DNA of 64,000 nt, taken from Alphaproteobacteria bacterium. GTDB lineage: Bacteria > Pseudomonadota > Alphaproteobacteria > Geminicoccales > Geminicoccaceae. The notes beneath the pieces were generated by a model. That model did no database searches, had not been told where the DNA came from, and saw only the letters and a list, made by a program, of their open reading frames with translations. Location: NCBI GenBank assembly GCA_026982705.1, contig JALSGP010000039.1:1-64000 (forward strand). Reading direction: 5' to 3'. Both the position numbers and the translations under genes were made by a program. Below, piece by piece: positions 1-64,000 of this stretch (position 1 is its first letter; every line of letters starts with the position of its first letter).

Positions 1-103
1 CGGCCGCGGACGGTACGATGGCCACGGCATCGGCCGCGTCGCGCCGGTGCCCGTCCTTGACGTCGATCAAGGCGCCGGGATCCGGGCCGGCCCAGCCTGA
101 CAT
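1..103 (-). CDS. Possible 5' end of a divergent gene, cut by the window edge
   Basis: A reading frame opens with ATG at 103 on the minus strand and stays open to the window edge (34 codons visible, beginning MSGWAGPDPGALIDVKDGHR). No ribosome binding site is obvious upstream. The codons look like ordinary coding sequence of this genome, but 34 residues are too few to identify a family. It could equally be noncoding sequence in a GC-rich region where open frames are common. Confidence 0.2.
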   Translation of the reverse strand, partial: MSGWAGPDPGALIDVKDGHRRDAADAVAIVPSAA

Positions 104-122
104 CGGTAGCGGGAGCGAGCCC

Positions 123-617
123 ATGCACGCGGTCCGCGAGACGCTGCGGCGCTGGTTCGACGACCGGCTGCGACGCTGGCGCGAGGCCGGCGAGCCGCTG
201 GATCCCGGAGCCTTCGCCGAATGTCTGCGCGAGCTCGGCCTGCCGGAGGACGAGATCGCCACCGCCCGCCGCGGCAGCGAGGCCGACATCCGGCGCATGA
301 TGACCCGTTTCGGTCTCGATCCCGGGATCGTCCCCGCGGCGTTCCTGGGCGCGCTGCGCGACGCCGAGCGGGTCTGCGCCCACTGTCTCGAGGTGCGACG
401 CTGCCATCGCTTCTTCCGCGGGGAGGAGCCACGCGACGCCGCCCGCCTCTTCTGCCCCAACGCCGAACTGTTCGACCGTCTGGCCGCCCATCTGCGGGCG
501 ACGGCCTCGGGCGACGCGCCGCCGGACCGCGCCCACGGCCGAACGCCGCCGTCGTCCGTCAGGGACACGGACCGAGGCGTGGGCGGGGCGGGCGGCCGAG
601 ATGGGCGTTCACCATGA
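123..617 (+). CDS. DUF6455-like protein
   Basis: The predicted protein has 164 residues. The central part carries a cysteine pattern (CAHC, then C about six residues later, then FCPNAELFDRL) that resembles the DUF6455 family common in alphaproteobacteria; the function of that family is not known to me. The spaced cysteines suggest metal binding, which is inference. I chose ATG 123, preceded by a GGGAGCGAG stretch, over an in-frame ATG at 18, because the conserved part begins well inside either version. The last 40 residues are low-complexity and overlap the 3' end of the convergent penicillin-binding protein gene by 59 bases. Confidence 0.6.
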   Translation: MHAVRETLRRWFDDRLRRWREAGEPLDPGAFAECLRELGLPEDEIATARRGSEADIRRMMTRFGLDPGIVPAAFLGALRDAERVCAHCLEVRRCHRFFRGEEPRDAARLFCPNAELFDRLAAHLRATASGDAPPDRAHGRTPPSSVRDTDRGVGGAGGRDGRSP

Positions 618-2442
618 AGCGGGCGAAGACGCGGGCCGGCAGGTCGCCGCCCGTGGGCCGGCCCGCCATCGGCCGGTCGTCGTCGCGGCCGATCCACACG
701 CCCACCACCCAGTAGGCGCTGAAGCCCACGAACCAGGCATCGCGATGGGTTTGGCTGGTGCCGGTCTTGCCCGCCACCCGATGACCGCCGGCGAAGCGCG
801 CCCGCCGGCCCGTCCCCTGCCGCACCACCGCCTCCAGGGCGTGGATCAGACCACACAGCGGCGCCGTGGCGATCCGCGGCGGCGCGCCGCCCGCCGGCCC
901 CTCCTCCGGGAACGGCGGATCGCCGACGAAGCCGCCGTCGCGATGGCGCACGGCCTCGACGAAACGCGCCCGCACCGGCGTGCCGCCGTTGGCGAGGGTG
1001 GCATAGAGCTCCACCAGATCCAGCAGCGTGGTCTCGCCGCTGCCAAGGGCCAGGGTGGGATCGTCGGGCAGCACGCCCCCATAGCCCAGCCGGCGCGCGA
1101 GGGCGACGATGCGACGGCGCCCCACCCGTTCCGCGAGGCGCACCGTGGCCACGTTGCGGCTCTTCACCAGCGCCTCGCGGAGGGTGACGCGCCCCAGGAA
1201 GCGCCGGTCGATGTTGCGCGGCGCGTAACCGTCCACCACGAGCGGCGTGTCGTCGACGCGATCGTCCATCCGCCAGCCCGCCTCCAGCGCCGCCAGATAG
1301 ACCAGGGGCTTGAAGGCCGAGCCCGGCTGACGCCGCGCCCGCAGGGCCCGGTTCCAGGGACTGCGGGCGTAGTCGGCACCACCCACCAGCGCCCGCACGC
1401 GCCCCCACGGGTCCATGGCCACGAGCGCGATCTGGTCGAACCCCAGACGTGCCCGCTCCGCCAACGCCCCCCGCACCGCCAGCTCCGCATAGAGTTGGAG
1501 CTCCGGATCCAGGGTGGTGTAGATCACGAGGGGGCGGGCCAAGACGTGTGGCGGCAGCATCCGCTGGACGCGGTCGAGCACGGCGTCCCGTCCGTAGAAG
1601 CGGCTCGGCGGCAGCCGCGACAGCCGCGGCCGGCATCCCGGCCCGCGACGTCCCCCGCGGCGCAGCATGCGCGCCGCCTCCCTCGCGCCGTAGCGACGGA
1701 TCAGCAGCGCCCGCGCCTCCGCCGCCAGGGCCCGGGCCCGCCGCCGGGGATTGCGGCGCGAGGGCGCCTTCAGGGTCCGCACCAGCATCGCCGCCTCGAG
1801 GGGCGAGAGACAGCGGGCGCGCTTGCCGAAATAGCCGCGGGCGGCCGCCTCGATCCCCCACAGGCCCGAGCCGAAATAGGCGGTGTGCAGATAGGCCCCG
1901 AGGATGGCCGCCTTGTCGAGGGCCCGCTCCAGCCGCAGCGCCACCCCGAGCTCCAGCATCTTGCGCAGCGGCGAGCGGCGCTCCGACAGGAAGAGCTGCT
2001 TCGCCAGCTGCTGGGTGAGGGTGCTGCCGCCCTCGGTGCGGCCGGCGAGGGTGCTGAGGAGGGCGCGGAGCAGGCCGCGCGGGTCCACGCCGGGATGGTC
2101 GAGGAAGCGGCGGTCCTCGTCGAACAGCAGCAGATCGACGAACACCGGCGGCAGCTCGTCCATCGCCACCGGGAGCGGGAAGGCGAAGGCGGCCCGGGCC
2201 ACGTCGGGCACGCCGTCGCGGCCCGCCGGCACCACCAGCCGCGCCCGGGCGGCGAGCTCCGGCGTCCGCTCCGGTCGCGGCACCAGCAGCAGGCTGGCCA
2301 CCGCGAGGCCGAGCCCCCAGATGAGAACGCTCAGCGGCAGGGCGACGGCGACCGCCCGCACCCACGGGATCCGCCGGCGCCCTCCGGCTTGCGCCGCCGT
2401 CACGGTCGCGGCCGCCTTGCCGTCGTCGGAAATCGAAGCCAC
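559..2442 (-). CDS. Class A penicillin-binding protein (bifunctional transglycosylase/transpeptidase)
   Basis: This 627-residue protein builds peptidoglycan in the periplasm: it polymerises lipid II glycan strands and cross-links stem peptides. A membrane anchor lies at about residues 28-54. The glycosyltransferase domain follows, with the catalytic glutamate in EDRRF (about residue 109) and the GGSTLTQQLAKQ motif. The transpeptidase domain has all three penicillin-binding motifs: SAFK (nucleophile Ser about 375), SRN (about 428) and KTGTS (about 559). Domain order and length fit the PBP1A/1C-like group, shorter than the 750-800 residues of typical PBP1A. GTG at 2442 is chosen because GGAGG lies directly upstream; an ATG 60 bases further up would overlap the divergent DUF488 gene. 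Confidence 0.9.
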   Translation of the reverse strand: MASISDDGKAAATVTAAQAGGRRRIPWVRAVAVALPLSVLIWGLGLAVASLLLVPRPERTPELAARARLVVPAGRDGVPDVARAAFAFPLPVAMDELPPVFVDLLLFDEDRRFLDHPGVDPRGLLRALLSTLAGRTEGGSTLTQQLAKQLFLSERRSPLRKMLELGVALRLERALDKAAILGAYLHTAYFGSGLWGIEAAARGYFGKRARCLSPLEAAMLVRTLKAPSRRNPRRRARALAAEARALLIRRYGAREAARMLRRGGRRGPGCRPRLSRLPPSRFYGRDAVLDRVQRMLPPHVLARPLVIYTTLDPELQLYAELAVRGALAERARLGFDQIALVAMDPWGRVRALVGGADYARSPWNRALRARRQPGSAFKPLVYLAALEAGWRMDDRVDDTPLVVDGYAPRNIDRRFLGRVTLREALVKSRNVATVRLAERVGRRRIVALARRLGYGGVLPDDPTLALGSGETTLLDLVELYATLANGGTPVRARFVEAVRHRDGGFVGDPPFPEEGPAGGAPPRIATAPLCGLIHALEAVVRQGTGRRARFAGGHRVAGKTGTSQTHRDAWFVGFSAYWVVGVWIGRDDDRPMAGRPTGGDLPARVFARFMVNAHLGRPPRPRLGPCP

Positions 2443-2452
2443 GGGTCCTCCG

Positions 2453-3028
2453 ATGCCTTCGCGCCCGTCCACCGCCGCCGCCCCGCCGGCCCTCCACACC
2501 ATCGGTCACGGCAACCGCGGCCTCGCGGCCTTCCTCGCCCTGCTGGCGGAGGCGGGGGTGCGGCGGGTCGTCGACGTGCGCCGCCATCCCGTCTCGCGGC
2601 GTCATCCCCACTTCGCGCGACGCGCCCTGGCCGGCGCCCTCGCCGACGCCGGCCTCGACTATGTGCACATGGAGGACCTGGGAGGACGCCGGCCACTCCC
2701 GGCAGGCCTGCCCGCGGATGTGGCGGGGCTGCGCGATCCGGGCCTGCGCGCCTATGCCGTGTGGGCGCAGGGTCCCCGCTTCGCCGCGGCCCTCGCGCGG
2801 CTGATCCGCCTCGCCGCCGAGCGGCCCACCGCCATCCTCTGCGCCGAGGTGGACCCGGCTCGCTGCCACCGCCGCGTCCTCACCGACCATCTGCTGGCCC
2901 GCGGCGTCCGGGTCCTCCACATCCTCGCCCCCGGCCGCATCGTGCCGGCCACACCCTCGCCGGAGGCGGAGATCCGCGGGGGCCGGGTGCGTTATCCGCC
3001 GCCCGTGCCCGATCTCTTCGGGGGCTGA
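2453..3028 (+). CDS. DUF488 domain protein
   Basis: This 191-residue protein belongs to the DUF488 family. It shows the N-terminal TIGHGNRG motif at residues 15-22, the following RHPVSRRHPHF segment, and the late signature ILCAEVDPARCHRRVLTDH with two cysteines. The family is widespread and has no established biochemical role. The start at ATG 2453 lies only 10 bases from the GTG start of the divergent penicillin-binding protein gene, so promoters and ribosome sites must lie inside one another's coding regions. The 3' end overlaps the convergent PfkB kinase gene by 37 bases. Confidence 0.8.
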   Translation: MPSRPSTAAAPPALHTIGHGNRGLAAFLALLAEAGVRRVVDVRRHPVSRRHPHFARRALAGALADAGLDYVHMEDLGGRRPLPAGLPADVAGLRDPGLRAYAVWAQGPRFAAALARLIRLAAERPTAILCAEVDPARCHRRVLTDHLLARGVRVLHILAPGRIVPATPSPEAEIRGGRVRYPPPVPDLFGG

Positions 3029-4029
3029 GCCGCGGCACCGCCGGCCACCCGTTCCCAGAGGGGGCGGAGCGGTCGGGTCGGCCGGGCACCCCACTGGGCG
3101 ATGACGATGCTGGCGCACAGGGCCCCGAGCCGGCCCGCCGTCGCCACATCGAGGCCGCCGGTGAGGCCGCGGAGGAAGCCCGCCGCGTAGAGGTCGCCGG
3201 CGCCGGTGGTGTCCACCAGTTCGGTCGGCGGGAAGGCGGGGATCTCCACGGTGGCACCGTCCGTCACCACCACCGAGCCCTTCGCGCTGCGGGTGAGCGC
3301 CGCGACGGTCACCCGTCCGCGCACCGCCGCCAGCGCCTGCGCGAAGGAGGCGGTGCGGTAGAGGCTGGTGATCTCGGCCTCGTTGGCGAAGAGGATGTCC
3401 ACCGGCCCGTCGACGAGGTCGCGGAACTCCTCGCGCCAGCGATCGACGCAGAAGGGATCGGAGAGGGTGAGGGCCACCCGGCCGCCGCTCTCGCGCACGA
3501 TGCGCGCCGCCTCGAGACAGGCCGCCTTGGCCTCCGGCCGGTCCCACAGATAGCCCTCCAGATAGAGGATGCGCGCGCGCGCCAGCAGGTCCGGGTCGAG
3601 GTCGGCCGGCGACAGTTCCACGCAGGCACCGAGATAGGTGGCCATGGTGCGCTGGGCGTCGGGGGTGACGAGGACGAGGCAGCGGGCGGTGGGCGGCCCT
3701 TCCGGCGAGGGTGGGGTGGTGAAGTGGACGCCGGCGGCGCGGATGTCGTGGATGAAGATGTGCCCCAGCTCGTCGTCGCGCACGCGGCCGACGAAGGCGG
3801 CGCGGCCGCCGAGGGAGGCGAGGGCCGCCATGGTGTTGGCGCAGGAGCCGCCGGAGACCTCGTGGGCGGGCCCGAGGCGCTCGTAGAGTTCGAGGCAGCG
3901 GGCCTCGTCCACCAGCGTCATCGCGCCCTTGACGAGCCCCGCCTCTTCCAGGAAGCCGTCCTCGGTGTGGGCCACCACGTCGACGATGGCGTTGCCGAGG
4001 CCCACCACGTCGAAGTCCTTGTCCGCCAT
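2992..4029 (-). CDS. PfkB-family carbohydrate/adenosine kinase
   Basis: The 345-residue protein is a PfkB-fold kinase that transfers phosphate from ATP to a sugar or nucleoside hydroxyl. The first PfkB signature region (GGSCANTMAALASLGG, about residue 55-70) and the C-terminal DTTGAGD motif (about residue 270), with the catalytic aspartate and anion hole, are intact. Alphaproteobacterial relatives are commonly annotated as adenosine kinase, but the substrate cannot be fixed from sequence. ATG 4029 gives the expected N-terminus (DVVGLGNAIVDVV). It lies downstream of ilvD on the same strand, with an 80-base gap that makes co-transcription possible. Confidence 0.88.
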   Translation of the reverse strand: MADKDFDVVGLGNAIVDVVAHTEDGFLEEAGLVKGAMTLVDEARCLELYERLGPAHEVSGGSCANTMAALASLGGRAAFVGRVRDDELGHIFIHDIRAAGVHFTTPPSPEGPPTARCLVLVTPDAQRTMATYLGACVELSPADLDPDLLARARILYLEGYLWDRPEAKAACLEAARIVRESGGRVALTLSDPFCVDRWREEFRDLVDGPVDILFANEAEITSLYRTASFAQALAAVRGRVTVAALTRSAKGSVVVTDGATVEIPAFPPTELVDTTGAGDLYAAGFLRGLTGGLDVATAGRLGALCASIVIAQWGARPTRPLRPLWERVAGGAAAQPPKRSGTGGG

Positions 4030-4109
4030 TCTCCCTCCCGCTCCCCTCTCGCGCCGGTGCGTGCGGCGGGGGAGCCGCACGGCTCCCCCGCGCCCGATCC
4101 CTCCGCGTC

Positions 4110-5834
4110 TCAGAGTTCCCAGTAGCGCCTCACCTCGCCCGCGGCGCCGGGATGGGTGACCGCGCCCTTGCAGGCGGGCCCCACCAGCCGGGCGTACTTC
4201 CACAGGGCCCCGGAGCCGTAGAGGGTCTCCCGCGGCTTCCATGCCGCCCGCCGCCGGGCCAGCTCCTCCTCCGGCACCTCCAGGTCCAGCGTCCCCTTCT
4301 CGGCGTCGATGGCGACGATGTCGCCGTCGCGCACCAGCGCGATGGGGCCGCCCACCGCCGCCTCCGGACCCACGTGGCCGATGCAGAAGCCGCGGGTGGC
4401 CCCGGAGAAGCGCCCGTCGGTGATCAGCGCCACCTTGTGCCCCATCCCCTGACCGTAGATGGCGGCGGTCACCGCCAGCATCTCGCGCATGCCCGGACCG
4501 CCCCGCGGCCCCTCGTAGCGGATCACCAGCACCTCGCCCTCGCGGTAGCGGCGTTCGCGCACCGCCTCGGCACAGGCCTCCTCGCCGTCGAAGACGCGGG
4601 CGGGACCGCGGAAGCGCAGGCTCTCGAGACCGGCCACCTTGACGATGGCCCCCTCCGGCGCCAGCGACCCCTTGAGGCCCACGACACCACCCCAAGGGGT
4701 GATGGGATCGGCGGTGGGCCGCACCACGTCCTGGTCCGGGTTCCACGCCACCTCCCGCAGGTTCTCCTCCACGGTGCGGCCGGTGACGGTGAGACAGTCG
4801 CCGTGGAGATAGCCGCCGTCCAGGAGGGCCTTCATCACCAGCGGGACGCCGCCGGCCTCGGCCAGATCCTTCATCACGTAGCGACCGGCCGGCTTGAGGT
4901 CGGCGATGTAGGGCGTCTCGCGGAAGATCCGCGCCACGTCGTCGAGATCGAAGTCGATCCCCGCCTCGGCGGCGATGGCCGGCAGATGGAGGGCGGCGTT
5001 GGTGGACCCGCCGGTGGCCGCCACCACCCGCGCGGCGTTCTCCAGCGCCTTGCGGGTGACGATGTCGCGCGGGCGGATGCCGAGTTCCAGGAGCTTCATC
5101 ACCTGCTCGCCGGACTTCTCGGCCCAGCGATCACGCGCCTCCAGCGGCGCCGGCGTGCCGGCGGAGCCGGGCAGGGCGAGGCCGATGGCCTCCGACACGC
5201 AGGCCATGGTGTTGGCGGTGAACTGGCCGCCGCAGGCGCCGGCCGAGGGCATGGCCGCCACCGCCAGCCGTTCCAGCTCCTCCTCGGAGATCCGGCCCAC
5301 CTCGTACTGGCCCACCGCCTCGTAGATGTCCTGGACGGTGACGTCCCGCCCCTGCCAGCGGCCGGGCAGGATCGAGCCGCCGTAGAGGAACACCGAGGGG
5401 ATGTCGAGACGGACCATGGCCATCATCATCCCCGGCAGCGACTTGTCGCAGCCGGCGAGGGCCACGAGCGCGTCGTAGGCGTGGCCGCGGACGGTGAGTT
5501 CCACCGAATCGGCGATCACCTCGCGCGAGACCAGCGAGGACTTCATACCCTCGTGGCCCATGGCGATGCCGTCGGTGACGGTGATGGTGTGGAAGATGCG
5601 CGGCGTGCCGCCGGCGCGGTGGACGCCGTGCTTCGCCACCTCCGCCTGCCGCGCGAGGGCGATGTTGCAGGGGGCGGCCTCGTTCCACGCCGCGGCGATG
5701 CCGACGATGGGCCGCGCCAGATCCTCCCGGTCCAGGCCCATGGCGTAGTAGAAGCCCCGGTGCGGCGCGCGCTCCGGGCCGTCGACGGCGTGCCGGCTCG
5801 GCAGCTTCGACCGGTCGAAGACGGTGATGGCCAT
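4110..5834 (-). CDS. ilvD: Dihydroxy-acid dehydratase
   Basis: IlvD dehydrates 2,3-dihydroxy-3-methylbutanoate and its ethyl homologue to the 2-oxo acids that precede valine, isoleucine and leucine. The protein has 574 residues, the normal length. Three cysteines that would hold a [2Fe-2S] cluster are visible: in AAPCNIAL, AGCDKSLPG and GACGGQFTANTM. The C-terminal GRFSGATRG segment carries the serine thought to act as base. ATG 5834 is preceded by GGAGG at a good distance. It follows the small HlyU-family gene on the same strand after 83 bases, so it may have its own promoter. No other branched-chain amino acid gene is in the window. Confidence 0.95.
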   Translation of the reverse strand: MAITVFDRSKLPSRHAVDGPERAPHRGFYYAMGLDREDLARPIVGIAAAWNEAAPCNIALARQAEVAKHGVHRAGGTPRIFHTITVTDGIAMGHEGMKSSLVSREVIADSVELTVRGHAYDALVALAGCDKSLPGMMMAMVRLDIPSVFLYGGSILPGRWQGRDVTVQDIYEAVGQYEVGRISEEELERLAVAAMPSAGACGGQFTANTMACVSEAIGLALPGSAGTPAPLEARDRWAEKSGEQVMKLLELGIRPRDIVTRKALENAARVVAATGGSTNAALHLPAIAAEAGIDFDLDDVARIFRETPYIADLKPAGRYVMKDLAEAGGVPLVMKALLDGGYLHGDCLTVTGRTVEENLREVAWNPDQDVVRPTADPITPWGGVVGLKGSLAPEGAIVKVAGLESLRFRGPARVFDGEEACAEAVRERRYREGEVLVIRYEGPRGGPGMREMLAVTAAIYGQGMGHKVALITDGRFSGATRGFCIGHVGPEAAVGGPIALVRDGDIVAIDAEKGTLDLEVPEEELARRRAAWKPRETLYGSGALWKYARLVGPACKGAVTHPGAAGEVRRYWEL

Positions 5835-5917
5835 GCTGTCCTCCGCTCCCCTCGGAGATGCCCGCGGCGCCACGTTAGCCCTCCGCCGCCCCGGCGCAAA
5901 GGGGCCGCCGCCCACCC

Positions 5918-6208
5918 TCAGGAGGGGAGATCGAAGAGCCGGTCGCCGAGCTGGTCGATGATCTGGCGTGCCTTGGTGACGGAGAAGGCGACGGCCTCCT
6001 CGGGCCCGGCGTGGTTGTCGGCGCGCACGAAACGATGTTCCCGGACGCCCTCCGGGGTCTCGCGGCGGATGATCCCGGCCGTGATCCAGCGCCCGTCCTG
6101 TTCGAAGGGCTCGGGCAGGATGCGGTAGGGTCCGTAGACCACCTCCTCACCGCGCACCCGGCGCGGCCCGCTGCGTCTCCGCAGCCGTGCCCACAGCCGT
6201 GCCAGCAC
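5918..6208 (-). CDS. HlyU family protein
   Basis: A 96-residue protein of the HlyU family (Pfam-type small protein of alphaproteobacteria and vibrios). The conserved core reads VVYGPYRILPEPFEQDGRW, then EHRFVRADN, then KARQIIDQLGDRLFDLP at the C-terminus. HlyU of Vibrio is a hemolysin activator, but most alphaproteobacterial members have no known target and this may not be a transcription factor. The GTG start at 6208 lies inside the 3' end of mptG (62-base overlap in another frame), with a GGGAGCGCGGGAC stretch in front. The overlap suggests translational linkage to mptG. Confidence 0.72.
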   Translation of the reverse strand: MLARLWARLRRRSGPRRVRGEEVVYGPYRILPEPFEQDGRWITAGIIRRETPEGVREHRFVRADNHAGPEEAVAFSVTKARQIIDQLGDRLFDLPS

Positions 6209-7238
6209 CGTCCCGCGCTCCCGTGGACGCCCTCCGGATATCGCCTCCGGCGCCCCCACGGCAAGTTCCGGCCGGCGCCCGGATCGTCTCGATGCGGGCG
6301 CCGCGGTTGCGACCGCGCACCACCTCGACCCGCAGTTCGGGAAAGGCCCGGGCGAGATCGGCCGCCACCGCCTCCGCCTCCGGCGCCGGCACCACGGCGA
6401 AACCCGTGGGGCCCCAGGAACTCTGACCGCTGGCGGCGATGCCGCGCGCGCGCAGTTCCGCGAGGGCGCGGGCGACGACGGGGCTGGACCAGCGTCCCGC
6501 CGCCTGGAAAGGGGCGTACCAGTCGCCGAGCCGGTCCTGGATCTCGGCGAGACCCCGCCCGAAGAGACGGAGATCGGCGTCGGCCACCCCCGGCAGGACG
6601 CAGGCCAGCGCGAGGTGGGCGAGGCGGGCGGCGAGTGGTTCCGGAAACGGCGGCAGGGTCCGGAAGGCCCTCTCCTCCTCGGCCCCCGAGAGGCCCTCGC
6701 GGGCGGGATCGCGCAGCAGCACCACCCGCCAGCCGGCCGGGAAGGGCAGCCGCGCCAGCAGCGGCGGCGGTGCGCCGTCCGCACCCTTGCCGCCGTCCAG
6801 CAGGAAGCCGCCCCGGGCGAAGGCGGCCACGCCCAGCCCCGAGCGCCGTCCGCGCCCGAGCCGGGCGGCCAGCCGACGCGGCGGTCCGGGCCGGCCGGCG
6901 AGGCGCAGGAGGGCGGTCCCCACCGCCAGCGCCAGTTGTGTCCCCGAGCCGAGGCCGGCATGGGCCGGCAGCGCCGCCTCGACGCGGATCCTCACCGGCG
7001 GCAGGGCCCGATCCGCGCGCAGCCGGGCGAGCACGGCGCCCACCCGCGCCGCCTCCGGGCCCTCGATCCGGTCCCGGTCCGCCACCTCGACCCGCACCGC
7101 CGTCACCGGCGCTTCCAGCGAGAGGCCGAGACCGAGGAAACGGCGACCCGGCCCGCCGGTGGGATCGAGGAAGCCCAGGTGGAGACGGGCCGGTGCGACG
7201 ACACGGACCGCGGTGGGACCTGCGCGCCCCTCTCTCAC
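6147..7238 (-). CDS. mptG: Beta-ribofuranosylaminobenzene 5'-phosphate synthase
   Basis: MptG (beta-RFAP synthase) condenses phosphoribosyl pyrophosphate with 4-hydroxybenzoate or p-aminobenzoate and releases CO2, the first committed step to methanopterin. The protein (363 residues) is GHMP-kinase-like. It starts with VRVVAPARLHLGFLD, has the glycine-rich AHAGLGSGTQLALAVG segment at about residue 90, and later GQSSWGPTGFAVV near the C-terminal part of the family domain. About 40 residues after VRGRNRGARIETI look like an unconserved tail. GTG 7238 overlaps the stop codon of the upstream secreted-protein gene (GTGA). Its presence, with fhcA nearby, indicates that the organism makes tetrahydromethanopterin. 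Confidence 0.88.
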   Translation of the reverse strand: MREGRAGPTAVRVVAPARLHLGFLDPTGGPGRRFLGLGLSLEAPVTAVRVEVADRDRIEGPEAARVGAVLARLRADRALPPVRIRVEAALPAHAGLGSGTQLALAVGTALLRLAGRPGPPRRLAARLGRGRRSGLGVAAFARGGFLLDGGKGADGAPPPLLARLPFPAGWRVVLLRDPAREGLSGAEEERAFRTLPPFPEPLAARLAHLALACVLPGVADADLRLFGRGLAEIQDRLGDWYAPFQAAGRWSSPVVARALAELRARGIAASGQSSWGPTGFAVVPAPEAEAVAADLARAFPELRVEVVRGRNRGARIETIRAPAGTCRGGAGGDIRRASTGARDGAGTAVGTAAETQRAAPGAR

Positions 7239-8398
7239 GGTGGTGGCAGGGTGGGCATGTTGTCCCAGAGATTCTGCATGTTCTGCTGGAAGATCCAGTT
7301 GAACACCCGGTTGCGCGAAAGGGTCCAGCCCAGCTCCTCCGACGTCATGGGCCGATTCGGCCAGGTGCCGCCCGCTCCCGCCGCCGCCCCTGGGGTCATC
7401 GCCTGCGGCGTCTGCTGGAGCGCCGCCTGCCGGAGCTGCTGGACGATCGCCGCCTGCTGCTGCGGCGGGAGCTGCTGCCAGGCGAGGCTCACCGCCGCCC
7501 ACATCACGGACATCCGGGCGAGCTGGGGCGCCATGGCCCGGAGCCGGTCGGGCGCCTGCCGGATCATGGCCATCACCGCCTCACGGCCGAGGGGCGCGAG
7601 TTGGGGCGGGATGCCGGCCACCTGGGCGAGGAAGGTCTCGTAGGCCAGATAGGCGTCGATGTCCGCCACCGTCACCACGCTGCCGCTCGCCGGATCCGCC
7701 AGCACCACCGGATCGGCCGCCTCCACAAGACGGAGGATGTCCGAGTCCTCGCCGCTCTGGCGGAAGGCGAGGTAGATCTGCGCGAACAACGCCTCCCGCG
7801 CCGCCATGCGCTGGAGGGGATCGGTGAGGGGTGCGAGCTGGGCGAGGACGCCCGCGAGCTGACGGACCTGTTCGCGCGTGCCCGCGGGATCGTCGCGCCA
7901 GTCGCGCCCCACCTCGGCGAGGATGCGCCGCCGCTCCTCCGGCGTGGGTTCGCGGTCGAGCAGGAAGGCGACGAGGCGGACCACCGGCTCTACCACTTCC
8001 GCCGGCGCTCCGGTGGCGGGCGCGGTCGCCGCCGGCGGCGCGGGCGGGGCGAAGCCTTTCGGTCCGGCGAGACCGGGGACCGGGGACGTCGCCGGCGGGA
8101 CCGGCGGCGGGCTCGCCATCGTCGCCGGTGGCGTGGGGACAGCCGGGGTTGGCACGGACACCGCCGTGGGAGGCGGTCCACCTTGCCCGCGCCCCTCTTC
8201 CGACGGCCGCGCCGACTCCAGCTCTTCCCAGGGCACCCGCGGTCGCTCCGGCGCCGGCTCGGCCGCCGGCGCGGCCTCCAGCTGGTCCCAGGGGATGCGG
8301 ACCTCCCCTGTCCCGCCCGGCTGCGCCCGTGCCCCGGAGGCGGCGGACGCCAGGGCGAGGACCAGGGCGAGGGCGGTGGCGGCGAGACGCGGTGACAC
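7235..8398 (-). CDS. Secreted proline-rich protein of unknown function
   Basis: A 387-residue protein I cannot assign. Residues 1-25 form a signal peptide with cleavage after AARA-like sequence (…SGARA|QP). Two short repeats, IPWDQLEAA and VPWEELESA, follow, then a proline/threonine-rich stretch to about residue 125. A globular part comes next with a helical region rich in glutamine (WQQLPPQQQAAIVQQLRQAA) and the C-terminal sequence NRVFNWIFQQNMQNLWDNM. It has no cysteines or transmembrane segments beyond the signal. GTG 8398 has GGGAAGGAA upstream. The stop codon is shared with the mptG start, so both are probably translated together, although that may only reflect genome compaction. Confidence 0.72.
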   Translation of the reverse strand: MSPRLAATALALVLALASAASGARAQPGGTGEVRIPWDQLEAAPAAEPAPERPRVPWEELESARPSEEGRGQGGPPPTAVSVPTPAVPTPPATMASPPPVPPATSPVPGLAGPKGFAPPAPPAATAPATGAPAEVVEPVVRLVAFLLDREPTPEERRRILAEVGRDWRDDPAGTREQVRQLAGVLAQLAPLTDPLQRMAAREALFAQIYLAFRQSGEDSDILRLVEAADPVVLADPASGSVVTVADIDAYLAYETFLAQVAGIPPQLAPLGREAVMAMIRQAPDRLRAMAPQLARMSVMWAAVSLAWQQLPPQQQAAIVQQLRQAALQQTPQAMTPGAAAGAGGTWPNRPMTSEELGWTLSRNRVFNWIFQQNMQNLWDNMPTLPPP

Positions 8399-8496
8399 GG
8401 TTTCCTTCCCCTCGGCCGACAGGGACGATCCCTAGCCTTTCCGGGACGCCGATGTAAAGATGTCGTCCGCATCGTTCCCACAGGGAGGCCCCGACC

Positions 8497-8913
8497 GTGA
8501 CCGCGAAGCGTACCCTCAGGATCTACAGCGAGGAGGAGGCGGCCGAGCGCCTCGCCCGCGAGCTGCCCCACTGGTACGTGGAGCGCGGCTGGATCCGCCG
8601 TCGCTACCGCACCCACAGCTGGAAGGGCACGCTCATGGTGATCAACGCCGTGGGCCATCTCGCCGAGGCCGCCTGGCACCATCCCGACATCACCGCCTCC
8701 TACGCCTGGGTGGAGGTGCGGCTCCGGACCCACGACCACCAGGGCATCACCGACAAGGACTTCGCGCTGGCGAGGAAGATCGAGGAGGTGATCCAGTGGC
8801 GGCCGGAGCCGCCGCTCGAGGGCACGCCGGAGAAGGACCTCCGCTTCGCCTACATCAGGTACGACCGGCCGAAGGAGACCGAGGGCGGCACCTCAGGGGG
8901 CCAGCAGGGCTGA
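8497..8913 (+). CDS. Pterin-4a-carbinolamine dehydratase family protein
   Basis: This 138-residue protein belongs to the pterin-4a-carbinolamine dehydratase (PCD/PhhB) family, which dehydrates 4a-hydroxytetrahydropterins. The signature EAAWHHPDI, with the catalytic histidine pair, is followed by ASYAWVEVRLRTHD and GITDKDF. No phenylalanine hydroxylase gene is nearby. In methylotrophs PCD-like genes often sit with the H4MPT cluster, so a role in pterin handling for methanopterin is a fair inference but unproven. GTG 8497 is chosen because AGGGAGG lies 8 bases upstream. The 3' end overlaps the convergent kinase gene by 21 bases. Confidence 0.88.
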   Translation: MTAKRTLRIYSEEEAAERLARELPHWYVERGWIRRRYRTHSWKGTLMVINAVGHLAEAAWHHPDITASYAWVEVRLRTHDHQGITDKDFALARKIEEVIQWRPEPPLEGTPEKDLRFAYIRYDRPKETEGGTSGGQQG

Positions 8914-9492
8914 GAGACGCCCCGGCCCGGGCGGCGGCGTCGCCCCCACCACCCTGACCGGGCCGGCGAAGCGGCGACGGTAGCGGGGAAAGGCGGCATC
9001 GAGGATGCCCGCGGCCGTGAGCGCGTCCACTTCCGCCGCGGGCGGCGTCCTCGCCTTGACGATCACCAGCGCCCGTGCCCGCAGGCGGGTGGCGAGCCAG
9101 GCGGCGATGGAATCGGCGGTGACCGCCCAGGACGGCTCCAGCTCGGGCGTCGTGCCCGCGAGCCGCCAGGGCAGCCACACGCCGGCCGCACCGTCCCGCG
9201 CCAGGGCGGCGATCTCGTCCTCCGTCTCCACGGGGCGCAGGCCCGGGGCCCGCGCCACCAGCATCAGCCCGTACTGCTGCATGGCGAGGACGGCACAGCG
9301 GTGGGCGGTGGTGGCATCGAGACCGAGGGGGACCTCGAGGGCGCGGACCGCGTCGGCGAAGGGACCGCCGCCGGGGACCACCAGGCGTCCGGGAGGGCCG
9401 GGTGCATCGCGGACGGCGGCGAGCCAAGCGGCGAGGGCCGGATGACGGGCGAGGCTGCCGCCGAGCTTGACCAGCACCGGTCCGCCCGACAT
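8893..9492 (-). CDS. Amino acid kinase family protein, MfnE-like
   Basis: A 199-residue protein with the amino acid kinase fold. VLVKLGGSLARHP at the N-terminus and VVPGGGPFADAVR at about residue 40 are the phosphate-binding glycine motifs. It lacks the length and features of UMP kinase or acetylglutamate kinase. Small kinases of this type in archaea and methylotrophs include MfnE, which phosphorylates the aminomethylfuran intermediate of methanofuran. The setting beside fhcA and mptG supports that role; the assignment to MfnE is inference from context and size. ATG 9492 starts the family core directly. The start is 37 bases from the divergent dihydropteroate synthase start. Confidence 0.75.
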   Translation of the reverse strand: MSGGPVLVKLGGSLARHPALAAWLAAVRDAPGPPGRLVVPGGGPFADAVRALEVPLGLDATTAHRCAVLAMQQYGLMLVARAPGLRPVETEDEIAALARDGAAGVWLPWRLAGTTPELEPSWAVTADSIAAWLATRLRARALVIVKARTPPAAEVDALTAAGILDAAFPRYRRRFAGPVRVVGATPPPGPGRLSALLAP

Positions 9493-9529
9493 CTCGACCG
9501 GGGCATCCAGGTGCGGGGATCGCGTGGCC

Positions 9530-10378
9530 ATGCCCGACCCCTTCCATCGTTTCGTGGAGCGCTCCCGCGGCCGGCCGGTGGTGGTGGGCGTGCTCAACGT
9601 CACCCCCGACAGCTTCTCCGACGGCGGCCGCCATCTCGCGCCGGAAGCCGCCCTCGCGCGGGCCCGCGAGATGGTGGCGGAAGGCGCCGATCTCGTCGAG
9701 GTGGGGGGCGAATCGACGGCGCCCGGGAGCCGGCCGGTGGGCGCGGCGGAGGAGTGGCGGCGCATCGGGCCGGTGGTGGAGGCCCTCGCCGGCGAGCTGC
9801 CGCTGGTGATCGACACCTACCGGGCGGAGACCGCCCGCCGTGCCCTCGCGGCCGGGGCCCTGGCCATCAACGACGTCTCGGCGCTCCGGGCCGACCCGGC
9901 CATGGCGGAGACGGTGGCGGCGGCGGGCGGCGGGCTCGTGCTCATGTACGCCAAGGATGCGCCGCTGCCCCACGTGACGGACCGGGACGTGCGTTATCGC
10001 GACGTGGTGGCCGAGATCGCGGACTTCCTGGGCGCGCGGGCCGCCCTCGCCACGGCCGCGGGAGTGGCGGCGGAGGCCATCGTGCTGGATCCGGGCTGGG
10101 GCGCCTTCGTCGCCCACGATCAGACCTTCACCTTCGAGCTGCTGCGCCGCTTCGACGAATTCGCGCGGCGGATCGCGCCCTTCCCCGCCATGGTGGCGGT
10201 CTCGCGCAAGGGATTCCTGGGCGGCGAGCGGCACCGGCGCGATCCCCTCTCCCAGCTCGCCGCCCTCCACGCGGTGGAGCGCGGGGCACGCTTCATCCGC
10301 ACCCACGACCCGCGTATGATGCGCGAGTTCCTGGAACTGGCGCGACGGCTGGGCCGTCCCGTCCCGGTCGCCGCCTGA
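9530..10378 (+). CDS. Dihydropteroate synthase
   Basis: The 282-residue protein is a TIM-barrel dihydropteroate synthase, joining dihydro-hydroxymethylpterin pyrophosphate to an aminobenzene substrate. Diagnostic motifs are present: GVLNVTPDSFSDGG (residues 20-33), EVGGESTAPGS, IDTYRAE (about 100), INDVSAL and SRKGFLGG (about 223). FolP for folate and the methylotroph paralogue linked to methanopterin share these motifs. The neighbours (MfnE-like kinase, fhcA) favour a methanopterin role, but it might be the only folate enzyme, which this window cannot settle. ATG 9530 lies just before the conserved domain. fhcA follows after 28 bases on the same strand. Confidence 0.88.
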   Translation: MPDPFHRFVERSRGRPVVVGVLNVTPDSFSDGGRHLAPEAALARAREMVAEGADLVEVGGESTAPGSRPVGAAEEWRRIGPVVEALAGELPLVIDTYRAETARRALAAGALAINDVSALRADPAMAETVAAAGGGLVLMYAKDAPLPHVTDRDVRYRDVVAEIADFLGARAALATAAGVAAEAIVLDPGWGAFVAHDQTFTFELLRRFDEFARRIAPFPAMVAVSRKGFLGGERHRRDPLSQLAALHAVERGARFIRTHDPRMMREFLELARRLGRPVPVAA

Positions 10379-10406
10379 ACGGACGGATCCTCGGGAGGCT
10401 GAACGG

Positions 10407-12065
10407 ATGCGACGGATCCTGCGGGGCGGCCGGGTGGTCGACCCCGTCCACGGCGTGGACGCGGTCCGCGACGTCCACATGGACGGTGAGCGCATCGTCC
10501 CCCCCTTCCCGGACGGGGAGGCGGCGGAGATCGTGGACGTGTCGGGCTGCCTCGTCATGGCCGCCGGCATCGATCTCCACAGCCACATCGGCGGCGGCAA
10601 GATGGTGATCGCCCGCGAGCTCATGGGTGAGGACCACCGCCGCCACCGCCATGCGGCCGACGGTCCCTTCCGCGCCGGCTCCGGCCGGGCGGTCCCCTCC
10701 AGTTTCGCCACCGGCTACGCCTATGCCCGCATGGGCTACACCATGGCCTTCGAGCCGGCGATGTTGCCCGCCAACGCCCGCGGCGCCCATCTGGAGATGG
10801 CGGACATCCCGGTGCTGGACCGCGGCGCGTACGTGCTGCTGGGCAACGACGATCTGCTGCTGCGGCTCCTGGCCCGCGGCGAGACGACGGCGGTGCGCGA
10901 TCTCGTGGCCTGGATGCTGCGCGCCACCCGCGCCATGGCCGTCAAGATCGTCAATCCCGGCGGCATCGAGGCCTTCAAGTGGGGCCTGCGGCGCATCGAC
11001 CTCGACGAGGCGGGCCCCCACTACGGCCTCACCCCGCGCCGCATCCTCACCGCCCTCGCCGAGGCGGTGGACGCGCTCGGCCTGCCCCATCCGGTCCACG
11101 TCCACGGCCTCCATCTGGGCCTGCCCGGCAGCGCCGAGACCACCCGCGCCACCATCGCGGCGCTGGAGGGCCGTCGCGCCCACCTCACCCACCTCCAGTT
11201 CCACGCCTACGGCCGCGGAGGACCGCGGGGCTTCTCCAGCGGCGCCGCCGAGATCGCCGAGCTGATCAACCGCAGCCCCAACATCTCCCTCGACGTGGGC
11301 CAGGTGATGTTCGGGACCACCGTCACCGCCTCCGGCGACACCATGAGCCAGCACCGCAACGCCGCCCACGCCCATCCGCGGCGCTGGTGCGTCATGGACA
11401 TCGAGTGCGAGGCGGGCTGCGGCGTGGTGCCCTTCCGCTACCGGGACCGCAACTTCGTCCACGCCCTGCAGTGGGCCATCGGCCTCGAGCTGTTCCTGCT
11501 GGTGGAGGATCCCTGGCGGCTGGCGCTGACCACCGACCATCCCAACGGCGCCCCCTTCACCGCCTATCCCGAGCTGATCCGTCTGCTGGGGGATCGCGAC
11601 TATCGCAACGCGGTCCTCGAACGGCTGCCGGCGGCGGTGCGGGAGGTGTCGCATCTCGCCGACATCCGCCGCGAGTACACCCTCTCCGAGATCGCCATCG
11701 TCACCCGGGCGGCCCCGGCGCGGCTCCTGGGCCTCGCCGACCGCGGCCATCTCGGCCCGGGCGCCGTGGCCGACGTGGTGGTCTACGCACCGGGCCCCGA
11801 TCTCGCCGCCACCTTCGCCACCCCCCGCCATCTGCTTAAGGCCGGGCGTTTCGTGGTGGAGAACGGCGCGCTGCGGCCGGAGGCGGCGACCCTGCGCGGG
11901 GCCGTCCACGCGGTGGAGGCGCCCTTCGATCCCGCCATCCGCCGCCATGCCGCCGCCTTCTTCGAGGACTTCCGCGGTCTCAGGCTCGAGAGCTTCGAGC
12001 TGGGCGACGACGAGCTGGCCGAGCTGGGCCCGCTCCGCGTCCACGGCCCGACAGCCGCCTCCTGA
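10407..12065 (+). CDS. fhcA: Formylmethanofuran dehydrogenase/formyltransferase-hydrolase subunit A
   Basis: FhcA is the amidohydrolase subunit of the formyltransferase/hydrolase complex. It hydrolyses formylmethanofuran (or methylofuran) to formate at the end of the H4MPT formaldehyde oxidation route. The 552 residues match the family length. Candidate metal ligands are visible: HSH in GIDLHSHIGGG (residues 58-60), Lys about 180 in AVKIVNPGG (the carboxylated lysine position), HVHGLHLG (about 230), THLQFH (about 260) and TTDHPNG (about 374). The partner subunits FhcB, FhcC and FhcD are not in this window. The gene reads on into the DmrB-type flavoprotein gene after 22 bases. ATG 10407 is the only sensible start. 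Confidence 0.95.
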   Translation: MRRILRGGRVVDPVHGVDAVRDVHMDGERIVPPFPDGEAAEIVDVSGCLVMAAGIDLHSHIGGGKMVIARELMGEDHRRHRHAADGPFRAGSGRAVPSSFATGYAYARMGYTMAFEPAMLPANARGAHLEMADIPVLDRGAYVLLGNDDLLLRLLARGETTAVRDLVAWMLRATRAMAVKIVNPGGIEAFKWGLRRIDLDEAGPHYGLTPRRILTALAEAVDALGLPHPVHVHGLHLGLPGSAETTRATIAALEGRRAHLTHLQFHAYGRGGPRGFSSGAAEIAELINRSPNISLDVGQVMFGTTVTASGDTMSQHRNAAHAHPRRWCVMDIECEAGCGVVPFRYRDRNFVHALQWAIGLELFLLVEDPWRLALTTDHPNGAPFTAYPELIRLLGDRDYRNAVLERLPAAVREVSHLADIRREYTLSEIAIVTRAAPARLLGLADRGHLGPGAVADVVVYAPGPDLAATFATPRHLLKAGRFVVENGALRPEAATLRGAVHAVEAPFDPAIRRHAAAFFEDFRGLRLESFELGDDELAELGPLRVHGPTAAS

Positions 12066-12087
12066 GCCGGCGAGGAGGGAGGGACCC

Positions 12088-12705
12088 GTGGTGGACCGCG
12101 CCGAACTCGACCGCTGGACCGACGACGAGCCGCCGCCCCGCAGGCCGCGGCTGGCCTGGGCGCTCACCGGCTCCGGCCACGACTTCCTCCCCTGCCTCGA
12201 GCTCATGCGCGAGGTGGGGGAGATGGACGTCTTCCTCTCGCGGGCGGCGGCGGAGGTGGTCTACATGTACACCCGCGACCGCCGCCCCTTTCCGCCGGGC
12301 GTGCGCCTCGTCAAGGACACCACCGCCTCGGCGGCACCCGTGGGCCGCTTCTACAAGGGCTACTACCACACGCTGGTGGTGGCGCCCGCCACCTCCAACA
12401 CCGTCGCCAAGTGCGTCTGGGGCATCTCCGACAATCTCGTCACCAACGTCTTCGCCCAGGCGGGCAAGTGCCGCATCCCCATCATCGTCTATGCCTGCGA
12501 TACCCGGCCGGTCCACGTGACGGCGGCGCCGGACCGGGTGGTGACCGTCTATCCGCGGCGGGTGGATCTGGAGAACACGGAACGGCTGCGCACCTTCGAG
12601 CGCACCACCGTGGTGGAGAGCGTGGAGGAGCTGGCCCGGGTGCTGCGTGCCCGCCTCGCCGAGGTGGCCGCGGGGGCCGCGCCCGGAGCGGGAGCCGGCG
12701 GGTGA
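12088..12705 (+). CDS. DmrB-type flavoprotein (probable dihydromethanopterin reductase)
   Basis: The 205-residue protein is a flavoprotein of the archaeal MJ0208/DmrB group. The FMN-binding pattern shows as AWALTGSGHDFLPC at the start of the domain, followed by VVYMYT, LVVAPATSNTVAKCVWGISDNL and IIVYACDTRP. Burkholderia and Methanosarcina DmrB proteins reduce dihydromethanopterin to H4MPT, and this protein has the same size and motif order. That role closes the biosynthetic route begun by MptG. The start is GTG 12088 (or GTG 12091) behind a strong GGAGGGAGGG. Its stop overlaps the GTG of the next gene, pointing to coupled translation. Confidence 0.85.
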   Translation: MVDRAELDRWTDDEPPPRRPRLAWALTGSGHDFLPCLELMREVGEMDVFLSRAAAEVVYMYTRDRRPFPPGVRLVKDTTASAAPVGRFYKGYYHTLVVAPATSNTVAKCVWGISDNLVTNVFAQAGKCRIPIIVYACDTRPVHVTAAPDRVVTVYPRRVDLENTERLRTFERTTVVESVEELARVLRARLAEVAAGAAPGAGAGG

Positions 12706-13613
12706 GCCATCTGCTGGTGGTGGACTTCCCCGACCCCGGCCGCGCCGACGAGGTGCTGCTGCGGCTGCGGGCCCTCGCCCGCGACCATCTCGTGGACCTG
12801 GAGGACGCGGCGGTGGTCCAGCGCGACCGCCACGGCCGCCTCCACGTGAAGCGCGTGCTGGGTCGCCACGGCGAGCGCACCCTCTCCGAGGGCTTCTGGC
12901 CGCGGCTGCTGGAACGGCTGCTGCCGGAACGCCACGACCGCGCGGTGACGGCGGAGGTGGCGGCGGAACTGGGCCTGCCGGAGGCGTTCGTGGCGGAGGC
13001 GACACGCCGGCTGGAGCCGGGACGCTCCGCCCTCTTCGTGCTGGTGGAGCCGCACCGGCTCGATGCGCTGGTCCGTGCCTTCGAGGGCGAGGGCGGGCGG
13101 GTGATGGCCGCGGATCTGCCCGAGGAGGTGCGGCGCGAACTGGACGAGGCCTTGAGCGGCCGGTGGTTCCCACCGGCGGAGGAACTGCACGAGCTGGCCG
13201 AGCGGGTGCGGGCGGGCCGACAGCCGGTCCACCGCGACGACGAGGCGGCGCGCCGCCGGCGCTGGATCGAGGAGCTGCGGCGGGCGCCGATCACCCCCGA
13301 GCTCGTCGGCCACATCCGCCGCACCGTGCTGGAGGCGGCCCGGCAGGGACGGTTCCGGGCGCTGATCTACCGTCTGCCCAGCGAGATGCTGACGGATCGC
13401 GGACGCCGGGTGATCCAGGGCGAGCCGGACTGGCCGGAGACGCTGGTGGGCCAGCCGCGGCTGGTCTACGAATGGTTCGCGCGCGAACTCGCGCCGAGGG
13501 GCTACCGGCTGGAGGCGGAACTCCTGGACTGGCGCGACCATCTGCCGGGCGACGTGGGCCTGTTCGTGCGCTGGGACCGCCGGGGCGACGATTCCGGTTT
13601 GACCCGGACCTGA
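12702..13613 (+). CDS. DUF1269-like protein with an uncharacterised C-terminal domain
   Basis: A 303-residue protein in two parts. Residues 1-155 match the DUF1269 pattern: LLVVDFPDPGRADEVLLRL, then LVDLEDAAVVQRDRHGRLHVKR, then LEPGRSALFVLVE. The glycine-rich, membrane-like hairpin usual in that family is replaced by charged sequence, so this version is probably soluble. Residues about 185-303 form a separate domain (ALIYRLPSEMLTDRGRR, EPDWPETLVGQ, YEWFARELAPRGY, GDVGLFVRW) that I recognise only as a domain of hypothetical proteins. GTG 12702 overlaps the stop of the DmrB-type gene (GTGA). No enzymatic motif is visible. A C1 role is inferred from position only. Confidence 0.75.
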   Translation: MSHLLVVDFPDPGRADEVLLRLRALARDHLVDLEDAAVVQRDRHGRLHVKRVLGRHGERTLSEGFWPRLLERLLPERHDRAVTAEVAAELGLPEAFVAEATRRLEPGRSALFVLVEPHRLDALVRAFEGEGGRVMAADLPEEVRRELDEALSGRWFPPAEELHELAERVRAGRQPVHRDDEAARRRRWIEELRRAPITPELVGHIRRTVLEAARQGRFRALIYRLPSEMLTDRGRRVIQGEPDWPETLVGQPRLVYEWFARELAPRGYRLEAELLDWRDHLPGDVGLFVRWDRRGDDSGLTRT

Positions 13614-13627
13614 TCCCGGGCTATATG
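13599..13627 (+). promoter_or_regulatory. Predicted sigma70-type promoter for the FKBP gene
   Basis: TTGACC at 13599-13604 and TATATG at 13622-13627 are separated by exactly 17 bases. The -35 box lies in the 3' end of the upstream gene, and the arrangement faces the SlyD-like gene that starts at 13789. The 160-base leader between it and the start codon shows no gene. Confidence 0.5.
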
Positions 13628-13788
13628 GACAGCACCTCTTCGCATCGGTGCCGGTTCGATCGACGTCGCCTTCCGCTGCTCGTCGCCGAGGACGGTGCGG
13701 AGCGGGGGGCGTCGCGCATGTGGATCCCGGGATCGGCTGCCGCGCTCCCCGGTTCGGGTAGCACGATCCACAGAGGAGCATCCCCATC

Positions 13789-14223
13789 ATGGCAGCCAAT
13801 CTCGGTGATACCGTCCGCGTCCACTACACCGGCCGGCTCGACGACGGCAAGGAGTTCGACAGCTCGGCCGGCCGCGAGCCCATCGAGTTCACTCTCGGTG
13901 CCGGCCAGGTGATTCCCGGCTTCGAGAAGGCCATCCTCGGCATGGAGCCGGGCGAGACCAAGACCTTCACCATCCCCGCCGAGGAGGCCTACGGGCCGCA
14001 CCGGCCGGAGCTGGTGCACCGGGTCCCCCGCGCCCAGATCCCGCCCCAGGTAGAACTCTACGAGGGTGCGCGGCTCGAGGCGCGGGACCAGGCCGGCAAC
14101 CGCGTCGCCCTCACCGTCCTCGAGGTGACGGACGAGGAGGTGACCATGGACGCCAACCATCCCCTCGCCGGCCGCGATCTCACCTTCGAGGTGCGGCTGG
14201 TGGAGGTGGTGGCCCGGGACTGA
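13789..14223 (+). CDS. FKBP-type peptidyl-prolyl cis-trans isomerase, SlyD-like
   Basis: This 144-residue protein isomerises prolyl bonds and may act as a folding chaperone in the cytoplasm; there is no signal peptide. The FKBP domain shows VRVHYTGRLDDGKEFDSS and PIEFTLGAGQVIPGFEKAIL, with the conserved IPGFE. An IF (insert-in-flap) chaperone region occupies roughly residues 70-120. The C-terminus has the NHPLAGRDLTFEV motif typical of SlyD/FkpB. The histidine-rich nickel-binding tail of E. coli SlyD is absent. ATG 13789 has AGAGGAG upstream. Its 3' end overlaps convergent dacB by 44 bases. Confidence 0.92.
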   Translation: MAANLGDTVRVHYTGRLDDGKEFDSSAGREPIEFTLGAGQVIPGFEKAILGMEPGETKTFTIPAEEAYGPHRPELVHRVPRAQIPPQVELYEGARLEARDQAGNRVALTVLEVTDEEVTMDANHPLAGRDLTFEVRLVEVVARD

Positions 14224-15670
14224 GCTTCTCGTCGCCGGCCGCGGGCGGGCGGGGCGTGCCGTCCGTCCGGGCCGTGCGCAGCCAGGTGGCCACCAGCGCG
14301 TCCACCGCCGCCCGCGCCCGCGCCTTCCACGCCCGCACCCGCGCCCGCATCGCCGCATCCGGCGGGCGGGCGGCGAGATAGGCCCGGCGCTTCGCTTCGT
14401 CCCCGAGGATCACCGCGAAGACCAGGGGATCGCCGCGCTCCGGGAACAGATAGCCGGCGAGCCCCACCAGATGGGCGGCGCTGCCGGTCTTGGCCCGCAC
14501 CCGGAAGGCGAGATCGGCGGCCAGCAGCCGCCGCGTCAGCGTTCCGGGCCCGCCGTTCGCAGGCAGGCGGGCGGGGAAGGCGAAACGGTCGAACATCACC
14601 GCCAGCAGGCGGGCGAGGCCGCGGACCGTGACACGGCCGCGCGGATCGAGGCCGGCATGGTCGCGCACCGCCAGCGCCGCGGCGTCGAGGTCGGGGTGGC
14701 GGCGCACCAGCGCCGCCACCAGCCGGGCGGCGGAGGCCGCGAGATCGCGGGGCGGAGGCCCCAGCCGGAGGGCCGTCTCCAGCCCGACCATGGTGGCGAG
14801 CTGATTGTTGGAGTAGCGCAGCATGCCCCGCACCGTCTCCGCCAGCGGCGGCCCGGAATGGCGGGCGAGGAGACGGGCGTCGGCCGGCGCCCGGCCCCGG
14901 ACCGGCGGCGGCAGGTCGATGCCGAGATCCGCGGCGAAGCGGTGGAACAGCCGGGCCGCCGCCATGCCCGGATCGGCCAGCGGCAGGGCCGGCGGCGGTG
15001 CCTCGCGGGCGATGCGGAAGCCGCGGGCCGTGCGCCGTGGGCCCGTCGCCTCCGCCACCGTCTCCACGGCCAGCCCCACCGGTGGCAGCAGGAAGGGCGG
15101 CGGTCCCGGCTCCGGCCGCACCCGTGCGAAGCCCACCACGAGCGGCCCCACTCCGGCGTTCCAGGCCACCGGCTCCGGCTCCGTGGGATCGAGGGCGGCG
15201 AAGCGCGGAAAGCGCGTGTCGTCCAGCAGGAGGCGCCCCGTCACCCGTTGCACGCCGGCCTCCCGCAGCGCGAAGGCCAGCTCCAGCAGGTGATCCGGGT
15301 CCAGCAGGGGATCGCCGCCCCCCACCAGCGCCAGATCGCCCGTGAGCACGCCCGCCCGCACCGTCCCCGTGGCCCGCAGCTCGGTGACGGGACGGGCGTC
15401 GGGCCCCAGCACCTCGAGGGCGGCGGCCGCCGTCACCAGCTTGGCGAGGGAGGCCGGTTCCACCGGCCGGTCGGGCTCGTGGACAGAGCGGGGCGCGAAG
15501 TCCTCGACGGTGGCCACGAACCAGGCGGCCCGGGCCGGCGTGAAGCCGTGGGCGCGCAGGATCGCCGCCTCGTCGGCGGCCACCGGGGCGGCGAGCGGCG
15601 ACACCACCAGCGCGAGCAGGAGGCGGACCGGACTCCGTCGGGCGATGCCGCGCCGGTGCTGGCCTTGCAT
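14180..15670 (-). CDS. dacB: D-alanyl-D-alanine carboxypeptidase/endopeptidase (PBP4 type)
   Basis: DacB trims or opens D-Ala cross-links in periplasmic peptidoglycan. The 496-residue protein begins with a signal peptide (about residues 1-31, ending PVAA|D). It has the PBP4 catalytic motifs: SLAK (nucleophile serine), SNN in MLRYSNNQLA and KTGS in VRAKTGSAAH. The long insert between SLAK and SNN, with VGGGDPLLD, is typical of the PBP4 family. ATG 15670 is chosen for its well-placed signal peptide; a GTG at 15703 is also in frame. The C-terminal 45 residues are low-complexity and overlap the FKBP gene on the other strand. Confidence 0.88.
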   Translation of the reverse strand: MQGQHRRGIARRSPVRLLLALVVSPLAAPVAADEAAILRAHGFTPARAAWFVATVEDFAPRSVHEPDRPVEPASLAKLVTAAAALEVLGPDARPVTELRATGTVRAGVLTGDLALVGGGDPLLDPDHLLELAFALREAGVQRVTGRLLLDDTRFPRFAALDPTEPEPVAWNAGVGPLVVGFARVRPEPGPPPFLLPPVGLAVETVAEATGPRRTARGFRIAREAPPPALPLADPGMAAARLFHRFAADLGIDLPPPVRGRAPADARLLARHSGPPLAETVRGMLRYSNNQLATMVGLETALRLGPPPRDLAASAARLVAALVRRHPDLDAAALAVRDHAGLDPRGRVTVRGLARLLAVMFDRFAFPARLPANGGPGTLTRRLLAADLAFRVRAKTGSAAHLVGLAGYLFPERGDPLVFAVILGDEAKRRAYLAARPPDAAMRARVRAWKARARAAVDALVATWLRTARTDGTPRPPAAGDEKLSPGPPPPPAAPRR

Positions 15671-15833
15671 CCCGTGACGGACAGTGGCGCGGTTCCCGGT
15701 CACAGGCCTGTCATATGTTCCGCATCCGTGCACCCGTGTTCCGTGGATGTTCTCTGGAAACCGTGGACAGTCGCGCATCGTGGGCTTCCCGCATCGGATC
15801 GAGATCCGCCTCGCGCGCCGGTGGCGCCACCCC

Positions 15834-15862
15834 TTGACCGGCTCCTGCCGGCTGCCCACAAG
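15834..15862 (+). promoter_or_regulatory. Possible promoter of the infA operon
   Basis: TTGACC at 15834-15839 is followed after 17 bases by CACAAG (15857-15862), 41 bases ahead of the infA start codon. The -35 box is good and the -10 box is weak (three of six consensus bases), which is acceptable in a genome of this GC content. The rest of 15671-15833, between divergent dacB and infA, holds no gene; a 10-base palindrome ACAGGCCTGT lies at 15702-15711. Confidence 0.35.
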
Positions 15863-15903
15863 ACGAGCGCGAGCCCGCCGTGCACCGCAGCAAGGACGGA
15901 GGA

Positions 15904-16125
15904 ATGGCCAAGAAGGAAGACGTGATCGAAATGGAGGGCACCGTCGTGGAGGTGCTGCCCAACGCCATGTTCCGCGTGAAGCTCGACAACGACCACGAAG
16001 TGCTGGCGCACACCTCCGGACGCATGCGCAAGAACCGCATCCGGGTCCTCGCCGGCGATCGCGTGCTGGTCGAGCTCACCCCCTACGACCTGCGGCGCGG
16101 TCGCATCACCTACCGCTTCAAGTGA
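15904..16125 (+). CDS. infA: Translation initiation factor IF-1
   Basis: IF-1 binds the ribosomal A site during initiation. The 73-residue protein is a single OB fold with all family hallmarks: [60 protein letters not shown] and RGRITYRFK at the end. ATG 15904 is the standard start; AAGGA lies about 8 bases upstream. It heads a tight four-gene run (infA, maf, RNase E/G, yacG) in which each stop codon overlaps the next start, an order common in alphaproteobacteria. Confidence 0.97.
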
Positions 16126-16727
16126 GCGCGCGCCCCGGCCGGGCGACGCTGGTCCTCGCATCCTCCTCTCCGCGTCGCCTCGAGCTCCTGCGACAGGTGG
16201 GCTTCCCGCCGGATCTCGTCCTCGCTCCGGAGGTGGACGAGACGCCGCTGCCGCGCGAGCTGCCGCGAGACTACGCCCGGCGCCTCGCCCGGCTCAAGGC
16301 CGAGGCGGTGGCGGCTCGCCTCGACGACGGCCCCTGGTTCGTGGTGGCGGGCGACACGGTGGTGGCGGCGGGCCGGCGGATCCTGCCCAAGGCCGAGGAC
16401 GAGGCCACCGCCCGCGCCTGTCTCGAACGGCTGTCGGGGCGGCGGCACCGGGTGTGGGGAGGCGTCTGCGTGCTCCGCCACGACAGCCGCCGCAGCGAAC
16501 GGGTGGTCCTCACCCGCGTGCGCTTCAAACGTCTGTCCCGCGAGGAACTGGAGGACTATCTCGCCAGCGGCGAATGGCGCGGCAAGGCCGGTGGCTACGC
16601 CATCCAGGGCCGCGCCGCCGCCTTCGTGCCCTGGATCAACGGTTCCTGCGCCAATGTGATCGGCCTGCCGGTGGCGGAGGTGGTGGCGATGCTGCGGGGC
16701 CTCGGCTATCGGGGAGGCGCGCCTTGA
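16122..16727 (+). CDS. Maf-like nucleotide pyrophosphatase
   Basis: Maf proteins hydrolyse non-canonical or canonical nucleoside triphosphates (dTTP/UTP or 7-methyl-GTP types) and affect division. The 201-residue protein starts with [18 protein letters not shown], has [20 protein letters not shown] in the middle, and ends its domain with [26 protein letters not shown]. These cover the substrate-binding and catalytic aspartate motifs. GTG 16122 overlaps the infA stop (GTGA), and its own stop overlaps the TTG start of the RNase gene. The exact substrate class cannot be read with certainty. Confidence 0.92.
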
Positions 16728-18100
16728 GGACCGGCGTGCTCGATCCCCATCCGCTGGGCTGGCGCGCCGGTCTCGCCGTCGACGGCCGCCTCGTGGACTA
16801 CGCCGAGGACGGTCCCGGCGACGGGGAGGTGACGGACCGGCTGTTCTACGCCCGCGTGGTGCGGGTGGAACCGCGTCTCGCCGCCGCCTTCCTCGACATC
16901 GGCGGGGGACGGACCGCCTTCCTCACCGCCCGTGACGCCCGTTTCCTCGATCCCCGGTGCGCCCGCCGCGACATCCGCGAGCTGGTGCGCGAGGGGGAAC
17001 GGCTGGTGGTGATGGGCCTGCGCGAGGGCGACGACGACAAGGGACCGAGGGTGACGGCGGACGTGCGCCTGTTCGGCCTCTTCACCATCCTCCGCCCCCG
17101 CGGCGGCGAGAGCCTCGCGTCCGGCCACGCCCGCGGCCGGCTCCGCCAGCGCCTGCGCGAGCGCGCCGCCCGCCTGTTCCCGGACGGGCGCGTGGTGCTG
17201 CGGCGCTTCGCCGACGCCGTGGACGACGGGGCGCTGGTGGCGGAGGTGCGGCGGCTGGAGACCCGCTGGCGCGAGATCGAGGCGGGCCTGCGGAAGGCCC
17301 GCCCGGGGCCGGTCCCCTTCGGCGAGGACGGCCTCGACCGGCTGCTCCGGCGCCTGCTGGAAGCGGGGGCGGAGGTGGTCGAGGTCGCCGACGCCGCCGT
17401 CTCGGCCCGCGTCGAACGCGAACTCGCCCGGCTGCCCGAGGCGGTGCGGCCGCGCTTCACGCGTCTGCGCGCACCCCTCGCCTTCCCCGCCACCGGCCTC
17501 GAGGAGCAGTTCGAGGCGGCGCTGCAGCCGGAGGTCGCGCTGGACGGCGGCGGCCGTCTGGTGATCGAGGAGACCCGGGCCTTCGTCGCCATCGACGTGG
17601 ACGGCGAGGGGCGCGACGCCCTCGAGCTGGATCTGGCGGCGGCCCGGGAGATCGCCCGCCAGGTGCGGCTGCGGAACCTCGGCGGCAACATCCTCGTCGA
17701 CTTCGTGGACCTGCCGCGGCCCTCCGCCCGCAAGCTGCTCGACGACGCGCTCCGCAAGGGCTTCCGCGACGATCCCGCCCAGCCCCAGATCCACCCCATG
17801 TCGGTGCTGGGCATCGTCCACATCACCCGCGCCCGCCGCGGCCGGCCGCTGTCGGCCCGCTACCGCGAGGCCTGTACCGCCTGCCGGGGCGAGGGGCGGG
17901 TGCCCTCGGCCGAGGCCGGACTGCTGGCGCTGTTCCGGACGCTCCGCACGACGGCACGGCCGGTGCGGGCGGTGCGGGTGGGCGAACGCCTCGCCGGCCG
18001 CCTCGCCGCCGTCGGCGATCCCGGCTGGCTGCGCGGCATCCCCTGGCGGTGCGATCCCGCCCTGGCCCCGCTGGACTTCGCGGTGGAGGAGGCGTCGTGA
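16724..18100 (+). CDS. Ribonuclease E/G family protein
   Basis: A 458-residue endoribonuclease of the RNase G/short RNase E type, acting on single-stranded, AU-rich sites in rRNA and mRNA. The N-terminal S1-like part reads FYARVVRVEPRLAAAFLDIGGGRTAFL. The catalytic region has IDVDGEG and LGGNILVDFVDL, which carry the two metal-binding aspartates, and then a short zinc-link-like CTACRGEG. The long degradosome scaffold of RNase E is absent. I take TTG 16724 as start because GGGGAGG lies 7 bases before it and it overlaps the maf stop; GTG 16736 is the alternative. It is shorter than E. coli RNase G (489). Confidence 0.88.
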   Translation: MRTGVLDPHPLGWRAGLAVDGRLVDYAEDGPGDGEVTDRLFYARVVRVEPRLAAAFLDIGGGRTAFLTARDARFLDPRCARRDIRELVREGERLVVMGLREGDDDKGPRVTADVRLFGLFTILRPRGGESLASGHARGRLRQRLRERAARLFPDGRVVLRRFADAVDDGALVAEVRRLETRWREIEAGLRKARPGPVPFGEDGLDRLLRRLLEAGAEVVEVADAAVSARVERELARLPEAVRPRFTRLRAPLAFPATGLEEQFEAALQPEVALDGGGRLVIEETRAFVAIDVDGEGRDALELDLAAAREIARQVRLRNLGGNILVDFVDLPRPSARKLLDDALRKGFRDDPAQPQIHPMSVLGIVHITRARRGRPLSARYREACTACRGEGRVPSAEAGLLALFRTLRTTARPVRAVRVGERLAGRLAAVGDPGWLRGIPWRCDPALAPLDFAVEEAS

Positions 18101-18309
18101 GCGGGGGCGGCGCGCGGACGGTCCGAGGGCGCCGCGGGCGCTGTCCCGTCTGCGGGCGGCCGCGCGATCCCCGCTTCCGCCCCTTCTGCTCGCGCCTGTG
18201 CCGCGACCGCGACTTCCTCGCCTGGATGGACGAGCGCCACCGCCTGCCGGTGGTAGAGGAGGGGGAGGAGCCCTCCCGCGAGCGCGGCGGCGAGGCGTCG
18301 CGGGAGTGA
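18097..18309 (+). CDS. yacG: DNA gyrase inhibitor YacG-type zinc protein
   Basis: A 70-residue protein with a four-cysteine zinc site, CPVCGRP followed by FCSRLCRDRD, then the family's DFLAWMDERHRLP segment and an acidic tail. YacG of E. coli binds gyrase B and inhibits its activity. GTG 18097 overlaps the stop of the RNase gene, completing the coupled run infA-maf-RNase-yacG. The stop codon is only four bases from the 3' end of the convergent hemY gene, with no room for a separate terminator. Confidence 0.9.
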   Translation: MSGGGARTVRGRRGRCPVCGRPRDPRFRPFCSRLCRDRDFLAWMDERHRLPVVEEGEEPSRERGGEASRE

Positions 18310-18313
18310 GGTC

Positions 18314-19828
18314 TCAGGCGGCGGCCACGCGCCCTCCGGCCTCCTGCCCGGCCCCGTCGCCGTCCTCCTTCACCGCCTCCCCCCCGTCCCCGCCGTCGCC
18401 GGAGGCCGCTTCCGTGGCGCCAGGACCCGCCGGCGCGGACGGTTTCGCCTCCTCCCGCGGCACCACCTCCCGCGCCGGCGAGGGCTTCGGCGCCACCAGG
18501 AACTCCACCGGCCGGTCCTCCGGCGCCAGGAGGGTCACCCGTGCCGGCACCGTCCACTGGACGGCGTCGAAGCGACCGGTGCGCCCGAAGGGCTGCCAGT
18601 GCGGCAGGATCTCCTGGGTGTCGGTGTCCACCCAGGCCGGATCCGGCGGTGCCTCCCGCGCCCGCTCCAGCCAGCGCCGTACCACCGCCTCCTCCTCGCC
18701 GCGCAGCCGCGCCAGCTCGGCGAACAGGCGATGGACCCGTGCCGTCGCCTCCAGCTCGCGGGCCCGAACCAGCAGCTTGTGGGACTCCTCGAGATCGCCC
18801 GCCGCCATGTAGGCCTCGGCCAGCAGCAGATAGGAGAGGGCGTGGTAGGGCTGGAGGGTGCGCAGCCGCTCCAGCCGCTGGATGCGCAGCGCCAGCGGCG
18901 GATCCTCGCCGTCGAGGCCGAGATGGGCCAGGGCCAGCTCGGGATGGGGGGCGACGCGCCAGCTCCGCTCCAGCAGCCGGCGGGCCAGCCGCGGCCGGCC
19001 CAGCTCGCGGGCGAGACGCGCCGCCCGCACCACCGCCGGTGCGAAGAAGGGCGCCACCCGCGCCGCCCGCCGGGCGAGATCGAAGGCCTCGCCGAGGCGC
19101 CCCCGCGCCTCCGCCCGCTCCGCCATCAGCAGGAAGAGGATGGCGCGCCGGCGGGCGAGGGTGGGCCCGTCCACCAGCCCGAGACTCGCGAGCTCCCCCA
19201 GCAGCTGGATGGCCTCGTCCCAGACCTCGCGGCGGGTCAGGAGGTCGAAGAGGGTGGTCACCACCCACGGCGTGCGGGGATTGCGGCGATGGGCCTCGCG
19301 GGCGAGCGCGAGCGCCTCCTCCAGCTCGCCCGTCTTGATGGCCTGGGCGAGGAGTCCGCGCAGTCCCAGCAGTTCGGTGTCGGGATGGTCCAGCATGCGC
19401 TGGAATTCGCGGAGCGCGCCCAGATCGTCGCCCTCGAGCTGGGCGGTCTGGGCCGCCAGCAGCCGCAGGGCAGGATCGCCGTCGTCCAGGAGCCGTCGGG
19501 CCTGGCGCATGTGATGACGGGCCGCCGCCACGTCACCGGCCGCCGCCGCCACTAGGCCGGCCGACAGCGCCCGCCGTCCCGCCGCCCTCCGATGCGCCGC
19601 CCGCCGGGCGGCGAGCCGCCGCGGCAGCGTCCACAGCCACCGCCCTGCCTCGAACAGCGCCACCGCCGCCGCCGCCAGCACCAGCAGCGCCAGGAGGGCG
19701 ACGCCGACGCTGGTCTCCACCTCCACCCCGAGCCAGGCGATCACCACCCGCCCGGGATGGTCGGCGATCCAGGCGGCGAGGCCGGCGGCGCCGGCGGTGA
19801 GGGCGAGGAACAGCACAAGCCTCAGCAT
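18314..19828 (-). CDS. hemY: HemY-like membrane protein with TPR-type repeats
   Basis: The 504-residue protein fits the proteobacterial HemY family (not the Bacillus protoporphyrinogen oxidase). Two membrane helices at about residues 4-24 and 40-62 are followed by HemY-N sequence and a long helical repeat region (TPR-like, e.g. ALREFQRMLDHPDTELLGLR, LSYLLLAEAYMAAGDLEES). The conserved PRTPWVVTTLFDLLTRREVWDEA block is clear. The final 80 residues are an acidic, alanine/glycine-rich tail. It is the last gene of the order hemC, hemD, Mic60-like, hemY on the minus strand. Its role in haem synthesis is not defined biochemically. Confidence 0.9.
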   Translation of the reverse strand: MLRLVLFLALTAGAAGLAAWIADHPGRVVIAWLGVEVETSVGVALLALLVLAAAAVALFEAGRWLWTLPRRLAARRAAHRRAAGRRALSAGLVAAAAGDVAAARHHMRQARRLLDDGDPALRLLAAQTAQLEGDDLGALREFQRMLDHPDTELLGLRGLLAQAIKTGELEEALALAREAHRRNPRTPWVVTTLFDLLTRREVWDEAIQLLGELASLGLVDGPTLARRRAILFLLMAERAEARGRLGEAFDLARRAARVAPFFAPAVVRAARLARELGRPRLARRLLERSWRVAPHPELALAHLGLDGEDPPLALRIQRLERLRTLQPYHALSYLLLAEAYMAAGDLEESHKLLVRARELEATARVHRLFAELARLRGEEEAVVRRWLERAREAPPDPAWVDTDTQEILPHWQPFGRTGRFDAVQWTVPARVTLLAPEDRPVEFLVAPKPSPAREVVPREEAKPSAPAGPGATEAASGDGGDGGEAVKEDGDGAGQEAGGRVAAA

Positions 19829-19846
19829 GGGCGCGGGCTCCGGTGG

Positions 19847-21685
19847 TCAGCTCGCGGGTTCGAGGAGGGCGGCCAGCCGCTCGCGGGCGAGGCGGTCGAG
19901 TTCGCCGGCCACGGCGCGGGCGGCGAGGCGCACGCGGGCGCGGGCGATCCAGGCGGCCACGTCTTCGCGGGAGCCGGCGTGGGGTTCGAGGGCCGCCACC
20001 GCCGCCGCCACCTCGCCGCGGGCGAGCGCCTCCCGCGCGCGGACCAGGGCCGCCGCCAGCGTGGTGGGCGCCTCGCCGGCCCGCCGGACGGTGACCAGCC
20101 GGCGCAGATTGGCGACGGCCGCCCCGAGGATGTCGCCGCCTCCTTCCGCGGCCGCCGCCCCCTCGCCGCGGGCGATGCGCGCCAGTCCCTCGGCCAGCTC
20201 CGTCGGCGAGGGGATGCCGGCCTCCCGGGCCGGCGCCAGCCGCTCCAGATACGGCCGCAGCCCGGGATCGCGCGCCGCCAGCCGCGCGAGCAGCGCGAGG
20301 GGCCGATCGACGGGCCCGCCCTCGGCGGTGGCCAGCGCCACTTCGCTCGCCACCAGCGCCAGCAGCACCGCCTCGGCCCGCGCGCCCAGCTCGCGGTCGA
20401 GCCGTTCCGCCAGCGCCTCCAGCCGTCGTCCCAGCGCGCCCAGGACCTCGCCGTGGCGGGCGAGATCCCGCTCCAGCACCGCCAGCCGCTCGCCGAGCCG
20501 CGCCCGCGCGCCGCCGGCCTCGGCCAGCGCCGTCTCCAGCCGCGCCACACCGTCGGCCAACGCCTTCGCCCGTGCGCTCAGCGCTTCCTGGGCCTCCGCC
20601 AGCGCCCGCAGCCGCGCCGCCAGGGCATCCACCCTCTCCAGCCCCCGTTCGAGGGCCGCGAACCGGGCCTCGCCCTCGGTCCGGAGCCGCTCCAGGGCGG
20701 CCGCCAGATCGTCCACCCGTCCGGTCAGATCGGCGAGGGCACCGAGCCGCGCCTCGACGGCGGCGAGCCGTCCCTCGAGCGCCCGCGCCCGGTCGTCGAG
20801 CCGCGTCCTGAGGGCGGTGACGCGGTTGGCCAGCTCGCCGCGCCCGCGCTCGGCCGCCGCCAGCCGGCGGCCGAGGTCGGCGAGGGCGGGCTCCAGTTCC
20901 GCCAGGCTGCGCGCCAGCTCCTCCACACGTCCGGCGAGCGTCCCGAGCCGCTCCTCGAAGGCGGCCACGCCGGCCACGGCCGGCCGCCGGGCGAGTGCGT
21001 CGAGGCGGTCCGCGAGATCCGCCACCCGCCCGGCGAGCCCGGCGAGGGCATCCAGGCGGTCGGCCAGCTCACCGGTGCGCGCCTCCAGTCCCGCCAGCCG
21101 GTCCTCGAGGGTCTCGAGCCGCGCGCCCGGCGCCGCCCGCGCCACGCGCGCTTCCAGCGCCTCCACCCGCTGCGCCAGCGCCGTGAGCTCCCCGCGCGGG
21201 GCCCGTTCGGCCAGCCGGGCGTCCAGCTTTCGCTCCAGCGCGGCGAGACGCGCATCCCGCGCCGCCAGCGCCTCCTCGAGGCGGGCCGTGGCCGCCGCCC
21301 GCTCCGCGAGGGTGTCGGCGACCAGCCACCAGGCGACGCCCCCCACCGCCACGCCGCCCAACAGCGCCCCCAGGAGCGCCGGCACCCATCTCCCGCGGGC
21401 GGCGGGCGCCGGCGCGGACGGCACGGAGGCCGGTGCCGCCTCCCCGCGCGGCCCCGCATCGCCGGGCCGCCCCATGGGTGACGACGTCTCCTCGGCGGCC
21501 GGTGTCGCGGATGCGGAGGCTGCCGGCTGCACCGGCTCCTCCGGCGGGGTCCCGGCGGATGCTCCGGCCTCGCCCTCCTCGGCCCGTGGCGCCGCCTCGG
21601 GCGCGGGCGTCGTCTCGCCACCCTCCTCCGCCGGCGGGCGGGTGTCGGCGGGTCGACGTCCGGAGCGCTTGCGACCACGGGCCAT
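19847..21685 (-). CDS. Mitofilin-domain (Mic60-like) inner membrane protein
   Basis: A 612-residue protein with the layout of alphaproteobacterial Mic60. A cytoplasmic, acidic and alanine/proline-rich N-terminus (1-98) is followed by one membrane helix (about 100-121, VPALLGALLGGVAVGGVAWW), a very long coiled coil with dense leucine heptads (about 122-450), and a C-terminal mitofilin-type helical domain (about 470-612). The position between hemD and hemY is the known genomic setting of this family, the ancestor of the mitochondrial MICOS subunit that shapes crista junctions. In bacteria it is linked to intracytoplasmic membranes and outer-membrane contact. ATG 21685 is used. Confidence 0.85.
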   Translation of the reverse strand: MARGRKRSGRRPADTRPPAEEGGETTPAPEAAPRAEEGEAGASAGTPPEEPVQPAASASATPAAEETSSPMGRPGDAGPRGEAAPASVPSAPAPAARGRWVPALLGALLGGVAVGGVAWWLVADTLAERAAATARLEEALAARDARLAALERKLDARLAERAPRGELTALAQRVEALEARVARAAPGARLETLEDRLAGLEARTGELADRLDALAGLAGRVADLADRLDALARRPAVAGVAAFEERLGTLAGRVEELARSLAELEPALADLGRRLAAAERGRGELANRVTALRTRLDDRARALEGRLAAVEARLGALADLTGRVDDLAAALERLRTEGEARFAALERGLERVDALAARLRALAEAQEALSARAKALADGVARLETALAEAGGARARLGERLAVLERDLARHGEVLGALGRRLEALAERLDRELGARAEAVLLALVASEVALATAEGGPVDRPLALLARLAARDPGLRPYLERLAPAREAGIPSPTELAEGLARIARGEGAAAAEGGGDILGAAVANLRRLVTVRRAGEAPTTLAAALVRAREALARGEVAAAVAALEPHAGSREDVAAWIARARVRLAARAVAGELDRLARERLAALLEPAS

Positions 21686-21746
21686 GATCCGTTTCCTCGT
21701 GCACGCGCCGCCGGGGCGGCGGCCGGTCCGATCCCGCCCCCCGGTA

Positions 21747-22481
21747 TCAAGCCCCCATGCGGGCTTCAAGGGCGGCCAGCAGGGCCTTTTCGTCGCGCTC
21801 CTCGGCCACCACCACCTCGAGACCGGGCAGTTCCACGATCTCCTCCGCCACCGCCTCGCTCAGGCACACGCACACCACCCCCTCGAGCGCCGCCTCGAGG
21901 CCGGCACGGTGGACCAGGCGGGCGAAGGTGGCGGCGGTGCGGGGCGAATACAGCAGCACGGCACCGATGGCGCGCCGCTGGAGGGCGTGGCGGGTGCGCG
22001 AGCCCAGCTCCTCCCGCGGCACCATCTCGTAGACCACCACCCGCCGGTAGGCGAAGCCGGCGGGCTCCAGCACCTCCTCGAAGCGGCTCGCCACCTCGCG
22101 GCCGCTGGGATGGAGCACGAGGCCGGCGGCGGGGTCCAGCTCCCGGACGAGACGTTCGGCCAGCGAGCGCCATTCGCCCTCACCGAGGCGGATGTCGAAG
22201 GCGCCCCGCGCGGCCGCCGCCCGCGCCGTGCCCGGCCCCACGGCGTAGACCGGCTTCTCCACGAGCTGGTGGGCGAGGGCGTGGACGGCGTTGGCGCTGG
22301 TCAGCACCACCGCCTGGATCTCCTCCGCGGGCGGCAGTTCGAAGGGCACCCGGTGCATCTCGAACAGCGGGTCCACCAGCGTCGCGAAACCGCGGCGGTG
22401 CAGCTCCCGGGCGGTCTCTTCCGCCTGCTCGCGGGCCCGCGTCACCAGCACCCACGTCTTGCGAGGTCTCTCCCGAGTCAT
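21747..22481 (-). CDS. hemD: Uroporphyrinogen-III synthase
   Basis: HemD cyclises hydroxymethylbilane to uroporphyrinogen III with inversion of ring D. The 244-residue protein has the loose HemD pattern: VLVTRAREQAEETARELHRRG at the N-terminus, VVLTSANAVHAL at about residue 60, VYAVGPGTARAA, and in the second lobe VLLYSPRTAATF and CLSEAVAEEI. The family is poorly conserved, but the position directly downstream of hemC confirms it. ATG 22481 is 19 bases from the hemC stop. Confidence 0.92.
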   Translation of the reverse strand: MTRERPRKTWVLVTRAREQAEETARELHRRGFATLVDPLFEMHRVPFELPPAEEIQAVVLTSANAVHALAHQLVEKPVYAVGPGTARAAAARGAFDIRLGEGEWRSLAERLVRELDPAAGLVLHPSGREVASRFEEVLEPAGFAYRRVVVYEMVPREELGSRTRHALQRRAIGAVLLYSPRTAATFARLVHRAGLEAALEGVVCVCLSEAVAEEIVELPGLEVVVAEERDEKALLAALEARMGA

Positions 22482-22500
22482 GCCATCCCCGTCCGTGCGG

Positions 22501-23433
22501 TCATCGGGTCGAGGCGAAGAGCGAGTCCGGGGCCGCCCGGCGCAGGCGGCGGCCGATCTCGCGGGCGAGGGGCCGGGGATCGTCGGCGGTGCGCGCCGCC
22601 GCGCGCCAGATCTCGCTGCCGTCGGGAGCCGCCACCAGCGCGCGGAAGCGATAGCCCCCGCTCTCGACGGTGCAGAGGCCCGCGATGGGCGTGCGGCAGG
22701 AGCCGTCGAGCTCGGCGAGACAGGCCCGTTCCGCCTCGACACAGGTCCGGGTGGGCAGATGGTCGATCCGCTCCAGCAATTCCAGCGTTTTCACATCATT
22801 CTCCCGGCATTCGAGGCCGACGGCCCCCTGCGCCACCGCCGGCAGCATCACCTCCGGTTCCAGCACCAGGTGGGGCCCGGGATCGCAGGCGAGGCGCAGC
22901 AGGCCGGCCCGTGCCAGCAGGGTGGCGTCCACCCTCCCCTCCCGCAGGCGCGCGAGGCGGGTGCCCACATTGCCCCGGAGCGGCACCACCCTGAGATCCG
23001 GCCGGTGCGCCCGGACCTGCGCCGCCCGCCGCAGCGAGGCGGTGCCCACCACCGCACCCGGCGGCAGACCGGCGAGATCGACGCCGTCGCGGGTGAGCAG
23101 CACGTCGCGCACGTCCTCGCGCGGCAGCACGGCGCCGATCACCAGCCCCGCCGGCAGCACCGTCGGCACGTCCTTCATGGAATGGACGGCGAGATCGACG
23201 GTCCCTTCCAGGAGCGCCTCCTCGATCTCCTTGGTGAAGAGCCCCTTGCCGCCGAGCTCGGCGAGGGGACGATCGAGGAAACGGTCGCCGGAAGTGCGGA
23301 TGACGCGGATCTCGACGGCGTCCGCCGCCGCCAGCTCCGGATCGGCGCGGCGCAGGGCCGCCACCGCCAGTTCCGTCTGCCGGAGGGCCAGGGGCGAGCC
23401 GCGGGTGCCGACGACGAGTCGGGCTCGGGCCAT
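22501..23433 (-). CDS. hemC: Hydroxymethylbilane synthase (porphobilinogen deaminase)
   Basis: HemC joins four porphobilinogen units into hydroxymethylbilane. The 310-residue protein is full length. It shows VVGTRGSPLALRQTE at the N-terminus, VHSMKDVPT, GTASLRRAAQ, LRGNVGTRL, and the cofactor-attachment cysteine in ELDGSCRTPIAG. ATG 23433 fits the family start. It is transcribed away from tsaD, with 56 bases between the two start codons; this divergent hemC/tsaD arrangement is common in alphaproteobacteria. Confidence 0.96.
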   Translation of the reverse strand: MARARLVVGTRGSPLALRQTELAVAALRRADPELAAADAVEIRVIRTSGDRFLDRPLAELGGKGLFTKEIEEALLEGTVDLAVHSMKDVPTVLPAGLVIGAVLPREDVRDVLLTRDGVDLAGLPPGAVVGTASLRRAAQVRAHRPDLRVVPLRGNVGTRLARLREGRVDATLLARAGLLRLACDPGPHLVLEPEVMLPAVAQGAVGLECRENDVKTLELLERIDHLPTRTCVEAERACLAELDGSCRTPIAGLCTVESGGYRFRALVAAPDGSEIWRAAARTADDPRPLAREIGRRLRRAAPDSLFASTR

Positions 23434-23489
23434 TTCCACCACCGGTTCGGGGCGCCATATGACGTTCGCACTCCGTGCAGGTAGGGGCG

Positions 23490-24566
23490 ATGGCGACGAG
23501 GGAAAGGCGGCCCCTGGTGCTGGGCATCGAGACCAGTTGCGACGAGACCGCCGCCGCGGTGGTGGGGGCGGACCGGCGCGTCCATGCGGAGGCGCTGGCA
23601 CGCCAGCTCGAGCGCCACGCGCCCTACGGCGGGGTGGTGCCGGAGATCGCCGCCCGTGCCCACGCGGAGGTGCTGGACCGGCTGGTGGCGCGGGTGCTGG
23701 AGGAGGCGGGGCTGCGCCTCTCCGATCTCGACGCCGTCGCCGTCACCGCCGGCCCCGGCCTCGTGGGCGGGCTGCTGGTGGGGGTGGTGACGGCGCAGGC
23801 ACTGGCGGCGGTGGCGGGGCTGCCCCTGCTGCCGGTCAACCATCTGGAAGCCCATGCGCTGACCGCCCGCCTCACCCACGACCTCGACTTCCCCTATCTG
23901 CTGCTGCTGGTCTCGGGCGGGCACACCCAGCTGCTGGTGGTGGAGGGCGTGGGACGCCACCGGCGTCTCGGCGCCACCCTCGACGACGCCGTCGGCGAGG
24001 CCTTCGACAAGGTGGCGAAGATGCTGGGCCTCGGCTATCCTGGCGGCCCGGCGGTGGAACGGGAGGCCACCCGCGGCGATCCCACCGCCTTCCGTCTGCC
24101 GCGACCGCTCCTCGACCGGCCCGGCTGCGACTTCTCCCTCTCCGGCCTCAAGACGGCGGTCCGCCAGCACATCCTCGCCCTCGGACCGCGCGCCGCCGAT
24201 CCCGCCGTCCGCGCCGATCTCTGCGCCGCCTTCCAGGAGGCGGTGGCCGACATCCTCACCGACCGCTGCCGCCACGCCCTCGCCCGCCTCCGCGCCGAAC
24301 GGGGACGGCCGCCGGGGCTGGTGGTGGCGGGCGGCGTCGCCGCCAACCGGCGGCTGCGGGCGGCGCTGGAGGAACTGGCGGCGACGGAGGGAACGACACT
24401 GGTGCTGCCGCCGCCCGGACTGTGCGGCGACAATGCGGTGATGGTGGCCTGGTGCGGCGTGGAACGGCTGCGCGCCGGCCTGCCGCCGGCGCCGGTGCGG
24501 GTGCGCCCGCGCTGGCCCCTCGATCCCGAGGCCGAACCGCTGCCGGGTGCCGGAGTCAAGGCCTGA
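23490..24566 (+). CDS. tsaD: tRNA N6-adenosine threonylcarbamoyltransferase
   Basis: TsaD transfers the threonylcarbamoyl group to A37 of tRNAs that read ANN codons. The 358-residue protein has the ASKHA fold motifs: [14 protein letters not shown] near the N-terminus, [14 protein letters not shown] with the metal-binding histidines, [37 protein letters not shown], and [10 protein letters not shown] near the C-terminus. ATG 23490 has GGTAGGGG upstream. It is divergent from hemC. The TsaB, TsaC and TsaE partners are not in this window. Confidence 0.96.
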
Positions 24567-24674
24567 CCACACCCGCGCACGTGATGCGCGAGGCATGCGG
24601 GAGCAGATCCGCCGTCGATCACCCGTCGCGCGTGAAAGTCATACTCGATTACGGTTCCGGGGACATCGCGACGG

Positions 24675-24703
24675 TTGAGATACGGGATGGGCAATCGTAC
24701 AAA
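24675..24703 (+). promoter_or_regulatory. Predicted promoter of the HTH regulator at 24761
   Basis: TTGAGA at 24675-24680 and TACAAA at 24698-24703 are spaced by 17 bases in an unusually AT-rich patch for this genome. They face the HTH gene. A transcript would start near 24710, ahead of the 24720-24736 palindrome. Confidence 0.45.
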
Positions 24704-24719
24704 AAGGAAGACGGACACG

Positions 24720-24736
24720 GCGGGAATCCTTCCCGC
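24720..24736. promoter_or_regulatory. Candidate operator palindrome before the first HTH regulator
   Basis: GCGGGAA-TCC-TTCCCGC is a perfect 7-base inverted repeat with a 3-base centre. It lies just downstream of the predicted -10 box and 24 bases before the start codon, a good place for a repressor to block its own gene. A similar GGGAA/TTCCC palindrome precedes the paralogous regulator at 39494. Confidence 0.4.
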
Positions 24737-24760
24737 ATCCCCGTGGGGAGGGGCCATGGA

Positions 24761-25228
24761 GTGCGAGCGATGGGCGCGGTGAAAGCCAAGCCGGCGCGGG
24801 CGGGCCGGCTGCATCCCCAGGAGATCGACCGCTACGTGGGCATGCGCATCCGCCAGCGGCGGATCATGCTCGGGCTGACCCAGCAGCAGATGGCCGATCT
24901 CATCGGCGTCACCTATCAGCAGGCCCACAAGTACGAACGCGGCATCAACCGCGTCGCCGCCGGGCGTCTCTACCAGATCGCCAAGGCGCTGGGCGTGGAC
25001 GTGGGCTATTTCTTCGAGGGGCTCGAGAGCGAGCGGGTGTTCGAGCCCACCGCCCAGCAGCGGCTGCTGCTGGAACTGGCCCGCCACTTCGTCGCCCTGC
25101 CGCGACGCCGCCACCAGGAGGCACTGGTCCAGCTCGCCCGCGCCCTGGCCAGCGAGAACGACGTGGAGCCCCTGTCGGAGGCCGCCCCGACCGCGGAGGG
25201 CGCGGAAGCCGGGCGGCGGCGGGCCTGA
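24761..25228 (+). CDS. Helix-turn-helix (XRE family) transcriptional regulator
   Basis: A 155-residue DNA-binding protein. The XRE helix-turn-helix spans about residues 26-85 (RIRQRRIMLGLTQQQMADLI, then GVTYQQAHKYERGINRVAAG and LYQIAKALGV). A second helical segment (LLLELARHFVALPRRRHQEA) follows and an acidic tail closes the protein. The family is common in alphaproteobacteria with mostly unknown targets. GTG 24761 is favoured because GGGGAGGGG ends 7 bases before it; ATG 24770 is in frame. It has a close paralogue at 39494 with 53 of about 61 identical residues in the HTH core. Confidence 0.85.
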   Translation: MRAMGAVKAKPARAGRLHPQEIDRYVGMRIRQRRIMLGLTQQQMADLIGVTYQQAHKYERGINRVAAGRLYQIAKALGVDVGYFFEGLESERVFEPTAQQRLLLELARHFVALPRRRHQEALVQLARALASENDVEPLSEAAPTAEGAEAGRRRA

Positions 25229-25240
25229 GCCGGACGGTTC

Positions 25241-26902
25241 CTACAGCGTCTTCGCCCGTTCGCGCAGAACGAACTTCTGGATCTTGCCGGTGGAGGTCTT
25301 CGGCAGCGGGCCGAAGACGAAATGGCGCGGTACCTTGTAGCGGGCGATCTGCGTGCGCAGGAATTCCTGCAGTTCCTCCGCCGTCACCTTCGCGCCCTCC
25401 CGGAGGGTGACGAAGGCACAGGGCGTCTCGCCCCATCGGGGATCGGGCTTGGCCACCACCGCCGCCTCCAGCACCGCCGGATGGCGGTAGAGGGCCGCCT
25501 CCACCTCGATGCTGGAGATGTTCTCGCCGCCGGAAATGATGATGTCCTTGGCCCGGTCCTTGATCTCCACATAGCCGTCCGGGTGCATCACCGCGAGATC
25601 GCCGGTGTGGAACCAGCCGCCGGCGAAGGCCTTGTCGGTGGCGGCCGGGTTCTCGAGATAGCCCTTCATGACGATGTGGCCGCGCATCATGATCTCGCCC
25701 AGCGTCTCGCCGTCGCGGGGCACCGGCCGCATGGTCTCCGGATCCATCACCTCGAGCCCCTCCAGCACCGGATAGCGCACCCCCTGCCGGGCCAGCTTCG
25801 CGGCCCGCTCGGGAAGCGGGAGCGCGTCCCACTCCGGCTGATGGGCGCAGACGGTGGCCGGACCGTAGACCTCGGTGAGGCCGTAGACATGGGTGATGCG
25901 GAAGCCCAGCGCCTCCATCTTCTCGATGATGGCCGGCGGCGGGGCGGAGGCCGCCGTCATCATGTGCACCGTCCGTTCCAGCGGCCGCCGCACCGATTCG
26001 GGCGCGTTGCAGATGGTGTTCATGACGATGGGCGCACCGCAGAGATGGGTGACGCCGTGTTCGGCCAGCGCGTTCCAGATGGCGGCGTCCTGCACCTTGC
26101 GCAGGCACACGTGGGTGCCCGCCTGCAGCGTCACCGTCCAGGGGAAGCACCAGCCGTTGCAGTGGAACATCGGCAACGTCCACAGATAGACCGGAAAGTG
26201 CGGCATCTGCCACACCAGCACGTTGCCGACGGCGTTGAGCCAGGCGCCGCGGTGATGGTAGACCACGCCCTTGGGATCGCCGGTGGTGCCGGAGGTGTAG
26301 TTGAGGGAGATGGCCTGCCACTCGTCGGCGGGGAGGGCGGGGACGTGGTCGGGATCGCCCTCGGCCAGCAGCTCCTCGTAGGTGAGCGCGCCCAGCCGCT
26401 CGTGGGGGCCGGCGAACCCTTCCTCGTCGACGATGTCCACCACCAGGATGTCCCGCTCCAGCCGCGCCAGCGCCTCGCGGATCACCGGCGCGAATTCGGT
26501 GTCGGTGATCAGCACCCGGGCGCGGCCGTGGCCGAGGATGAAGGCGATGGTGCCGGGATCGAGGCGGACGTTGAGGGCGTTGAGGACGGCGCCGGCCATG
26601 GGCACGCCGAAATGGGCCTCCAGCGCCGCCGGGACGTTGGGGGCCATCACCGCCACCGTGTCGCCCGGGCGGATTCCCCGTTTCTCCAGCGCCGACGCCA
26701 GCCGCCGGCAGCGTTCCCGCAGCTCGGCGTAGGTGTAGCGGAGACGGCCGTGGATCACGGCGGTGCGACGGGGATGGACGTCGGCGCTGCGCTCGAGGAA
26801 GGTGAGCGGGGTCAACGCCGCCCAGTTGGCGTCGTTCCGGTCGAGATGGCGCTCGTAGGGGCAGTCCTCGGGATGGGCGACGACACGCGGTCGCACGGAC
26901 AC
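25241..26902 (-). CDS. AMP-dependent acyl-CoA synthetase/ligase
   Basis: This 553-residue enzyme activates a carboxylic acid as its acyl-adenylate and transfers it to CoA. The ANL superfamily motifs are in order: the P-loop YTSGTTGDPKGVVYHHRG at about residue 190, YGLTEVYGPATV at about 345, GWFHTGDLAV, the hinge region IKDRAKDIIISGGENIS, and the catalytic lysine in TSTGKIQKF near the C-terminus. The sequence resembles the medium-chain/plant-type acyl-activating clade, but the acid substrate cannot be read. GTG 26902 is used with GGGGAGGAC upstream. It ends 12 bases from the convergent HTH regulator. Confidence 0.9.
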   Translation of the reverse strand: MSVRPRVVAHPEDCPYERHLDRNDANWAALTPLTFLERSADVHPRRTAVIHGRLRYTYAELRERCRRLASALEKRGIRPGDTVAVMAPNVPAALEAHFGVPMAGAVLNALNVRLDPGTIAFILGHGRARVLITDTEFAPVIREALARLERDILVVDIVDEEGFAGPHERLGALTYEELLAEGDPDHVPALPADEWQAISLNYTSGTTGDPKGVVYHHRGAWLNAVGNVLVWQMPHFPVYLWTLPMFHCNGWCFPWTVTLQAGTHVCLRKVQDAAIWNALAEHGVTHLCGAPIVMNTICNAPESVRRPLERTVHMMTAASAPPPAIIEKMEALGFRITHVYGLTEVYGPATVCAHQPEWDALPLPERAAKLARQGVRYPVLEGLEVMDPETMRPVPRDGETLGEIMMRGHIVMKGYLENPAATDKAFAGGWFHTGDLAVMHPDGYVEIKDRAKDIIISGGENISSIEVEAALYRHPAVLEAAVVAKPDPRWGETPCAFVTLREGAKVTAEELQEFLRTQIARYKVPRHFVFGPLPKTSTGKIQKFVLRERAKTL

Positions 26903-27305
26903 GGCCCTGTCCTCCCCGCTGGCGCGAACGGCGATCCTGCGGCGGTGCTAGGGAGATCCCCCGCCGCCGTCAAGGCGGTGGCCGCCGCCGTCTTGCCCGC
27001 CCGGAGCGCCCCCGCTAGTCTGCGCGACCGGCCGCGGGCGGAAGGCGGGCGATGCCGGAGATCCGGGGACGGTTCGCATCCATCGACGTCCGGAAGGTGA
27101 CGGGAAGGGTGGCGGAGCCCGGCCTGCCCCATCGCCGCGGCGATGTCGGGAATCCCTCCCTCGTGGGCCACGTTCCCCCGGACCGCATCCGTCGGTGCGA
27201 TCGCAGCCCGACGATCCCGCGCCCCGATCCGCCGCGGCTCGGGGGCCGGTGCCCCCGTCCGGTCGAGCGGCCGGCCTTCGGCACTCCCGTGATGCCGCCG
27301 CCGTC
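26903..27305. other. Intergenic region without a recognisable gene
   Basis: About 400 bases separate the divergent acyl-CoA synthetase and potassium channel genes. Several open frames exist on both strands but all are arginine/proline/glycine-rich and lack family resemblance or good ribosome sites. A 7-base hairpin (27240-27257) lies in the channel leader. Promoters for both genes should be here, although I see no convincing pair of boxes. Confidence 0.6.
27240..27257. repeat. GC hairpin in the leader of the potassium channel gene
   Basis: CGGGGGC-CGGT-GCCCCCG forms a perfect 7-base stem with a 4-base loop, 49 bases before the channel start codon. No T run follows, so it is not a typical terminator. 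It could act in the mRNA leader or be chance in GC-rich DNA. Confidence 0.3.
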
Positions 27306-28121
27306 GTGAGCGCCACACGCGCCCGGACGGGCAGGGGCACGCGCCGGAGCGCCCTCGCGCGGCTGCGCCGCGAGCTCCACGCCCTCTATTTCGGTGACGA
27401 CCGGCGGGCGGTCCGCTTCCACATCCTGCTCCTCGCCCTCGACCTCCTCGCCCTCGCCTTCTTCCTCCTGGCCACCTTCGTCGAGCCCACGCCGGCGCTG
27501 GCCCGCGCCGAACTCGTCCTCGGCCTCGTGCTGGCGGTGGAGTTCGCCGCCCGCACCCTCGCCGAGCGGCGCATGCGGCGCTATCTCGCGAGCTGGCAGG
27601 CGCTGGCCGATCTGCTGGTGATCGCCACCCTGCTGGTGCCCGCCTTCGCCGGCCAGTTCGCCTTCCTGCGGGTGCTGCGGGCGGTGCGCATCCTCCACTC
27701 GCGGCTGGTGCTGCGCCGCCTCGAGCGTTTCGTGCCGGCGCTCGCCACCCGCCGCCACGCCGTCCGCGCCGCCCTCGATCTCGTGGTCTTCGTCTTCGTC
27801 ACCAGCGCCGTCGTCTACGTGCAGCAGAAGCCGGTCAACCCGGCCATCCGCGACTATCTGGACGCCCTCTACTTCACCGTCACCGCCCTCACCACCACCG
27901 GCTTCGGCGACATCGTGCCGGTGGGCACCACCGGCCGGGTGCTGGCGGTGGTGGTGATGATCGTGGGCATCTCCCTCTTCATCCGTCTGGCCCAGCGGCT
28001 CGTGCGGCCGCCCAAGGTGGAATATCCGTGTCCGCGCTGCGGCCTGCGCCTCCACGATCCCGACGCCGTCCACTGCAAGCATTGCGGGACGGTGCTGCGC
28101 ATTCCCACCGAGGGTGCCTGA
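27306..28121 (+). CDS. Potassium channel (ion transport protein) with C-terminal zinc ribbon
   Basis: A 271-residue inner membrane protein of the voltage-gated-like K+ channel family. Hydrophobic helices run from about residue 35 to 220, with an arginine-bearing fourth helix (VLRAVRILHSRLVLRR). The pore loop carries the selectivity filter TTTGFGD at about residue 195, followed by the last pore helix. Residues about 240-262 then form a CPRCG/CKHCG zinc ribbon (CPRCGLRLHDPDAVHCKHCG), unusual for this family. GTG 27306 is the likely start, placing a short basic cytoplasmic N-terminus before helix one. Gating ligand and voltage dependence cannot be read from sequence. Confidence 0.85.
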   Translation: MSATRARTGRGTRRSALARLRRELHALYFGDDRRAVRFHILLLALDLLALAFFLLATFVEPTPALARAELVLGLVLAVEFAARTLAERRMRRYLASWQALADLLVIATLLVPAFAGQFAFLRVLRAVRILHSRLVLRRLERFVPALATRRHAVRAALDLVVFVFVTSAVVYVQQKPVNPAIRDYLDALYFTVTALTTTGFGDIVPVGTTGRVLAVVVMIVGISLFIRLAQRLVRPPKVEYPCPRCGLRLHDPDAVHCKHCGTVLRIPTEGA

Positions 28122-28238
28122 GCCGCGTCGCATCGGGCGCAAGTCCGGGATTTTCGAGACGATCGTCCGGCAGGCGGCCTTGATCGCGCCGGGCGCCGTG
28201 GGACATGGTCGCCTCCGGAGCGGACGCGCGACGTGCCC

Positions 28239-30026
28239 ATGGCCCCCATCCAGGACCTCGAGCTCGGCCTCGTCGGCAACTGCACCGTCAGCGCCCTCGT
28301 CGATTCCCGGGCGCGGGTGGTGTGGTGGTGTCTCCCCCGCTTCGACGGGGATCCGGTCTTCCATCATCTGCTGGACGGCGAGGGGGAGGACGGGCTGTTC
28401 GCCGTCGAGCTCCTGGACGGGGTGACGAGCGAGCAGCGCTATCTCGACAACACCGCCGTGCTGGAGACGGTGCTGCGCGATTCCCGCGGCGGCGCCGTCC
28501 GCGTGATCGACTTCGCGCCGCGCTTCGAGATGTACGGGCGCATGTTCCGTCCCACCATGCTGGTGCGGCAGGTGGAGCCGCTGAGCGAGGCGCCCCGCAT
28601 CCGCATCCGCCTGCGCCCGCGCTTCGACTGGGGACGGCTCGCCCCCCAGATCACCCGCGGCAGCAACCACGTCCGCTACGTGGGTCCGGCGCTCTCCCTG
28701 CGCCTCACCACCGACGCGCCCGTCACCTATCTGCTGGACGAGACCCCCTTCCATCTGGAGCGGCCGCTCGCCTTCGTGCTGGGGCCGGACGAGAGCCTCA
28801 CCCAGGGCGTGCGGGAGACGGCGCGGGACTTCCGGGAGCGGACGGTGGACTACTGGCGGCGCCTCTCCCGCCGCCTCCACATCCCCTTCGACTGGCAGGA
28901 GGCGGTGATCCGCTCGGCCATCACCCTCAAGCTCTGCAGCTTCGAGGAGACGGGCGCCATCGTCGCCGCCCACACCACCTCCATTCCCGAGATCCCCGGC
29001 ACCGAGCGCAACTGGGACTACCGCTACTGCTGGCTGCGGGACGCCTTCTTCGTGGTGCGGGCCCTCAACCGTCTCGGTTACGTGGAGACCATGGAGGACT
29101 ACATCGACTATCTGGTCAACGTGGTCTCCCGCAGCCCCGACGGTCATCTCCAGCCGGTCTACGGCATCGGCCTCGAGACCCGGCTCGAGGAGCGGGTGGT
29201 GGCGCATCTCTCCGGCTATCGGGGCAACCGGCCGGTGCGGGTGGGCAACGACGCCTGGACCCACGACCAGCACGACGGCTACGGCTCGGTGATCCTGGCG
29301 GTGATCCAGGCCTTCTTCGACCGCCGGCTGGAGCGGCCGGCCGGACCCCGCCACTTCCACCTGCTGGAGCGGCTCGGCGAGAAGGCCTGGGAGCTGCACG
29401 CGGTGCCGGATGCGGGCCTCTGGGAGTACCGCACCCGCCGGCGGATCCACACCCATTCCAGCCTCATGTGCTGGGCCGCCTGCGACCGCCTCGCCCGCAT
29501 CGCCGCCCACCTCGGCCTCGACGCTCGGGCCCGTCACTGGCGGGAGCGGGCCGATCACATCCGGCGGGTGATCGAGGCACGCGCCTGGAACCCGCGACGG
29601 CAGGCCTTCGTCGCCGCCTTCGACGGCGAGGAGCTGGACGCCAGCCTGCTGTTGATGCACCGGATCGGTTTCCTCGCCGCCGACGATCCCCGCTTCCGCG
29701 CGACGGTGGCGGCCATCGGCCGCGAGCTGGCCGACGGCCCCTTCGTCCACCGCTACGCGGGCGAGGACGATTTCGGCCGGCCGGTCAACGCCTTCCTCGT
29801 CTGCGCGTTTTGGTATATCGATGCCCTCGCCGCCTGCGGACGACGCGAGGAGGCGCGCGAGCGCTTCGAGGCCCTGCTCGCCCGCCGCAATCGGCTGGGG
29901 CTGCTGGCCGAACACGTCGATCCGGTCACCGGCGAGCTCTGGGGCAACTTCCCCCAGACCTACTCCCACGTGGGCCTCGTGGACTGTGCCACCCGTCTGA
30001 GCCGCAAGTGGGGCGAGATGCTCTGA
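28239..30026 (+). CDS. Glycoside hydrolase family 15 protein (trehalase/glucoamylase-like)
   Basis: The 595-residue protein has the N-terminal beta-sandwich (LVGNCTVSALVDSRARVVWWCLPRFDG) and the (alpha/alpha)6 barrel of GH15. RNWDYRYCWLRDAFF holds the first substrate-binding motif, GLWEYRTRRR and HSSLMCWAACDR come later, and ETYSHVGLV-like sequence (QTYSHVGLVDCATRLS) near the end supplies the general-base region. It sits directly upstream of otsA (23 bases to the proposed start), a frequent arrangement in proteobacteria, which suggests trehalose or a related glucoside as substrate. No secretion signal is present. ATG 28239 is preferred; GTG 28233 is in frame. Confidence 0.88.
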   Translation: MAPIQDLELGLVGNCTVSALVDSRARVVWWCLPRFDGDPVFHHLLDGEGEDGLFAVELLDGVTSEQRYLDNTAVLETVLRDSRGGAVRVIDFAPRFEMYGRMFRPTMLVRQVEPLSEAPRIRIRLRPRFDWGRLAPQITRGSNHVRYVGPALSLRLTTDAPVTYLLDETPFHLERPLAFVLGPDESLTQGVRETARDFRERTVDYWRRLSRRLHIPFDWQEAVIRSAITLKLCSFEETGAIVAAHTTSIPEIPGTERNWDYRYCWLRDAFFVVRALNRLGYVETMEDYIDYLVNVVSRSPDGHLQPVYGIGLETRLEERVVAHLSGYRGNRPVRVGNDAWTHDQHDGYGSVILAVIQAFFDRRLERPAGPRHFHLLERLGEKAWELHAVPDAGLWEYRTRRRIHTHSSLMCWAACDRLARIAAHLGLDARARHWRERADHIRRVIEARAWNPRRQAFVAAFDGEELDASLLLMHRIGFLAADDPRFRATVAAIGRELADGPFVHRYAGEDDFGRPVNAFLVCAFWYIDALAACGRREEARERFEALLARRNRLGLLAEHVDPVTGELWGNFPQTYSHVGLVDCATRLSRKWGEML

Positions 30027-30048
30027 CGGGGCCGAACGGGAGGGGGCC

Positions 30049-31437
30049 ATTCGTCTCGTCGTCGTCTCCAACCGGGTGAGTCCGGTCACGGTACGTCAGG
30101 CCCACGCCGCCGGCGGACTGGCGGTGGGCGTGCTGTCGGCGCTGCGCCACACCGGCGGTCTCTGGTTCGGCTGGAGCGGCGAGCTGGCCGAGGTGCCGCC
30201 GGCCGAGCCGCGCATCTTCCGCACCGGCCGCATCACCTACGCCCTCACCGATCTCACCCGTGGCGAGTTCGAGGCCTTCTACGGCGGCTTCGCCAACCGG
30301 GTGCTGTGGCCGCTGTTCCACTACCGCATCGACCTCGCCACCTACGAACACGAGTGGTTCCGCGTCTATCTCGAGGTCAACCACCGCCTCGCCACCCAGC
30401 TTCGTCCGCTCCTGGACGACGACGACGTGGTGTGGGTGCACGACTACCACCTCATCCCCTTCGCGGCGGAACTGCGGCGCCTCGGCGTGCGGGCGCGGAT
30501 GGGCTTCTTCCTCCACATCCCCTTCCCGGCGAGCGAGGTGTACGTCACCATGCCCTGGCACCGTCAGCTCGCCGCCGCCCTCTGCGAATACGACGTGGTG
30601 GGCTTCCAGACGGACGCCGACCTGCGCCAGTTCACCGACTACGTGATCCACGAGCTGGGCGGTCAGGTGGGCCCCGACGGGCGGGTGCGGGCCTGCGGGC
30701 GCGAGTTCCTCGCCCTCAGCGATCCCATCGGCATCGAGGTGGACGACGTGCGGGCCATGGCCGTCTCCGGCGAGGCCATGCGCTATGCCCATCGCGTCGC
30801 CACCACCCTCACCGGCCGCCATCTGGTGTTGGGGGTGGACCGCCTCGACTACACCAAGGGCATCCCCGAGCGCCTGCGCGCCTTCGAGCTGCTGCTGCGC
30901 GAGTATCCGGACCACCGGCGGCGGGTGACCTTCATGCAGATCTCCGCCCCCTCGCGCGAGACGGTGCCGGAATACGTGGAGCTGCGCCGGGAGGTGGAGC
31001 TGCTCTCCGGCCACATCAACGGCGTCTACGGCGAGGCCGACTGGGTGCCGCTGCGCCACATCAACCGTGCCTACAGCCGGCGGGCGCTGATGGGGTTCTG
31101 CCGGCTCGCCCGCTGTGCCCTCGTGACGCCTCTGCGCGACGGCATGAACCTGGTGGCCCTCGAATACGTGGCCGCCCAGGACCCGGAGGATCCCGGCGTG
31201 CTGGTGCTCTCCCGCTTCGCCGGCTGCGCCCGTTACATGCGCGGCATCCTCCAGGTCAATCCCTACGACGTCCGTCAGGTGGCCGAGGCCCTCCATCGCG
31301 CCCTCACCCTCAATCTCGCCGAGCGGCGGCGCATGTGGGAGCAGGCCATGGAGACGGTGCAGCACTACGACATCCACCGCTGGCGCCGCACCTTCCTCGA
31401 GGCCCTGGCCGGATCGGCCCTGGGCGGGGACGGCTGA
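30049..31437 (+). CDS. otsA: Alpha,alpha-trehalose-phosphate synthase, probably started at AUU
   Basis: OtsA makes trehalose 6-phosphate from UDP-glucose and glucose 6-phosphate. With the start proposed here the protein has 462 residues, beginning RLVVVSNRV, the conserved N-terminal strand with the phosphate-binding Arg, and AAGGLAVGV. Other GT20 motifs are VWVHDYHLIPFAAELRR, LGVDRLDYTKGIPERL and TPLRDGMNLVALEYVAAQ. No ATG, GTG or TTG lies in frame before these conserved residues. ATT at 30049 stands 5 bases after GGGAGGGGG and gives the expected N-terminus. The first GTG, at 30076, would remove the SNR motif. otsB is not in the window. Confidence 0.92.
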   Translation: MRLVVVSNRVSPVTVRQAHAAGGLAVGVLSALRHTGGLWFGWSGELAEVPPAEPRIFRTGRITYALTDLTRGEFEAFYGGFANRVLWPLFHYRIDLATYEHEWFRVYLEVNHRLATQLRPLLDDDDVVWVHDYHLIPFAAELRRLGVRARMGFFLHIPFPASEVYVTMPWHRQLAAALCEYDVVGFQTDADLRQFTDYVIHELGGQVGPDGRVRACGREFLALSDPIGIEVDDVRAMAVSGEAMRYAHRVATTLTGRHLVLGVDRLDYTKGIPERLRAFELLLREYPDHRRRVTFMQISAPSRETVPEYVELRREVELLSGHINGVYGEADWVPLRHINRAYSRRALMGFCRLARCALVTPLRDGMNLVALEYVAAQDPEDPGVLVLSRFAGCARYMRGILQVNPYDVRQVAEALHRALTLNLAERRRMWEQAMETVQHYDIHRWRRTFLEALAGSALGGDG

Positions 31438-31466
31438 GCCGGCGCCGGCCCGCCGCGGAGGCCGTC

Positions 31467-32969
31467 ATGGATGCCCTCGCCGCCTTCCTCGCCGACTGCG
31501 CGGGCTTCCTGGACGAAGCCGGACTCGTCACCGATCCCGCCGATCGCCGCCGCTTCGAGGTGGACGTCTGGCGGCAGGACGAGGGGCGGGCGGCGGCGGT
31601 GGTGCGCCCGCGCGACGTGGCGGAGGTGCGTCGGGTGGTGGCGGCCGCCTTCCGCCACCGCGTGCCGCTGGTGCCCCAGGGCGGCAACACCGGCCTCGCC
31701 GGCGGCGGCCTGCCCGACGGTTCGGGCCGCATGGTGGTGCTGTCGCTGGAGCGGCTGCGCCGCATCCGCCATCTCGACCCGGCCGGCGAGTATCTGGTGG
31801 CGGAGGCGGGCTGCGTGCTGGCCGAAGTGCAGGAGGCGGCCGCCCGCATGGACCGCACCTTCCCCCTCGACCTCGGCGCCGCCGGCAGTTGCCGCATCGG
31901 CGGCAACGTCGCCACCAACGCCGGCGGCATCCACGCGCTCCGCTACGGCACCATGCGCCGGCTGGTGCTGGGGGTGGAGGTGGTGCTGGCCGACGGCAGC
32001 CTGCTGGACCGTCTGCACACCCTCGACAAGGACAACCGCGGCTATGCCCTGGAACAGCTCTTCGTGGGCAGCGAGGGCACCCTCGGGGTGGTGACGGCGG
32101 CGAGTCTGCGCCTGGTGCCGCGGCCGCGTCACCGGCTCACCGCCTGGCTGGCGGTGCCCGAGGCGGCGGCGGTGGTGGAGGTGTTCCGCCGCACCCGCGA
32201 CCGTTTCGGCGAGCTGCTGGTGGCCTGTGAGCTGCTGTCGGAGGCCGCCGTCGATCTCGTGGTGGGCCGGCTCGGCGCGCGCCGGCCGGTGGCGGCACCC
32301 TGTCCCTGGCACCTGCTGCTGGAGCTGGCCTGGGGCTTCGACCTTCCCCTCGAGGACGCCTTCACGGCCCATCTCGCGGAGCTGATGGAAGGTGGGCCGG
32401 TGGCGGACGGCACCCTCGCCCTCGACGAGGGGAAGCGGCGGGCGCTCTGGGCGATCCGCGAACGGGTGAGCGAGGCGGCGGCCCGCGCCGGTCGGGTGGT
32501 GCGCAGCGATCTCGCCGTGCCCACCGCCCGCGTGCCGGAACTGCTGGCCGAGGCGGAGGCCCTCGTCGCCCGCCTCCTGCCCGAGGCGCGCCCCATCCCC
32601 TTCGGCCATCTCGGCGACGGCAACATCCACCTCAATGTCCTGGTGCCGCCGGAGCGGCTGGCCGAGGGCCACGCGAAGCTGCGGGAGCCCCTCGCCGATC
32701 TGGCGGTGCGGCTGGGTGGGACCTTCAGCGCCGAGCACGGCATCGGCCGCCACAAGCGGGCGCTGCTCGCCCGCCACGCCCGTCCCGGCGAGCTGGCGGT
32801 GATGGCGGCCCTCGCGGCGCTGTTCGATCCGCGGGGGATCCTGAACCCGGGCGTGCTGCTCCCCGACGGCCTCACCCCCTGGCGGGCGGGGGAGCACGGG
32901 CCGGAGGGTCTCAGCGCTCGGGCGGGGCCGTCGCCCGCCAGCGGCGGCGGGGACGGCGGCCGGCGCTGA
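31467..32969 (+). CDS. FAD-binding D-2-hydroxyacid dehydrogenase (GlcD/D2HGDH-like)
   Basis: A 500-residue flavoenzyme that oxidises a D-2-hydroxy acid such as D-2-hydroxyglutarate, D-lactate or glycolate. The PCMH-type FAD domain shows VVRPRDVAEVRRVV, VPQGGNTGLAGGG, SCRIGGNVATNAGG and VGSEGTLGVVTAASLRL. The C-terminal FAD-oxidase domain has FGHLGDGNIHLNV with the metal/substrate histidines, and FSAEHGIGRHK. Relatives with this spacing are often 2-hydroxyglutarate dehydrogenases, but the acid is not determined. ATG 31467 lies 29 bases after otsA. The last 30 residues are low-complexity and overlap the convergent MT-A70 gene by 59 bases. Confidence 0.9.
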   Translation: MDALAAFLADCAGFLDEAGLVTDPADRRRFEVDVWRQDEGRAAAVVRPRDVAEVRRVVAAAFRHRVPLVPQGGNTGLAGGGLPDGSGRMVVLSLERLRRIRHLDPAGEYLVAEAGCVLAEVQEAAARMDRTFPLDLGAAGSCRIGGNVATNAGGIHALRYGTMRRLVLGVEVVLADGSLLDRLHTLDKDNRGYALEQLFVGSEGTLGVVTAASLRLVPRPRHRLTAWLAVPEAAAVVEVFRRTRDRFGELLVACELLSEAAVDLVVGRLGARRPVAAPCPWHLLLELAWGFDLPLEDAFTAHLAELMEGGPVADGTLALDEGKRRALWAIRERVSEAAARAGRVVRSDLAVPTARVPELLAEAEALVARLLPEARPIPFGHLGDGNIHLNVLVPPERLAEGHAKLREPLADLAVRLGGTFSAEHGIGRHKRALLARHARPGELAVMAALAALFDPRGILNPGVLLPDGLTPWRAGEHGPEGLSARAGPSPASGGGDGGRR

Positions 32970-33546
32970 AGAGGTCGGTCTCGGTCCCCCAGACGTCCCA
33001 GCCGGGGCGGGCGCCGCGGGCGAACAGCTCCAGATAGGGCCCGTCCAGCAGCCGCTCGATGCGCGCGTAGACCTCGTCCGGCTTGCGCGAGTGCTCGCGT
33101 CTGGGCGCCACCACCAGCTTCGCCACGTCGCCGGCCCGCCGCCCGGGGCGGCCGCGGGTGGCCAGCAGGCAGGGTTCGGGATTGGCTCGGGTCCAGAAGC
33201 CGAGGCCGGTCGCGAAGTCGGCCGGGGCGATCCGGCCCGGATCGCGCCCCGGATGCAGTTTCACCCAGTAGAAGCCCACCGTCTTGTAGGTGAAGCCCCA
33301 CGCCCGGATCACCTCGAAGGCCCGCTCCAGCATGGGATCGGTGGTCCACAGCAGCAGCACCGCATCGGGCGCCGCCCATTCCGCCACCGGGATGCGGCAG
33401 ATCTCCTCCACCGACAGGCAGTCGTACCAGGCTTCCGGACTGCGCCCCTTGCCGCGTGCCGACCATGTCGTGAAGCGCCACGGCGGGTCGGCGTAGATCA
33501 CGCGATAGCGGCCGGCGCGGGGCGGCGGTGGCGGGAAGATGCTCAC
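32911..33546 (-). CDS. MT-A70 family adenine-specific methyltransferase
   Basis: A 211-residue S-adenosylmethionine-dependent methyltransferase of the MT-A70 family, which methylates N6 of adenine in DNA or RNA. The catalytic DPPW motif is at residues 20-23 (VIYADPPWRF). LLLWTTDPMLERAFEVIRAWG and the later NPEPCLLATRGRP with RREHSRKPDEVYARIE are typical of the family. No restriction endonuclease gene is adjacent. GTG 33546 overlaps the holA stop (GTGA), so it is the last gene of the DUF3576-leuS-lptE-holA run. The tail overlaps the FAD enzyme gene. Such genes are often phage- or plasmid-borne, but nothing else here looks mobile. Confidence 0.85.
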   Translation of the reverse strand: MSIFPPPPPRAGRYRVIYADPPWRFTTWSARGKGRSPEAWYDCLSVEEICRIPVAEWAAPDAVLLLWTTDPMLERAFEVIRAWGFTYKTVGFYWVKLHPGRDPGRIAPADFATGLGFWTRANPEPCLLATRGRPGRRAGDVAKLVVAPRREHSRKPDEVYARIERLLDGPYLELFARGARPGWDVWGTETDLFSAGRRPRRRWRATAPPER

Positions 33547-34583
33547 GCCTCCGCCCTCCCGTCGGCGAGGGCGCGGGCGAGGTCGCCCAGCATCCGGCGG
33601 ACCACCGCCCGCTCCGGACTGCCCGTCCGCTTGCAGAGGAGCTCCGCCTCCTGCAGGGCCGCCAGCAGGACCGCCAGACGCCGGCGGTCGCAGCGGGCCA
33701 GCACCGCCACGTAGAGCGGGCGCAGGCGGAAGAAGACGGGCGGACGGGCCGTCTCGACGGCCCGCCGCGGCGGCGTCCCCGCCTCCACCTCGGCGGCGAG
33801 GCGCCACAGCCGCAGCAGCTCGCGTGCCGCCGCCCGCAGCAGCGTGACCGCCGCCTCGCCCGCCGCCTCCAGCCGGTCCAGCACCCGCTCCACCTCCGCC
33901 ACCCGCCCCGCCAGCAGCGCCTGCACCAGTCGGTCGAGGCCCACGGCGGTGGCGTCGGCCACCACCGCCTCCACGTCCTCGAGCCGCACGGTACGGTCGG
34001 CACGGTCGCCGACGTAGAGGGCGAGCTTCTCGATCTCGCGGCGCGTCACCCCGTGATCGGCGCCGAGATGGCCCGTCAGCCATTCCACGACCCCGGGGCC
34101 GGCCCGCAGCCCCTCGGCCGAGAGCAGCCCCTCCAGGGTGCGGGCGAGATCGCGTCCCTCCTCGCGATAGCAGGGACAGGCGGCGGCCGCCTTCGCCGCC
34201 TCCACCAGCCGACGCAGACGACTGCGCGGCCCCAGCTCGCCCGCCTCCAGCACCACGGTGGCGACGGGCGGCGGCCCCGCCAGCAGCCCCTCCACCGCCC
34301 GCGCACAGCGGTCGTCGGCCTCCCGCACCCGCACCACCCGACCGCCGCCGTCGAAGGCGAGGGCCAGCGCCTCCTCGGCCAGCCGCTGCGGCTCGCGGGC
34401 CAGCCGCTCGCCCTCCAGCACCACCACCCGGAAGGGATCGTCGGCGCCGCCGGTCGCCACTTCCAGGAGCCGCCGCACCCGCTCGCCGACGAGACCGGCA
34501 TCCGGTCCGTAGACCAGCAGCACCGGTGCGGGGACCGTGCCCCGCGCGAGGGCGGCCTCGAGATCGCGCGGCGCGAGGCGCAT
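33543..34583 (-). CDS. holA: DNA polymerase III delta subunit
   Basis: HolA is the clamp-loader wrench that opens the sliding clamp. The 346-residue protein has VLLVYGPDAGLVGERVRRL at the N-terminus, the AAA-like middle with VVLEAGELGPRSRLRRLVEA and CPCYREEGRDLARTL, then WLTGHLGADHGVTRREIEKLALYVG, and a helical collar domain. It follows lptE on the same strand with one base between stop and start, the usual lptE-holA order. Its stop overlaps the start of the MT-A70 methyltransferase gene. Confidence 0.93.
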   Translation of the reverse strand: MRLAPRDLEAALARGTVPAPVLLVYGPDAGLVGERVRRLLEVATGGADDPFRVVVLEGERLAREPQRLAEEALALAFDGGGRVVRVREADDRCARAVEGLLAGPPPVATVVLEAGELGPRSRLRRLVEAAKAAAACPCYREEGRDLARTLEGLLSAEGLRAGPGVVEWLTGHLGADHGVTRREIEKLALYVGDRADRTVRLEDVEAVVADATAVGLDRLVQALLAGRVAEVERVLDRLEAAGEAAVTLLRAAARELLRLWRLAAEVEAGTPPRRAVETARPPVFFRLRPLYVAVLARCDRRRLAVLLAALQEAELLCKRTGSPERAVVRRMLGDLARALADGRAEA

Positions 34584-34584
34584 C

Positions 34585-35085
34585 TCACCCCCGGGCCCGG
34601 AAGAAGAGGGCCAGCCGGTTGCGGATGGCGCGGGCCAGCTCGCCGGCGGCGCGGCGTTCGGCGTCGCGTTCCGCCGCCCGCGTCGCCCAGGGCTGGCGCA
34701 GCACGTTGTAGCTGGCCACCCGCCTGAGATCGGCCCTGAGCAGGGGCACGCCGTCCGCGAGGCGCAGCAGCTCGAACTCGGCGATCAGGGTCAGCTCGTA
34801 GCGGGTGACGGAATCGTCGAGCTGGACGGCGAGGGCGTCGCGGCGCCGGCGCAGACGGCGCACCACCAGCCGATAGCGGGGGACGTCGGCGGTGACGGCG
34901 GCGAGCTCGCCGACGAGCCGGTCGGCCAGCAGCCAGCCGAGCCGGGTCTTGGGCGCCACCACCTCGATGGCACCCAGCTCCTCCGCCACGGCATGGCCGG
35001 CGCCGCCGTAGAGCGGCCGCAGGCCGCAGCCGGCGAGGGTCGCGAGGGCCGCGAGCGGGAGCAGATCGCGGCGCCGCACGGTCAC
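34585..35085 (-). CDS. lptE: LPS-assembly lipoprotein LptE
   Basis: LptE is the outer-membrane lipoprotein plug of the LptD translocon that inserts lipopolysaccharide. The 166-residue protein has a lipoprotein signal with lipobox LAGC (Cys about residue 20), then GLRPLYGG, the start signature of alphaproteobacterial LptE, and alternating strands through [15 protein letters not shown] and a C-terminal helix. GTG 35085 overlaps the leuS stop (GTGA). The leuS-lptE-holA order is conserved and supports the call despite low sequence conservation of the family. Confidence 0.9.
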
Positions 35086-37667
35086 ACCACGATGTTGACG
35101 ATGCGGTTGGGAACGTAGACGAAGCGGCGGATGGGGCGGTCGCCGATGTGGCGACGGACGCGGGGATCGGCCAGCGCCCGCGCGCGGGCGAGATCCTCCG
35201 GCGCGTCCACCGGCAGCTCGATCTCGGCGCGGCGGCGTCCCGCCACCTGCACCGCCACCCGCACCGTCTCCACCGCCGTCCAGCGCGCCTCCGCCTCGGG
35301 CCAGGGCGTCTCGGCGAGGATGCGGTCGTGGCCGAGGGCCTGCCAGAGCTCCTCGGCGAGATGGGGCACCATGGGCTCCAGCAGCTGGACCAGGGTCTCC
35401 AGCGCCTCGCGGAGGATGGCGCGGCCGCTCTCCCGCTCGGGCCGGAAGTCCTCCACCGCATTGTGGAACTCGCGCAGCAGCGCCACCGCCTTGTTGAAGT
35501 GGAAACGCTCCAGCTCGTCGGTGACGCGGGCGATGGTGCGGTGGACGGCGTGCTTGAGGGCCCGTTCGGCCTCGTCGGCCGGCTCCGCCGGCGGCGTGCC
35601 GGCCGGCGGCAGCAGGGCCACGCGCTCGTGCACCAGACGCCACAGCCGGTTCAGATAGCGCCAGGCGCCGTCGATGCCGGCCTCGGTCCATTCGAGATCG
35701 CGCTCCGGCGGGCTGTCGGAGAGCATGAACAGCCGGGCGGTGTCGGCGCCGTAGGCCTCGATGATGGCGGCCGGGTCGACCACGTTCTTGCGCGATTTGC
35801 TCATCTTCTCGGTGCGGCCCACGATCACCGGCCGACCGCCCTCCACCGTCACCCAGCGCCCCGCCTCGTCGCGGGTCACCTCCTCCGGCGCCAGCCAGCG
35901 GCCGCTCCCGGCGTCACGATAGGTGACGTGGGTCACCATACCCTGGGTGAAGAGACCGGCGAAGGGCTCGTCCAGGTCGAGGTAGCCGCAGTCCCGGAGC
36001 GCCTTGGTGAAGAAGCGCGCATAGAGGAGGTGGAGTACGGCGTGCTCGATGCCACCGATGTACTGATCCACCGGCAGCCAGTAGTCCACGTCCTCGCGCC
36101 GGAAGGCGCGGTCCTCCACCCAGGGGGAGGCGAAGCGGGCGAAGTACCAGGAGCTCTCCACGAAGGTGTCGAAGGTGTCGGTCTCGCGCTCCGCCGGCCC
36201 GCCGCACTTCGGACAGTCCACGTGTTTCCAGGTGGGATGGTTGGCGAGCGGATTGCCGGGGGCCGAGAAGTCCACGTCGTAGGGCAGGGTGACGGGGAGC
36301 CGGTCCCGCGGCACCGGCACGATGCCGCAGCGGGGACAGTGGATCACCGGGATGGGACAGCCCCAGTAACGCTGGCGGGAGACGCCCCAGTCCCGCAGCC
36401 GGTAGGTCACCTCGCGCCGACCGAGGCCGTGCCGTTCCAGCCATTCGGTGATGCGGCGCTTGGCCTCGGCCACGGGGAGACCGTCGAGGAAGGCGGAGTT
36501 GAAGACGATGCCGTCGCCCACATAGGCCTCCTCGCCGATGGCGAAGGTGGCGGGATCGGCGTCGGCGGGACGCACCACCGGCCGCACCGGCAGACCGTAG
36601 CGGCGGGCGAACTCGAGGTCGCGCTGGTCGTGGGCGGGACAGCCGAAGATGGCGCCGGTGCCGTACTCCATGAGCACGAAGTTGGCGACGAACAGCGGCA
36701 GCGGGTCCGGCGCGCCGTGCGCCGCCAGCGGATGACGGCAGTGGAGGCCGGTGAAATGGCCCTTCTTCTCCGCCTTCTCGATGGCCTCCTCGGAGGTGCC
36801 GAGGCGGCGGCATTCCTCGATGAAGGCGGCCAGCTCCGGATCCTCGCGGGCCAGCGTCTCGGCCAGCGGATGATCGGCGGCGATGGCGACGAAGGCGGCC
36901 CCCCAGAGCGTGTCGGGGCGGGTGGTGAAGACCTCGACGGTGTCCCCGCGCTCCACCAGCGCAAAGCGCACCCGCGCCCCCTCGGAGCGGCCGATCCAGT
37001 TGCGCTGCATGGTCCTCACCCGCTCGGGCCAGCGCTCGAGCCGGTCGAGATCGGCCAGGAGCTCCTCGGCATAGGCGGTGATGCGGAAGAACCACATGGG
37101 CATGCGCCGCCGCTCCACCGGCGCGCCCGACCGCCAGCCACGGCCGTCGATCACCTGCTCGTTGGCGAGGACCGTCCGTTCCACCGGATCCCAGTTGACC
37201 CAGCCCTCGGCCCGATAGGCGAGGCCCCGCTCCAGGAAGTCGAGGAACATCGCCTGTTCGTGGCGATAGTATGCGGGATCGCAGGTGGCGAACTCGCGCC
37301 TCCAGTCGAGCGAGCAGCCCATGGAACGGATCTGCGCCCGCATCTCGGCGATGTTGCGCAGGGTCCAGTCGCGGGGATGGACCCCCTTCTCCAGCGCCGC
37401 GTTCTCGGCCGGCAGGCCGAAGGCGTCCCAGCCCATGGGATGGAGGACGTTGTAGCCCTGACGCCGGCGCAGGCGCGCCACCACGTCGCCCAGGGTGTAG
37501 TTGCGGACGTGCCCCATGTGGATGCGCCCCGAGGGATAGGGGAACATCTCCAGCACGTAGCACTTGCGGCGGGCGGGATCGGTGACGGCCTCGAAGCAGC
37601 GCCGCTCCTCCCAGATGCGCTGCCACTTCTGCTCGGTCGCCCGGAAGGGATAGCGCGCGGACGCCAT
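35082..37667 (-). CDS. leuS: Leucyl-tRNA synthetase
   Basis: LeuS charges tRNA-Leu. At 861 residues it has normal bacterial length. The class I signature HMGH is at about residue 51 ([17 protein letters not shown]), the CP1 editing domain lies at roughly 225-420, and the KMSKS loop (EKMSKSRKN) is at about residue 621. A CPRCG/CPKCG zinc-type element lies in the region near 450-500. The anticodon-binding and C-terminal domains are complete. ATG 37667 is the natural start, and the stop overlaps the lptE start. It follows the DUF3576 lipoprotein gene after 42 bases. Confidence 0.97.
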
Positions 37668-37709
37668 GGCCTGCTCTTTGCTCCGTGGTGGGAACGGGTC
37701 GCGGCGGGC

Positions 37710-38255
37710 TCAGCCGGTGGGCCGCACGTCGGCGATGCGGAGCTCGCGGGCACGGGTGAGGATGCGGTCCTCGATCTGGCGCGCCAGCTCGTCGGGCGCG
37801 GCCACGTCCACCCAGCCGCCGTCGGACGCGCGCCGCTGCTTGTGCACCGACACCTCGAGGGCGCTGGCCCGCAGCCGCCGGTCCTTGATCAGGACGGTGA
37901 TCTTGAAGCGCTCGTCCGGCGTCTCCTCCGGCCGGTACCACTCGGTCACCACCAGCCCGCCGAAGGGATCGGCCGAGGCGATGGGGACGAAGTCGAGCAC
38001 GTCCAGCGTGGCCCGCCAGAGATAGGCGTTGACGCCGATGCCGGTGGCGCCGGGCTCCGCGCGCTTGCGCTCAGTGCTGAAGACGAAGGCGTCCTCGCCG
38101 AACATGCGGCCGTACTTGTCGAAGTCCCGCTTCACGTCGGGATCGTCGAGCGGGACGTCGGGAGGCCGTGTCTGAACGCTACCGCAGGCGGCGAGCACGA
38201 ACGGAAACAGGACCGCGACCGCGAGACGGGCCGCCCGGATACCGGCACGCGCCAT
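37710..38255 (-). CDS. DUF3576 domain lipoprotein
   Basis: A 181-residue predicted lipoprotein with lipobox LAAC (Cys 24). The mature part matches the alphaproteobacterial DUF3576 family: GVNAYLWRATLDVLDFVPIASADPFGG, TEWYRPEETPDERFKI and the C-terminal ARQIEDRILTRARELRIAD. Its place directly upstream of leuS and lptE is conserved, and envelope biogenesis is a reasonable guess, but no function is established. The start at ATG 38255 is divergent from the monooxygenase gene at 38389; promoters of both should lie in the 133-base gap. Confidence 0.88.
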   Translation of the reverse strand: MARAGIRAARLAVAVLFPFVLAACGSVQTRPPDVPLDDPDVKRDFDKYGRMFGEDAFVFSTERKRAEPGATGIGVNAYLWRATLDVLDFVPIASADPFGGLVVTEWYRPEETPDERFKITVLIKDRRLRASALEVSVHKQRRASDGGWVDVAAPDELARQIEDRILTRARELRIADVRPTG

Positions 38256-38388
38256 CGTCCGATCACTCCACCGTGCGCCCGGGACGTCGCCCGCTACATA
38301 GCGCCCCGCGACGGGCCTTTCCAGCGAAAGCCGCTTGCGCCGGCGGGTGCTCCGCGCGAGAGTCGCCCCGCAGCGGGGAGGTGGTGGC

Positions 38389-38739
38389 GTGATCGTGGTG
38401 GTGTTCGAGTTCGAACCGGATCCCGAGCGCGGATCCCGCTATTTCGAGCTGGCGCGGGCCCTGCGGGAGGAGGTGGCGCGGATCGACGGCTTCCTCGGCG
38501 TCGAACGCTTCGAGAGCCTGCAGCGGCCCGGCCGCTTCGTCTCCCTCTCCTACTGGCGCGATCTCGAGGCGGTGGCACGCTGGAAGCGCCATCCAGCCCA
38601 CGTGCGGGCGCAGGCGGAGGGGCTGCGGGCGGGGCTGTTCCGCGACTTCCGCATCACCGTCGCCGAGGTCCGCAGCCGCCGCACCCTCGCCGAGGTGCGG
38701 GCGCGCCGTGCGGAGGAGTCCGGGCCGGAGACGGGTTGA
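38389..38739 (+). CDS. Antibiotic biosynthesis monooxygenase (ABM) domain protein
   Basis: A 116-residue dimeric alpha+beta barrel protein of the ABM family. VVVFEFEPDPERGSRYFELA, FLGVERFESLQRPGRFVSLSYWRD and AVARWKRHPAHVRAQAEG cover the core. Such proteins are small cofactor-free oxygenases or stress proteins of unknown substrate. GTG 38389 follows GGGGAGGTGG. A charged C-terminal extension of about 20 residues trails the domain. It is followed by a regulator gene 55 bases downstream that has its own palindromes, so a separate transcript is likely. Confidence 0.85.
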   Translation: MIVVVFEFEPDPERGSRYFELARALREEVARIDGFLGVERFESLQRPGRFVSLSYWRDLEAVARWKRHPAHVRAQAEGLRAGLFRDFRITVAEVRSRRTLAEVRARRAEESGPETG

Positions 38740-38753
38740 AGTCGTATCGGGAC

Positions 38754-38781
38754 CGGGTCATACTCGACCCGACGCGTCGGG
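38754..38781. promoter_or_regulatory. Overlapping palindromes, candidate operator of the HTH-S24 gene
   Basis: CGGGTC-ATACTC-GACCCG (38754-38771) is a 6-base inverted repeat with a 6-base centre. It overlaps a perfect 14-base palindrome, CCCGACGCGTCGGG (38768-38781). Both end only 14 bases before the GTG start of the HTH-S24 gene, as expected for an autoregulated repressor. Confidence 0.45.
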
Positions 38782-38794
38782 ACGAATCGGGTCC

Positions 38795-39406
38795 GTGTTC
38801 GCGCTCGTCACCTTCGGCGACCGGCTGCGGGCGCTCAGGCGGGCCCGTGGCCTCACCCAGGCGGAGCTCGCGCGCCGCATCGGCCGCCACCAGACGGTGA
38901 TCGGCCCCTACGAGCGCGACGAATACGTGCCGCCGCCGGAGATCGTGGTGCGGCTGGCCGAGGTGCTGGACACCAGCCCCGAATACCTCCTGTTCGGACG
39001 CGATGCCGCCCGCCCGCGGGTGGCGGTGGCCGGACGGGTGGCCGCCACCGGCCGCATCGAGACCACGGAGCCCCGCCACCTCCCCGGCCGCCTGGAGACG
39101 GTGGTGGCGCTGCGCCTGGACGAGCCCCTGGATCCCTGGTGGCCGGCGGGCTGGTACGTGCTGGTGGCCCAGGCGGCGGTGCCCCCGACACCCGACCATC
39201 TGGGCCGGGCGGTGGTGGCCGAGCTGGGGGACGGCCGCGCCTTCCTGCGCCGGCTGCTGCCGGCGGCCGAGCCGGGGCGCTTCGATCTCGCCGCCCCGGA
39301 CGGGACGGTGCTGGCGGGTGTGGCGGTGACCCTGGTGCGACCGGTGGTGGGGGCGGTGGCGCCGGAACTGTTGCGGACCGGGGTCGAGGAATCGCCTTCC
39401 GGTTGA
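38795..39406 (+). CDS. HTH regulator with a degenerate S24/LexA-like C-terminal domain
   Basis: A 203-residue protein: an XRE helix-turn-helix (about residues 7-65, FGDRLRALRRARGLTQAELA, then RRIGRHQTVIGPYERDEYVP) is joined to an S24-peptidase-like beta domain (about 75-195). The usual GDSM nucleophile motif of self-cleaving repressors is absent (LDPWWPAGWYVLVAQ lies there), and the lysine position reads AFLRRLLP. It probably cannot self-cleave, so it is more like a ligand- or partner-sensing repressor; this is inference. GTG 38795 has no strong ribosome site. Palindromes just upstream suggest autoregulation. A second HTH gene follows after 87 bases. Confidence 0.75.
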   Translation: MFALVTFGDRLRALRRARGLTQAELARRIGRHQTVIGPYERDEYVPPPEIVVRLAEVLDTSPEYLLFGRDAARPRVAVAGRVAATGRIETTEPRHLPGRLETVVALRLDEPLDPWWPAGWYVLVAQAAVPPTPDHLGRAVVAELGDGRAFLRRLLPAAEPGRFDLAAPDGTVLAGVAVTLVRPVVGAVAPELLRTGVEESPSG

Positions 39407-39420
39407 CGGGAAATTCCCGT
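39406..39420. promoter_or_regulatory. Candidate operator palindrome before the second HTH regulator
   Basis: ACGGGAA-A-TTCCCGT is a perfect 7-base inverted repeat with one central base. It begins at the stop codon of the HTH-S24 gene and lies about 75 bases before the start of the next regulator, upstream of a TATTTT (39449-39454) that may be a -10 box. Two copies of CGTCGAAAG (39461 and 39477) follow. It resembles the palindrome before the paralogue at 24761. Confidence 0.35.
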
Positions 39421-39493
39421 TTCCGCTGGATCCGCGGCATTCGATCGGTATTTTAGCCGTCGTCGAAAGATCTCCCGTCGAAAGGACCATGGG

Positions 39494-40003
39494 ATGCGAG
39501 GGACCATGACTCGCCGGATGCTCGAAGATGGATGGACCAGTGGCCCGGACGCCGGCTCCGTGGTGGGCGTCGGGGCCGATCCGCGCACCCGAGACCGCCG
39601 GCGGGCCGTCGACGTGGACCTCCACGTGAGCCGGCGCATCCGTCAGCGCCGCATCATGCTCGGCCTCACCCAGCAGCAGCTCGCCGAGCTCATCGGCGTC
39701 ACCTACCAGCAGGCCCACAAGTACGAGACCGGGATCAATCGCATCTCCGCCGGCCGCCTCTACCAGATCGCCCGCGCCCTCGGCGTCGGCGTCGACTATT
39801 TCTTCGAGGGGCTCGAGGACGGCGAGCACCGGACCGCGCCTTCCGGCGAGCTCACCCCGGCCCAGCGGCTGCTCCTCGACCTCGCCCGCCATTTCACCGC
39901 CATCCCCAGCCGCCGCCAGCAGGAGGCGGTCTGCCATCTCGCCCGCATGCTGGCCTCCGTCGGGGAGGAAGAGCCCGCCCCGCGCCGCCGTCGCGCCCGC
40001 TGA
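39494..40003 (+). CDS. Helix-turn-helix (XRE family) transcriptional regulator, paralogue
   Basis: A 169-residue DNA-binding protein with an unconserved 48-residue N-terminal extension. The XRE domain follows (RIRQRRIMLGLTQQQLAELI, then GVTYQQAHKYETGINRISAG and LYQIARALGV), then a helical part (LLLDLARHFTAIPSRRQQEA). The HTH core differs from the regulator at 24761 at only about 8 of 61 positions, and the C-terminal part also matches, so the two are paralogues that may share operator sites. ATG 39494 lies 7 bases after GAAAGGA; ATG 39506 is also in frame. Target genes are unknown. Confidence 0.85.
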   Translation: MRGTMTRRMLEDGWTSGPDAGSVVGVGADPRTRDRRRAVDVDLHVSRRIRQRRIMLGLTQQQLAELIGVTYQQAHKYETGINRISAGRLYQIARALGVGVDYFFEGLEDGEHRTAPSGELTPAQRLLLDLARHFTAIPSRRQQEAVCHLARMLASVGEEEPAPRRRRAR

Positions 40004-40124
40004 GCCGTTTCCGCGACGCTGGACCCGGGCCCACCGCGGTCTATGAAAGCCGCGGGACGGTTGCGTGCGGCCCGTCGGCGGGGCAGGCTGCGGGCGGCAC
40101 GGGGAGCCGGTGACGGAGGGTGCC

Positions 40125-40643
40125 ATGGCCGAACGGCTCGTCTACGACGACGCCTACATCCGCGACATCCTCGAGAGCGTGCGTACCATCGCCATGGTGG
40201 GAGCCTCCGCCAACGAGATGCGCCCCTCCTATTTCGCCATGCTCTATCTCCAGAAGAAGGGCTATCGCATCTTCCCGGTCAATCCGCGCTACGCCGGCTC
40301 CGAGATCCTGGGCGAGCGGGTCTGGCCCGATCTGCGCTCGCTGCCGGAGGTCCCGGACATGGTCCAGATCTTCCGCCGCGCCGAGGAAGTGCCGCCCATC
40401 GTGGAGGAGGCCATCGCCATCGGCGCGAGAGTGGTGTGGATGCAGCTCGGCGTCCGCCACGACGAGGCGGCGCGGCGGGCGGAGGCGGCGGGGCTCCGGG
40501 TGGTCATGGACCGCTGTCCCAAGATCGAATACGGACGGCTGTTCGGCGAGATCGGCTGGCTCGGCGTCAACCGCGGCGTGCTGAGCGCGAAGCGCGGTCG
40601 CGCCCTCCAGCTCATCCGCAGGAAGGGCGGCCTCGTCCGCTGA
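40125..40643 (+). CDS. CoA-binding domain protein
   Basis: A 172-residue single-domain Rossmann protein of the CoA-binding (YccU-like) family. TIAMVGASANEMRPSYFAM near residue 22 is the nucleotide-binding loop, followed by GYRIFPVNPRYAGSEILGE, VPDMVQIFRRAEEVPPIVEEA, VVWMQLGVRHDEAA and VVMDRCPKIEY. Family members bind CoA or related nucleotides, with no settled role. ATG 40125 follows GGAGGG. It lies 32 bases upstream of the metY-type gene, a pairing often seen in alphaproteobacteria that suggests a link to sulfur amino acid metabolism. Confidence 0.9.
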   Translation: MAERLVYDDAYIRDILESVRTIAMVGASANEMRPSYFAMLYLQKKGYRIFPVNPRYAGSEILGERVWPDLRSLPEVPDMVQIFRRAEEVPPIVEEAIAIGARVVWMQLGVRHDEAARRAEAAGLRVVMDRCPKIEYGRLFGEIGWLGVNRGVLSAKRGRALQLIRRKGGLVR

Positions 40644-40675
40644 GACTTCCGATCCGAGGGGAGGAGATTCGGGAC

Positions 40676-41986
40676 ATGAGCGAACAGCAGCAGCGCGACT
40701 ACGGCTTCGAGACCCTCTGCGTGCACGCCGGCGCCCAGCCCGATCCGGTCACCGGGGCCCGCGCCGTGCCCATCTACCAGACCACCTCCTACGTCTTCGA
40801 CGACGTCGACCACGCCGCTTCGCTCTTCAACCTGCAGCAGTTCGGCTACATCTACTCGCGCCTCACCAACCCCACGGTGGCGGTGCTGGAGGAGCGGGTC
40901 GCCGCCCTCGAGGGCGGCACCGGCGCCTGCTGCACCGCCTCCGGCCACGCCGCCCAGGTGGTGGCCTTCTTCAACCTGCTCGGGCCCGGCGACCACATCG
41001 TCGCCTCCGGCAAGCTCTATGGCGGCTCCATCAATCAGATGAAGGCGAGCTATCCCCAGTTCGACTGGCACGTGACCTTCGTCGATCCCCGCCGGCCCGA
41101 GGCCTTCCGCGAGGCGGCCACCCCCCGCACCAAGGCCTTCTTCGTGGAGAGCGTCTCCAATCCCGACGCCATCGTCGCCGATCTCGAGGCGCTGGCCGAC
41201 ATCGCCCACGAGCTCGGCATTCCGCTGATCGTCGACAACACCATCGCCACGCCCTATCTCTGCCGGCCCTTCGAGTGGGGTGCCGACATCGTCGTCCACA
41301 GTCTCACCAAGTACATGGGCGGGCAGGGCAACTCCATCGGCGGCGCGGTGGTGGAGAGCGGGCGCTTCGACTGGTTCCAGAACGACAAGTTCCCGCTCAT
41401 GACCGAGCCGTGCGAGAGCTATCACGGCCTGCGCTTCGCCGAGACCTTCGGCAACTTCGCCTTCACGGTCCGCTGCAAGGCCATGGGCCTGCGCGACCTC
41501 GGCCCCTGCCTCTCCCCCATGAACGCCTTCCTCATCCTCCAGGGGATCGAGACCCTGCCCCTCAGGATGGAGCGGGTGGTGGCCAATGCCGACCGGGTGG
41601 CCGAGTTCCTGGCCGGCCATCCCCACGTGGCCTGGGTCTCCTATCCGCGCCTGCCACAGAACCGCACGCCGCTGGTGGACAAGTACTGCCCCAGGGGCGT
41701 GGGCTCGGTCTTCACCTTCGGCGTCAAGGGCGGCTACGAGATGGGCGTCAAGGTGGTGGACCACTGCGAGCTGCTCTCGCACGTGGCCAACATCGGCGAC
41801 ACGCGTTCGCTGATCATCCACCCCGCCTCCACCACCCACCGCCAGCTCACGCCCGAACAGCAGAAGGCCGCCGGCGCCGGGCCGGAGGTGGTGCGGCTGT
41901 CCATCGGCATCGAGACGGTGGACGACATCCTCGCCGACCTCGACCAGGCGCTGCGGCGGGCGGCGCGGGATGTCGGCCTCGCCTGA
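40676..41986 (+). CDS. metY: O-acetylhomoserine aminocarboxypropyltransferase (sulfhydrylase)
   Basis: A 436-residue pyridoxal-phosphate enzyme of the Cys/Met metabolism family. It makes homocysteine (or methionine) from O-acetylhomoserine and sulfide (or methanethiol). Motifs include ETLCVHAGAQPDP, YIYSRLTNPTVAVLEERVAALEGG, LYGGSINQMKASYPQFDW and the PLP lysine in VVHSLTKYMGGQG (about residue 211). The late block HVANIGDTRSLIIHPASTTHRQ is characteristic of the MetY group. ATG 40676 has GGGGAGGAG upstream. The 3' end overlaps the meaB start by 17 bases. Confidence 0.93.
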   Translation: MSEQQQRDYGFETLCVHAGAQPDPVTGARAVPIYQTTSYVFDDVDHAASLFNLQQFGYIYSRLTNPTVAVLEERVAALEGGTGACCTASGHAAQVVAFFNLLGPGDHIVASGKLYGGSINQMKASYPQFDWHVTFVDPRRPEAFREAATPRTKAFFVESVSNPDAIVADLEALADIAHELGIPLIVDNTIATPYLCRPFEWGADIVVHSLTKYMGGQGNSIGGAVVESGRFDWFQNDKFPLMTEPCESYHGLRFAETFGNFAFTVRCKAMGLRDLGPCLSPMNAFLILQGIETLPLRMERVVANADRVAEFLAGHPHVAWVSYPRLPQNRTPLVDKYCPRGVGSVFTFGVKGGYEMGVKVVDHCELLSHVANIGDTRSLIIHPASTTHRQLTPEQQKAAGAGPEVVRLSIGIETVDDILADLDQALRRAARDVGLA

Positions 41987-43043
41987 GGGGCGGACGGAGG
42001 AGCCGGGCGCGGGCGGTCGCGCCCGGCGGCTGCCCGTCGAGGCCTATGTGGAGGGCGTGCGGCGCGGCGACCGCGCGGTCCTCTCCCGCGCCATCACCCT
42101 CGTGGAGAGCGCTCATCCCGCCGACCGCGCGCTGGCCGAGGCGGTGCTGGAGCGGCTGCTGCCCCATGCCGGCGGCGCCCATCGCGTCGGCATCACCGGT
42201 GTGCCCGGTGTCGGCAAGAGCACCTTCATCGACGCCCTCGGCCATCGCCTGGTGGAAGCGGGGCACCGTCTCGCCGTGCTGGCGGTGGATCCCACGTCGG
42301 TCCGCACCGGCGGCTCCATCCTCGGCGACAAGACCCGCATGGCCCGTCTCGCCGCCCATCCCCGTGCCTACGTCCGCCCCTCGCCCTCCGGCGACACCCC
42401 GGGCGGCGTCGCCCGCGCCACCCGCGAGGCCATGATCCTCTGCGAGGCCGCCGGCTTCGATCTCGTCTTCGTGGAGACCGTGGGTGTCGGCCAGAACGAG
42501 GTGACGGTGGCCGGGATGGTGGACCTGTTCCTGGTCCTCACCCTCCCGGGCGCCGGTGACGAGCTGCAGGGCATCAAGAAGGGCGTGCTGGAGCTCGCGG
42601 AGATCGTCGCCGTCAACAAGGCCGACGGCGACCATCTCGCCCGCGCCCGCGAGGCCGCCCGCCAGCTCCGCGCCGCCCTCCGGCTGATGGAGCCGGACGA
42701 TCCCGACTGGCGCACGCCGGTGATGCTGGTGAGCGCCCTCACCGGCGCCGGCCTCGACGAGCTGTGGGCCGAGATCCGCCGCCACCGCGAGGTGGCCCTC
42801 CGCAGCGGCCGTTTCGAAGCCCGCCGCCGCCAGCAGCAGGTGCACTGGTTCCGCCGCCTGCTGGACGAACGCCTGGAGCGTCTGCTGGCCGAGAGCCCGC
42901 CGGTGGCGGCGCTGCGGCCCACCCTCGAACGGCGGGTGGCGGCCGGCACCGTCACCCCGACCCGCGCCGTGGAGGAGATCGTCGCCGCCTTCCTCGCCTG
43001 GCTCGGCCGGCGGCCTCCCGACACCGTGGGACCGGCGTCGTGA
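41970..43043 (+). CDS. meaB: MeaB-type G3E GTPase (methylmalonyl-CoA mutase chaperone)
   Basis: MeaB protects and reactivates B12-dependent methylmalonyl-CoA mutase using GTP. The 357-residue protein has the Walker A GVPGVGKST (residues 77-85), VLAVDPTSVRTGGSILGDKTRM, FVETVGVGQNEVTVAGMVD (switch II) and the base-specificity motif NKAD. The C-terminal dimerisation helices with WFRRLLDERLE are present. Its start overlaps metY by 17 bases. The mutase itself is not in the window. A cobalamin link with the upstream metY is not needed, so co-expression may be only positional. Confidence 0.92.
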   Translation: MSASPEGRTEEPGAGGRARRLPVEAYVEGVRRGDRAVLSRAITLVESAHPADRALAEAVLERLLPHAGGAHRVGITGVPGVGKSTFIDALGHRLVEAGHRLAVLAVDPTSVRTGGSILGDKTRMARLAAHPRAYVRPSPSGDTPGGVARATREAMILCEAAGFDLVFVETVGVGQNEVTVAGMVDLFLVLTLPGAGDELQGIKKGVLELAEIVAVNKADGDHLARAREAARQLRAALRLMEPDDPDWRTPVMLVSALTGAGLDELWAEIRRHREVALRSGRFEARRRQQQVHWFRRLLDERLERLLAESPPVAALRPTLERRVAAGTVTPTRAVEEIVAAFLAWLGRRPPDTVGPAS

Positions 43044-43055
43044 CGTCAACGTCAC
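43040..43055. repeat. Inverted repeat at the end of meaB
   Basis: GTGACGT-CA-ACGTCAC is a perfect 7-base inverted repeat with a 2-base centre, directly after the meaB stop region and about 22 bases ahead of the small hypothetical gene. It also contains two tandem ACGTCA units. It could be an operator for the phosphatase/CBS/PP2C cassette; no regulator is assigned. Confidence 0.35.
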
Positions 43056-43076
43056 CTTTACCCCGCGCCATCACGA

Positions 43077-43375
43077 TGGAGGCCATGGACCCGCTGCACG
43101 CCTCGCCCCGCCTGCCGCCGGCACCGGCCGCGACGGCTCCGTCCGGCGCCCATGGTCCGCGTCCCGCCCGCGGGACGACGCCCGGCGCACCGGGGACGAC
43201 GCGGACGACGGCGAGCCCGCGGAGTCTCCTGAGCGATCGCAGCTGGCGACTCCTCGCCACGCTGCCCCCGCCGGAGCCGATCCCCGCGGCGGCGGCCCAT
43301 GCCCGCTACGGCGCCCGGCTGCGCGGGGCGGTGGCGATCGAGGGACCGGTGCGGCCCCTGGACCTGGTGGCGTGA
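43077..43375 (+). CDS. Small hypothetical protein
   Basis: A 98-residue frame with an alanine/proline/threonine-rich first half and a more ordered C-terminal part (SLLSDRSWRLLATLPPPEPI, then ARYGARLRGAVAIEGPVRPLDLV). I recognise no family. Evidence that it is translated is moderate: its stop overlaps the GTG start of the histidine phosphatase gene (GTGA), the coupling style used throughout this genome. The start may be ATG 43077, ATG 43086, or GTG 43040 overlapping the meaB stop. No signal peptide or membrane helix is seen. Confidence 0.45.
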
Positions 43376-44022
43376 GGACGGGGACCGTGCGGCCGGACGT
43401 GGAGATCTTCCTGCTGCGCCACGGCGAGACCGTCTGGAACCGCGAGGGCCGCTTCCAGGGACGGCTGGACTCGCCCCTCACCCTCCGCGGCCTGCGCCAG
43501 GCGCTGGCCGCCGGCCGGCTGCTGCGTCGCCGTCTTGGTCCGGGGCTCCTCGGCTTCGCCCTGGTGGCCAGCCCCCAGCCCCGCGCCTGGCAGACGGCGG
43601 TGCTGCTGGCGGAGGTGGCGGGCGTGGACCCCGCCGCCGTCCGGCTCGATCCGCGGGTGGTGGAGATCTCCTGGGGGCGCTGGGACGGGCTCACCGCCGC
43701 CGAGATCGCCGCCCGCGATCCCGAACTCTGGCAGCGGCGCATCGACGACGGGCTGGCCGAGCCGCCCCCCAACGGCGGCGAGAGCCGGCCCGCCGTGTGG
43801 CGGCGGGCGCGTGCCTGGCTCGCCGGCCTGCCGGCCGGCGCGCGGCTGGTGCTGGTGAGCCACGGCACCTTCGGCCGGGCGCTGCGCTGCGTCCACCGCG
43901 GGCTCGATCCCGCCGCCATGCTGGAGATGCGCTTTCCCAACGACCGCCTCTACCGCCTCCATGCCGGCGGCATCGAGGAGATCGCCCTCCCCGCCCGCGG
44001 CCCGAGCGGTGGCGCCCGTTGA
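43372..44022 (+). CDS. Histidine phosphatase family protein
   Basis: A 216-residue member of the phosphoglycerate-mutase-like phosphatases. The catalytic motif LLRHGETVWNREGRFQG contains the phospho-histidine (about residue 17). ISWGRWDGLTAAEIAARDPE supplies the acid region, and LVLVSHGTFGRALR the second histidine. The substrate is not determined; GpmB/CobC-like members act on small phosphate esters. GTG 43372 overlaps the stop of the preceding small gene. It begins a cassette with CBS and PP2C genes. Confidence 0.88.
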   Translation: MRTGTVRPDVEIFLLRHGETVWNREGRFQGRLDSPLTLRGLRQALAAGRLLRRRLGPGLLGFALVASPQPRAWQTAVLLAEVAGVDPAAVRLDPRVVEISWGRWDGLTAAEIAARDPELWQRRIDDGLAEPPPNGGESRPAVWRRARAWLAGLPAGARLVLVSHGTFGRALRCVHRGLDPAAMLEMRFPNDRLYRLHAGGIEEIALPARGPSGGAR

Positions 44023-44075
44023 AGCCGCCGGCACCGATCCTCATGTGGAGCGGGGAGAGCCGGGAGAGCGGAGCC

Positions 44076-44513
44076 ATGCCCGCGAGGCCGGTGCGCGAGA
44101 TCCTGGGGCGTCGGATGCCGGTCCGTGCCGGGCCCGGGGACACGGTGCGGCAGGCGGCCCGGCTCATGGACGCCCACGCCTGCGGCAGCGTGGTGGTCCT
44201 GGACGAGACGGGGCGGCTCGTGGGGATCTTCACCGAGCGCGACCTCACCCGGCGGGTGGTGGCCCGGGGCCTCGATCCGGACACGACGCCCCTCTCCGCC
44301 GTCATGACCCGCGACCCCGACACCATCACCGCCGACGCGCCGGTGGCCGAGGCCATCCGCCGCATGGACGCGGGCGGTCACCGGCATCTGCCGGTGATGG
44401 ACGGCGACCGCGTCGTCGGCGTGGTGGCGCCGGAGGACATCCCCGTCGCCGAGCTGGTGCGGCTCGCCGACGAGCTGGAGGTCCGGCACCGTCTCGCCGA
44501 ACGCATGTGGTAG
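44076..44513 (+). CDS. CBS domain pair protein
   Basis: A 145-residue protein made almost entirely of two CBS domains (about residues 5-62 and 70-130). The repeats are clear: VRQAARLMDAHACGSVVVLD, then GRLVGIFTERDLTRRVVARG, and again VAEAIRRMDAGGHRHLPVMD, then DRVVGVVAPEDIPV. CBS pairs bind adenosine nucleotides and regulate partners. It stands alone between a phosphatase and a PP2C gene, so it may sense energy state for these; that is inference. ATG 44076 has GGGAGAGCGG upstream. Confidence 0.88.
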   Translation: MPARPVREILGRRMPVRAGPGDTVRQAARLMDAHACGSVVVLDETGRLVGIFTERDLTRRVVARGLDPDTTPLSAVMTRDPDTITADAPVAEAIRRMDAGGHRHLPVMDGDRVVGVVAPEDIPVAELVRLADELEVRHRLAERMW

Positions 44514-44517
44514 CGTC

Positions 44518-45234
44518 GTGACCGGAGCCGTTTCGCTGCGGGCCGCCTGCCGGCGCGATCGGGGACCGCGGGCGTCGGACGAGGACCGCTGCCTGGTCCG
44601 GGAGGATGTCGGTCTCTATGCCGTGGCCGACGGCATGGGCGGCTGGCTGCGGGGGGCGGAGGCGGCGACAGCGGTGGTGACGGCCCTGGCGGGGCTGGCG
44701 CCGGCACCGCTGGAGGACCTCGCCGCCGCCGTCGAGCGGGCGCTGGCGGAGGTGGACCGGGAGCTGCAGGCGGCCGCCCTCCGCGAGGGGCCGTCGGGGA
44801 CCACGGTGGTGGTGCTGCTGTGCGACGGACGCCGCTTCCGCGTGCTCTGGGCCGGCGACAGCCGGGCCGGACTCCTGCGCGGTGGCACCCTCCGCTGGCT
44901 CACAACCGATCACAATCTCGCCGCCCTCGCGGTGCGGCAGGGACGGATGGACGACGAGACCGCCCGCCGCGGTCCCCTCGCGAGCCGTCTCACCCGGGCG
45001 CTGGGCGTGGGGCCGGAGCCGGAACTCGACGTGGTGGCCGGCACCGTGGCCCCCGGCGACGTCTTCCTCCTCTGCTCCGACGGCCTCACCGGCGCCCTCG
45101 ACGATGCCGTCATCCGGGACGTGCTGGCGGACGCGGCGGATCCGGAGACGACGGCGGAGCGGCTGGTGGCACGGGCCCTCGCCGATCCCCGCTGCCACGA
45201 CAATGTGACGGCGCTGGTGGTGCGGGCCGGGTGA
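44518..45234 (+). CDS. PP2C family Ser/Thr protein phosphatase
   Basis: A 238-residue metal-dependent phosphatase. The metal-binding motif YAVADGMGGWLRG is followed by GTTVVVLLCDG, VLWAGDSRAGLLR, and FLLCSDGLTGALDD, ending in CHDNVTALVVRAG with the last metal aspartate. All key aspartates of the family are present, so it should be active. No Ser/Thr kinase gene is adjacent. GTG 44518 begins two bases after the CBS gene stop. It could act in a stress-signalling circuit with the CBS protein. Confidence 0.9.
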   Translation: MTGAVSLRAACRRDRGPRASDEDRCLVREDVGLYAVADGMGGWLRGAEAATAVVTALAGLAPAPLEDLAAAVERALAEVDRELQAAALREGPSGTTVVVLLCDGRRFRVLWAGDSRAGLLRGGTLRWLTTDHNLAALAVRQGRMDDETARRGPLASRLTRALGVGPEPELDVVAGTVAPGDVFLLCSDGLTGALDDAVIRDVLADAADPETTAERLVARALADPRCHDNVTALVVRAG

Positions 45235-45301
45235 GGGGCGGGGCCGCTGGCCGCGGCGAGCCCGGCCCGCTATTTCCGGACCACCCCGTGTCCGCCGCGG
45301 G

Positions 45302-46390
45302 ATGCGAGGATCCGTGCCCGATCGTCACGCCGCGCCCCACCGACCGCCGGCGGGTTCGCCGCCTCCGCTCGAGCCCTTCGCCGGCCTGCCGGGGCCGCTC
45401 GTGCCCCTCCGCAGCCGCCGGCGCCGGGTGGAGGCGGAGTTCCGCCATCGCCGCCGCCGGCTCCGCCGGCGGCTCGCGCCGTGGCTGCGGGTGCTGCGGG
45501 AGGCGGTGGTGGACTTCTTCACCGGCGACAGTCCGATCCATGCCGGCTACGTCGCCTTCGCCACCCTCTTCGCCGTCTTCCCCTTCCTCATCTTCCTGGT
45601 GACGCTGGCCGGCCTGCTGGGGCAGACCCAGGCGGTGCGGGGCACCATCGAACTCGCCCTCGAGCTGATCCCGCCGGAGGTGGCGGCGGTGCTGCGGCCG
45701 GCGGTGGAGGAGGTGATCCGCCAAGCGAGCGCCGGCGTGCTGACGGTGAGCGCGCTGGTGTCGGTGTGGTTCGCCTCCTCCGGCCTCGAGAGCCTGCGCC
45801 ACGCCCTCAACCACGCCCACAAGGTCCCGGAGCCGCCCCATTTCCTGGTGGGTCGCCTCCAGAGCATCCTCCTCACCCTGGTCTCCGGCCTCGCCGTGCT
45901 GGTGGTGACGGTGGCGCTGGTCGGCTGGCCGCTGGCCCGCGATCTGCTGGCCTGGCTGTCGCAGCAGCCGGTGTTCGAGCGCGGCCTCGACGTGGCGGTG
46001 CGCTATGCGGTGGGGCTGGGGCTGCTGTTCGCCCTCACCGTCGCCCTCTATCTGCTGCTGCCGGCGGTGGAGCTGCGGCTGCGCGACGTCTGGCCCGGTG
46101 CCCTGTTCGTGGTGGTGGCCTGGACCCTCGCCGCCTGGGCCTTCTCCTGGTATCTGCGCACCTTCGCCCGCTACAGCCTCATCTACGGCAGCCTCGCGGG
46201 CATTGTCCTGACGCTCTTCTTCTTCTACATCTCCGCCGGCATCTTCATCTTCGGTGCGGAACTCAACAGCGCCGTCCTGCGCGAGCGTCTGCGCCGCATG
46301 CGCGAGCGCGCGGGAACGGTCGTCGCCGCGCCGCCCGGGGATGGGGCCGACCGCAGCCCTCGTTCCGACACGGAGCCGGAGACACCATGA
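45302..46390 (+). CDS. YihY/BrkB family inner membrane protein
   Basis: A 362-residue integral membrane protein. A basic cytoplasmic N-terminus of about 70 residues precedes six predicted helices, the family layout. Conserved blocks include YVAFATLFAVFPFLIFLVTL, VSVWFASSGLESLRHALN, LRDVWPGALFVVVAWTLAAW and YSLIYGSLAGIVLTLFFFY. E. coli YihY is not RNase BN despite older names, and its function is unsettled. The start may be ATG 45302 or GTG 45314. Its stop overlaps the fabI start (ATGA). Confidence 0.88.
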   Translation: MRGSVPDRHAAPHRPPAGSPPPLEPFAGLPGPLVPLRSRRRRVEAEFRHRRRRLRRRLAPWLRVLREAVVDFFTGDSPIHAGYVAFATLFAVFPFLIFLVTLAGLLGQTQAVRGTIELALELIPPEVAAVLRPAVEEVIRQASAGVLTVSALVSVWFASSGLESLRHALNHAHKVPEPPHFLVGRLQSILLTLVSGLAVLVVTVALVGWPLARDLLAWLSQQPVFERGLDVAVRYAVGLGLLFALTVALYLLLPAVELRLRDVWPGALFVVVAWTLAAWAFSWYLRTFARYSLIYGSLAGIVLTLFFFYISAGIFIFGAELNSAVLRERLRRMRERAGTVVAAPPGDGADRSPRSDTEPETP

Positions 46391-47208
46391 CCCACTCCCT
46401 CCCGCTGATGGCCGGCACCCGCGGCCTCGTCATGGGCATCGCCAACGAACGCTCCCTGGCCTGGGGCATCGCCCGCGCCGTGGCCGCCCACGGCGCCGAA
46501 CTGGCCGTGACATACCAGGGCGAGACCATGAGGCGGCGGGTGGTGCCGCTCGCCGAGCGGCTGGGCGCCACCATCGTCCGCGACGCCGACGTCACCGATC
46601 CCGCCGCCCTCGACGCGCTCTTCGCCGAGATCGCCGAACGCTGGGGACGGCTCGACTTCCTCGTCCACGCCGTCGCCTGGTCCGACCGCGAGCAGCTCAA
46701 GGGCCGCTACATCGACACCACCCTCGACAACTTCACCCGCACCCTGCAGATCTCCTGCTACTCCTTCACCGACCTCGCCCGCCGCGCCGAGCCGCTGATG
46801 GCGGAACGCGGCGGCAGCCTCCTCACCCTCACCTATCTCGGCGCCGAACGGGTGATGCCCCACTACAACGTCATGGGCGTGGCCAAGGCGGCGCTGGAGG
46901 CCTCGGTGCGCTATCTCGCCGTCGATCTCGGGCCGAAGAACATCCGCGTCAACGCCATCTCGGCGGGGCCGGTGCGGACCCTCGCCGCCAGCGGCATCGG
47001 CGACTTCCACTACATCCTCAAGTGGAACCGCCACAACGCCCCGCTGCGGCGCAACACCACCCTCGACGACGTGGGCGGCGCCGCCCTCTTCCTCCTCTCC
47101 GACCTCGGCGGCGGCGTCACCGGCGAGGTGCTCCACGTGGACTCCGGCTATCACGTGGTGGGCATGAAGGCGGTGGACGCGCCCGACATCTCGGTGGTGA
47201 AGGACTGA
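46387..47208 (+). CDS. fabI: Enoyl-ACP reductase (NADH)
   Basis: FabI carries out the last reduction of each fatty acid elongation cycle and is the triclosan target. The 273-residue short-chain dehydrogenase-type protein has GLVMGIANERSLAWGIA, VHAVAWSDREQLKG, and the catalytic pair Y-x6-K in MPHYNVMGVAKAALEASVRY, followed by IRVNAISAGPVRTLAASGI. ATG 46387 overlaps the stop of the YihY gene. aroC begins three bases after its stop, so YihY-fabI-aroC forms one tight unit. Confidence 0.96.
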   Translation: MTHSLPLMAGTRGLVMGIANERSLAWGIARAVAAHGAELAVTYQGETMRRRVVPLAERLGATIVRDADVTDPAALDALFAEIAERWGRLDFLVHAVAWSDREQLKGRYIDTTLDNFTRTLQISCYSFTDLARRAEPLMAERGGSLLTLTYLGAERVMPHYNVMGVAKAALEASVRYLAVDLGPKNIRVNAISAGPVRTLAASGIGDFHYILKWNRHNAPLRRNTTLDDVGGAALFLLSDLGGGVTGEVLHVDSGYHVVGMKAVDAPDISVVKD

Positions 47209-47211
47209 CCC

Positions 47212-48297
47212 GTGCCCGGCTCCACCTTCGGCCATCTCTTCCGCTTCACCAGCTGGGGCGAGAGCCACGGTCCCGCCATCGGCGTGGTGGTGGACGGGGT
47301 GCCGCCGCGCATCCCCCTGAGCGAGGGGGACATCCAGCACCATCTCGACCGCCGCCGTCCCGGGCGGAGCCGCTTCGTCACCCAGCGGCGCGAGGCCGAC
47401 CGGGTGGAGATCCTCTCCGGCGTCTTCGGCGGGTTCACCACCGGCGCTCCCGTCAGCCTGCTGATCCGCAACGAGGACGTCCGCTCGCGGGACTACGAGT
47501 CCATCCGCGACCTCTTCCGACCGGGCCATGCCGACTACACCTACGACGTGAAATACGGCATCCGCGACTGGCGCGGCGGAGGACGGGCCTCGGCGCGGGA
47601 GACGGCCTGCCGGGTGGCGGCCGGGGCCATCGCCCGCAAGGTGCTGGGGCCGGAGGTGGACATCTTCGGCTATGTGGTGGCCATCGGCGGCGAGACCATC
47701 GACCGCGACCGCTTCGACCGCGCCGAGATCGACCGCAATCCCTTCTTCTGCCCCGACCCCGAGGCGGCGGCCCGCTTCGAGGCGCTGCTCGCCCGCGTGC
47801 GCAAGGAGGGCTCGTCGGTGGGGGCGGTGGTGGAGGTGGTGGCGCGCGGGGTGCCGCCGGGGCTGGGCGATCCCGTCTACGACCGGCTGGATGCCGATCT
47901 CGCCAAGGCCATGATGAGCATCAACGCCGTCAAGGGAGTGGAGATCGGGGCCGGCTTCGGGGCGGCGCGGCTGCGCGGCGAGGAGAACGCCGACGAGATG
48001 GTGCGGGAGGACGGACGCATCCGCTTCCTCTCCAACCATGCCGGCGGCATCCTCGGCGGCATCTCCACCGGCCAGGACATCGTGGTGCGCTTCGCCGTCA
48101 AGCCCACCAGCAGCATCCTGGTCCCCCGCCGCACCGTCGATCGCTTCGGCCGCCCGCGGGAGATCGTCACCCGCGGCCGCCACGATCCCTGCGTCGGCAT
48201 CCGGGCGGTGCCGGTGGGGGAGGCGATGATGGCCTGTGTGCTGGCGGACCATCTGCTGCGCCAGCGGGCCCTCGAGGCCACCGCCCCGCCGCGCTGA
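47212..48297 (+). CDS. aroC: Chorismate synthase
   Basis: AroC makes chorismate from 5-enolpyruvylshikimate 3-phosphate with reduced FMN. The 361-residue protein carries the three family signatures: [40 protein letters not shown], and [22 protein letters not shown], and ends with [21 protein letters not shown] 47212 is the only start that matches the family N-terminus ([17 protein letters not shown]). No other aromatic pathway gene is in the window. Confidence 0.97.
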
Positions 48298-48379
48298 ACG
48301 GTCGTTCCGATCGCGCCGGATCCCGTCGGGCATCCCGGCTCGACGAGCCCGCGGGACGCCATCGGCGGGTTTTCGCCGC

Positions 48380-48856
48380 CTACTCCCGCCACTCGCTGAA
48401 GACGAAGTCCGGCGCCGCCCGCCGGTGGCAGGCGTGACAGGCTTCGGCCGCCCGCGTGCCCACCAGCCGCCGCGCCGGATCGCCGCCGGCGAAGGCCTCG
48501 TAGCCCCAGCCGTCGGTGGCGGCGAAGCGCGCCTCGTCGCGCACCATCACCGCGAGCATCTTGCGCGGGCCCTCCACCACCGCCCCGTCGCCGGTGCGCA
48601 CCGCCTGCAGCAGATCGAACACCAGCACCGCTCCGTCCGGGAACCGTCCCGTGACGAGGCCACGGCGGGCCGCCTCGTTGGCGTACACGTGGTGGATACC
48701 ACCGAAGTCGGGGAACAGCGGATGTCCCGCCTCGATCACCATGCTCTTGACATGGAACCAGCGACGGTAATCTTCGGGATAGTCGACGGGCTCCGCCGCC
48801 GCGACCGTCGTCGCCAGCACCAATGTCACGGCATTCCCGACGATGCCGGATTTCAT
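48380..48856 (-). CDS. Cytochrome P460 family protein
   Basis: A 158-residue secreted haem protein. Residues 1-21 form a signal peptide. The mature part matches the P460/cytochrome c'-beta family: WFHVKSMVIEAGHPLFPDFGGIHHVYANEAA, RFPDGAVLVFDLLQA, GWGYEAFAGGDP, and the haem attachment CHACH (Cys140, Cys143, His144) with FVFSEWR at the end. Lys37 may be the residue that cross-links to haem in P460 proteins, but this is inference. Members oxidise hydroxylamine or bind NO. ATG 48856 follows GGGAGGGG. It is divergent from the broken HxlR gene. Confidence 0.85.
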   Translation of the reverse strand: MKSGIVGNAVTLVLATTVAAAEPVDYPEDYRRWFHVKSMVIEAGHPLFPDFGGIHHVYANEAARRGLVTGRFPDGAVLVFDLLQAVRTGDGAVVEGPRKMLAVMVRDEARFAATDGWGYEAFAGGDPARRLVGTRAAEACHACHRRAAPDFVFSEWRE

Positions 48857-48929
48857 CTTCACCCCTCCCGGATCGTTTTTTCGGACGCGGACCATTTTCG
48901 CCCGGAAGCGATCCGCGTAAAGTCGGCAC

Positions 48930-48958
48930 TTTCCGGTAACTCACCAACCTTTCGGTAA
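48930..48958. promoter_or_regulatory. Direct repeats between the P460 and HxlR genes
   Basis: TTTCCGGTAA (48930-48939) and TTTCGGTAA (48950-48958) are spaced 20 bases start to start, two turns of the helix. They lie in the AT-richer divergent region, and the second ends three bases before the HxlR start codon, where a ribosome site would be expected. They look like binding sites of the HxlR regulator or another factor. Confidence 0.4.
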
Positions 48959-48961
48959 GTC

Positions 48962-49340
48962 ATGGATCACGACCCCCTCCGCGACCCCACCGTCACCCCG
49001 CCGCCGGACCGGCCCGGTCCGGTGTTCGAGGCCGCCGGCGCCGTCCTCGGCTGCAAATGGTCGCTGGCGGTGCTGGAGCTGGTGCGCGGGGGGGATCACC
49101 CGCCCCGGCGCCATGCGGCGGGCGCTCCCCGGCCTCTCGGCCAAGGTGCTGAACGAACGGCTGCGCAAGCTGTGCCGCTACGGCATCCTCGAACGTCGGG
49201 TGCGGGCGGAGGTGCCGCCGCGGGTGGACTATGTGTTCACCGACTTCGGCCGCGCCTTTTCCGAGATCGTGGCCCGGCTGGCGGAGCTGGAGCGCCGCTT
49301 CGCGCCGCCGGCCCACGGGAGGGACGGTGCGGATGGATGA
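48962..49340 (+). pseudogene. HxlR family regulator, frameshifted in a G7 run
   Basis: The first frame from ATG 48962 gives the HxlR N-terminus (VFEAAGAVLGCKWSLAVLEL) up to VRGG. The winged-helix remainder (MRRALPGLSAKVLNERLRKL, then CRYGILERRV and VDYVFTDFGRAF) is in another frame that ends at 49340. The break is in a run of seven G at 49088-49094; removing one G gives a continuous, normal 125-residue HxlR protein with the expected ITRPGAMRRALPG join. This is a real loss-of-function frameshift, a sequencing or assembly error, or slippage-dependent expression. HxlR proteins often respond to aldehydes or other reactive electrophiles. Confidence 0.75.
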
Positions 49341-49905
49341 GCGCGCTCCCCGCGTGGATCCGGTGCTGATCCGCCGTCTGCGGGCGCGGGCGCTGCGCCA
49401 TCTCGGCCGCTACGCCACCCACCGCGCGCGGCTGGAGGCGCTGCTCCTGCGCTGGGGGCGCCGGCTCGGGGCGTGCCGTGAGCCGGATGCGGAGCTCCGC
49501 CGGATCGCCCGCGCGCTCGTGGCCGAATTCGCGGCCGCCGGCTATCTGGACGATCGCGCCTTCGCCGAGGCCCGCGCCCGCCGCTGGCTCGCCCGCGGCG
49601 TTCCACCGGCACGGATCCGCCGCCGCCTCCTGGACCTCGGCCTCGATGCGGCGACGGTGGCGGGAGTGATGGCCGACCTCGCCGGCACCGGGGAGGAAGA
49701 GGACGGCGGCGAGGAGGCGGCCGAGCTCGCCGCCGCCCGCGCCTATGTCCGCCGACGCCGCCTCGGACCGCATCGTCCCCCGGCCGAGCGCGCCGCCATG
49801 CGCGCCCGCGACCTCGCCGCCCTCGCCCGTGCCGGTTTCTCCTACCGGGTGGCCCGACGCGTCCTCGACGAGGAGGACAGCGGCGGGAACGCTCCGGCGA
49901 GGTGA
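49333..49905 (+). CDS. recX: Regulatory protein RecX
   Basis: RecX modulates RecA filaments during recombination and the SOS response. The 190-residue protein is built of three-helix repeats with the family pattern: LRARALRHLGRYATHRARLEALL, GYLDDRAFAEARARRWLARGVPPARIRRRL and AYVRRRRLGPHRPPAE, FSYRVARRVLDEED. ATG 49333 overlaps the end of the frameshifted HxlR gene (49340) by eight bases. recA itself is not in the window. GTG 49327 is an alternative start. Confidence 0.88.
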   Translation: MDERAPRVDPVLIRRLRARALRHLGRYATHRARLEALLLRWGRRLGACREPDAELRRIARALVAEFAAAGYLDDRAFAEARARRWLARGVPPARIRRRLLDLGLDAATVAGVMADLAGTGEEEDGGEEAAELAAARAYVRRRRLGPHRPPAERAAMRARDLAALARAGFSYRVARRVLDEEDSGGNAPAR

Positions 49906-49959
49906 CCCGCCCGCCACCCCGCCCCATATCGCCGGCGTCCACGGTGGAGCTGCGCGGAG

Positions 49960-50703
49960 GTGCGCGAGGCCGGCCCGCCCTTCTACGTCACCGTCCCGGC
50001 ACCCTGTCCCTATCTGCCGGATCGGCGCGAGCGGCGGCTGGTGGCCTTCCTCGACGAGCTGCCGGCCGGATTCTTCGACCTGCTCACGGAGCTGGGCTTC
50101 CGCCGCAGCCAGCGCTTCGTCTATCGCCCGGACTGTCCCGCCTGCCGCGCCTGCGTGCCCGTGCGCATCCGCGTGCGCGACTTCCACTGGAGCCGCACCT
50201 TCCGCCGTGTCCGCCGGCGCAACGCCGATCTCGGGGTCAGGGAGCGGCCGCCGGTGGCGGACCGCGAGCAGTACGCCCTCTTCCGCCGCTACGTGGAGGC
50301 CCGCCATGCCGGCGGCGGCATGCACGGGATGGACTGGGAGGAATATCGGGCACTGGTGGAGGAGGCGGGGCCGGACACCCGCCTCGTGGAATTCCGCACC
50401 CCCGACGGCCGCCTCGCCGCGGTGAGCCTCACCGACCACGTGCGAAGCGGCCTCTCCGGCGTCTACAAGTTCTTCGATCCGGCGCTGGAGGCCCGCAGCC
50501 CCGGCACCTTCGTGGTGCTGTGGCACGTGCTGCGGGCCGGCGAGCTGGGCCTGCCCTACGTCTATCTCGGCTACTGGATCCGCGACTGCCGCAAGATGCG
50601 CTACAAGGCACGCTACCGTCCGCTGGAGCGGCTGGGGCCCGACGGCCGCTGGCATCCCTTCGCCCCGGACGAAGATCCCGCCGCGGCGTCCCATACCCCT
50701 TGA
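49960..50703 (+). CDS. bpt: Bacterial aminoacyl-tRNA-protein transferase
   Basis: Bpt moves leucine from Leu-tRNA to the N-terminus of proteins that begin with Asp or Glu, marking them for ClpAP (N-end rule). The 247-residue protein has the ATE N-terminal FYVTVPAPCPYLPDRRERRL with the CPxL element, YRPDCPACRACVPVRI, and the C-terminal SGLSGVYKFFDP, YVYLGYWIRDCRKMRYKARY. These fit the alphaproteobacterial Bpt family. GTG 49960 gives the expected start. It lies 54 bases after recX. Confidence 0.92.
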   Translation: MREAGPPFYVTVPAPCPYLPDRRERRLVAFLDELPAGFFDLLTELGFRRSQRFVYRPDCPACRACVPVRIRVRDFHWSRTFRRVRRRNADLGVRERPPVADREQYALFRRYVEARHAGGGMHGMDWEEYRALVEEAGPDTRLVEFRTPDGRLAAVSLTDHVRSGLSGVYKFFDPALEARSPGTFVVLWHVLRAGELGLPYVYLGYWIRDCRKMRYKARYRPLERLGPDGRWHPFAPDEDPAAASHTP

Positions 50704-50786
50704 CGCTCCGCGGCCGTGGGAGGACGGTGCCGCCGGCCCGCGCGCGACGCGTGTGGACACCCGCGGACCGCAATGGGAGGAAGGCG

Positions 50787-51890
50787 ATGAAGCGTCGTCA
50801 GTTCGTGACCACGACGGCCGCCGGCGCCGTCGCCGCGACGGCCGCCGGCGCGCTGCCCGGACCGGCCATCGCGCAGGGCAAGCGCCGCTGGCGCATGGTG
50901 ACCACCTGGCCCAGGAACTTCCCCGGACTCGGCACCGGCGCCAACTATCTGGCCCGGCTGATCACCGAGGCCTCCGAGGGGCGGCTCGAGGTGGAGGTCT
51001 ACGGTGCCGGCGAGCTGGTGCCAGCCTTCGAGGCCATGGACGCGGTGGGCAGCGGCACCGCCGAGATGGGCCATGGCGCGCCCTACTACTGGAAGGGCAA
51101 GGTGCGCGCCACCGAGTTCATCGCCGTGCTGCCCTTCGGCCTCAACGCCCAGGAGCTCAATGCCTGGTTCTACCACGGCGGCGGGCAGGAGCTGGCCGAC
51201 GAGGCCTATGCACAGATGAACTGCAAGTTCTTCCCCGCCGGCAACTCCGGCGTCCAGATGGCCGGCTGGTTCAACCGGGAGATCAACAGTCTCGAGGACC
51301 TCAAGGGCCTCAAGATGCGCATCCCCGGCCTCGGTGGCGAGGTGATGAAGGCCGCGGGTGCCGTCGTGGTCAACCTTCCCGGTGGCGAGATCATGCCGGC
51401 ACTGCAGTCGGGCAGCATCGACGCCACCGAATGGGTGGGGCCGTACAACGATCTGGCCTTCGGATTCTACAAGGTGGCCAAGTACTACTATTATCCCGGC
51501 TGGCACGAGCCCGGCACCTGCATCGACTGCTTCATCAACCTCGACGCCTGGAACGATCTGCCGAAGGACCTGCAGGCGGTGGTGGAGGGGGCCTGCCGGG
51601 CGGCCAATGTGGCCATGCTGTCCGAGTTCACCGCCGCCAACGAGGACTCCCTGGAGGTCCTGGTGAAGAAGCACGGGGTGGTGGTGAAGCCGCTGCCGGA
51701 CGACGTCCTCACCCGGCTGGGTGAACTGGCGGGGCAGGTGCTGGACGGCATCGCCGCCGAGGACGCGCTGGCCCGCAAGGTGCTGGACAGCATCCTCGAC
51801 TTCCGGCGCAAGGCGCTGGCCTGGAACGAGCTCTCGGAGCTGGCCTTCGCCCGGGCGAGGCTGCTCCCCTTCCCCTACGCCAGGGGCTGA
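50787..51890 (+). CDS. TRAP transporter substrate-binding protein (DctP family)
   Basis: A 367-residue periplasmic binding protein. The N-terminus has a Tat-type signal (KRRQFVTTT) with cleavage near AIAQ. The mature part is typical of the TakP/DctP group: MVTTWPRNFPGLGTGANYLA, GAPYYWKGK, GLKMRIPGLGGEV, GGEIMPALQSGSIDATEWVGPYND and YYYPGWHEPGT. TakP-like members bind 2-oxo acids; the ligand here is inferred only. The DctQ and DctM permease genes that normally accompany it are absent, so it works with a transporter coded elsewhere. ATG 50787 has GGGAGGAAGG upstream. Confidence 0.9.
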   Translation: MKRRQFVTTTAAGAVAATAAGALPGPAIAQGKRRWRMVTTWPRNFPGLGTGANYLARLITEASEGRLEVEVYGAGELVPAFEAMDAVGSGTAEMGHGAPYYWKGKVRATEFIAVLPFGLNAQELNAWFYHGGGQELADEAYAQMNCKFFPAGNSGVQMAGWFNREINSLEDLKGLKMRIPGLGGEVMKAAGAVVVNLPGGEIMPALQSGSIDATEWVGPYNDLAFGFYKVAKYYYYPGWHEPGTCIDCFINLDAWNDLPKDLQAVVEGACRAANVAMLSEFTAANEDSLEVLVKKHGVVVKPLPDDVLTRLGELAGQVLDGIAAEDALARKVLDSILDFRRKALAWNELSELAFARARLLPFPYARG

Positions 51891-51917
51891 GGGCGACGGC
51901 CGGCCGGGTGTCCCGGA

Positions 51918-51939
51918 GGGGCGGCCGCGGGGCCGCCCC
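51918..51939. terminator. Strong bidirectional hairpin between convergent genes
   Basis: GGGGCGGCC-GCGG-GGCCGCCCC is a perfect 9-base stem with a 4-base loop, between the ends of the TRAP binding protein gene (plus) and the amine oxidase gene (minus). A short TCTT follows on the plus side but no long T run. It is the clearest terminator-like element in the window. Confidence 0.5.
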
Positions 51940-51977
51940 GCATCTTCCGCGGCCGCGGGCCGCGCCGCGGACCCGCC

Positions 51978-53219
51978 TCAGAGCCCCGGTCGGCCGCCGC
52001 GCCGGCGTACGGCGATCTCGAAGGCGGCCCGTCGTCCCGCCAGCCAGGCGCCCGCCACCGTGGCGTGGAAGCCGCCGGGACCGTTGGCCTCGCCGGCGTA
52101 GAACAGGCGCCCGCCCAGGGGCTCGTCGAGGCCGCGGCGGTCCCCGTGCCGGCCCGGCCGGGCCGAGGTGTAGGCGCCGCGGATCCAGGGATCGGCGCTC
52201 CAGTGGTGGACCCGCACCGCCACCAGTCGGCGCGCCGCCTCCGCCCCGAACCGTTCGGCGAAGCGCCGGCGGGTCGCCTCCTCCAGCTCCGCCGCCGGCA
52301 TGCCGGCGATCGCCGGCCCGCCCCAGAAGCCGTAGGCCAGATCGAGGCCGCAGGGTCGCATCCAGAACAGCACGTCGGGACCGCGGAGCCGCGCCGGATA
52401 GGCGAACCAGCCGTCGCCGGCGCCGAAGGGATCGCCGTCGAGGATCAGCACCACCTTGGCGGCATGGCCCATCACCAGTCCGTCCAGCGCCCGCCGCCAG
52501 CCCCCGGGGAGTCCCGGGCGGATCTCCGGCATCCCCGCCGCCAGCAGCGGCAGCGGCACGGTGAGGACGGCGAAGGGCACGTCCAGCACCCCCGCCGCGC
52601 TCTCCAGCCGGACGCCGGAGTCCGTCACCGTGATGCGGGTGACGGGCGTGGCGGTGCGGATGTCGAGACCGTGGGCGAGACGGGCCAGCAGCGCACCGTA
52701 GCCGCGCGCGGGGACCCAGTCCTCGCCCGCCGGGGTGGCCATCCAGTCGTGGGCGTCCACCGCCTCCGCCGGCAGGCCGGCGATCCAGTCGGCGAAGAGG
52801 GTGCGGGTGACCCGGGCCGGCCCCTCCTCGTCCGGCAGCAGATCGGCGAGGGCGAGATCGCGACGCCGGTCCACGGCCTCGCCCAGCCGCGCCAGCGCCC
52901 GATCGAAGGCGTTCCCGAGAGCGGCGCCGGCGGCGGCGTCCAGGTGGCCGTCCTCCACCACGAAACGCCGGCGCGGATCCGGCCAGACCGGCTCGTCCAG
53001 GGCGAGGACCACGTCGGCGTGGGGATTGCCGGCGGTGGCCCCGTGGATCCAGGAGGCGCCGAGATCCCAGGGGCGGCCGTGGAGGATGCGGGTACGGCAA
53101 CGGCCGCCCGCGGTCTCCGCCGCCTCCAGCACCACCACCCGCAGGCCGCGGGCGGCGAGGTCGCGGGCAGCGGCGATGCCGGCGGCGCCGGCGCCGACGA
53201 CCGCCACCTCCACCGTCAC
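51978..53219 (-). CDS. Flavin-containing amine oxidase
   Basis: A 413-residue FAD enzyme of the monoamine oxidase/lysine demethylase-like group. The Rossmann motif [21 protein letters not shown] is at the N-terminus, followed by [13 protein letters not shown] and [10 protein letters not shown]. The C-terminal block has [25 protein letters not shown], the flavin-contact segment. The substrate amine (polyamine or other) is not known. There is no signal peptide. GTG 53219 overlaps the folD stop (GTGA), so both are probably co-translated. Confidence 0.9.
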
Positions 53220-54115
53220 GGTGCCCCGTCCCCCTCCAGCTGGCGGCGGGCGGCGATCCAGGTGTTGTGGAGGAGCATGGCCACCGTCATGGGACCGACG
53301 CCGCCCGGCACCGGCGTGATGGCCATGGCCCGCGCGCGCGCCGCCGCGAAGTCCACGTCGCCCACCAGCCGCGGCCGCCCCTCCGGTCCCTCGATGCGGT
53401 TGATGCCCACGTCGATCACCACCGCTCCCTCGCGGATCCAGTCGCCCGGCACGAAACGCGGCCGGCCCACCGCCACCACCAGGATCTCCGCCTCGCGGCA
53501 GCGCTCGGCGAGATCGCGGGTGCGGGAATGGGCGACGGTGACGGTGGCGTCGCGGGCCAGCAGCAGCGCCGCCATGGGCTTGCCGACGATGGCGGAACGG
53601 CCCAGCACCAGCGCCCGCCGGCCGCGGATGCCCTCGCGCCCGAGCACGTCCTCGATCAGGGTGAGGCAGCCGCGCGGCGTGCAGGGCACCAGCAGATCGT
53701 CGGAGACGGGGTCGCGCGCCGTCCACAGCCGTCCCACGTTGAGGGGATGGAAGCCGTCCACGTCCTTGGCGGGATCGATGGCGAAGAGCACCCGTTCGGG
53801 ATCGATGTGGGCGGGCAGCGGCAGCTGCACCAGGATGCCGTGGACCGCCTCGTCCTCGCTCAGCGCCTCGATGCGCGCCCGCAGTTCCGCCTCGGCGACG
53901 TCGGCCGGCAGCTCCAGCAGCCGTCCCTCGATCCCCACCTCCGCCGCCATACGCGTCTTGGTGCGGACGTAGACCCGGCTCGCCGGATCGTCGCCCACCA
54001 GCACCACCGCCAGGGTGGGGGTGACACCGGTGCGCGCCCGGAGCCGCGCCACCCGCTCCGCCACCAGCATCCGCACCCGCGCCGCCCGCTCGCGCCCGTC
54101 GACGATGCGCGCCAT
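53216..54115 (-). CDS. folD: Bifunctional methylenetetrahydrofolate dehydrogenase/cyclohydrolase
   Basis: FolD interconverts methylene-, methenyl- and 10-formyl-tetrahydrofolate with NADP. The 299-residue protein is full length, with [23 protein letters not shown] (catalytic Tyr and Lys region), [54 protein letters not shown] and [16 protein letters not shown]. The folate C1 branch therefore coexists with the H4MPT branch in this chromosome. ATG 54115 overlaps the last base of the DUF167 stop. Confidence 0.96.
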
Positions 54116-54444
54116 CACCTCCCCCGTCCGCCGGACTCGATCGTCTCCGCGAGGCGTCGGACCAGCGCCGTCGCCTCGCCCTCGATGCGCACCCATTTGG
54201 TGCGCGCGGCCGCGCCCCGCACCAGCCGGATGCGTGATTTCGCCACGCCCAGCACCCGCGCCAGCAGCGCCACCACCGCCGCATTGGCCCGACCGCTCTC
54301 GGCCGGGGCCATGACCCGCACCATCAGCCAGGCCTGCCCGGCGGCGTCCGTGCGCACCCCCTCGATCCCCTCCCGCGCCGCCCGCGGCGTCACCCGCACG
54401 GCGAGTTCGAGACCGTCGTCCCGGCATCGCCAGGGGCGCGCCAT
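54115..54444 (-). CDS. DUF167 (YggU-like) protein
   Basis: A 109-residue protein of the DUF167 family. The pattern [17 protein letters not shown], then [29 protein letters not shown] and [21 protein letters not shown] covers the whole domain. Function is not established. It lies between yggT and folD with close spacing, the usual alphaproteobacterial order yggT-DUF167-folD. ATG 54444 has GAGGTG upstream; GTG 54450 is in frame. Confidence 0.93.
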
Positions 54445-54451
54445 GGGCACC

Positions 54452-54733
54452 TCAGAAGCACAGCAGGTCGAACAGCAGGTCCCGCACGAAATAGAGGGCG
54501 AGGATCAGGACGATGGGCGAGATGTCGAGGCCGGCGATGGGCGGGATCACCTGCCGGATCGGCCCCAGCAGCGGTTCGGTGACGCGCTCGAGGAACTCGC
54601 CGATGCGGCGGACGACGGGATGATAGGTGTTGACCACGCCGAAGGCCACCAGCCAGCTCAGCACCACCGAGGCCACGAGCAGCCAGATGTAGATGCGGAC
54701 GATGGTGTCGACGAGATTGCAGACGGCGAACAT
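54452..54733 (-). CDS. YggT family membrane protein
   Basis: A 93-residue inner membrane protein with two hydrophobic segments (about residues 8-32 and 70-90) around the conserved TEPLLGPIRQVIPPIAGLDISPIVLILAL block. The family is widespread and has been linked to osmotic tolerance and envelope or division functions without a defined mechanism. ATG 54733 begins the run yggT-DUF167-folD-amine oxidase. Confidence 0.92.
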   Translation of the reverse strand: MFAVCNLVDTIVRIYIWLLVASVVLSWLVAFGVVNTYHPVVRRIGEFLERVTEPLLGPIRQVIPPIAGLDISPIVLILALYFVRDLLFDLLCF

Positions 54734-54851
54734 GGGCGGGCTCCGGGTGCGGCCCCCGGTTAACCCAGCCCCCGCCGGCCGGCAAGCCGTCGCCCGCCTT
54801 GACCCGGGTCGGCGGCGCATTCTAGGCTGGCTCCGGAAGGGAGACCGTAGG

Positions 54852-56537
54852 ATGATCGCGTCCCGTCTGTCGCCGCTGCTCCTGCTGCTGATCCCCGTCG
54901 TCGGGTGGCCGCTGTCGGTGCATGCCGAGGCCCGCGTCGAGCTCCGGGACGCGGGTTTCGCCCGCGATCGCGACGGTGGGGAGCGGGTGGAACGCGTCGC
55001 CGTCGGAACCCGCGTCTTCTGGTTCGTCCAACTGGCCAACACGGGCGACCGGCCGGCCGCGGTGGCGGTGGAGCTGTGGCGCGAGGGACGGCGCATCGAC
55101 CGCATGCGCTTCCGCCGCGGCAACCGCATCCCGCCCGGCGGCGAGGTGCGCAAGGGCAAGCCGCTGCCGGCGATGGAGACGGCCACGGCGGGCCGGCGCT
55201 GCTACGAGGCGCGGCTGCGCCCTCTGGGGCGCGGTTCCGTCACCGTGAGCGGCACCCCCCGCACCCTCTGTCTCGACGTGACCACGGGCGACGGCACGGC
55301 CGGCGACGGTGGCGTACCGCCCCCCGGCGGCACCGGCGCGGTCGGGGGTGCCGTGCTGGCCCTGCGGGAGGTCGCCTTCGTGGGCGAACCCGACTGCTGG
55401 GGCCTCCTCGACGGCGGCCAGGTGTGTCACGTGCGGCTCGAGGGCCGCCTCGCCAATGTCGGCGACATGCCCACGGGCCCCGTGGTTCTCGAGCTCTATG
55501 CGCCCGTGCGGGGCCGAGCGGTCATTCCGCGCCGGGACGGCGATCTCCGTCGCACCGTCGCCGCGCTCGCCGCCGGCGCCGAGACCACCGTCACCTTCCG
55601 GCTGGTGTTCTACGAGAGCGGCCGACAGTGCGCGGGCATCCGCATCGCCGAATGGCCGCCCGACGCGCGCATCGCCGAGACGGAGGGATTCGCGCCGGTG
55701 GACGCCACACCGGCCCGGCGCAGCGCCTGTGTTCGGCTGCCGGGGATCCGGCGGCCCCGGCCGTCCCCGCCGCGGCCGACGGCGCGCCCGTGGACCGTCG
55801 AGCTGGAGGTCACCGCCATCGAGGTGCTGGACGACGGCGACAATCTGAGCCCGGGCGACTGGTGGGTGGCCGTCGCGGTGGCGCCGGAGGACGGGCCCTT
55901 CCTCGCCGGTGACGCCTGGTCGGGGGTGCGGGACGTCTCGACCGGCGACACCATCCGCACGCCGGGGCTGCGGATGGAGGTGCCGAATTTCGACGGGCGG
56001 CGGGCGCTGGTGATGGCGGCGCAGGTGGTGGACTGCGACGGCGGCTGGAGCGTGGGGGTGGACCGCCATGCCGTGCTCGGTGCTCCGGGCATCGAACGGG
56101 TGCCGGACTGCCGGTTCGAAGAGGAGATGATCCCGCCGGAGGCGACCGGAGCCGCCGACGTCGGTTTCGGCCGCCGTCTCCTGGCACCGGCGGAGTGGCG
56201 GAACGGGGGCGACTTCGCGCTGACCGTACGGGAAGAGGGGGCGTCGGATCCGCTGGAGGCGCGGATCCACTTCCGGATCCGGGCGCGGCCGGCGGTGAGG
56301 GAGGGCGCGTCCTTCCGTGCCCCCACCCTCGAGGGTCTCGCGGTGGACGCGTGTCGCGAGTGGGGACGCAATTGCGGGCGGCCGGCCGCCGACGCCTTCT
56401 GCCGGGCCCTCGGATACGCGGAGGCCGACGGCTATCGCATCGACCACGATCGCCCGCCCACCGTCACCGTCGGCGACCGGCGCATCTGCACCCGCGGCTT
56501 CTGCGACCGCCTCGTGGACGTCACCTGCATCCGCTGA
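54852..56537 (+). CDS. Large secreted protein with CARDB-like regions and a cysteine-rich end
   Basis: A 561-residue secreted protein I cannot name. A signal peptide (about 1-25, ending SVHA|E) precedes two beta-rich regions that look like CARDB domains (VELRDAGFARDRDGG with VFWFVQLANTGDRPAAVAV, then CHVRLEGRLANVGDMPTGPV with VTFRLVFYES). A proline-rich linker at about 300-315 and another beta region follow. A C-terminal module of about 65 residues carries six cysteines (CREWGRNCGRPAADAFCRAL, then ICTRGFCDRLVDVTCIR). That module looks disulfide-bonded. The codon pattern is like the neighbours, and the gene is monocistronic by spacing. ATG 54852 is used. Confidence 0.7.
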   Translation: MIASRLSPLLLLLIPVVGWPLSVHAEARVELRDAGFARDRDGGERVERVAVGTRVFWFVQLANTGDRPAAVAVELWREGRRIDRMRFRRGNRIPPGGEVRKGKPLPAMETATAGRRCYEARLRPLGRGSVTVSGTPRTLCLDVTTGDGTAGDGGVPPPGGTGAVGGAVLALREVAFVGEPDCWGLLDGGQVCHVRLEGRLANVGDMPTGPVVLELYAPVRGRAVIPRRDGDLRRTVAALAAGAETTVTFRLVFYESGRQCAGIRIAEWPPDARIAETEGFAPVDATPARRSACVRLPGIRRPRPSPPRPTARPWTVELEVTAIEVLDDGDNLSPGDWWVAVAVAPEDGPFLAGDAWSGVRDVSTGDTIRTPGLRMEVPNFDGRRALVMAAQVVDCDGGWSVGVDRHAVLGAPGIERVPDCRFEEEMIPPEATGAADVGFGRRLLAPAEWRNGGDFALTVREEGASDPLEARIHFRIRARPAVREGASFRAPTLEGLAVDACREWGRNCGRPAADAFCRALGYAEADGYRIDHDRPPTVTVGDRRICTRGFCDRLVDVTCIR

Positions 56538-56607
56538 GACGACACCCGCCCTTGCCTCGCCGCGTCGCGGGCGGCACCCTCGCCGCGGGGCGTTCCGGGG
56601 AGGCACC

Positions 56608-57909
56608 ATGGACTACGCACGACGGCTGCGGGAACGGGCGCGGCGGGGCGATCCCGTGCGGGTGGCGGTGGTGGGCATGGGCAAGTTCGCCACCATGTTC
56701 GCCTCGCGCATCCCCCACACGCCGGGCCTCGAACTGGCCGCGGTGGTGGACCTGGATCCCGCCCGCGCCGCCCGCAATCTGCGCGCCGCCGGCTGGGGCG
56801 AGGCCGATCTCGCGCGCATCCGCTTCGCCCGCGATCCGGAGCGGGTTCTGGACGGAACGGCGGTGGACGTGGTGGTGGAGGCCACCGGCGATCCCCTCGC
56901 CGCCGTCCGCCACGCCCTCGCCGCCTTCGCCCGCGGACTGCCGGTGGTGATGGTGTCGGTGGAGGCGGACGCCCTCTGCGGACCGGCGCTGGCCGCCGAG
57001 GCGGCGCGGGCCGGTGTGGGCTACGCACTCGCATGGGGCGATCAGCCGGCGCTCGTCTGGGATCTGGTGGAGTGGGCGCGGAGCTGCGGTCTCCGGGTGG
57101 TGGCCGCCGGCAAGGGGACCAAATACCTGCCGGTCTACCACGCCTCGACACCGGAGACGGTCTGGGAACACTACGGCATCGGCCCCGAGCGGGCCCGCGC
57201 CGGCGGCATGAACCCCAAGATGTTCAACTCCTTCCTCGACGGCACCAAGTCGGCCATCGAGATGGCGGCGGTGGCCAACGCCACCGGCCTCGCCGTGCCC
57301 CGGGACGGTCTGCTGTTCCCGCCGGCCGGCACCCACCGGCTCCCGTCGGTGCTGCGGCCCGCCGCCGAGGGCGGCGTGCTGGAGCGGGCGGGGATGGTGG
57401 AGGTGGTCTCCTCGCTGGAGCGGGACGGTACGCCCGTCGCCGACGATCTGCGCTGGGGCGTCTACGTGGTCTTCACCGCCGAGGACGACTATGCCCGGCG
57501 CTGTTTCGAGGAATACGGGCTGGTGACGGACACCACCGGCCGCTATGCCGCCCTCTGGCGGCCCTTCCACCTGATCGGCCTCGAGCTCGCCCCCAGCGTC
57601 GCGGCCCTCGCCCTCGACGGTCGCCCCACCGGCACGCCCCTCACCTGGCGCGGCGACGTGGTCGCCTGCGCCAAGCGCGATCTCGCCGCCGGCGAGCAAT
57701 TGGACGGCGAGGGCGGGGCGACGGTGTGGGGGCGGCTGGTGCCGGCCTCCCGCAGCCACGAGGAGGGGTTGCTGCCCATCGGCCTCGCCCATGGCGTGCG
57801 CCTCGCCCGGCCCGTCGCCGCCGGTGCACCGGTGCGGGTGGAGGATCTGGAGGCACTGCCGGAGAGCGAGGCGCTGCGGCTGCGCCGCCGCCTCGTGCCC
57901 GACTACTGA
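56608..57909 (+). CDS. NAD(P)-dependent oxidoreductase with C-terminal SAF domain
   Basis: A 433-residue protein. The N-terminal Rossmann half (VAVVGMGKFATMFASRIP, then LAAVVDLDP, VDVVVEATGDPLA) resembles homoserine dehydrogenase or Gfo/Idh-type enzymes. A catalytic-looking middle segment (GKGTKYLPVYHASTPETVWE, then GGMNPKMFNSFLDGTKSAIE) and a C-terminal SAF domain (about 345-420: GDVVACAKRDLAAGEQLDGEGG) follow. Proteins of this architecture are widespread in alphaproteobacteria, usually with sugar acid pathways, and the substrate is unknown here. ATG 56608 follows GGGGAGG. Its 3' end overlaps moaB by 7 bases. Confidence 0.8.
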   Translation: MDYARRLRERARRGDPVRVAVVGMGKFATMFASRIPHTPGLELAAVVDLDPARAARNLRAAGWGEADLARIRFARDPERVLDGTAVDVVVEATGDPLAAVRHALAAFARGLPVVMVSVEADALCGPALAAEAARAGVGYALAWGDQPALVWDLVEWARSCGLRVVAAGKGTKYLPVYHASTPETVWEHYGIGPERARAGGMNPKMFNSFLDGTKSAIEMAAVANATGLAVPRDGLLFPPAGTHRLPSVLRPAAEGGVLERAGMVEVVSSLERDGTPVADDLRWGVYVVFTAEDDYARRCFEEYGLVTDTTGRYAALWRPFHLIGLELAPSVAALALDGRPTGTPLTWRGDVVACAKRDLAAGEQLDGEGGATVWGRLVPASRSHEEGLLPIGLAHGVRLARPVAAGAPVRVEDLEALPESEALRLRRRLVPDY

Positions 57910-58451
57910 GCCCCCTCCTCGTGCTCGCGCAGGCGCGGCAGCAGTTCGGCGAAATTGCAGGGGCGGTAGCGGACGTCCAGTTGCTGGACCAGGATCTCGT
58001 CCCAGGCGTCGCGGCACGCCCCGGGCGACCCCGGCAGGCAGAAGATGTAGGTCCCGCCGGCGACGCCGGCATCCGCCCGCGACTGGATGGTGGAGGTGCC
58101 GATCTTGGCGTAGGAGAGCCAGCGGAAGAGCTCGCCGAAGCCGGGAATGCGCTTCTCCGCCACCCGGGCCAGGGCCTCCGGCGTCACGTCGCGTCCGGTC
58201 ACGCCGGTGCCGCCGGTGGTGATCACCACCTCCACCTCCGGATCCGCCACCCACGCCCTGAGCCTCGCCTCGATCTCCCCCAGCTCGTCGCGACAGATCT
58301 CGCGCCGCACCAGCCGGTGACCGGCGGCGCGGACGCGTTCCTCCAGCACGTCACCGGAGCGGTCGGTCTCGGGGGTGCGGGTGTCGGAGACGGTGAGGAT
58401 GGCGATGTTCAGCGGCCGGAAGGGCCGGCTCTCATCGATCCGTCCGGGCAT
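57903..58451 (-). CDS. moaB: MoaB/Mog family molybdenum cofactor protein
   Basis: A 182-residue MoaB-type protein. The family motifs are present: [40 protein letters not shown] with the molybdopterin-binding loop, and [17 protein letters not shown]. These proteins adenylylate molybdopterin (Mog/MoaB) in the last steps of cofactor formation. ATG 58451 lies within the 3' end of the upstream lytic transglycosylase gene (20-base overlap), so translation is probably coupled. Its 3' end overlaps the convergent SAF oxidoreductase gene by 7 bases. Confidence 0.9.
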
Positions 58452-60255
58452 GGCGCACCTCGGGATCCGGTTCCAGGTCCACGTAGACCGGCCAGCGGTT
58501 CTCCGCCAGCGCCGCCAGCGAGGGCACGGGCTGGCCGAGGCGGATGCGGTAGGCCCAGAGGTTGGTGAGCACCTTCTTGACGTAGACACGCGATTCCCGC
58601 ACCGGCACGCTCTCGAGATAGAGCAGCGGATCCCGGGCGAAGCGGCGCAGCAGTTCGCGATGCCAGCGCTCGAGGCGGCCGGCGCCGGCGTTGTAGGCGA
58701 GGGCCAGATGGACGAGGCTGCGCCCGGCCAGCGGATGGTCCATCAGCTCCTGCAGATGGGCCTGGCCGATGGTGAGGTTGATCACCGGATCGTAGAGGGC
58801 GCCGGCATTCCGATAGGCGATGTCGGCGCGACGGGCCACGCTGCGGGCGGTGGCGGGGCGGATCTGCATGAGACCGCGGGCCCCGCGGCCGCTGCGGGCG
58901 CGGGCATCGAAGCCGCTCTCGGCCCGCACGATGGCCCAGATCAGGGCCCGGTCCACCACATAACCCCCCTCGGGGGCGACGGCGAGCGGCGGATAGAGGG
59001 CCCCGTGGTGGCTGCGGCCGTCCACCAGCCGCAGGCGCTCGGCCACCCGGAGCTGGGCCGCCGGCAGGCGCAGCCGCTCGGCCAGGGCCGCGAGCGCGCC
59101 CAGGAGGCGCGGGCCGGCACGGGCGGCGAGCTTGCGGATCTCGGCCTCGGCCAGGTCGAGACGGCCCACCTGCACCAGCGCCAGGGCCCGGCGCGAGCCG
59201 GGAAAGCGGATGAGCAGGGACTCCACGTCGCCGGCATCGCCCACCGCGTCCCAGCCGAAGCGGATCTCCCGCCCCAGCACCGCCTTGGCGATCAGCCCGT
59301 AGAACTCGTCGCTCACCGAGGCGGCCCGGTGGAGCATGCGGGAGGCCGCTTCCGGCCGGCCGCTCACCAGGAAGGCCCGGGCGGCCCAGAAGGCGGCGCG
59401 AGCGGCGAGTTCCCCGCGCATCTCCGGATGGGTGGCCTCGGCGGCGAAGAAGGTGGCGGCCTCGGCATAACGGCCGGTGCGCCAGGCGGCGAGACCGGCC
59501 GTCCAGTAGAGGGCCGGCACCTCGGGACCGGTACGCTTGGCCGCCGGCGCGATCACCTCGAGGGCACGGGCGTCGTGACCGGCGGTGAGCTCGCCCCGCG
59601 CCACCAGCCAGCGCCCCAGGTCCACCACCCGCGCCCCGGCCCCGCGGGGCGGGTGGGCGAGACGGTGACGGGCGGCGGTGATGCGTCCCCGCGCCACCTC
59701 GCGGGCGAGCCGCACGAGCCAGCGGCGATCGCCGCGGCGCTCGACCAGCCCGTCGGCCAGCATGTCCGGCAGCGCCACGTCCTCGAAACTCTGGCCGCTG
59801 CCACCGAGATAGCCCGGGACCGGCCGCGGCGGCGGCGGGGCGCCCTTCGGCCGGCGCTTCTTGGCGAGGCGGTAGATGCGGCGCGCCTGGGGATGGTCGG
59901 CGTAGTCGGCGAGCCAGCGCACCAGTTCGGAATAGCGCGAGCGCCAGTGCGGGCCGAGATAGCGCTCCGCCAGCACGTGCCCCAGCAGCAGCCGGTTGCG
60001 CAGGCGGCGGATCAGCCGGTCGGCCTCGCGCATGCGCCCCGCCTCCTGCAGGGCGAAGATCCTGCGATAGCGGAGGACGTCCTGTCGCGAGAGGGGTTCG
60101 GGCAGCTGGGCCAGCGCCGTCGCCGGCTCGAAGCGCGGTTCGACCCGCGCGATCCGCAACGCGTCGTCCTCGGCCGCCGGCACCGGCGATGCGAGGACGA
60201 GGAGAATCGCGGCCGCGACGGCGCCCCTCCGGTATCGGACCCGATGTCGTGTCAT
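58432..60255 (-). CDS. Soluble lytic murein transglycosylase (Slt70-like)
   Basis: A 607-residue periplasmic enzyme that cleaves peptidoglycan glycan strands. After a signal peptide (about 1-28) comes a long helical superhelix of TPR-like repeats. The C-terminal lysozyme-like domain has the catalytic glutamate in VRAESGFDARARSG (about residue 444), RGLMQIRPATA, and LALAYNAGAGRLERW. The family domain order is complete. ATG 60255 is used; the 3' end overlaps moaB. It is preceded by the uracil-DNA glycosylase gene after 51 bases. Confidence 0.92.
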   Translation of the reverse strand: MTRHRVRYRRGAVAAAILLVLASPVPAAEDDALRIARVEPRFEPATALAQLPEPLSRQDVLRYRRIFALQEAGRMREADRLIRRLRNRLLLGHVLAERYLGPHWRSRYSELVRWLADYADHPQARRIYRLAKKRRPKGAPPPPRPVPGYLGGSGQSFEDVALPDMLADGLVERRGDRRWLVRLAREVARGRITAARHRLAHPPRGAGARVVDLGRWLVARGELTAGHDARALEVIAPAAKRTGPEVPALYWTAGLAAWRTGRYAEAATFFAAEATHPEMRGELAARAAFWAARAFLVSGRPEAASRMLHRAASVSDEFYGLIAKAVLGREIRFGWDAVGDAGDVESLLIRFPGSRRALALVQVGRLDLAEAEIRKLAARAGPRLLGALAALAERLRLPAAQLRVAERLRLVDGRSHHGALYPPLAVAPEGGYVVDRALIWAIVRAESGFDARARSGRGARGLMQIRPATARSVARRADIAYRNAGALYDPVINLTIGQAHLQELMDHPLAGRSLVHLALAYNAGAGRLERWHRELLRRFARDPLLYLESVPVRESRVYVKKVLTNLWAYRIRLGQPVPSLAALAENRWPVYVDLEPDPEVRHARTDR

Positions 60256-60306
60256 CGCACTCGCGAAGCTAGCCGCATTCCCGGCCCCGCGAAAGTCCCG
60301 GCGCGA

Positions 60307-61152
60307 TCACACCCCGCCGCCCTCCGCCAGCCGCGCGGCGACGGCGAGGAGATCGCGCCAGGCGAAGCGTTTCTGGGCCGGCTGTCTCAGCAGATAGGCC
60401 GGGTGATAGGTGACCCAAGCGGGGATCGGCTGCGGCAGATCGTCCGAGCGATAGACGAATTCGCGACCGCGCAGTCGCGTCACGCCCTCGTCCACCCCCA
60501 GCAGCACCCGGGCGGCGAGCCCGCCCAGGAACAGGAGCACCCGCGGCCGCACCAGGGCGATCTGCCGTTCCAGGAAGGGCAGGCACATGGCGATCTCGGC
60601 GGCGGTGGGCGGCCGGTTGCCCGGCGGGCGCCAGAAGACGGTGTTGGTGATCCACACCCGGCTGCGGTCGAGGCCGATACAGGCCAGCATGCGATCCAGG
60701 AGCTGCCCGCTGGGGCCGACGAAGGGCCGTCCCAGCCGGTCCTCCGCCGCTCCCGGCGCCTCCCCCACCAGGAAGAGTGCGGCATCCGGCGCCCCGTCGG
60801 CGAAGCACAGCCGGGTGGCGGTGGCGGCGAGGGGGCAGGCGTCGAAACGCTCGAGCGCCGCCCGCAGCTCGTCGAGATCACGGCAGGCGCGGGCGATGCG
60901 GCGGGCATCGGCGATCTCGCCCTGGACGTCCCGCACCCGCGCGGGTGCCGGTCCGCGCGGCCGCGCGGTCTCGCCGAAGAGATCCAGCCCTGCGGGCGCG
61001 CCCCCGGGCGGGGTGGCCGCCGGCGGCGCTTCCGCCGCCACCCCCTCCTCCTTTCCGCCCGGCTCCACCAGCGTGGCGTCGATCCCCGCCTCCGCCTGCC
61101 AGACGAGCCAGGCGGCCAGCGCCCGGACGTCCTCCTCGTCCGGTCCCGTCAC
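60307..61152 (-). CDS. Uracil-DNA glycosylase (family 4-like)
   Basis: A 281-residue DNA repair enzyme that removes uracil. Family 4 features are clear: FLVGEAPGAAEDRLGRPFVGPSGQLLDRML (GEAPG motif), VWITNTVFWRPPGNRPPT, LPFLERQIALVRP, and WVTYHPAYLLR (HPxxLLR motif). Of the four cysteines that hold the 4Fe-4S cluster in typical members, only those in FDACPL and AMCLPFL are seen; the CxxC partner and the KCRPPGNR cysteine (here FWRPPGNR) are replaced. An N-terminal extension of about 95 residues is low-complexity and unconserved. The cluster may be missing or altered. Confidence 0.85.
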   Translation of the reverse strand: MTGPDEEDVRALAAWLVWQAEAGIDATLVEPGGKEEGVAAEAPPAATPPGGAPAGLDLFGETARPRGPAPARVRDVQGEIADARRIARACRDLDELRAALERFDACPLAATATRLCFADGAPDAALFLVGEAPGAAEDRLGRPFVGPSGQLLDRMLACIGLDRSRVWITNTVFWRPPGNRPPTAAEIAMCLPFLERQIALVRPRVLLFLGGLAARVLLGVDEGVTRLRGREFVYRSDDLPQPIPAWVTYHPAYLLRQPAQKRFAWRDLLAVAARLAEGGGV

Positions 61153-61176
61153 GGTGCCCGTCCTCCCGGGCGACGG

Positions 61177-61515
61177 TCAGTCCCCCTCGCCGGGTTCGTC
61201 GGTGAAGAAGCGCTCGAACTTGCCGCTCACGCCCTTCCATTCGTCGGCGTCGGCCGGCGGATCCTTCTTGCGGGTGATATTGGGCCAGATCTCGCTGTAC
61301 TTGCGATTGAGATCGAGCCACTTCTCCGCCTCGGGCTCGGTGTCGGGAATGATGGCCTCGGCCGGGCATTCGGGCTCGCACACGCCGCAGTCGATGCACT
61401 CGTCGGGATTGATGACGAGCATCACTTTGCCCTCGTAGAAGCAGTCCACGGGGCAGACCTCGACGCAGTCGGTGTACTTGCAGCGGATGCAGGCGTCGGT
61501 GACCACGTAGGTCAT
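61177..61515 (-). CDS. fdxA: Ferredoxin FdxA (7Fe type)
   Basis: A 112-residue ferredoxin with a [3Fe-4S] and a [4Fe-4S] cluster. The first site reads [18 protein letters not shown] and the second [17 protein letters not shown], with the spacing of 7Fe FdxA proteins. A C-terminal extension with [17 protein letters not shown] is typical of alphaproteobacterial FdxA. ATG 61515 is the start. It lies between mutL and the glycosylase gene on the same strand, with its own short gaps of 51 and 24 bases. Confidence 0.95.
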
Positions 61516-61566
61516 GGATGTGTTCTCCCTCTTCCGGCGTCGAGCCGGTCCTCCGGCCCGGACGGC

Positions 61567-63336
61567 CTAGCGCCGTGCGAACAGACGTTCCAGTTCGCTG
61601 CGCCGCAGCGTGATATAGGTGGGGCGCCCGTGATTGCACTGGGCGGCGTGCGGGGTCGACTCGATCTGGCGCAGGAGCGCGTTCATCTCGGCGAGACCGA
61701 GGCGGCGGCCGGCACGCACGCTGCCGTGGCAGGCGACGGTGGCGAGGACGCGCTCGATGCGCGTCTCCAACCCCGCCGCCGTGCCGAGGGTGCGCAGGTC
61801 CTCGGCGAGATCGGCGAGCAGCGGCCGCAGCTCCAGCCGCAGGCCCTCCACCGCCGGCACCTCCCGCACCAGCACCGCGCCCGGCCCGAAGGGCTCCACC
61901 ACCAGCCCCGCCCGCGCCAGCACTTCCCGCTGCTCCGCCAGCACCGCCGCATCGGCCTCGGCCAGCTCCACCACCTCCGGCTGCAGCAGCAGCTGACGCG
62001 GCACGCCCCGCGTGCGGAGATCCGCCTTGAGCCGCTCGTAGACGATGCGCTCGTGGGCGGCGTGCTGATCCACGATCACCACCGCATCCGCCGTCTCGGC
62101 GACGATGTAGGTGTCGAACAGGAGCGCCCGGGCGACGCCCAGCGGCCCCGCCGGTATCAGGTCCGGCGCGGCGCCGGCCGGCGCCGGCTCCGGCGGCGGG
62201 GCGAAGAGGGCCGCGGCCTCGGCCAGTCCCGGTGAGGCCGGAGGCGGGGCGGCCGCCGGCGGAGGCGAGGGTACGGGGGGCGGGGCCCCGGGCCCGGGAT
62301 CGGGGGCGCGCACCACCACGGCGCTGCGGTGGCCGTGTTCGGCCAGTGCCCGGCGCAGCGCCCCCACCACCAGCCCTCGCACCCGCTCCGGTTCGCGGAA
62401 GCGGACCTCCAGCTTCTGGGGATGGACGTTGACGTCGACCCGCTCCGGCAGGAGCTCCAGGAACAGCGCCACCACCGGATGCCGCCCCTGCGGCAGGAGA
62501 TCGCCGTAGGCGGCGCGTACCGCCGCCAGCAGCAGCCGGTCGCGCACCGGCCGGCCGTTGACGAACAGATACTGATGGCGGGTGTGGTTGCGGGAGAGGG
62601 TGGGCAGCGCGGCGAGGCCACGCAGATGCAGACCGTCGCCCGCCGCCGCCACGGTGAAGGCGGCTTCCGCCACCTCGTCGCCCAGGAGCGCCGCGATGCG
62701 TCCCGGCTCCACCCCGGCGCGGGCCTCGCCCACCGCCGCCAGGTCCAGCACCCGACGGCCGTCGACGGTGAGGCGGAAGGCGACGCCGGGCCAGGCCATG
62801 GCCAGCCGCCGCACCACCTCCGCCGCCGCCTCCGCCTCGCTGCGGGCGCTGCGCAGGAAGCGGCGGCGGGCCGGCAGAGCGTGGAACAGATCGGCCACCT
62901 CCACCCGGGTCCCGGGCGCCCCGGCGGCCGGCACCGGCCCCTCCCGCCTTCCGTTCTCCACCCGGATGCACCAGGCGTGGGGCGCGTCCGGTGGCCGACT
63001 CGTGAGGACGAGGCGGGCGACGGCGGCGATGGCCGGCAGCGCCTCGCCCCGGTAGCCCAGGGTGGTGATGCGCACCAGCCCCTCGTCGGCGAGCTTGGAG
63101 GTGGCGTGGCGCTCGAGGGCGAGGGGCAGCTCCTCGGCGCTCATGCCGCAGCCGTCGTCCGTCACCAGCACGAGGCGCCGGCCGCCCTCCACCAGCTCCA
63201 CGGCGATGCGGCGGGCGCCGGCATCGAGGGCGTTCTCCACCAGTTCCTTCACCACCGAGGCCGGCCGCTCCACCACCTCGCCGGCGGCGATGCGGTCCAC
63301 CAGATGATCGGGCAGACGACGGATGCGCACGCTCAC
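61567..63336 (-). CDS. mutL: DNA mismatch repair protein MutL
   Basis: MutL couples MutS mismatch recognition to strand cleavage. The 589-residue protein has the N-terminal GHKL ATPase motifs (ENALDAGA, DDGCGM, GYRGEAL) and a proline/alanine-rich linker at about 340-395. The C-terminal dimerisation domain includes the endonuclease motif DQHA-x2-E-x4-E (VDQHAAHERIVYERL) as well as ACHGSVRAG and the CNHGRPT zinc-type element. It therefore belongs to the nicking MutL group, unlike E. coli. GTG 63336 overlaps the stop of the M16 peptidase gene (GTGA). Confidence 0.96.
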   Translation of the reverse strand: MSVRIRRLPDHLVDRIAAGEVVERPASVVKELVENALDAGARRIAVELVEGGRRLVLVTDDGCGMSAEELPLALERHATSKLADEGLVRITTLGYRGEALPAIAAVARLVLTSRPPDAPHAWCIRVENGRREGPVPAAGAPGTRVEVADLFHALPARRRFLRSARSEAEAAAEVVRRLAMAWPGVAFRLTVDGRRVLDLAAVGEARAGVEPGRIAALLGDEVAEAAFTVAAAGDGLHLRGLAALPTLSRNHTRHQYLFVNGRPVRDRLLLAAVRAAYGDLLPQGRHPVVALFLELLPERVDVNVHPQKLEVRFREPERVRGLVVGALRRALAEHGHRSAVVVRAPDPGPGAPPPVPSPPPAAAPPPASPGLAEAAALFAPPPEPAPAGAAPDLIPAGPLGVARALLFDTYIVAETADAVVIVDQHAAHERIVYERLKADLRTRGVPRQLLLQPEVVELAEADAAVLAEQREVLARAGLVVEPFGPGAVLVREVPAVEGLRLELRPLLADLAEDLRTLGTAAGLETRIERVLATVACHGSVRAGRRLGLAEMNALLRQIESTPHAAQCNHGRPTYITLRRSELERLFARR

Positions 63337-64000
63337 GGCCGGTCGCTTCCGATCCCCTCGGGCTCGCCGGCGACCGCGAACAGGATGGGCCGGCCGAAGA
63401 GGCGCGTCGAGACGCGGCGCACGTCCTCGAGGGTGACCGCCTCGACGAGGGCGTTGCGCCGCTCCAGATAGTCGCGGCCGAGCCGCTGGTAGGAGATGCC
63501 GGCGAGCATGCGGGCGACGCCGTCGTTGCTGGTGAAGCGCAGGGGGAAGGAGCCCACGAGATAGGTCTTGGCATCCTCCACCTCGCGCGCCGTCACCTCC
63601 CCCTCGGCCATGCGGCGCGCCTCCCGCGCCACCAGCCGGACGGCCTCGCCCACATTGGCGTTGGAGGTGGCAAGGCCGCCCATCCACAGGGGCGCGTGGG
63701 CGAGATCGAGGAGATAGGTGTAGACGCCGTAGACCAGCCCCCGCTTCTCGCGGATCTCCTCGGTGAGCCTGGAGCTGAACCCGCCGCCGCCGAGGATGTA
63801 GTTGGCCACGTAGGCGGCGTAGAAGTCGGGATCGTGGCGGTCGATGCCGGCATGGCCGAAGACCACCACGCTCTGGGGCACCGGCAGTCGCTCCACCACC
63901 GTGCCCCCCTCCACCGGTGCGGCGTCGGCGATGCCCCCCGCGGCGGGCTCGGCCGGCAGCTCGCCGAAGGTGCGCTCCAGGAGCCGCGCCAGCTCCTCCG
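63333..64000 (-). CDS. M16 family peptidase (insulinase-like), C-terminal part only
   Basis: The visible 222 codons are the C-terminal half of an M16 zinc peptidase; the gene continues past the window edge. The segment contains the R/Y-type substrate-binding motif of the second M16 domain, FSSRLTEEIREKRGLVYGVYT, and RFTSNDGVARMLAGISYQRLG. The zinc HxxEH motif belongs to the N-terminal domain and is not visible, or to a partner subunit if this is the non-catalytic member of a PqqL-type pair. The stop overlaps the mutL start, so the two are co-translated. Confidence 0.85.
   Translation of the reverse strand, partial: EELARLLERTFGELPAEPAAGGIADAAPVEGGTVVERLPVPQSVVVFGHAGIDRHDPDFYAAYVANYILGGGGFSSRLTEEIREKRGLVYGVYTYLLDLAHAPLWMGGLATSNANVGEAVRLVAREARRMAEGEVTAREVEDAKTYLVGSFPLRFTSNDGVARMLAGISYQRLGRDYLERRNALVEAVTLEDVRRVSTRLFGRPILFAVAGEPEGIGSDRP

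Follow-up and report, generated by a model that had tools for sequence, protein, structure and literature searches.

A probable AUU start codon for otsA, shared with a sister species, in a genome of the Geminicoccaceae

Translation of otsA, the trehalose-6-phosphate synthase gene of the window (the whole 64,000-nucleotide stretch of an alphaproteobacterial contig analysed here), very probably starts at the AUU codon at 30049, directly behind a strong Shine-Dalgarno site and with the same codon at the matching place in a sister species. The features on which this reading is based are as follows.

28233-30026, + strand: GH15 family protein, trehalase-like (TREH_N + GH15; PF00723 E 3e-54, PF19291 E 2e-12)
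29998-30000, + strand: in-frame TGA that shuts the otsA frame upstream, from translation
30038-30046, + strand: Shine-Dalgarno site GGGAGGGGG, with its GGAGG core at 30039-30043, 5 nt before ATT
30049-30051, + strand: probable otsA start codon AUU, near-cognate; ATT also in the sister species
30049-31437, + strand: otsA, trehalose-6-phosphate synthase (GT20), 462 aa, assigned from TIGR02400 and PDB relatives
30052-30075, + strand: codons 2-9, RLVVVSNR, kept in nearly all relatives and lost with a start at GTG 30076
30076-30078, + strand: first standard start codon, GTG, judged to be internal Val10; no Shine-Dalgarno site (duplex energy +1.7 kcal/mol with an assumed anti-Shine-Dalgarno sequence)

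Translation of 29902-31500 placed the nearest upstream stop of the otsA frame at TGA 29998-30000 on the + strand, and none of the next 16 codons, ending at 30048, was ATG, GTG, TTG or CTG. An earlier note on this DNA had claimed that no ATG, GTG or TTG precedes RLVVVSNR; the claim holds, with CTG now included. When the codons were read through, the sole near-cognate start between this stop and GTG 30076 was ATT 30049, and the region runs in the order TGA 30024-30026 (the GH15 stop codon, in a different frame and 22 nt ahead of ATT), CGGGGCCGAACGGGAGGGGGCC, ATT 30049-30051, CGT CTC GTC GTC GTC TCC AAC CGG and GTG 30076. An ATG at 30018, near the end of the GH15 gene, was rejected as lying in the wrong frame and being missing from the sister species. 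ATT accounts for 1.1 per 1000 codons and isoleucine is written ATC in >94% of cases in this 73% GC contig, whilst the 92 predicted gene starts comprise 49 GTG, 41 ATG and 2 TTG; this codon and start background was drawn from the 129.7-kb contig only.

The strong Shine-Dalgarno site that the earlier note had placed ahead of ATT 30049 proved to be among the strongest on the contig. Its duplex energy of -10.5 kcal/mol ranked 8-11 among the 92 contig starts (best ~12%), the anti-Shine-Dalgarno sequence being assumed because neither a 16S gene nor a 16S 3' end was found in the assembly. Folding predictions for the RNA around the start pair part of the site; in neither ATT species was the structure more stable than shuffled controls, so we claim no hairpin control.

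Initiation at AUU would give a product of the length expected of OtsA, as the earlier note had proposed, its 462 residues meeting the TIGR02400 model at its first position (E 3e-162, residue 2 aligned to model position 1). The GT20 domain spans the full length (PF00982, 397.6 bits vs a cut-off of 32.5), and the solved OtsA structures 5uof and 1gz5 (PDB) likewise align from residue 2. TIGR02400 was the best family and matched over its full length, although the score of 540.3 bits missed the equivalog cut-off of 564.85, which is a pipeline naming threshold and not a functional test. Name-assigning pipelines may label the window OtsA (30049-31437) generically, given a score below that cut-off. 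If AUU is residue 1, CGG 30073-30075 becomes residue 9, the counterpart of E. coli Arg9, which binds glucose-6-phosphate (PMC1769515) and opens the Arg9-Gly22 loop included in the catalytic centre (PMC5685639); the strand IRLVVVSNR, with this arginine, is present only with the AUU start.

The alternative that survives best, though it is unlikely, is a start at GTG 30076 and a protein without the first nine residues. GTG 30076 is the first standard start codon, a mechanical ORF caller using standard starts opened otsA there, and the shortened protein keeps a strong GT20 match. However, this codon has no Shine-Dalgarno site, the TIGR02400 match of the shortened protein opens at position 19 and scores 18 bits lower, and the conserved strand and its glucose-6-phosphate-binding arginine would be deleted, even though codons 2-9 evolve synonymously (2 synonymous and 0 non-synonymous changes between the window and the sister species). 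The behaviour of the ORF caller agrees with the earlier expectation that standard callers would pick this GTG at the cost of the active-site strand, RLVVVSNR and the Arg9 counterpart both being lost. Since the start is most probably AUU, ordinary annotation would likely cut OtsA short, without its substrate-binding Arg9.

The second ATT start comes from a separately assembled MAG of the same genus (G002 = WFXL01000006, loci L004/L082), whose OtsA shares 95% protein and 89% DNA identity with that of the window. Its leader reads TGA GGGCCCAGCGGGAGGGAGACCG ATT CGT CTG GTG GTC, so that ATT stands at the matching place, with the GH15 stop likewise 22 nt away and GGGAGGG kept, whilst the rest of the leader has drifted (roughly two-thirds identity between the pair). 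Codon 4 of the sister gene is GTG, which was rejected as a shared start, being too far from its Shine-Dalgarno site and absent in the window. Of the 152 otsA differences between the pair, 123 fall at third positions (27% of third positions differ), and with dN 0.031, dS 0.449 and dN/dS 0.07, otsA in the ATT pair is under strong purifying selection; the GH15 gene pair gave a dN/dS of 0.24 in an ungapped comparison. Because dN/dS is 0.07 while both copies carry ATT, otsA must be translated. Statistically, three bases kept in a single sister species carry little weight, and they tell mainly against a sequencing error.

These comparisons bear on the remaining alternatives. That the otsA start codon has been lost and the gene is decaying appears very improbable: another MAG of the genus (G003) keeps only a frameshifted GH15-OtsA deletion remnant, so the genus may be able to do without the pathway, but otsA of the ATT species is full length, has no stops and evolves at the dN/dS given above, and otsB is present in the window genome. 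The otsB homologue lies on another contig (G000:C19:77641-78339) and does not adjoin otsA. In the G003 remnant (L130, G003:C10, 2381-2880, minus strand), GH15 to approximately residue 83 is fused to the last 100 OtsA residues, followed by a frameshift; it is either the product of an operon deletion or a mis-assembly, and no otsA start is left in G003 to compare. Less probable still is a sequencing or assembly error at 30051, with ATG misread as ATT. A single substitution would yield ATG CGT CTC, but the recurrence of ATT in a second species, assembled independently and with a leader that has diverged, makes a base-calling error unlikely, and no close relative has ATG at the start codon. A relative with ATG, which the earlier note had named as counter-evidence, was sought; the sister has ATT and the others CTG, GTG or TTG, with no ATG in the nearest 11-member clade. 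Finally, production of OtsA as a frameshift fusion with the adjacent, same-strand GH15 protein, with no separate start, is scarcely credible given the GH15 stop, which lies in a different frame 22 nt before the otsA start, the strong Shine-Dalgarno site between the two genes and a GH15-otsA distance that is not fixed but varies between species from -13 to >+100 nt.

With AUU 30049 as the preferred start, the nearest relatives indicate where it may have come from. The nearest clade of 11 OtsA sequences comprises 6 CTG, 2 GTG, 1 TTG, 2 ATT and 0 ATG starts. CTG stands one codon earlier in G001, a genome of the same genus with an intact gene, and in 3/3 genomes of the next genus, with a strong GGAGG before each, and at L093, L090, L006 and L005 the open frame ahead of RLVVV has no NTG codon other than CTG. 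In the tree, the two ATT genes fall together in a single clade (100/100) within a CTG-rich group, and the codon preceding ATT in the sister species is CCG, which one substitution separates from CTG. An attractive reading is that the ancestral gene lost a CTG start and that initiation shifted one codon down to ATT; it stays tentative because support is weak (93/44) for the branch joining G001 to the ATT pair. The step to AUU may have cost little, since the otsA lineage probably used a weak CUG already. At L083, L084, L085, L005, L006, L090 and L093, otsA is apparently CUG-started behind a strong Shine-Dalgarno site and is probably misannotated publicly.

Beyond this clade, weak UUG or CUG starts of otsA are common in Alphaproteobacteria, and the start often overlaps the 3' end of a GH15 trehalase-like gene that precedes it. 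Overlap with this gene end (WEEAFWRGS* and the like) was found at 28 loci from Ancylobacter, Ferrovibrio, Stella and others (L010-L013, L015, L021, L030, L031, L036, L037, L041, L043-L046, L049, L052, L054, L056, L061, L062, L070, L103, L104, L107-L110), where the start is formed from the Phe codon TTY and the T-G of the next Trp, giving TTG or CTG. The overlapping Phe is TTT in 18/28 loci against 2.4 expected (TTT being 9% of Phe codons in these genes), an excess with a nominal P of 4e-14 that ignores kinship of the loci. The excess suggests a preference for UUG over CUG at the overlap, as if by selection, and gives independent support for the position of the otsA start. These overlaps also show that weak starts are the norm for otsA in this group. 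The literature searched, with incomplete coverage, held nothing relevant on otsA with a CTG or other non-AUG start or on its translational coupling.

The earlier note had called AUU starts very rare and named infC and pcnB. The rarity is supported by one survey, in which switches to AUU affected 1/61,358 ancestral AUG starts and 1/5,080 GUG starts (PMC5622118); the two genes are not the sole cases, as an AUU start has been shown by experiment for S. aureus cvfC1 (PMC13009471) and is predicted for lepA in two species (PMC1780047). Like otsA, infC of E. coli is a chromosomal gene with the rare AUU start, which there serves autoregulation of the encoded IF3, a factor that discriminates against such codons (PMC1780047). 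In contrast, otsA is a metabolic gene, and because infC of the window genome starts with ATG, IF3 does not appear to be autoregulated here as it is in E. coli. The E. coli pcnB gene resembles otsA as an AUU-started gene other than infC, but its AUU has been tested by experiment and limits synthesis (Binns and Masters 2002, as reported in PMC1780047), whereas that of otsA is known from sequence. In S. aureus, ribosome profiling uncovered conserved non-canonical starts with extended Shine-Dalgarno sites, as in otsA, in cvfC1 (AUU) and ccpN (AUA), with reporters in poor medium yielding ~10% of the output from AUG (PMC13009471); unlike otsA, these encode a regulator and a small protein of a Firmicute. 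The CUG- and UUG-started otsA genes of related Alphaproteobacteria share with the window gene a weak non-AUG start, a strong Shine-Dalgarno site and often a place behind GH15, but their NTG lies one codon further upstream, whereas the window otsA has AUU.

Initiator tRNA-Met would decode the near-cognate AUU 30049 as Met, with the strong Shine-Dalgarno site 5 nt upstream holding the ribosome there, and ribosomes finishing GH15 22 nt upstream would possibly, even probably, help otsA initiation. We infer AUU decoding itself, low OtsA output, help from GH15 and an effect of IF3 level. Low output would be expected because the S. aureus AUU and AUA starts gave ~10% of AUG output (PMC13009471), an effect of IF3 on otsA is plausible, and control of otsA by IF3 level and GH15 coupling are put forward as hypotheses. 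Across much of the lineage the otsA start is predicted to be weak and non-AUG. A speculative extension, which we consider rather doubtful, is that selection has favoured weak initiation by UUG, CUG or AUU throughout the lineage as a means of holding OtsA at a low level and tying it to GH15 translation, with AUU the most extreme variant and responsive to IF3 and growth state.

Overall, otsA is, by its sequence, a well-supported addition to the class of genes with AUU starts, with no new mechanism involved. That the gene of a metabolic enzyme keeps AUU in two species, amid relatives that already use CUG, suggests how starts of this kind may come about. Ultimately, otsA offers a natural AUG/GUG/UUG/CUG/AUU series at one gene for tests of start-codon strength.
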